Shown: piece by piece, positions 1-21,925 of the stretch
Numbering within the stretch: position 1 is the first letter of the stretch
Layout: the number at the start of each line of letters is the position of its first letter
NCBI GenBank assembly: GCA_003167305.1
Contig: PMTP01000032.1
Coordinates: 1-21,925, forward strand
Reading direction: 5' to 3'
From: Acidobacteriaceae bacterium
Lineage (GTDB): Bacteria; Acidobacteriota; Terriglobia; Terriglobales; Acidobacteriaceae
Length of the DNA: 21,925 nt
The notes under the pieces: generated by a model
What the model was told of the DNA's origin: nothing
Database searches by the model: none
Seen by the model: the letters and a program-made list of their open reading frames with translations, nothing else
Program-made: the position numbers and the translations under genes

Positions 1-473
1 CAGCCGGGCTTGACCGGCTTCCATTGCAGCAGAAACTTCGTTACCTCCGACGACTGCATATTACGAATATCTTCGAACTCGCCGCTCTTCTGGCTATAAA
101 GCAGCGCGCCATGCTCGTCGAGGACCGCGAGCGCGGGCACTCCCTTATGCAGCGGCACACCGTACTTTTCGGCGATCTCCAGGTTGGCGTCCATGTGCCC
201 AATGTTCACGTGGACCAGCACGAAATTCGCATCGAGAATGGGCAGGTTGTTTGCGTCGTGGAAGTAGCGGTCGAGCACCTGGCAATCGCCGCACCAGTCG
301 CCGCCAAAGTCCAGCAAAATGCGCTTATGGCTTGCGACGGCGGTTTTGAGAGCGGTGGCGATGTCGGCTTTGGCCTGCGCCGGGTCGGGATAAATCTCGC
401 GGCCGGCTGAGCGGGCACTGCCGACGCCAAGCGCCAGCACCGCGGCAAGAACAAGAAACTTGGTAGTCTTCAA
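1..473 (-). CDS. Secreted thioredoxin-like protein, C-terminus cut by window edge
   Basis: The minus-strand frame is open from a TTG at 473-471 to the window edge, giving 157 residues. The TTG is chosen because GGAGG lies 8 bases upstream and no ATG fits. The product begins with a basic, hydrophobic signal-like segment (KTTKFLVLAAVLALGVGSA), so it is probably exported. A thioredoxin-fold core follows: LLDFGGDWCGDC holds a CxxC redox pair (WCGDC), then VLDRYF, and further on GVPALAVLDEHG carries the cis-proline region. This pattern fits thioredoxin-family thiol-disulfide proteins of the periplasm; the Asp inside CxxC departs from WCGPC of classical thioredoxin. Its partner cannot be told from the window. 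The gene is divergent from the next one, with about 143 bases between them. Family is confident; exact role is unknown. Confidence 0.85.
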   Translation of the reverse strand, partial: MKTTKFLVLAAVLALGVGSARSAGREIYPDPAQAKADIATALKTAVASHKRILLDFGGDWCGDCQVLDRYFHDANNLPILDANFVLVHVNIGHMDANLEIAEKYGVPLHKGVPALAVLDEHGALLYSQKSGEFEDIRNMQSSEVTKFLLQWKPVKPG

Positions 474-616
474 TGGAGAACCCTCCACAACTGTTCTCAG
501 TCTGCCATAAACCCTCGCCGCGACGCCACAAACCTGGGACGCCGCGACCTATTCCTGCACCGGTTTGGCTGTGAATGCTTCCTCAGGCGGCGCGTGGCAT
601 ATACTCTGAGGACAAG

Positions 617-1063
617 ATGAGAAACTCGACCAATCTGCGTATGCGGCTGGAGTCGTCGCAATTCCCAGACCTGGGGGCGATGATGGAGGGCTATGCGCGG
701 GCGGCGTCGGAGCTGGGCCGGAGCGAGTTCAAGCAGAAGCTGGACTTTACCTCGGATTCCATTGACGCGCTGGACGAGATTCTGGTGGTGGTGGGCGAGA
801 GCCCGGAGCTGGAGCTGGACTTCGAGGTCCGGCTCTGGGGCAGCTACCTGGGCGAGGTGCTGCGCCGCCGCTATGCCGGCGCCTGGGAGATGACCCAGTA
901 TCCCGGCGGCGTGATGGCGGTTCCGGCCATCGAGGTGCGTGGCTCGCGCTTGTTTCCGCTGATGAAGATCTACCGCCGGCTGACCGTGGGCGATGAGGAA
1001 GACCTGCGCGCCTTCTACGCGATGGTCACGGAAAGACTGGGTAAGCCGGCGCAGGTGAACTGA
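617..1063 (+). CDS. Conserved-looking hypothetical protein, 148 aa
   Basis: I do not recognise this protein. The ATG at 617 is preferred over the in-frame ATG at 575 because GAGG lies at 608-611, five bases upstream, and the product then starts MRNSTNLRMRLES. It is soluble and acidic in the middle, with no signal peptide or membrane span. It contains the segment LWGSYLGEVLRRRYAGAW, whose pattern (YxGE, then basic residues, then W) is seen in several small uncharacterised bacterial families. The second half alternates short hydrophobic stretches, which suggests a mixed alpha/beta fold. It is a single gene between a divergent thioredoxin-like gene and tatA, about 146 bases upstream of the latter. 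Codon use resembles the neighbours. A TATACT at 600-605 could be a -10 element, but no good -35 box accompanies it. Confidence 0.7.
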   Translation: MRNSTNLRMRLESSQFPDLGAMMEGYARAASELGRSEFKQKLDFTSDSIDALDEILVVVGESPELELDFEVRLWGSYLGEVLRRRYAGAWEMTQYPGGVMAVPAIEVRGSRLFPLMKIYRRLTVGDEEDLRAFYAMVTERLGKPAQVN

Positions 1064-1209
1064 CCATCTGCGGTGGGGCAGACGCCGCTTACGAGGCAAT
1101 AGACTTGTGGAGCTAATCCTATTAGCAGACCTGCGCGGGCATCCGGCATTGTGCGACAATATCCCTTGAGAATGCGCGACGGCGCGAGCTGGGCGCGGAG
1201 GATAAGACA

Positions 1210-1557
1210 ATGGGCGATCTATTGCAGCCATGGCACCTGATCGTGCTGGCCGTCTTGGCATTTCTGCTTTTCGGGGCCAGGCGGCTTCCTGAGTTGGGCA
1301 AGGGATTGGGCGAAGGACTGAAGGGCTTCAAGGAAGGCCTCAAGGGCATCACCGACCCCGCGCCCGCCACGCCAACCGTGCAGCCAACGGTGCAACAGAC
1401 CGTGGCCCCCGCGCCTCCTCTGGCCTCAACGCCGGCCGCGCCTCCGTCCGCGGAGATGGACCATGTCGTTTGCAGCCGATGCGGTAATCGATTCGAAAAT
1501 CCGCTTGGATTCAAAGTGGCGGAATATGTTTGCCGCTCTTGCCAGTCGCGTGGATAG
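1210..1557 (+). CDS. tatA: TatA/E-type twin-arginine translocase subunit with C-terminal zinc ribbon
   Basis: The 115-residue protein has the TatA layout. A short N-terminal membrane helix (about 9-22) is followed by the hinge FGARRLPELG (21-30), then an amphipathic helix rich in Gly and Lys (30-48). Tat proteins export folded substrates carrying RR signal peptides, and TatA forms the membrane assembly at the TatC receptor. After a Pro/Ala/Thr/Gln linker (50-83) comes a part unusual for TatA: Cys88-x2-Cys91 and Cys108-x2-Cys111, a four-cysteine treble-clef or zinc-ribbon pattern at the cytoplasmic end. The ATG is supported by GGAGG at 1197-1201, eight bases upstream. No tatC is near. The gene ends just before a strong terminator. 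The TatA assignment is firm; TatB is less likely because the amphipathic helix is short and glycine-rich. Confidence 0.9.
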   Translation: MGDLLQPWHLIVLAVLAFLLFGARRLPELGKGLGEGLKGFKEGLKGITDPAPATPTVQPTVQQTVAPAPPLASTPAAPPSAEMDHVVCSRCGNRFENPLGFKVAEYVCRSCQSRG

Positions 1558-1616
1558 CAGACGGTGAGAGCCGGTTATCCATGGCTCACGGCGCATTCGT
1601 TGGTTCGTTCAAGCAA

Positions 1617-1644
1617 AAAGGCCTGTGCGGACGCACAGGCCTTT
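1617..1644. terminator. Bidirectional intrinsic terminator
   Basis: A perfect 12-13 bp stem (AAAGGCCTGTGCG at 1617-1629 pairing with CGCACAGGCCTTT at 1632-1644) is followed on the plus strand by a T-run at 1649-1654 and on the minus strand by TTTTT from the A-run at 1615-1619. It lies between the convergent ends of tatA and the VWA gene, where it can serve both. Confidence 0.88.
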
Positions 1645-1685
1645 CGTGTTTTTTGCCGGTTGAGTGGAAACCATACCAGCCCAGA

Positions 1686-3002
1686 TTAGCGGTAATCCTG
1701 CCCCGATGGGTAATAGCCGTTCTTGTTGATGACCTCCATGCCGGGCCGGTCGACGCGCACCTCGATCTTGCGGAACTTGCCGTCGATGAACGGCTGGTGG
1801 CTGTAGTAGCCCAGCGTGTACTGGTTGCGCGCCTCTTCGGCGATCTTGGCATAGCTCTTTTCGATGCCGTCCGTGCCGCCCTCGAAGTCCGGTGTGCCGC
1901 CGGTGGCAAAGATGTACTTGGCCAGGAGGTTGTCATACATCATGCCGGGTATGTGGAGGCGGCTCACGTAGCTCTCGCCCCAGCGGGCCGAATCGCCCAC
2001 CAGCGTGCCGTAGACCGCGATCTTGTTGGTCCACAGGTAGCGCTGCACCTCAGCGTACTTGGCCTTGCTGCCGTACTCCTTGCCGTCGCTGATGACGTAG
2101 ATGATGCGGCGGCGGCCCTTGGGGCGCGTCGAGAGTTCCTTGGCCGCGGCCAGGATGGCGTCGTTGAGGGTGTGAATCTCCTTGGGGATGGTCATGAACG
2201 TGTTGCCGCCTGCCGAGCGTCCGGGCTGCAGGTTGGGGTCGACGCAGTTGCCGTTCTGGCGAACGTTGCAGCCGGCCATGGGGCCGTCATTGATCGGCAC
2301 CAGCATCTCGCTGCCGGTCTCCTTGGTGAGGGCCAGCACGGCGGGCAGACGCGCGCTCTGCGCGCCGGTAAAGCCTGTCCGCTCCTGCGCGCCGTGGTTG
2401 TAAGAGAAGACAGCCACTTCGTCAATAGGCGTGAGCGCGCCCTGGATGGCGCCCAGCGAGTTGTTCACCTTGGCCATCACGTCCGAGGTCAGGCTTTGAT
2501 CGAGCACGAAAGCAATCGAAAGCGGGAAGGAATCCGTGGTGAAAAAAGCAATGGGCTCACGAGTGTCGTTCTCGAAGACCTTGAAGTCGCGGTAGGTGAG
2601 GCCGGCCACCAGCTTGCCCTTCGTGTCCTTCACGGTGACCGGAACTTCGACGAAGTTCACGTGCATGATCAGGGTGGTCACTTTGTCAACGCCCTCGCCG
2701 GCAGTGGGTATCTCAGGCGGCGCGGTTTGGACCTCGTCCTTGACCTGACTGCCGGACGCCTGGCTGCTGCTCCAGGGGCGCTGCTGCTGAACCGAGGGAT
2801 TCGAGGACGAAGCGGCTCCGGACTGCTCGTCTCCGGCGCCCTTGCCGGGGGTAATCGGTCCGTCCACATCCGACAGCGGCTTGGGCGCCTGGGGCGTAGG
2901 AGCGTCGGGCACGGTGGGTTGCTGCTGTTGGGCCAGAGCCGTCCAACTCAGGCTCGAACTCAGGAGCGCTGCCAGCGCTATTGCCGTAAAACCTAGCTTC
3001 AC
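1686..3002 (-). CDS. Secreted VWA-domain protein (acidobacterial VWFA-related family)
   Basis: The start is taken as GTG at 3002-3000 because GGAG lies seven bases upstream; the ATG at 3029 falls in repeat DNA without a ribosome site. The 438-residue product has a Sec signal peptide ending TALA|Q near residue 24, then a Pro/Gln/Ser-rich linker to about residue 105. A beta segment (VNFVEVPVTVKDTKGKLV) with DFKVFEND precedes a von Willebrand factor A domain. This order is typical of the VWFA-related proteins expanded in acidobacteria. The metal-site motif is DQSLT (168-172), that is DxSxT instead of the usual DxSxS, and a second acidic loop reads VISDGKEYGS. Such proteins probably act outside the cytoplasm in adhesion or protein binding; the ligand is unknown. 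Divergent from a second VWA gene. Confidence 0.9.
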   Translation of the reverse strand: MKLGFTAIALAALLSSSLSWTALAQQQQPTVPDAPTPQAPKPLSDVDGPITPGKGAGDEQSGAASSSNPSVQQQRPWSSSQASGSQVKDEVQTAPPEIPTAGEGVDKVTTLIMHVNFVEVPVTVKDTKGKLVAGLTYRDFKVFENDTREPIAFFTTDSFPLSIAFVLDQSLTSDVMAKVNNSLGAIQGALTPIDEVAVFSYNHGAQERTGFTGAQSARLPAVLALTKETGSEMLVPINDGPMAGCNVRQNGNCVDPNLQPGRSAGGNTFMTIPKEIHTLNDAILAAAKELSTRPKGRRRIIYVISDGKEYGSKAKYAEVQRYLWTNKIAVYGTLVGDSARWGESYVSRLHIPGMMYDNLLAKYIFATGGTPDFEGGTDGIEKSYAKIAEEARNQYTLGYYSHQPFIDGKFRKIEVRVDRPGMEVINKNGYYPSGQDYR

Positions 3003-3010
3003 AGGGTTTC

Positions 3011-3140
3011 TCCAGTGGTCAGTGGTCATTTTTCAGTGATCAGATAAAAACGACCTTTGATCGCCGATGAATCTGGCGTTTCCAGTGGCCAGCGGTCAGC
3101 GACAACTGAGAACTGACCACTGACAACTGAATACTGACGC
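3011..3140. repeat. Cluster of degenerate CAGTGGTCA / TGACCACTG repeats between two VWA genes
   Basis: The left part (3011-3042) carries CAGTGGTCAGTGGTCA and then CAGTGATCAG. The middle (3088-3109) carries CAGTGGCCAGCGGTCAG. The right part (3106-3138) carries the opposite orientation as ACTGACCACTGACAACTGA with variants. Unit length is about 7-10 bases with frequent one-base changes. Similar low-complexity TCAGTGGTCA strings are, from memory, dispersed in intergenic DNA of several acidobacteria. The cluster occupies the region where the promoters of both VWA genes should lie. Confidence 0.75.
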
Positions 3141-3252
3141 AAGTCTTCAATCGTCAGAGTATCAGACGCGCCAAAGCCGCGCTGGTTGCGTCCAGCAGGA
3201 AATCCTGGCGTATGCTTTCCTCTTGAGCCCCAAATGCGTCTAAAGGACCAGA

Positions 3253-4299
3253 ATGTGTAATCGTTGGGGATTTGCCGTTTTACTCTGTGGCCTGCCGGCG
3301 CTGCTTCCGGCCGGATGGGCCCAGCTTGCTCCATCGCCGGATGCGCCCCCGGTCAGCACTGCCCCGGCTCCGACCGAGGAAGAGCCGGTGGCGACGCTCA
3401 AGCTCAGCGTCAGCCTGGTGGATGTCGTCTTCACCGTCAAGGACAAGAGCGGCAACCTGGTTCCTCACCTCGGCAAGGACGATTGCACGGTCTCGGAAGA
3501 CAAGGTTCCGCAGACGCTCAAGAACTTTGCAGCCGAGTCGCATCTGCCGCTGACCCTGGGGATTCTGTTGGACACCTCGGGCAGCCAGCAGCGCGTGCTC
3601 TCCCTGGAGCAGGATGTGGGCAGCCAGTTCCTGGAGCGTGTCCTGCAAAAAAAGGATGAGGCCTTTCTGCTCTCCTTTGATGTGGATGTGGACCTCTTGC
3701 AGGACTACACCAACAGCGCGCTGCAGTTATCGCGCGCGATGAGCCATGCCGAAATCAACACCGCCGGCGGCAATGGCGCGGCGGGCATTCCCGGCGCAGG
3801 CGGCGGCACCATCCCCACCATCGGAGCGCCCAAGGGAACCTTGCTCTACGATGCGGTCTATCTAGCCGCCAACCAGAAGATGAGCCAGGAGACGGGTCGC
3901 AAAGCGATGATTCTGCTCACCGACGGCGAGGATGAGGGCAGCCGCGTCAAGATCAACGAGGCGATTGCCGCGGCGCAGAAGGCCAACGTCATCGTGTACA
4001 CGATTCTGATTGCCGACCGGGGCTTTTATGGGGGATTTGGCTACAGCGGTTACTCGGCGATGAAGAAGTTGACAGAGGAGACCGGCGGCCGGCTGATCGA
4101 CGTGGGCAACAACGGCAAGAAGCTCGAAGCCGCCTTCCAGCAGATCGAGGACGAGCTGCGCACCGAGTACGTCGTCACCTACACGCCCATCAACACCAAG
4201 CTGGACGGTGGCTTCCGCAAGCTCAGCGTCGAATGCCGCGGCGACGGCATGAAGGTGCAGGTCCGCAAAGGCTATTTCGCGCTTCCACCGCAGGAGTAG
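3253..4299 (+). CDS. Secreted VWA-domain protein with canonical MIDAS
   Basis: The 348-residue product starts at an ATG with AAAGGA five bases upstream (3242-3247). It has a signal peptide (hydrophobic to about residue 20, likely cleavage near GWAQ) and a short Pro-rich linker. An N-terminal beta segment (LKLSVSLVDVVFTVKDKSGN) leads into a VWA domain. The metal-ion-dependent adhesion site reads DTSGS (107-111), matching DxSxS, and LLTDGEDEGS gives the later acidic residue. A Gly/Ala-rich insert near residues 170-190 probably forms a surface loop. The end (FRKLSVECRGDGMKVQVRKGYF) matches the C-terminal strand region typical of the acidobacterial VWFA-related group, with GYF just before the terminus. 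It is divergent from, and only distantly similar to, the other VWA gene. An extracytoplasmic binding role is likely; the ligand is unknown. Confidence 0.92.
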   Translation: MCNRWGFAVLLCGLPALLPAGWAQLAPSPDAPPVSTAPAPTEEEPVATLKLSVSLVDVVFTVKDKSGNLVPHLGKDDCTVSEDKVPQTLKNFAAESHLPLTLGILLDTSGSQQRVLSLEQDVGSQFLERVLQKKDEAFLLSFDVDVDLLQDYTNSALQLSRAMSHAEINTAGGNGAAGIPGAGGGTIPTIGAPKGTLLYDAVYLAANQKMSQETGRKAMILLTDGEDEGSRVKINEAIAAAQKANVIVYTILIADRGFYGGFGYSGYSAMKKLTEETGGRLIDVGNNGKKLEAAFQQIEDELRTEYVVTYTPINTKLDGGFRKLSVECRGDGMKVQVRKGYFALPPQE

Positions 4300-4469
4300 A
4301 ACCTTCAATAAGATTGCCGTACGCGGCAGCCTGGCTGCTTCGAAAGGGCATGGCTGAACAGGTAACGAGAAAACCTGTTTCCCGGTTCGTATGGTTCTCG
4401 GGGCGGGATACACTGATGCGCGTAGAATGAAGATGAACCGGGGCCGCGTTCCTTGCGCCTCCGAGGACG

Positions 4470-5117
4470 ATGATCCTTCTGGACCCAGACCTGGAACCTG
4501 ACCCCGCGCCGAGCATGGCTTCGACGGAGCGGACGGCTGCTCTGGGCACCTTGGTAACTCCCCGCTCCCGCCGCCTTCCCACCGCCCGCACGTTGGCCCG
4601 TTTTCTATCCCAGGCGCAGGCCGCTGTTCGCTTACGCGGCGAGGTAACCGTGCTGTTCACAACCGACGCCGCGATGCGCAAACTCAATCGCCGGTTCCGC
4701 GGCAAGAACAAGGCAACCGACGTGCTTTCGTTTCCGGCGGATGGCATCGGCGCTGAAGAAATCGCCGGCGATCTGGCCATCAGCGTGCCCACCGCGCTGC
4801 GCCAGGCCGTCGAGCGGAATCACTCGCTTTCGACCGAGATCAAGGTGCTCATCCTGCATGGCTTGCTCCACCTGGCCGGCCACGACCACGTGGCCGATAT
4901 GGGCAAGATGGCCCGCCGCGAGAGGCTGCTCCGCACACGGCTGGGCCTGTCGCAAGGGCTGATCGAGCGCGCGGAAACTCGGGTGCCCCAGGTCCGGATT
5001 TTCGGACCTGGGAATCCACAAACCTCAACCCGCAAACGGGGGGCGGGTGGCCCAGGTCTCGATTTTGAGACCTGGGAATCCACGAACCGCAACCCGCTAC
5101 CGGGAGTCCGGCCATGA
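4470..5117 (+). CDS. ybeY: Endoribonuclease YbeY with repeat-derived C-terminal extension
   Basis: YbeY is a zinc-dependent RNase of 16S rRNA maturation and ribosome quality control. The zinc motif HGLLHLAGHDH is intact (His130, His134, His140), preceded by the family segments LNRRFRGKNKATDVLSFP and GDLAISV. The ATG at 4470 has GAGG three bases upstream; Met16 is an alternative start. The family is usually about 150-170 residues, but this protein has 215. The natural end appears to be near RTRLGLSQGLIERAE (about residue 168). Residues 169-215 are encoded by two tandem copies of a 60-bp palindromic element. The first copy is read in the same frame as the copy inside era (TRVPQV). The stop overlaps the next start (ATGA), so translation of the CBS protein is probably coupled. 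The gene order ybeY-corC-like-era is common in bacteria; phoH is not directly upstream here. Confidence 0.93.
   Translation: MILLDPDLEPDPAPSMASTERTAALGTLVTPRSRRLPTARTLARFLSQAQAAVRLRGEVTVLFTTDAAMRKLNRRFRGKNKATDVLSFPADGIGAEEIAGDLAISVPTALRQAVERNHSLSTEIKVLILHGLLHLAGHDHVADMGKMARRERLLRTRLGLSQGLIERAETRVPQVRIFGPGNPQTSTRKRGAGGPGLDFETWESTNRNPLPGVRP
4981..5040 (+). repeat. Palindromic element copy A (inside ybeY)
   Basis: A 60-base unit begins GGGTGCCCCAGGTC and ends CAACCCGCAAACGGG. A perfect 10-bp stem pairs 4987-4996 with 5003-5012 around the loop GATTTT. It matches copy B at 51 of 60 positions by my count. It is read through in the ybeY frame. Confidence 0.85.
5045..5104 (+). repeat. Palindromic element copy B (inside ybeY 3' end)
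   Basis: A direct repeat of copy A, offset by 64 bases. The 10-bp stem pairs 5051-5060 with 5067-5076 around GATTTT. Against copy A, two adjacent stem pairs are swapped on both arms (15-24 and 16-23 within the unit), so pairing is preserved. It is translated in a frame different from copy A because 64 is not a multiple of three. Confidence 0.85.
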
Positions 5118-6427
5118 CCCCGCTCTTCATTCTCCTTATCCTCTTCCTCGCCGCGGTCGAGACGCTGGCCTCGTACATCAGCCGCGTCTACAGCGAGTTC
5201 GGCAAGATTCTGACCCGCGAAATCGAAGAAAACCTCGACGCCTGGGAGGAACTGGTCGAACCGCAACTGGGCCTCACTCGCGGACACGCGGAGATCTGCG
5301 CGGCCGTCTTGCAGCAGCTCACCCTGGGCATCATCGCCCTCGAGTTCGGCGCCGTCCTCTTTGATCGCGCCCCATATCTGGCCCGCCCCACCCCCGGCGA
5401 GATCGCCCAGGCCGTTCTCGCCGTGGTGCTGGTGGTGGTCTTCTGCAACCATCTTCTGCCCACGATGCTCTTCAACCGCACGCGCGGGCGCTGGGCGAGG
5501 CGTCTGGTCTGGCCCATCCGTTTGCTGCTCTGGCTGATGACGCCCATCACCGTCTTCGTGCGCTTCTTTTACTCCGTGGCCTCGCTGGCCGAGGAGCCGG
5601 TCACTGCCGAAGAGGAGAGCGAAGCTGATGTGGAGGCGCTGCTCGAAGCCGGCGAAGAAGAGGGCATCCTTGAAGAGAGCGACCGCGAGCTGGTCCGCTC
5701 CGCCGTCGAGTTCGGCGACAAGCTGGTCCGCGAGGTGATGACTCCGCGCCCCGAGGTCTTCGCCGTGCCCGCGACCCTCACCCTGGAAGCCTTCCTCGAA
5801 GAGCTGCGCGAGCACAACTTCTCTCGCGTGCCGGTCTACTCGGGCTCCATCGACAACATTACCGGCATCGCCTTCGCCCACGACCTGCTGCAAATCGCCG
5901 ATACCGAGGCCGGCGCACGCACCGTCGCCAGCATGGCGCGCGAGGCGGAGTTCGTCCCCGAAACCAAGCGCGTCTACGAGCTGCTGCGCGAGATGCAGCG
6001 CGAGAAGCAGCACATGCGCATCGTGATCGACGAGTACGGCGGCGTTAGCGGCTTGGTCACCATCGAAGACCTGCTCGAAGAGATCGTCGGCGAAATCCGC
6101 GATGAGCACGAAGAGGAGACTCCCATCGAAGAGCCGCAACGCGAACCCGGCGGCGTCTGGCTCATTCCCGGCAGCTTCCCCGTCGACCAATTGCCCAGCC
6201 TCTTCGGCGAGTCGGCCAGCCTGAGTGATCTGGACGGAGCCTATGAAGCCACCACGCTGGGTGGCCTGGTCAGCGAGATCGAAGGCCGCATCCCGCTCCC
6301 CGGCGAAGTTGTTCTGCTGGAATCCGCCGGCCTGCGCATGGAAATCGTAGCCTCCACCGACCGCCGCGTCGAGCGCCTGCGCGTCTTTCCGCCGGCAGGT
6401 GAAGCGGGATCAACGCCTGCTTCTTAA
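5114..6427 (+). CDS. CorC/HlyC-family membrane protein with paired CBS domains
   Basis: The 437-residue protein has four hydrophobic segments (about 3-18, 60-83, 97-119, 131-157) forming a divergent CNNM-type membrane part. A very acidic linker (158-185) follows, then GILEESDRELVRSAVEF and the hallmark VREVMTPRPEVFAV at the start of CBS1. CBS2 ends with DEYGGVSGLVTIEDLLEEIVGEI (307-329). A CorC_HlyC transporter-associated domain fills about 345-430. Such proteins are implicated in Mg2+/Co2+ homeostasis, with CBS domains sensing adenine nucleotides or Mg-ATP; some are called hemolysins without proof of lytic activity. The ATG overlaps the ybeY stop by four bases. The membrane part is shorter at its N-terminus than in many homologues. 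Family assignment is firm; substrate is uncertain. Confidence 0.9.
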   Translation: MTPLFILLILFLAAVETLASYISRVYSEFGKILTREIEENLDAWEELVEPQLGLTRGHAEICAAVLQQLTLGIIALEFGAVLFDRAPYLARPTPGEIAQAVLAVVLVVVFCNHLLPTMLFNRTRGRWARRLVWPIRLLLWLMTPITVFVRFFYSVASLAEEPVTAEEESEADVEALLEAGEEEGILEESDRELVRSAVEFGDKLVREVMTPRPEVFAVPATLTLEAFLEELREHNFSRVPVYSGSIDNITGIAFAHDLLQIADTEAGARTVASMAREAEFVPETKRVYELLREMQREKQHMRIVIDEYGGVSGLVTIEDLLEEIVGEIRDEHEEETPIEEPQREPGGVWLIPGSFPVDQLPSLFGESASLSDLDGAYEATTLGGLVSEIEGRIPLPGEVVLLESAGLRMEIVASTDRRVERLRVFPPAGEAGSTPAS

Positions 6428-6443
6428 TTCCCGAACAGAGGCT

Positions 6444-6509
6444 GGGTGCCCCATCCTTTCGCGTACTTTGAGAAAGGGTGGGAAACTACAAACCTCAACC
6501 TGAACCCGT
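6444..6509 (+). repeat. Palindromic element copy D (intergenic, convergent gene ends)
   Basis: The unit begins GGGTGCCCCATCCTTTC and has the right arm GAAAGGGTGGGA. An 11-bp stem with one G-T wobble pairs 6450-6460 with 6472-6482. Its tail (ACAAACCTCAACC) matches the tail of copy A although the stem sequence is different. It lies between the converging ends of the CBS gene and the GNAT gene, where the hairpin could also weaken read-through. No T-run follows. Confidence 0.82.
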
Positions 6510-6517
6510 CGATCGGG

Positions 6518-7069
6518 CTAATCTCCCCGATTCTTCCATGCGCGCCACTCGTCGGCAGTCAGCTCCCAGACTTCCGCCTGAAATGGACCCGAAACGTAAT
6601 CCCGCTCAACCACGGTCACGACGCGCATTCCCTGCTTCACAGAGATTCGGCGCGACGGATAGTTGGAAACAGCCTTGGCAACTCGCAAAATGGGAAATCC
6701 GAGGTTATCAAACCAAAAGTCATTGGCCCATACGCAAGCCTCGCTCATCATCCCAAGCCCATGCCAGGGAAGGCCAAGCCAGAATTTGCGATTATCCCAA
6801 GCGCCTTTGAACAGGCTGATGAGCCCGATCATTTGGGATGGCTCGGTGGCCAGGCGGATCGTCCAGTGCCACGCTTCTCCGCGCGCTGCCTGGGGAAGTG
6901 CAATGTCCCGGCAATACAGGAGCGCGCCATCGGGCGGGTAGGGCCAAGGCACGCGATTCAGCAGAAAACGAACGATCTCCCATTGCGGGAAGAGCGCCTG
7001 CATCTGCCGCGCATCGGCCATCTCCAGCGGGCGAAGAATAAGGCGTTCAGTTTGGCCTTCGCTGCCCAT
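6518..7069 (-). CDS. GNAT-family N-acetyltransferase (RimJ/RimL-like)
   Basis: The 183-residue protein starts at ATG 7069-7067. The motif TERLILRPLEMADARQM at residues 7-23 is the typical first strand and helix of RimJ/RimL-type acetyltransferases. FWLGLPWHGLGMMSEA is the acetyl-CoA pyrophosphate-binding loop region, and SNYPSRRISVKQGMRV matches the late N-x-x-S helix with KxG. These enzymes transfer acetyl groups from acetyl-CoA to protein N-termini or small amines; the substrate here is unknown. A TTG two codons upstream (7075) sits better behind a GGGGG stretch and is an alternative start. The gene opposes its neighbours and interrupts what is otherwise a ybeY-corC-era order. It is a single transcription unit, convergent with the CBS gene and divergent from era. 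Confidence 0.85.
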   Translation of the reverse strand: MGSEGQTERLILRPLEMADARQMQALFPQWEIVRFLLNRVPWPYPPDGALLYCRDIALPQAARGEAWHWTIRLATEPSQMIGLISLFKGAWDNRKFWLGLPWHGLGMMSEACVWANDFWFDNLGFPILRVAKAVSNYPSRRISVKQGMRVVTVVERDYVSGPFQAEVWELTADEWRAWKNRGD

Positions 7070-7134
7070 ACGCAATGATAGCCCCCTGGCTCTTCGAAAT
7101 CCGCGATAATAGTAGTCAGGAGTCTGAAAACCCT

Positions 7135-8241
7135 TTGAAATCTGGATTTGTCGCCATTCTCGGCCGGCCGAACGCCGGTAAAAGCACACTGCTCAACGCC
7201 CTGACCGGCGAAAAGGTCGCCATCGTCTCCGCCAAGCCGCAGACTACCCGCAATCGCATCGCCGGGGTGGTCGAGGTTCCGGCGCGCAAGGGCGTGCATC
7301 CGGCGGCGCAGATCGTCTTTGTCGATACTCCCGGCGTCCACAAGCCCGGCTCGCACCTCGACCGGCGGATGTTGCAAGAGGTCTACGAAGCACTGGAAAC
7401 CCGCGATGTGGTGCTGGTACTGATGGATGCGACGCGGCGAGTGCAGTTGGAAGCAGCTGCGGAACCTGCCACCCGGGTGCCCCAGGTCTCGACTTTGAGA
7501 CCTGGGAGTCCAGAATCCCCCAAACGCGAGCGCACCAACTGGGCCAGCGAGGACGAGTTCCTCTTCGGCCTGATCCGCAAGCTCGACTGCCCGGTCTTTC
7601 TGCTGCTCACCAAGATCGATCTCGTCGCCAAGGACCATCTGCTGCCGCTGATCGACACGCTGACCCGGCACTTCGGCTTTGCACAGGTTATTCCGGTGAG
7701 CGCCCGCAAGCGCGACGGTCTGAACCTCCTTATTCGCAAGATCGTCGAGGCGCTGCCCGTTGGCGAGCGCTACTACCCCAAGGACCAGTACACCGACCAG
7801 CCGCAGCGCTTCATGGTCGCTGAGTTGATTCGCGAGAGCATTCTGGTCGAGACTGGCGAAGAGGTTCCCTACGCCTCGGCCGTGGTGATTGAGCGCTACG
7901 AAGAGGCCGAGCCGCCGGCTCCGCCGCGCAAGAAAGGCCAAGCTCCGGCCCGGTTACCGCTCACACGCATCGCGGCGGCGATTTATTGTGAGCGCGACGG
8001 ACAGAAGGCGATTCTGATCGGCAAAGGCGGCTCCAAGCTGAAGGAGATCGGCACCGGCGCGCGGCACAAGATCGAGTCGCTGATCGGCACACGGGTTTAT
8101 CTGGAGCTGCATGTCATTGTCGAACCCGGCTGGCGGGAGTCGAAGAGCTTTGTCGAGTCGCTTGACTGGCGGAATCAGTTGGAGCGGCTGGCCGGAGATC
8201 AGATCATAGTAAAGCCGCGTGACGAAGATGGTTTGGTTTAG
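7135..8241 (+). CDS. era: GTPase Era with palindromic-element insertion in the G domain
   Basis: Era binds the 3' end of 16S rRNA and couples 30S maturation to GTP hydrolysis. The start is taken as TTG at 7135 (product begins KSGFVAILGRPN), because AGGAG lies at 7118-7122 and a GATAAT at 7104-7109 would place transcription start after the upstream ATG at 7075; that ATG remains an alternative. Motifs numbered from 7135: G1 GRPNAGKS (10-17), G2 TT (37-38), G3 DTPG (64-67), G4 TKID (159-162), G5 SARK (189-192). The C-terminal KH domain shows AILIGKGGSKLKEIG and ends with LELHVIVEPGWRE. Length is 368 residues against about 300 usually. Residues about 113-136 between G3 and G4 come from a palindromic element, and a Pro-rich loop (EAEPPAPPRKKG) lengthens the linker before the KH core. 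Confidence 0.95.
   Translation: MKSGFVAILGRPNAGKSTLLNALTGEKVAIVSAKPQTTRNRIAGVVEVPARKGVHPAAQIVFVDTPGVHKPGSHLDRRMLQEVYEALETRDVVLVLMDATRRVQLEAAAEPATRVPQVSTLRPGSPESPKRERTNWASEDEFLFGLIRKLDCPVFLLLTKIDLVAKDHLLPLIDTLTRHFGFAQVIPVSARKRDGLNLLIRKIVEALPVGERYYPKDQYTDQPQRFMVAELIRESILVETGEEVPYASAVVIERYEEAEPPAPPRKKGQAPARLPLTRIAAAIYCERDGQKAILIGKGGSKLKEIGTGARHKIESLIGTRVYLELHVIVEPGWRESKSFVESLDWRNQLERLAGDQIIVKPRDEDGLV
7475..7534 (+). repeat. Palindromic element copy C (in frame inside era)
   Basis: GGGTGC is followed by a perfect 10-bp stem (CCCAGGTCTC at 7481-7490 with GAGACCTGGG at 7497-7506) around the loop GACTTT. The stem equals that of copy B. The 3' tail is only loosely similar to copies A and B, so the right border is approximate. 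It is translated as TRVPQVSTLRPGSPE in Era. Confidence 0.82.
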
Positions 8242-8252
8242 CCAAGACACAT

Positions 8253-9278
8253 TTAGCTGGAAGCGGGGGGCTTCTCTGCCGAAGGCGGCTCCGGCGGCGG
8301 GGTGGCCAAGGGCAGAATCTGCACCAGCGAGGGTGCAGCGGGTGCGGCCGGCCCCATTGCGGCCTCATGCTGGCGGCGCCCCGCCGCGTCCAGGTCCACC
8401 GGAATGCCGCCCGGCACAATCAACGACGCATTATATTTGTAGTCCAGCTCACGCGTCAGGCGATAGACCACCGGCAGCGCGATCAGCAGCGCAACGAAGG
8501 CCACCCAACTGCCGTCCAGCCCAAAGCCTCCGCCGGTCAGCCAGAACGGCCCCATCGGATTGCCCTGCACCACCGGCGAATGATTGCTGACGCCGCTGAT
8601 GGCCAGCCCGAAGACCAGCGCGCGGCTGGCCTTCCAGCCGAAGTTGATCCCCCAGCTCACCCACAATGCGCGGCTGCGTAGGTAAGCTGTAGAGAGCACC
8701 AGACTCAGCATCACCGAGACGGCAATGCTGGCGTGGTTCGATCCGGGCAGAAGCGCCTGCACAATGGCATAAAAGGCCGCAAAGCCGAGCGCCGCTCCCA
8801 GCGGACCCACCGCGCGTTCAAATCGTTGAAACCCGTAGCCGCGAAAGGCAATTTCTTCAGCCAGCGCGGCCAGCGCGAAGAATGCAGCGTCGGCCATGAG
8901 CCATCCCCAGGCAGAAGGCCCCAGAACCAGCACAATGGCGATGCCACCGCCCACGACCATCGGTAAAACGCAAGCCACGGCCAGCGCCCAGCCCACGGCC
9001 ACGCCCATTCCCGCCTCGCCCGGACAGCCGCTCCGCCATGGCAGCCCCTGCGCGCTCACCGGATGGGCCTCGCGGTCGAGCCAAAAGCCCATCACCGCAT
9101 AGCCCAGCAGCAGCAGAAATGCCAGCAACGCTTGTTCTACCAGCGGCAGAAACGGTTCGGTCGCATCTCCCAGCGCTAGGCGATGAGCCAGCCCCCGCGC
9201 CAGAAAGAAGTAGAGGACCGCGGCGACAAATTGGACATACGCCCGGAAGCGGCTGTTGGCGGGCTGGGGAGTGCTCAT
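8253..9278 (-). CDS. CPBP-type (CAAX protease-like) integral membrane protein, active site partly degenerate
   Basis: The 341-residue product is mostly hydrophobic, with about seven or eight membrane segments between residues 13 and 275. ATG 9278 is preferred because GGAAGG lies nine bases upstream; ATG 9284 overlaps the accA stop directly. EEIAFRGYGFQRFE at 141-154 is the first motif of the CPBP/Abi family (EExxxR), which contains glutamic intramembrane proteases. The later histidine motifs are not evident: the second reads AFYAIVQ and the third reads WVSWGINFGWKAS, with Asn212 where His is usual. The C-terminal 60 residues are cytoplasmic or exposed and Pro/Ala-rich. The gene follows accA with only a stop-start contact, so the two are probably co-transcribed. 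The role is unknown; loss of peptidase activity is possible. Confidence 0.82.
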   Translation of the reverse strand: MSTPQPANSRFRAYVQFVAAVLYFFLARGLAHRLALGDATEPFLPLVEQALLAFLLLLGYAVMGFWLDREAHPVSAQGLPWRSGCPGEAGMGVAVGWALAVACVLPMVVGGGIAIVLVLGPSAWGWLMADAAFFALAALAEEIAFRGYGFQRFERAVGPLGAALGFAAFYAIVQALLPGSNHASIAVSVMLSLVLSTAYLRSRALWVSWGINFGWKASRALVFGLAISGVSNHSPVVQGNPMGPFWLTGGGFGLDGSWVAFVALLIALPVVYRLTRELDYKYNASLIVPGGIPVDLDAAGRRQHEAAMGPAAPAAPSLVQILPLATPPPEPPSAEKPPASS

Positions 9279-9283
9279 GGTCA

Positions 9284-10123
9284 TCAACCTTCCGTATAGA
9301 ACTGCGCGATCGTGCGAAATTTGGCCTGGCGCGCGGCCACCAGCTCGTCGACGGGCTGCGCCTTCAGTTCGTCCAGGTGCTTCTTGAGCGCCATGCCAAC
9401 CAGGCCGCATCCCGCCACGCGGTCGGTGTGAATCCCCTCCGGCGGTTCCAGAATAATTTCGTCCACGCAGCCCAGCGCGGCCACTTCTGGCGCACTGATG
9501 CGCATTGCTTCCGCGGCCAGTTGTTTGTGCGCCGCATCGTGCCACATAATGGCCGCGCACGACTCCGGCGTAATGACAAAGTAGAGCGCATTCTCCAGAA
9601 TCAGCACACGATCCGCTACGGCCAAAGCCAGCGCGCCGCCCGATCCGCCCTCGCCGCTGATCACCGAGATCGTCGGCACCCTCAGCCGCGACATCTCCAG
9701 CAGATTCCGCGCAATCGCCTCGGCCTGGCCCCGCTCCTCCGCGCCCAACCCCGGAAAAGCCCCTGGCAGATCGATAAAGCTGATCACCGGCCGCCCAAAC
9801 TTCTCGGCAATCTTCATCGCCCGGAGCGCCTTGCGGTAGCCCTCCGGATGCGGCATTCCGAAGTTGCGCCGCACGCGATCTTTCGTCGATCCGCCCTTGC
9901 GGTTGCCGATCACCAGCACCTCTTCGCCCTGGAGGCGCGCCATTCCGCAAGCCACGGCCTCGTCGTCGCCATAGGCGCGATCCCCGTGAATCTCGCTGAA
10001 ATCCGTAAAGATTCGCTCAATAAAATCCATTGGGTAAGGCCGCTGCGGATGCCGCGCCCGCTCGATCCTGATCCATGCCGGTGATGACATCTGTGCCTGA
10101 GGGGAAGTTGCCTGTTCGCTCAT
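9284..10123 (-). CDS. accA: Acetyl-CoA carboxylase carboxyltransferase subunit alpha
   Basis: AccA pairs with AccD to move the carboxyl group from carboxybiotin to acetyl-CoA, giving malonyl-CoA for fatty acid synthesis. The 279 residues show the family signatures in order: PMDFIERIFTDFSEIHGDRAYGDD, GNRKGGSTKDRVRRNFGMPHPEGYRKALR, ISFIDLPGAFPGLGAEERGQAEAIA, and the crotonase-fold oxyanion region SGEGGSGGALALAVADRV, then TPESCAAIMWHDAAHKQLAAEAMRI. The N-terminus is shorter than in E. coli (about 319 aa), lacking part of the leading helical region, as in several other phyla. AGGAG lies three bases before the ATG. No accD is in the window. It heads a probable two-gene unit with the CPBP protein and is divergent from the PASTA gene. 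Confidence 0.95.
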   Translation of the reverse strand: MSEQATSPQAQMSSPAWIRIERARHPQRPYPMDFIERIFTDFSEIHGDRAYGDDEAVACGMARLQGEEVLVIGNRKGGSTKDRVRRNFGMPHPEGYRKALRAMKIAEKFGRPVISFIDLPGAFPGLGAEERGQAEAIARNLLEMSRLRVPTISVISGEGGSGGALALAVADRVLILENALYFVITPESCAAIMWHDAAHKQLAAEAMRISAPEVAALGCVDEIILEPPEGIHTDRVAGCGLVGMALKKHLDELKAQPVDELVAARQAKFRTIAQFYTEG

Positions 10124-10350
10124 CAGCTCCTGTGCGGCTCCCGGCGCGTAATCCAGCGCAATCCACCGCTAATGCTGATTCTACGGGCCGCGGGCCGCCG
10201 AAACAAATCGTCAACACTCCGGGGTGGGTTCCTGGCATACACGGCGCTGTTTTTGAAGATTGCCGGATCATTCGACAATCGAAAGAAATTGTTGGCTTCA
10301 CGGCGATTACTTGTTCAGGCCTTCTCTCCCGAGGGACAATAGAAACTAAT

Positions 10351-11118
10351 ATGAGAACTCGCCACTTCGTCTACTTTTTCCAAGTGGGTTCGCTGGTGAT
10401 GCTGCTGGTGGCAACGGCGCTGCTGGCGGCCATCGCCACCATGCACTTCGCCATTCACGGCGCGGAAGTGCAGGTGCCCGCGCTCAAAGGGATGACCGTG
10501 GCCGAAGCGCGCAGCCAGACCTCGGGACTGGGCCTTGATCTGGACGTGGACAATCGCTACTACTCGGGAGACGTAGCTCAGGGACATATTCTTACGCAGT
10601 CGCCCGCGCCGGGAACGGTGGTGCGGCGGGAGTGGCGCGTGCGCGTCTCTGAGAGCCTGGGGCCGCAAAAGGTGGAAGTGCCGGAGACCGTGGGTTTGGA
10701 TGAGCGCGTGGCGGCGCTGGAGTTGCGGCGCGTAGGCCTGGAGGTGGGCGTGACGGCGCGGCTTCCCTACGGCGCGGCGGCCGAGGGAACGGTACTGGCC
10801 CAGGATCCGCCGGCGCACGCTCAGGGCATTGCGCGGCCCAGCATCAACCTGCTGGTGGCCGCGGCAAGCGACGATGCGCCCGACGGCTTTGTCATGCCCG
10901 ATCTGGCTGGCCTGCCGGTGGTCAGCGCACAGGCTGAGCTGTCCAGGGTGGGCATCCAGTCCGCGACAAAATTTGTGGATGTACCGGTTGCGCCGATCGG
11001 CAACGGAGACGCGCTCTCCATGCCGCCTGTGAAGCCGGGTGCGGTAATAGTGCAATGGCCGCCGGCCGGCGCGCGTGTCGAACAGAGCGATCTGGTGAAG
11101 CTGACGGTGGCGAAGTGA
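10351..11118 (+). CDS. Membrane-anchored protein with three PASTA domains
   Basis: The 255-residue product starts at ATG 10351; the frame is open further upstream but only overlaps accA antisense. One membrane helix spans about 11-36 with a short basic N-terminus, placing the rest outside. Three PASTA repeats follow at about 40-100 (VQVPALKGMTVAEARSQ, ending TVVRREWRVRVS), 107-171 (VEVPETVGLDERVAALELRR) and 180-255 (FVMPDLAGLPVVSAQAEL, ending LVKLTVAK). Each has the usual early VPxLxG and late QxPxxGxxV elements. PASTA domains of Ser/Thr kinases and penicillin-binding proteins bind peptidoglycan fragments. Here there is no kinase or transpeptidase domain, so it is a stand-alone sensor, scaffold or wall-binding protein. 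No close ribosome site is seen (GAGGG at 10331-10335 is 15 bases away). It converges on rsmB. Confidence 0.9.
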   Translation: MRTRHFVYFFQVGSLVMLLVATALLAAIATMHFAIHGAEVQVPALKGMTVAEARSQTSGLGLDLDVDNRYYSGDVAQGHILTQSPAPGTVVRREWRVRVSESLGPQKVEVPETVGLDERVAALELRRVGLEVGVTARLPYGAAAEGTVLAQDPPAHAQGIARPSINLLVAAASDDAPDGFVMPDLAGLPVVSAQAELSRVGIQSATKFVDVPVAPIGNGDALSMPPVKPGAVIVQWPPAGARVEQSDLVKLTVAK

Positions 11119-11127
11119 GAAAGTCAA

Positions 11128-11158
11128 GGAAATAGGGAGTAGGAAACAGCGAATAGGG
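11128..11158. repeat. Degenerate GGAAATAGGGAGTAGG-type low-complexity repeat
   Basis: Three imperfect units of the form (G)AATAGGG / AGTAGGAA follow the PASTA gene stop. The minus-strand translation of such DNA gives the SLFPTPYF string often seen in spurious ORFs. It is probably non-coding. Confidence 0.5.
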
Positions 11159-11222
11159 CCGCTGTTGAGGCATTCGGACTTCCTATCGGCGCTCGTGGCA
11201 TAAGCGGTAACTACGCTTACTT

Positions 11223-12851
11223 TCAGGCGAATCTTTCAATCAGCGCAATAAAAAAGCCATCCGTACGAAATGCTCCGGGCAGCAGGCGGAGGCAGCCTTC
11301 GGGCGTGAGGCTGCCGCACAGGCGTTCCGCGCCTTCAGGCGTTAGAATGTCTTTGCGAAGAAGCTGATCGATGCGGCTTTCGAGCGAAAGCAGGCGAGCG
11401 TTCGGGTTTGCGGCAAGCACTGAGGCGACGACCTGCTCGTTCTCTTCCGGCTCCAGCGAACAAGTGGAATAGACTACGAAGCCGCCGGGGCGGACGGCGC
11501 GTAGTGCGGCCGTGAGAATTGCCCGCTGTTGTTCGGCTTGGCGAGCCAGGTCGTCCGGGCGCAGGCGGTGGCGAATCTCCGGATTGCGGCCCAGCGTTCC
11601 GGTGCCGCTACAGGGCACATCGGCCAGCGCAAGGTCGAAGGACGCCTCTTCCGTCAACGCGGTTGCGTCGGCCAAGCGGCATTCGATCCGGCCGCCGAGG
11701 CTGGCCAGCCGCTTCCGCATCTGCTCCAATCTGGGCGTGCTGGATTCGCAAGCCACGATGCTGGCCGTCGGATTGCGCTCGGCCAGGATCAGCGTCTTGC
11801 CGCCGGGCGCGGCGCAGGTATCAAAGATTCTTTTCACTTTTTGGTCGGGATTCTCGCTGGCATGGCTGGCCAGCTCGGCCACCAGTTGCGAGCCCTCATC
11901 CTGAATGCGCACGCGGTCCTCGCGGAAGGCTTCGGTCGCGATTACGTCGCCGGAGACGACAGTGCGCGCGGCGGTGAGCACTTCGCCGGATTCGAGGACG
12001 ATGCCGGCTGCGCTGAGTTCGGCCAATACAGTTGGGTGCCCCATCCTTTCCGCGTTTTCCTGCGGAAAGGGTGGGAGACCATGAACCCCGACTAGCGGTT
12101 GTCTATCAGTAATAGCATCGGCGATCCGTACCGTCAGAAAGGGCTGGCTCTGGTCGTGGCGGCAGATAGCCCTCACCGCTTCCATGCCGTAGAAATTAAT
12201 CCAGCGCTCGACCATCCACGCGGGGTGGGCTTCCAGGTCTTCCGAAAGTTTTCCCTTTGGGGCTATACAGGCTGCGGAAATACTCGATCCAGAGGGAGGT
12301 TGGAGTTTCAACCTCCGCATAAAGCCAACAGAATCAATGCTGGCTTTAGCCACGGAGGGATGCTTTCCGACAATTTCACCTGAAATCTCGAGTTCTTCCG
12401 CAGCCTGTTCAGCCTTCGCCAGCTTACGCAGCACGGCGTTGACCATGGCGGAGGCGAAGCGATGGCCGGCCTGCTTGGCCAACTCCACGCTCTCGTCGAT
12501 CGCGGCGCGGGCGGGGATGCGGTCCATGCGCAGCAACTGAAATGCGCCCAGGCGCATGGCAATAAGAATCTCCGCGTCGAGCTTGGCGTTGGGCCGGGCG
12601 AGCAGAGAGTGAAACTGGTGGTCGAGGAGAATCTGCCAGCGCAGCACACCCAGCACCAGCGCCGTGGCCAGGTTGCGGTCGGGTGCCGAGAGTGCGTTGA
12701 CGGCTTTGCCGCGCAGCAAATCGTCGCTGTGGGAGTGGCCGCGCTCAACGGCTAGAAGAACGTTGAAGGCGGCTTTGCGGGCGGGGGAGATTTTTGCCGG
12801 ACGATTCTTCGGAGCACTCTTCGCCGCGCCTGCCTTCTTCTTGGCGGTCAT
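11223..12851 (-). CDS. rsmB: 16S rRNA (cytosine-967-C5)-methyltransferase RsmB with two repeat-derived insertions
   Basis: RsmB methylates C967 of 16S rRNA using S-adenosylmethionine. A Lys/Ala/Pro-rich tail leads into the NusB-like RNA-binding domain (about 24-150). The methyltransferase core shows motif I DTCAAPGGKT (344-353), motif IV DVPCSGTGTLGRNPEIR (411-427) with the product-releasing Cys414, and YSTCSLEPEENE (461-472) with catalytic Cys464. At 542 residues it is about 100 longer than usual. Two segments look inserted. Residues about 155-204 lie in the linker between the NusB domain and AHPAWMVERW, and residues about 247-274 lie between VRIADA and VLAELSAAGI. Both map to hairpin-bearing repeat DNA. 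The ATG overlaps the fmt stop (ATGA), so the genes are likely coupled. It is the last gene of the mutL-to-rsmB run. Confidence 0.95.
   Translation of the reverse strand: MTAKKKAGAAKSAPKNRPAKISPARKAAFNVLLAVERGHSHSDDLLRGKAVNALSAPDRNLATALVLGVLRWQILLDHQFHSLLARPNAKLDAEILIAMRLGAFQLLRMDRIPARAAIDESVELAKQAGHRFASAMVNAVLRKLAKAEQAAEELEISGEIVGKHPSVAKASIDSVGFMRRLKLQPPSGSSISAACIAPKGKLSEDLEAHPAWMVERWINFYGMEAVRAICRHDQSQPFLTVRIADAITDRQPLVGVHGLPPFPQENAERMGHPTVLAELSAAGIVLESGEVLTAARTVVSGDVIATEAFREDRVRIQDEGSQLVAELASHASENPDQKVKRIFDTCAAPGGKTLILAERNPTASIVACESSTPRLEQMRKRLASLGGRIECRLADATALTEEASFDLALADVPCSGTGTLGRNPEIRHRLRPDDLARQAEQQRAILTAALRAVRPGGFVVYSTCSLEPEENEQVVASVLAANPNARLLSLESRIDQLLRKDILTPEGAERLCGSLTPEGCLRLLPGAFRTDGFFIALIERFA
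12034..12098 (+). repeat. Palindromic element copy E (inside rsmB, opposite orientation)
   Basis: GGGTGCCCCATCCTTTC starts the unit on the plus strand. A 14-bp stem with one G-T wobble pairs 12040-12053 with 12062-12075, and the tail resembles copy B (ATGAACC, CTAGCGG). The stem core is shared with copy D. Because rsmB is on the minus strand, the element is read from its reverse side and adds about 25 residues (LVGVHGLPPFPQENAERMGHP). Confidence 0.83.
12237..12362. repeat. Second type of hairpin-bearing insert inside rsmB
   Basis: The segment encodes the extra residues about 164-205 of RsmB. It contains a perfect 8-bp hairpin (GGAGGTTG 12295-12302 with CAACCTCC 12309-12316, loop GAGTTT) and a second 7-bp hairpin (AAAGCCA 12321-12327 with TGGCTTT 12341-12347). 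It lacks the GGGTGCCCC border of the other family. Borders are estimated from where RsmB similarity resumes. No second copy exists in the window, so its status as a repeat rests on structure and protein context only. Confidence 0.5.
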
Positions 12852-13810
12852 GGCGTCGCGGCCCCGAGTCGCTCACCTTCAGCCAATACAGCCCCACGCA
12901 GAAACTCACTGGCCGTCAAGCGCTTCTTGCCTTCGAGTTGGACTTCAACCAGTTCCAGCCAGGTTTTTTGAGCGCAGGCAACAAAAAGACGATGGCCTTC
13001 CACGTGAATCCGGCCGGGTTCAGCGGCAATTGGCGCCGCAAAGGTTGAAGCGTCCACGACGCTCATGCGATGAACGATCAGTTTCTTGCCGTCGAGCGCG
13101 GTAAAGGCGCCCGGCCAGGGCTGAAAGCCGCGCCAGCGATTCTTCAATTCCGTCGCCGTGCGCGCGGCAAAGACCATGCGCCCGTCTTCGCGATTCAGAA
13201 TCGGAGCAAGTGTCGCTGCCTCGTGGTTTTGCGGCTTGGGCTGGATGCTACCATCGGCCAGGCCGGCCAGCGTCTTCACCATCAGCTGTGCGCCGCCCCA
13301 AGCCAACTCATCGAGCAACTCCACTGCGGCCAGCTCCGGGGCGATGCCGAAGGCCCGTTGCAGCAGAATCGGGCCGGTGTCGAGGCCCTCTTCGAGCAGC
13401 ATGGTGGTGTTGCCGGTGAAGACATCGCCGTTGGCCACGGCCCATTGAATCGGCGCGGCGCCACGGTAGCGGGGCAGCAAGGAGGCGTGCAGGTTAATGC
13501 AGCCCAGCCGCGGTAGCGCCAGCATCCAGGGCGGAATCAGGCGTCCATAGGCCACAACAACAATGGCTTCGGGGGCAATGGCTTCCAGTTGCGCGCGAAA
13601 CTCCTGGTTGTTTCGAATCTTTTCCGGCTGAACGACCGCAAGGCCAGCTTCCAGAGCGGCCAGCTTGACGGGCGTAGCGGTGAGTTGGCGATCTCGACCC
13701 ACGGGCCGGTCGGGCTGTGTGATCACCAAGGCAAGTTCATAGTCCGCCGCGCGCAGCGCTTCAAGCGTCGGCACAGCAAAGCGCGGAGTCCCGCAGAAGA
13801 CCAGTTTCAT
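12848..13810 (-). CDS. fmt: Methionyl-tRNA formyltransferase
   Basis: Fmt formylates initiator Met-tRNA using 10-formyl-tetrahydrofolate. The ATG at 13810 is chosen (MKLVFCGTPRFAVPTLEAL), four bases after the def stop; the frame extends to a GTG at 13831 inside def that has no ribosome site. The 320-residue length is standard. The catalytic triad region is intact: CINLHASLLPRYRGAAPIQWA supplies Asn106 and His108, and EEGLDTGPIL supplies Asp144. The C-terminal OB-fold domain (about 205-320) shows NRWRGFQPWPGAFT, the usual start of the tRNA-binding part. It sits between def and rsmB, the classic def-fmt-rsmB order, and overlaps rsmB by four bases. Confidence 0.96.
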   Translation of the reverse strand: MKLVFCGTPRFAVPTLEALRAADYELALVITQPDRPVGRDRQLTATPVKLAALEAGLAVVQPEKIRNNQEFRAQLEAIAPEAIVVVAYGRLIPPWMLALPRLGCINLHASLLPRYRGAAPIQWAVANGDVFTGNTTMLLEEGLDTGPILLQRAFGIAPELAAVELLDELAWGGAQLMVKTLAGLADGSIQPKPQNHEAATLAPILNREDGRMVFAARTATELKNRWRGFQPWPGAFTALDGKKLIVHRMSVVDASTFAAPIAAEPGRIHVEGHRLFVACAQKTWLELVEVQLEGKKRLTASEFLRGAVLAEGERLGAATP

Positions 13811-13814
13811 CTCT

Positions 13815-14324
13815 CTACCACTTATCTTCACGGATCAGCTTCCTGATCTTGCGCTGTACCAGGTCGCGCTTGAGGGCGCTCATGCGGAAGATGAACAACA
13901 TTCCGTCCACGTGGTCGATCTCATGCTGGAAGCAGCGCGAGAGCACGTCTTCGCCATCCATCTCGAACCACTTGCCCTTTTCGTCCTGGGCGCGGATGCG
14001 CACCTTGGCGTGGCGCACCACCTTCTCGCGGATATCGGGAAAGCTCAGGCAGCCTTCTTCCTCGTAGAGTTTGCCATCGCTGAAGATGATCTCGGGGTTG
14101 ATGAGCACCAGCTTGTCTTCAGGCACTTTGCCTACGCTCAGGTCGACCACCGTGAGCCTTTTGGAGACGCCCACCTGCGGCGCGGCCAGTCCGATGCCCT
14201 GCGAAGCATAGGTGGTCTCGAACATATCGGCGACGAGCTTGCGCAACTCGTCGTTGAACTCGGTGATGGGTTCACCGGGCCGCGAAAGCACCGGATCGGG
14301 ATATTTGACAATTTTAAGAATCAT
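13815..14324 (-). CDS. def: Peptide deformylase
   Basis: This enzyme removes the N-formyl group from nascent chains, reversing the modification made by Fmt encoded next door. All three family motifs are present in the 169-residue protein: GIGLAAPQVG (43-52), EEGCLSFP (89-96, metal ligand Cys92) and QHEIDHVDG (133-141, ligands His134 and His138, catalytic Glu135). Val139 replaces the more usual Leu in HEIDHLDG, a mild change. Length and start (MILKIVKYPDPVL) are typical. The gene begins seven bases after the aroC stop and ends four bases before fmt, so it is embedded in the operon. Confidence 0.96.
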   Translation of the reverse strand: MILKIVKYPDPVLSRPGEPITEFNDELRKLVADMFETTYASQGIGLAAPQVGVSKRLTVVDLSVGKVPEDKLVLINPEIIFSDGKLYEEEGCLSFPDIREKVVRHAKVRIRAQDEKGKWFEMDGEDVLSRCFQHEIDHVDGMLFIFRMSALKRDLVQRKIRKLIREDKW

Positions 14325-14331
14325 CCGTCAG

Positions 14332-15510
14332 CTAGAATCTCCGTAACTGTTCGATGTATCCGTCAAAATTTCGTCGCAATTCCAGCGCCGAATCGCCGCC
14401 GAACTTCTCCTGCGCCACGCGCGTAATGGTCAGCGCAACCATCGCCTCAGCCACCACGCCCGCCGCAGGTACCACGCAAATGTCGCTACGCTCGTAGCTG
14501 GCGCTGGTCTTCTCGCGCGTATCAAAGCGCACCGACTCCAGCGGCTTGCGCAGCGTCGAGATCGGCTTCAGGTAGCCGCGAACCACAATGTCTTCGCCGT
14601 TCGAGACGCCGCCCTCGATGCCGCCGGCGTTGTTCTGCGGACGGGTGAAGCGTGTCGGCTTGCCGGTCTCTTCTGCGGAGTAGTGAATCGGGTCGTGAAC
14701 CGCGGAGCCGAAGCTCTCGGCCGCCACCATGCCGCGGCCGATCTCGACCGCCTTGACTGCCTGAATGCTCATCACCGCCCCGGAGAGCATGCCGTCCAGC
14801 TTGTCATCCCAGTTGGCAGAGCTTCCCAGGCCGGCGGGCGCGCCATGCACAACCACCTCGAAGACGCCGCCCACCGTGTCGCCGGTGCGCGCAGCATCCT
14901 CGACCTCTTCCTTCATGCGAGCCTCGGTTGGCTCATCCACGCAGCCCAGCACAACCTCATCGCGGGCGGCCAGAGCAGCAATCTCCTCCCACGCTGCTGC
15001 GCGCTCCAACTCGACGCGCCCCACGCGGATCACGTGGCTCACCACTTCAATCCCCAGCGTCCGCAGCATCAGCTTGGCAAAGGCGCCGGCGGCCACGCGG
15101 GCCGTGGTTTCGCGCGCCGAGGCCCGCTCCAGCACGTAACGGGCATCGGGAAAGTTGTACTTGAGCGCGCCGGCCAGGTCCGCGTGGCCGGGCCTGGGCG
15201 AGGCAACCGCCTGATGCAGCGCGGGATCGCCGGCTTCAACAGGCAGCTTGGCCTCCCAGTTCTTCCAGTCGCGGTTGACGATCTCGATGGCAATCGGCGA
15301 GCCGATGGTCTTGCCGTGGCGCACGCCGCTCAGTACGTGGGCATTGTCGGTCTCAATCTTCATGCGCCCGCCGCGCCCGTAGCCCTGCTGCCGCCGCCAC
15401 AGCTCGCGGTTGACGAACTCCAGATCAACAGGCACGCCGGCAGGTAGCCCCGAGACCAGCGCGATCAGCGCCTCCCCATGCGACTCCCCGGCAGTTGAAA
15501 AACGTATCAT
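14332..15510 (-). CDS. aroC: Chorismate synthase
   Basis: AroC converts 5-enolpyruvylshikimate-3-phosphate to chorismate with reduced FMN, the last step of the shikimate pathway. The 392-residue protein has the expected landmarks: FSTAGESHGEALIALVSGLPAG at the start, RRQQGYGRGGRMKIETD (39-55), SPRPGHADLAGALKYNF, RASARETTARVA, and near the end GVSNGEDIVVRGYLKPI. AGAGG lies just before the ATG at 15510. It follows cmk with a 98-base gap that holds part of an EVE-domain gene remnant on the other strand. It is in the same run as def and fmt, with seven bases before def. Confidence 0.96.
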   Translation of the reverse strand: MIRFSTAGESHGEALIALVSGLPAGVPVDLEFVNRELWRRQQGYGRGGRMKIETDNAHVLSGVRHGKTIGSPIAIEIVNRDWKNWEAKLPVEAGDPALHQAVASPRPGHADLAGALKYNFPDARYVLERASARETTARVAAGAFAKLMLRTLGIEVVSHVIRVGRVELERAAAWEEIAALAARDEVVLGCVDEPTEARMKEEVEDAARTGDTVGGVFEVVVHGAPAGLGSSANWDDKLDGMLSGAVMSIQAVKAVEIGRGMVAAESFGSAVHDPIHYSAEETGKPTRFTRPQNNAGGIEGGVSNGEDIVVRGYLKPISTLRKPLESVRFDTREKTSASYERSDICVVPAAGVVAEAMVALTITRVAQEKFGGDSALELRRNFDGYIEQLRRF

Positions 15511-15564
15511 AGCCTCTTAATTGTAACGGACTCGCTATTTCTTTCTTGCCGGTTCTCGCTTTCC

Positions 15565-15692
15565 ATGAACCGCATGAGCTGCTTCCTCTTCAAGACCGAG
15601 CCCGATGTCTACTCCTTCGACGACTTCCTGAGTGACGGGAGACCGTTTGGGATGGCGTAACCAACCCCACCGCCGTGATGTATCTGCGCGAG
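15565..15692 (+). pseudogene. EVE-domain protein gene remnant, frameshifted and truncated
   Basis: The plus strand reads MNRMSCFLFKTEPDVYSFDD, then a stop at 15658. A one-base shift at about 15638 continues as ETVWDGVTNPTAVMYLRE to about 15692. Both pieces match the start of EVE-domain proteins (FKTEPxxYSFxDL and WDGVxNPxA). EVE is a PUA-like fold that recognises modified bases in nucleic acids. The rest of the gene (over 100 residues) is absent. The remnant is antisense to the last codons of cmk. A single-base deletion is the simplest explanation of the shift; a sequencing error cannot fix the truncation. Confidence 0.8.
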
Positions 15693-16394
15693 CTTGGCGG
15701 TCACAATGGCCTCGGCGGCGGCGACAACCTCATCCAGCGTCAGGTGAGTCGAATCCAGCAGAACGGCGTCCGGGGCCGGTTTGAGCGGCGAATCGGCGCG
15801 GTTGCGGTCGCGCTCATCGCGGGCGCGCAGGTCGCGGATCACCTCTTCGGGTTGGATGGCCGGGGCGGGGCCGAGTTGGGCAACCTGGTCGTAACGGCGC
15901 AGGCCGCGCACTTCGGGGGCGGCATCGAGGAAGATTTTGACCTCGGCGTGAGGAAAGACCACGGTGCCGATGTCGCGGCCCTCCATGACTACGCTACCCT
16001 CGGCGCCCATCTGCTGCTGTAGGCGGACGAGCCAGGCGCGAATGGCGGGCCATACGCTGACCTGGGAGGCGGCGTCAGTGACCGTTTGATTGCGGATCAG
16101 GCCGGTCACGTCCTCGCCGTCGAGCAGAACGCGATTCTCTTCCTCACCGGGTTCCAGGCAGATCACTGTTTCGGCGGCTAGGGCTTCCAGGCGCTGACTA
16201 TCCTGTAACGGAATATCCGCGCGGAGGGCCTTGAGGGCAAAGGCGCGGTACATGGCCCCGGTTTCCAGGTTCAACAGTCCGAAACGCTGGGCCAAATGGC
16301 GGGCGATGGTGCTCTTTCCCGCTCCGGCAGGGCCGTCGATGGCGACGATGACCTTGCGGGCCGGAGGGAGAGAGCTGAAAGAGGAGGCACTCAT
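15609..16394 (-). CDS. cmk: Cytidylate kinase with an acquired C-terminal tail
   Basis: Cmk phosphorylates CMP and dCMP from ATP in pyrimidine nucleotide supply. The 261-residue protein has the P-loop GPAGAGKST (21-29), the substrate segment LETGAMYRAFALKAL, EGRDIGTVVFPHAEVKIFLDA, and the lid/Arg region RARDERDRNRADSPLKPAPDAVLLDST. The usual family end is near AEAIVTAKLAQ. The last 24 residues (IHHGGGVGYAIPNG and onward to the stop) are encoded by DNA whose other strand is an EVE gene remnant, so this tail is probably a recent acquisition after a deletion. The ATG overlaps the stop of the upstream gene (ATGA). An N-terminal leader of about 12 residues precedes the core. Confidence 0.94.
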   Translation of the reverse strand: MSASSFSSLPPARKVIVAIDGPAGAGKSTIARHLAQRFGLLNLETGAMYRAFALKALRADIPLQDSQRLEALAAETVICLEPGEEENRVLLDGEDVTGLIRNQTVTDAASQVSVWPAIRAWLVRLQQQMGAEGSVVMEGRDIGTVVFPHAEVKIFLDAAPEVRGLRRYDQVAQLGPAPAIQPEEVIRDLRARDERDRNRADSPLKPAPDAVLLDSTHLTLDEVVAAAEAIVTAKLAQIHHGGGVGYAIPNGLPSLRKSSKE

Positions 16395-17965
16395 CCGCGC
16401 TTCTTCGTCCCCTGCTTGGGCCGGGCAGTAAAGCCAAACCGCTTGCTGTTTCCCGCTTTGGCGCCGGCGGCAAGTGCGGGCTTGCGGCTGCTGCCCCGCG
16501 AGGCGCTGGCGCCACGAACCGGGCTGCTGGCGCCGCGGGAGGTTGTGGCGGACTTTCCGGCGGGCTTGGAGCCGTTGGAGTTGACCTTGCGTTGTCCCCA
16601 GGCGGGCGCGGGAGAGTTGGCGGAGCGTGTTCCGGAGGCGCCATTGGCCGGCCGAGCCGCCGGGCGGCCATTTCCGTTGGAGGGTTTGCCATTGTTCGAA
16701 GCTGTGCCGGCATGGGCGTCGTTGCGCTTGCCGTTGGCGCCGGCGGCTGCCTTGGTACTCCAGCGAGCAGTAGAGGCCGACCGCGCGCCACTGGCTGGCC
16801 GCACACCGGCGGGCCGGGAGTCGGAGGCAACGCGGCGCGCCGGACGGCTGCCGGAGGACGATTGCGCCGGCTTGCGATCGCGGGAGTGAGTGGCCGGGCG
16901 GCTGAAGTGGGGCCGGGAAGCAGCGGATTTCCCACTGGCGGCCGGTTTGCGGGTGGCCGCGGCGCGGGGAGTGTGAGCCTCGACGGGCTTATGCGGGGCT
17001 GCAGCATCCGGCAAACTCTGCTTGGCTGCCGCAGGCTCCGGCAACTCCTCTTCATGGTCGTTGAAGCGCAGGAAATACGTGGAGGCCGGCATCGACGAAC
17101 TGGCGTAAATGGTGGGTGCGACCGCGAACTCCGGCAATGTGCCGGCAACATAGAACAGCGGCGCATGCCCCAGCGAGATGGTGTGGACCTGGCGGGTGGC
17201 GACCAGGCCGCGCAGCACTTCACGCACCTTGCTGCGGGCGGTGAGCGGCGCCAGGTAGAGCTCGACCTCTTCCATACCGGCGGCGATCACTGCTTGCAGG
17301 TAAATCGAGGCAAGCACCGAGATGGCGGTCACCTGAGAAGTGGAGGCGCCTTCTGCAATGGCTTTCTGGAAGCGCAGGCGGAGCAGTTGCCACTGAGTAG
17401 CCTGGCCGGGAGCGGAGACAACCGGAATGATGCGAAGCTGTTGCCAGAGCTCGGTGATGGCGCGCAGAACGGCGGCTTCTGTGACTTCCCTGCCCAGAGC
17501 GTGAGTGAGCTTGGCAAGGGTGGTGTCGCCAGCCTCCAGCAGCTTGTAAGCCTCGATGGCCAGTTGCGAAACCTGGCGCGAACCAGTCAGTTGCGGGGTG
17601 CGGCGCCAGTCGCGGTCGCCGCGCAGGGCATAGACGTAGGGCAGAACCCAGCTTGCCACCACGAAATCAGGGGCCTCGCCGGGCAGACCCAGCAGGTTCA
17701 GGCGCACTGCCACGCCGTCTGTCTCCAGGCGCACCAGCAACTCTTCGGCTAAGGCAACGATTTCGCGATCAGGGGTGGCGTCGCGCTTGCCGGCGACAGC
17801 CTCAACAAACGACGGCGCGATGGAGGAGGAATACTGCCTTCTGGGCAGGAAGAGACACAATCCAGTCTCCTCAATCCACGTCCGGGCGTCCTCAAGTGTG
17901 AGTGCCCCATGTCCGTCCAGGCGCATCCTTTCGGCGCGCGATGCTTCCAATTGTTCCGATGTCAA
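16391..17965 (-). CDS. Conserved-type protein of unknown function with long basic low-complexity tail
   Basis: I do not recognise a precise family. TTG at 17965 is the likely start because GTGAGG lies seven bases upstream; Met14 is an alternative. Residues 1-300 look globular and helical: LTLEDARTWIEETGLCLFLPRR, APSFVEAVAGK, a hydrophobic segment VVASWVLPYVYALRGDRDW, ALGREVTEAAVLRAITELW and SKVREVLRGLVATRQVHTI. These helix patterns are reminiscent of winged-helix DNA-binding proteins, including AlkZ-like ones, but that is a weak guess. Residues 305-524 are a disordered tail of Ala, Ser, Pro, Lys, Arg, Asn and Gly with many KPAA and RPA-like units, strongly basic, suited to binding nucleic acid or ribosomes. 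It lies between mutL and cmk, overlapping the cmk start by four bases. Confidence 0.75.
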   Translation of the reverse strand: MTSEQLEASRAERMRLDGHGALTLEDARTWIEETGLCLFLPRRQYSSSIAPSFVEAVAGKRDATPDREIVALAEELLVRLETDGVAVRLNLLGLPGEAPDFVVASWVLPYVYALRGDRDWRRTPQLTGSRQVSQLAIEAYKLLEAGDTTLAKLTHALGREVTEAAVLRAITELWQQLRIIPVVSAPGQATQWQLLRLRFQKAIAEGASTSQVTAISVLASIYLQAVIAAGMEEVELYLAPLTARSKVREVLRGLVATRQVHTISLGHAPLFYVAGTLPEFAVAPTIYASSSMPASTYFLRFNDHEEELPEPAAAKQSLPDAAAPHKPVEAHTPRAAATRKPAASGKSAASRPHFSRPATHSRDRKPAQSSSGSRPARRVASDSRPAGVRPASGARSASTARWSTKAAAGANGKRNDAHAGTASNNGKPSNGNGRPAARPANGASGTRSANSPAPAWGQRKVNSNGSKPAGKSATTSRGASSPVRGASASRGSSRKPALAAGAKAGNSKRFGFTARPKQGTKKRG

Positions 17966-18045
17966 AGAAAAACCTCACTTCCAGGCTGGCGTTGGCGCCG
18001 GGTAACCCCGTCCCCTAAGAGGAGGGCTGCCACCTTCCATGCACT

Positions 18046-20121
18046 TCAAATACGATGGAAGGCCCGCTGGATCTCTTTCCAAGAATACAGCAAAGCTATT
18101 GGACGTCCATGGGGGCAATTGGTTGGATGGCTCGTTTTAGCCAGTTCCGATAGTAACCATTCCATGCGAACCGAGTCAAGAGGCGTGTTCACCTTGATCG
18201 CTGAATGACAGGCGATGGAAGCGGCTATCCGCGTCCTTAGAGCTGTAAGATCATGATTTTGCATAGGTTCGTCTGAATCAGCGCTGGATTGCTCGATGAC
18301 TTCGGCCAACATCCGCTCCAGAGCCGCTCCTTCCAGGCCAATCGGGGCGGCCTTGACTGCAAGTGTTTGAGGACCAAAGGGTTCTACATCGAATCCATTC
18401 CGTTCCAGCTCCTCGGCGATGCTAGTGAAGATTACCATTTGTGATGTCTTTAGTTCCACCAGCACGGGCATTAGTAACCTTTGGCGCTGCACCTTTTCGA
18501 CGGTGCGATCCCGTAAAATTTTTTCAAAAAGAATTCGTTCGTGTGCCACATGCTGGTCGATAATCCACAATCCGTCCTCGCCGGTGGCCAGAATGAACGA
18601 GTCGCGCAACTGTCCCAGCGGGCGCAGCGAGCCGAGGTGGTTCAAATTGGCGGCGGCCTGCTCGGCCTCGACCAGAGACGTCTCCGTCGCCGGATTCGTT
18701 CGGGCTGCATCGCCGGGGCCTGGGGAGCAATCGCCGGCGGGCGGCAGGCTGGCCGGCTGGAAAAGCGCCGCCGCGGCCTTGCCCCACGCTTGCCGGTCAT
18801 TTCCGTCCCAGCCCTCGCTCTGGGCGGCAAAGGGCAGTTTGCCGGGAACGGGCGCGGGTAGCCGCGGCGTCAGCTCAAAGGCTGCGGCGTCTGCCCCGGC
18901 GGACTGGAATGCGGCCGGATCGGAGTCGGGCTCGGGCAATCGTGAATCGCTCTCCGGCGCGCCGGGCAAGGGCGAGGCGGACGGGGGCATCAGCGAGGAA
19001 CTGGCGGCGGGTGCGGAGTCCAGCGCGGCCAGAAAGCCGGCGGCGGGCCGGGCTTTGATCAGCGCGGTGCGCACGCTGTCGCGGACAAAGTCGTGCATCA
19101 GGTTCTGCTGGCGAAAGCGGACTTCGGTCTTGGCCGGGTGGACATTTACGTCCACCTCTTCGGGCGGCAGCTCCAAAAAGAGCAGAACCACCGGAAAGCT
19201 GGTGGGCGGAATCACATTGCGATAGGCCTCGGAGATGGCGTGCAGCAGCAGCCGGTCGCGAATCAGGCGCTTGTTGACAAAGATGTAGATGGAGTTGCGG
19301 TTGAGCTTTTGCAACTCCGGCTTGGAGTAGAACCCGGTCAGCCGCAGGACGCCGGGCGCGCGCGCTTCCACAGCGGCATCGCGCTTCCACGGCGGCGGCT
19401 CCGGCAGACCGGCGCGTTCCAGCGGAAGTTCCGCGGCCACCGGCAGCAGCAAGGCAAGCGTCTCCGGCCCGAAGATTTGATAAATCCGCTCGGCGGTTCG
19501 CGCCACCGGCGGCGCGGAGACGATGGTGTGCGTGGCTGAGAGCAGCTCGAAGTGCTTCTCCGGGTGGGCCAGGGCGTAGTGGGTGACGAGCGCCGTCACG
19601 TGGGCCAATTCTGTGGATTCGGCGCGAAGAAATTTGCGGCGGGCCGGGGTGTTGAAGAAGAGATCGGCGACGGCGAGTGTGGTCCCGCGAGGCAGTGCCG
19701 CGTCGTCGACGTGGAGGATCTTTCCTCCTGCTATCTCTAACCGAGTTCCGGTAGATTCGCCGTTCGCGAAGGACCCTGTGGAAGTCTCCAGCGTGACGCG
19801 AGCCACCGAAGCGATGGAGGGCAGCGCCTCGCCGCGAAAACCTAATGTATCGATAGACAGCAGGTCGTCGGCGGTTCTCAGCTTGGAGGTGGCGTGGCGC
19901 TCGAAGGCCAGCAGCGCGTCGTCGCGGTTCATGCCCTGGCCGTCGTCGGTGATGCGGATGAGCCTGCGCCCGCCCGCCTCGACCTCGATGCGGATGCGAT
20001 TGGCGCCGGCGTCCAGCGCGTTCTCCAGCAGCTCTTTGACGACTGAGGCAGGCCGGTCCACCACTTCGCCGGCGGCGATCTGGTTGGCAACCTGGTCGGG
20101 AAGTACGCGGATGCGGCCCAT
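18046..20121 (-). CDS. mutL: DNA mismatch repair protein MutL (endonuclease type)
   Basis: MutL links MutS mismatch recognition to strand removal. The 691-residue protein has the N-terminal GHKL ATPase: IAAGEVVDRPASVVKELLENALDAGA (15-40), DDGQGM (59-64), GFRGEAL (94-100), FFNTPARRKFL and later VDVNVHPAKTEVRF. A Pro/Ala/Ser-rich linker spans about 360-480. The C-terminal dimerisation domain has DQHVAHERILFE from Asp522, a form of the DQHAx2Ex4E metal motif with Val for Ala, plus ACHSAIK and CPHGRP (Cys669). These mark the nicking-competent MutL found in bacteria without MutH. The ATG has no clear ribosome site. It heads the seven-gene minus-strand run and is divergent from the deacetylase gene; mutS is not in the window. 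Confidence 0.96.
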   Translation of the reverse strand: MGRIRVLPDQVANQIAAGEVVDRPASVVKELLENALDAGANRIRIEVEAGGRRLIRITDDGQGMNRDDALLAFERHATSKLRTADDLLSIDTLGFRGEALPSIASVARVTLETSTGSFANGESTGTRLEIAGGKILHVDDAALPRGTTLAVADLFFNTPARRKFLRAESTELAHVTALVTHYALAHPEKHFELLSATHTIVSAPPVARTAERIYQIFGPETLALLLPVAAELPLERAGLPEPPPWKRDAAVEARAPGVLRLTGFYSKPELQKLNRNSIYIFVNKRLIRDRLLLHAISEAYRNVIPPTSFPVVLLFLELPPEEVDVNVHPAKTEVRFRQQNLMHDFVRDSVRTALIKARPAAGFLAALDSAPAASSSLMPPSASPLPGAPESDSRLPEPDSDPAAFQSAGADAAAFELTPRLPAPVPGKLPFAAQSEGWDGNDRQAWGKAAAALFQPASLPPAGDCSPGPGDAARTNPATETSLVEAEQAAANLNHLGSLRPLGQLRDSFILATGEDGLWIIDQHVAHERILFEKILRDRTVEKVQRQRLLMPVLVELKTSQMVIFTSIAEELERNGFDVEPFGPQTLAVKAAPIGLEGAALERMLAEVIEQSSADSDEPMQNHDLTALRTRIAASIACHSAIKVNTPLDSVRMEWLLSELAKTSHPTNCPHGRPIALLYSWKEIQRAFHRI

Positions 20122-20164
20122 CTTGTCTTAGGGTAACGCAGGCAAGCGCGCATCCCGTCTCTTC

Positions 20165-20170
20165 TATAAT
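20165..20170 (+). promoter_or_regulatory. Possible -10 element for the deacetylase gene
   Basis: A perfect TATAAT ends eight bases before the ATG at 20179. Transcription would begin at about 20177-20179, leaving virtually no leader. No convincing -35 box is seen at the expected distance, and no Shine-Dalgarno sequence precedes the ATG. Confidence 0.45.
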
Positions 20171-20178
20171 CTGGTGCT

Positions 20179-21216
20179 ATGGCAGGCGGCCTCACTTTCG
20201 GTGGAAAACGCGAGCTGCTGGCGCGCGGATTGCTCTGGAGCGGCGCTTCTTTCCTGCTTTCGCGGCTTCCGGCGCGCGATTCGCTGCTGGTTTTGAACTA
20301 TCATCGCATTGGCAATGCCGAGGACGATCTCTTTGATCCCGGAGTTTTTTCGGCGACTGCGGAGCAGTTCGACAATCAAATCGCCTACCTGAAGCGCCGC
20401 CTTTCGCTGGTAACTCTCGATGAGGCGTTGGCCTTTCTCGACGGCACGATCAAGGAGACGACCCGCCGCTGCCGTGTGCTGATCACCTTCGACGACGGCT
20501 ATCTGGATAATTACGAGATCGCCTATCCGATCCTCCGCTCGCACGGCGCGCAAGGGGTGTTCTTTCTAGCCACCAGCATGGTAGGCTCCTGCGAGCTTCC
20601 GTGGTGGGATCGCATCGCCTATCTGGTCAAGACCGCGCGAAGGCGCCAATTCTCGCTCCGATATCCGGCCGAGTTATCCATTGATATCGACAAGAACGGC
20701 TTGACAAAGAGCTTGACTGCGATCCTGAAGTTATATAAGCGTCCCGATAACTCCAACTCCGAGCAATTCATTCGGGAGTTAGCGGAGGCGGGCGAGGGAG
20801 AAGAACCGCCAGGAACGCTGCGGCGTTTTTTGAATTGGGATGAGGCCCGCGAAATGACCGGCGGCGGGATGGCGATCGGCTCCCATACGCATTCGCATAC
20901 GGTGCTCAGTCAACTGGATCCCGAGCGGCAATACGAAGAGCTGTCCAAATCCAGAGCAATTATCAAGAAGCATCTTGGCGCCGACGCCGATACCATCGCG
21001 TATCCGGTCGGCCGCAAGTCGAGCTTTACCAGCCGGACACAGATATTAGCGCGAGACGCAGGCTACCGCGCCGCGTTTTCATCCTATGGCGGCACAAATG
21101 TGCGTGGGAAGACATCCCCTTACAATGTGAAGCGAATCAAAATGGTGGGCCAAAGCTGGAGCCGCTTCCGGGTTCGAACCGCTGTCTTCCGGTCCACAAG
21201 CAGCTATTGTCCTTGA
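20179..21216 (+). CDS. Polysaccharide deacetylase (NodB-fold, carbohydrate esterase family 4-like)
   Basis: The 345-residue protein belongs to the polysaccharide deacetylases, which remove N- or O-acetyl groups from glycans. Early residues LLVLNYHRIG (36-45) match the usual lead-in. TFDDGY (103-108) is NodB motif 1 with the catalytic base and metal Asp. SHTHSH (235-240) is motif 2 with the metal-binding histidines. AYPVGRKSSF (274-283) stands at motif 3, and later strands follow. A Trp pair (PWWDRIAYLV, 141-150) marks the subgroup found in exopolysaccharide clusters. There is no obvious signal peptide, so it may be cytoplasmic or use the hydrophobic stretch at 17-30. The end (RFRVRTAVFRSTSSYCP) is abrupt. 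It is followed after 210 bases by a likely glycan-related partial gene. Confidence 0.9.
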   Translation: MAGGLTFGGKRELLARGLLWSGASFLLSRLPARDSLLVLNYHRIGNAEDDLFDPGVFSATAEQFDNQIAYLKRRLSLVTLDEALAFLDGTIKETTRRCRVLITFDDGYLDNYEIAYPILRSHGAQGVFFLATSMVGSCELPWWDRIAYLVKTARRRQFSLRYPAELSIDIDKNGLTKSLTAILKLYKRPDNSNSEQFIRELAEAGEGEEPPGTLRRFLNWDEAREMTGGGMAIGSHTHSHTVLSQLDPERQYEELSKSRAIIKKHLGADADTIAYPVGRKSSFTSRTQILARDAGYRAAFSSYGGTNVRGKTSPYNVKRIKMVGQSWSRFRVRTAVFRSTSSYCP

Positions 21217-21426
21217 ACTCTTTGCTTCAGTGGGTCTGGCGCTTGTCCTGATCAGGTGCTGACGCGGTTGGCGCTAGAACGACGGACGTCCATTAGTCCA
21301 TGGGATCCACTGTATGCGGATGCCGGCTCCAGGACGGCGGGACCACAAGGATCACGCCAAAGTGCGGGAGCCTGTGGCGCACTCCAAGACGGCTAATCGC
21401 GAAATGAAGGGAGTGAAATTCGAGGG
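21217..21426. other. Intergenic spacer after the deacetylase gene
   Basis: No complete gene or terminator is evident. In a +1 frame relative to the deacetylase, the stretch up to the TGA at 21260-21262 would encode a hydrophobic end (AAIVLELFASVGLALVLIRC), so the deacetylase may once have continued in that frame. The base composition looks lower in GC than the operon to the left, by eye only. Confidence 0.3.
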
Positions 21427-21925
21427 ATGAGAAGACAAAGTGTCATTTGCATTCTTGGCTCCGACGCCGATCTTTTTCATGTTGCGATGGTAGTGACTGG
21501 ACTGTGTAAACTGGAGGCTCAGGATCGCATCAGTCTCACCATGCGGCATTCGTCGGCTATTGGGCAACATGCAATCGTTCTTGAATGGGATGGAACGACG
21601 GCCGCGATTGATCTTTCTGACCATAGCGACCGGATGACCCCGGAGCTCTCCTATTGCGATCTTTATTTCAAGCGATGTGTCAGGCCGGAAGACCTGAAGC
21701 TGGGTGATCGCATCCGGCCGTTTGGCTTGAACTACGCCTGCCGTTCAACAAGAGCGACTCTACGGCTCCTAAGCCTCTTCGGTCCGATGGATGCGATACG
21801 CCGTCGTGGCGCATGGAAGAAGTTCTTCTTCGTTCCTTTCGTAACCGAGTTTGAACGCGAACCAACCCGAGCGGCATCGCCCACGATTCTCTTTCAGGCC
21901 CGGCTTTGGAGTCCGATGGAGTGCC
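21427..21925 (+). CDS. Unrecognised protein, possibly a glycosyltransferase, cut by the window end
   Basis: The frame is open from ATG 21427 to the last base, 166 codons without a stop; an in-frame TAA at 21394 limits the start. GAGGG abuts the ATG and AAGGGAG lies about 13 bases upstream. The N-terminus (SVICILGSDADLFHVAMVVTGL) suggests an alpha/beta nucleotide-sugar or Rossmann-type start. YFKRCVRPEDLKLGDRIRPFGLNY and, near the edge, SPTILFQARLW resemble segments of glycan-processing proteins and glycosyltransferases of surface-polysaccharide clusters, but I cannot name the family. It has no signal peptide. Following a polysaccharide deacetylase on the same strand, it probably belongs to the same locus. 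GC content and codon use look less GC-rich than the housekeeping genes. Confidence 0.6.
   Translation, partial: MRRQSVICILGSDADLFHVAMVVTGLCKLEAQDRISLTMRHSSAIGQHAIVLEWDGTTAAIDLSDHSDRMTPELSYCDLYFKRCVRPEDLKLGDRIRPFGLNYACRSTRATLRLLSLFGPMDAIRRRGAWKKFFFVPFVTEFEREPTRAASPTILFQARLWSPMEC

Follow-up and report, generated by a model that had tools for sequence, protein, structure and literature searches.

Translated DNA hairpins in ybeY, era and rsmB of an acidobacterium as probable members of a large REP/RAYT family

How do copies of one palindromic DNA element come to be read as protein in ybeY, era and rsmB? The question is raised by a 21,925-nucleotide stretch of an Acidobacteriaceae genome (GCA_003167305.1, contig PMTP01000032.1; this whole stretch is called the window below), in which a preliminary description had recognized five copies. 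We consider it very probable that these are REP elements of a REP/RAYT system, a link that the preliminary description did not make. A REP is a short, non-autonomous DNA hairpin that would be recognized as a folded single strand, cut and rejoined by a RAYT, an enzyme of the HUH/Y1 type. Copies would land widely, and those surviving within genes would be the ones that kept the frame and reached a permissive loop, linker or tail. Behind this reading stand the family itself, its copy number, its association with RAYT genes, the in-frame copies and the empty sites in relatives, all of which were observed.

A high-copy hairpin family

All five copies are present and each folds as a hairpin, copy 3 being the weakest because of its z-score (Table 1). 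The foot, GTGC or GTGG, stands immediately 5' of the hairpin, whose base is CCCA/TGGG, and is followed by a AACCACGAACCTCAACCGG-like tail; in the window it lies on the + strand in every copy. The common borders first described were found in all five, except that the tail of the Era copy is almost wholly lost. Throughout the family, the main stem classes number three (AGGTC, ATCC.. and ACCCTCG..), and they share one pair of borders.

Table 1. Palindromic copies and open reading frames (ORFs) of the window; the z-score compares the DNA hairpin with shuffled sequences
Feature	Position	Strand	Foot	Stem class	z-score	Context
Copy 1	4980..5032	+	GTGC	AGGTC (31-nt core)	-3.00	Tail ATCCACAAACCTCAACCCG; YbeY C-terminal tail, RVPQVRIFGPG
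Copy 2	5044..5096	+	GTGG	AGGTC	-4.71	Head-to-tail with copy 1; read in the YbeY tail as GGPGLDFETWES (aromatic phase)
Copy 3	6443..6502	+	GTGC	ATCCTTTCGC (38-nt core)	-1.80	Intergenic, downstream of the CorC-like gene; also found in relative L089
Copy 4	7474..about 7525	+	GTGC	AGGTC	-2.43	Era loop between G3 and G4, read as RVPQVSTLRPGSPESP
Copy 5	12033..12092	+	GTGC	ATCCTTTCCGC (41-nt core)	-3.98	Inside RsmB, read on the - strand as GLPPFPQENAERMGHP
ybeY ORF	4470..5117	+				3' end lengthened by copies 1 and 2; its stop and the next start share ATGA
Downstream ORF	5114..6427	+				Presumably a CorC-like, CBS-domain protein
era ORF	7075..8241	+				Holds copy 4; the true start is probably somewhat downstream of 7075
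rsmB ORF	11223..12851	-				Holds copy 5

The preliminary description asked whether the genome holds further copies, and they are abundant. In the source assembly, a 2.48-Mb draft that is 80% complete, the strict pattern GTGCCCCAN{16,40}TGGGA has 137 matches and the reversed pattern has none. The 137 include a few chance matches, since at least two of those listed lack a hairpin; L028, one of these, and L130 were dropped from the family as chance matches to the pattern. Every one of the 136 genomes sampled from the same bacterial family has at least 1 match and 63 have at least 20; in a second family, the 14 genomes counted have 0 to 6 each. Tandem arrays also occur. The relatives compared, most of them MAGs, include Terracidiphilus gabretensis S55 and Occallatibacter savannae AB23. 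The proposal that an acidobacterium has a genuine palindromic family in high copy number is borne out. Soil Acidobacteria carry many such short DNA hairpins, apparently spread by a small companion transposase.

The foot is unusual. In the source genome GTGC predominates and GTGG is a minority: about half of the 29 matches to GTNGCCCA..TGGGA (5 for the control) are hairpins on GTGG, and the two matches on GTAG include no hairpin. The family as a whole therefore departs from the foot stated for REPs, GT[AG]G (available parts of PMC6006769 and PMC8266576), although its GTGG subset agrees with it. PMC3733652 gives the degenerate feet GYRG, GTRG, GTMG and GTGG, and its available text does not mention GTGC. 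The guide rule for predicting the cleavage dinucleotide, as given in the available part of PMC8266576, yields GC here; GC forms the last left-flank bases in 24–38% of copies, depending on class, too close to the figure for CC.

Association with RAYT genes

Among 25 genomes of the same genus, 62 of 94 Y1_Tnp matches were examined. At 17 of the 62 loci a copy lies no more than 600 bp away, at 10 of them on both sides, and the other 45 have none nearby; in total 33 copies lie beside these loci, where about 4.7 would be expected at the local density (1 per 15.6 kb). The copies are convergent at 9 of the 10 two-sided loci, L218 being the one where all share an orientation. All ten fall in one larger transposase clade, within which three subclades follow the stem class of the neighbouring hairpins. 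Clade and stem class agree imperfectly: the one-sided loci L187, L198 and L032 depart from the pattern, and the label GG_ATCC clusters on the tree no more than shuffled labels do.

The partner proteins themselves look like RAYTs. All 8 of the proteins given score above the curated cut-off of NF047646 (REP-associated tyrosine transposase), the PDB match is TnpArep (4er8, E = 4.7e-8), and HUH and Y motifs (EHVH/DHVH and YxHxNP) are recognizable by eye. These RAYTs presumably move these hairpins, as single strands, in the way established for the enzyme of E. coli. The REPtron arrangement, a RAYT between inverted copies, was seen in relatives and not in the source assembly, where the two Y1_Tnp genes found in the 80% of the genome assembled both fall outside the REP-flanked clade; the nearest relative, G004, has three genes of that clade (L204, L222 and L226).

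Copies translated within genes

Four translated copies had been proposed, two in ybeY and one each in era and rsmB. All four stand as parts of ORFs and those in Era and RsmB are internal, but the two in YbeY form a C-terminal tail, because the Pfam match extends no further than residue 163 in a frame of 226 residues, and copy 1 begins at residue 181. Relatives without the element were found to have shorter loops whose residues are not conserved, contrary to the refuting outcome named in the preliminary description. Relative L089, about 90% identical in DNA, lacks both YbeY copies and has 7 nt in place of 127 nt between the aligned flanks, a net difference of 120 nt or 40 codons that leaves the ATGA overlap with the next gene intact. 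The same relative lacks the RsmB copy (22 nt versus 103, net 81 nt or 27 codons), which is present in relative L088 and lies between the ferredoxin-like (216-258) and methyltransferase (346-545) matches. In Era the copy falls between G3 (DTPG) and G4 (TKID), in a loop of 36 residues that has 3 in the solved Era structure 9jkp; pLDDT is below 50 over residues 125-155, and the insert is predicted by the model to be disordered. Here L088 is identical and L089 carries a different insert.

Elsewhere in the source genome, Pfam-supported hosts are recG, uvrD, argS, comEC, a flavoprotein, a GHMP kinase, hypF and the tails of tatA and lgt. Hosts were judged by Pfam and by alignment with relatives, as 80-codon flank scoring is too weak near gene ends; a few own-genome assignments were made by coding score alone. 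Filled and empty relatives were found for ybeY, rsmB, comEC, argS and hypF (net 105 nt in the last); in ArgS, L269 and L276 hold footless, degenerate copies only, and L281 has none. The addresses filled repeatedly are the Era G3-G4 loop, ArgS before HIGH, RecG, UvrD, ComEC and the ybeY 3' end. In-frame copies appear to survive in a flexible loop, a linker or a C-terminal tail, and since survival would need both a kept frame and a flexible site, the same few permissive places may be expected to be hit repeatedly. Most probably the encoded peptide is junk that the protein tolerates. A second repeat, PFDKLRAGSG, lies within the right arm of the hairpin, which rules out the loop as its position.

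An RPE-type system, in which protein-coding palindromes owe their place in genes to selection or adaptation, independently of any RAYT, is the strongest competitor and is nevertheless very unlikely. In-frame copies in several core genes would fit it, and so would the single reading phase of the AGGTC-class internal copies in Era, ArgS, RecG and UvrD (19 of the 19 listed), a possible sign that the peptide is under selection. The phase rule is broken, however, by the Era copy of L095, by YbeY copy 2 and by 2 of the 20 rows of the coding-frame table, and counted by distinct gene and orientation the phases stand at 7 versus 2. Common descent links many of the 19, and some phases are favoured by stop codons by themselves, so that selection on phase is suggestive only. 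Just 29 of 227 unique copies have coding flanks on both sides in one open frame, a test that needed both flanks and so missed copies near gene and contig ends, and RAYT genes are flanked by copies. As to stops within the element, the idea that the hairpins are stop-free in all six frames was discarded, core plus tail being open in all six in 21 of 127 copies.

Copy number, borders and the remaining alternatives

We think it scarcely probable that the hairpins are primarily a functional RNA or DNA signal (an attenuator, or a site for gyrase or the nucleoid) maintained by selection, for which mobility would be secondary. Most copies are not scored as intragenic, the hairpins are stable, and REPs elsewhere have such roles (as described in the available part of PMC3733652), and a role of this kind would be compatible with the REP explanation, the two not being mutually exclusive. 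Against it as the main account, genomes of one bacterial family have anything between 1 and 274 copies, sites filled in one genome are empty in genomes 90-95% identical, and an Rfam search of the window gave no match.

Movement as a MITE by a DDE-type insertion sequence is highly improbable. Small size, palindromy, high copy number and tandem arrays would suit a MITE, but the element has a one-sided conserved foot and an asymmetric tail in place of terminal inverted repeats, and its association is with RAYTs. Neither such repeats nor a target-site duplication was seen in the filled/empty alignments, where the flanks have diverged and the empty sites give no clean target site.

The chance that the reading frames are artefacts of wrong starts, wrong frames or MAG assembly errors is negligible: most genomes used are MAGs and a few own-genome cases rely on coding scores, but Pfam domains run on across the copy in recG, uvrD, argS, comEC, rsmB and era, and homologous loops with and without copies occur at up to 81 loci.

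Apparent changes of hairpin class in place

Elements of this family also differ in hairpin class at the same site, at 3 of 11 comparable sites. At L047 the source genome and G010 have one hairpin and G004 has one of another class, while an unusual tail, lacking a single C relative to the consensus, is common to all three. In the lgt tail (L076) the hairpin class likewise differs over a common variant tail. The third case, L069, is weaker, and the hairpin at L054 appears to be chimeric. We tentatively suggest that REP sites might be exchangeable cassettes, in which one hairpin is replaced by another class through the shared borders and without a new insertion; the swap could proceed by RAYT strand exchange or by gene conversion over the roughly 10-nt borders. 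If true, it would explain why many stem classes have one pair of borders, and would let the family diversify its hairpins and the encoded peptides at the sites they already occupy; REP families would then have a way to diversify, a matter still under question in RAYT research.

Implications and comparison with known systems

The family is a large one with an unusual GTGC foot, from an abundant and poorly studied soil group. Its Era, ArgS and RecG loops, filled, emptied and refilled across one genus, form a natural data set and map where essential enzymes tolerate foreign peptides, and the clean filled/empty allele pairs can test whether RAYTs still move REPs. Annotators of acidobacterial proteins can read unusual stretches like SQVSKSRPGAP or RVPQVSPLRPG as translated REPs.

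Compared with REP/RAYT systems as described in the available parts of PMC6006769 and PMC8266576, the likenesses are a hairpin of some 30-45 nt preceded on its 5' side by a tetranucleotide foot, many copies that lie mainly outside genes, grouping in tandem, RAYT genes with an inverted copy to either side, and RAYT subclades with particular hairpins. The differences lie in the mainly GTGC foot, in three stem classes within one border pair and in a hairpin class that can change in place.

The preliminary description named Rickettsia as the known case of in-frame palindromes, but these are not special to that genus, as intragenic REPs are known from several bacteria (Di Nocera and others 2013, PMC3733652, cited here for its available part). 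That paper describes in-frame REPs in uvrA, uvrD-type, recBCD, DNA polymerase I, tRNA synthetase and truB genes, REP-encoded tails at gene ends, and different REPs at about the same recB site in two Xanthomonas species. Its in-frame insertions in repair, helicase and tRNA synthetase genes resemble ours; its elements carry GTAG or CGTC tags, whereas here several repeat families have entered the same loop of several enzymes, in many genomes within one genus. The suggestion that the system may be undescribed thus falls for the in-frame principle, known since 2013, and stands for the family, on which we found no paper in open-licence PubMed Central; an exact-sequence search there returned no title on acidobacteria or REPs.

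RPEs share with our copies that they are palindromes translated in frame inside genes. PMC3733652 places RPE-4 and RPE-6 in the CGTC family and, in its available text, reports no transposase association; its description sets them apart from the present elements, which have a GTGC or GTGG foot in place of the CGTC tag and flank RAYT genes. Bacterial MITEs are likewise small, non-autonomous and hairpin-forming, but the elements described here showed neither terminal inverted repeats nor a target duplication in alignments with diverged flanks, and they have an HUH/Y1-type partner. What is new relative to all of these systems is the GTGC-footed family, the reuse of the same Era, ArgS and RecG loops, nested insertions and the change of hairpin class in place.

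Copies and anatomy of the element

The palindromic elements of the window are very probably REP/RAYT elements, short hairpins (REPs) associated with tyrosine transposases (RAYTs), with survivors that are inserted in frame in genes. Contig C143, one of the 207 in a ~80% complete draft genome of 2.48 Mb, constitutes the window. All five copies named in the preliminary description are present, and a pattern search of the genome returned many more, with 137 genomic matches to the strict pattern GTGCCCCAN{16,40}TGGGA versus 0 for the reversed pattern. Allowing other feet, the tetranucleotides directly 5' of the hairpin, GTNGCCCA..TGGGA gave 29 matches versus 5 reversed; about half of the 29 are true hairpins on GTGG and belong without exception to the AGGTC class; the 2 GTAG matches do not fold as hairpins.

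In the 99 unique copies from fetched stretches, less one removed as a chance match, an A-rich stretch leads into (G/C)(G/C)GTGC or GTGG and then the hairpin, whose base (CCCA/TGGG) is followed by A and a AACCACGAACCTCAACCGG-like tail that is frequently lost in part. These borders are common to three main hairpin classes, AGGTC (31-nt core), ATCC.. (36–42), and ACCCTCG.. (45). Tandem arrangement is frequent, with neighbors at times of differing classes.

Other repeat features of the window
Position	Location	Feature
3013–3129		another small repeat, CAGTGGTCAGTGGTCATTTTTCAGT-like sequence in imperfect inverted copies
12261–12414	rsmB	second variable stretch, holding an 85% inverted repeat

In-frame insertion in genes

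The preliminary description had reported in-frame copies in ybeY, era, and rsmB; those in era and rsmB are internal, but the ybeY copies are C-terminal. In a partial tally of 20 frames picked by score out of 101 copies, Pfam domains flank the copy on both sides in recG, uvrD, argS, comEC, rsmB, and era, one copy interrupts a flavoprotein domain and another a GHMP kinase, the hypF copy sits in a linker, and the copies of ybeY, tatA, lgt, and a YbaK-like protein are C-terminal. In a separate test, both flanks were coding in one open frame for 29 of 227 unique copies (13 gene clusters).

Several of these sites are empty in relatives: in L089, a stretch with ~90% DNA identity to the window, ybeY and rsmB lack the copies and are 40 and 27 codons shorter, respectively. 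Sites are likewise empty in argS and hypF of the nearest relative, G004 (net 8 and 35 codons), and in comEC of another relative, G010 (net 10 codons). At the second variable stretch of rsmB, L089 has 90 nt of different sequence between aligned flanks versus 132 nt (42 nt less).

All 19 internal AGGTC-class copies listed in Era, ArgS, RecG, and UvrD are read in the phase giving (P/S)QVS..RPG, in either orientation. Against a uniform rule, the Era copy of L095 and YbeY copy 2 use an aromatic phase, PGLDFETW. The both-flanks-coding test gave 18 rows in the (P/S)QVS..RPG phase and 2 in the second phase, or 7 versus 2 when counted by distinct gene cluster and orientation. Open-frame fractions also differ by phase, being 0.45, 0.80, and 0.98 in the + orientation and 0.68, 0.93, and 0.89 in the − orientation. 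Selection acting on the encoded peptide is at most suggestive.

Repeated occupation of the same loops

One Era loop holds copies recognizable by arms and foot in 12 of 81 loci (the window, L088, L090, L093, L094, L095, L100, L119, L125, L158, L166, and L167). These copies belong to several classes and occur in either orientation; the foot in L095 is degenerate, as are additional copies in L101 and L106. The close relative L089 has a different insert in that loop. For its well-supported branches, the Era tree demands a minimum of 8 switches from "copy" to "no copy" or the reverse; the labels were in part assigned by eye.

The Era loop also hosts other repeat families: SGAKAP-like stretches (L089, L092, L097, and L125) and CHPERS..ESKDL (L094 and L166), presumably a widespread bacterial repeat, which adjoins the GTGC/GTGG-footed element in both loci. 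A PFDKLRAGSG repeat lies within the element's right arm in Era of L100, L158, and L101 (degenerate) and in RecG of L308; its occurrence at one position in two different genes implies either that it targets that spot or that the composite moves as a unit.

Among 30 ArgS loci, copies are clear in the source genome, L260, and L272 and degenerate in L269 and L276. The 30 RecG loci include copies in the source genome, L288 (two copies), L289, and L300, plus the L308 composite. Recognizable UvrD copies (7 of 30 loci) share a single orientation and may be one old insertion. In ComEC, the copy is found in the source genome and G004 only, with unrelated inserts at the same place in other genomes.

Possible hairpin change at fixed sites

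Comparing the source genome with ~1.2 Mb of G004 placed 17 copies with flanks of at least 80% identity. Both genomes have a copy at 11 sites. The class agrees at 7 (L015, L025, one L069 site, L080, recG of L081, where G004 has one additional copy, era, and rsmB) and differs at 3 (L047, the other L069 site, and L076); at L054 the right arm and loop are altered. G004 has no copy at L019, L040, L062, and L074, and the remaining two of the 17, which overlap in L081, are ambiguous.

At L047, replacement of the hairpin alone is argued for because the source genome, G004, and G010 share a tail one C below consensus length and G010 has the source genome's hairpin. At L076, a variant tail is common to both genomes despite the class difference. 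The L069 tail is mostly gone in G004, making independent insertion possible. L074 is an array of several copies in the source genome versus a single border motif in G004 (contig C5), which looks like the outcome of deletion between direct repeats; either this occurred or G004 has the ancestral site.

Association with RAYT genes

The Y1_Tnp transposase domain (PF01797) was detected in 34 of 41 genomes (source and relatives), and 8 of 8 proteins submitted passed the NCBIfam REP-associated tyrosine transposase cut-off. We inspected 62 of 94 Y1_Tnp matches from 25 same-genus genomes, source genome included. At 17 of 62 loci an element copy lies within 600 bp of the gene; 10 of these have copies on both sides, and in 9 of the 10 they are convergent, each foot facing the gene (the exception is L218). 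In total, 33 copies were observed near these genes, where the density in 12 Era neighborhoods would predict ~4.7.

In a tree of 61 of these proteins, all ten two-sided loci fall within one larger clade, in three subclades by hairpin class: CC-ATCC (L191, L202, and L211; support 97/88), GG-ATCC (L210, L236, and one-sided L229; 93/97), and AGGTC (L192, L218, L219, L222, and L235; 96/90). One-sided loci L187, L198, and L032 do not fit this match. Label clustering exceeds shuffles for AGGTC and CC-ATCC and is no better than shuffles for GG-ATCC on this tree. The source genome's two Y1_Tnp genes fall outside the REP-flanked clade; G004 has three inside. RAYT C-terminal tails at L192, L219, L222, and L229 resemble, in translation, each one's own downstream REP.

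Distribution and relation to known REP systems

The pattern is present in 36 of the 41 genomes, including all 24 of the same genus, mostly in many copies. Across 150 genomes of the order, at least one match occurs in 136 of 136 genomes of the window's family (at least 20 in 63; maximum 274) and in 11 of 14 of a second family (none above 6), with low counts indistinguishable from chance because reversed-pattern controls gave 0–4 per strand.

Elements of this kind are already known from earlier work on in-frame REPs and RAYTs. One study describes in-frame REPs in several bacteria, with enrichment in DNA repair genes and hosts including tRNA synthetases and UvrD-type helicases, and records a roughly shared recB site occupied by differing REPs (PMC3733652). 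Another covers RAYT subclasses, GT[AG]G feet with atypical feet in certain classes, and RAYT genes that contain REPs without loss of frame, and proposes that loop insertions do no harm (PMC6006769); a third shows that RAYTs cut and join REP hairpins and tolerate foot changes (PMC8266576). As far as the open-licence PubMed Central literature tells, the family itself, its GTGC foot, the recurrence in loops, and the change of hairpins in place are new.
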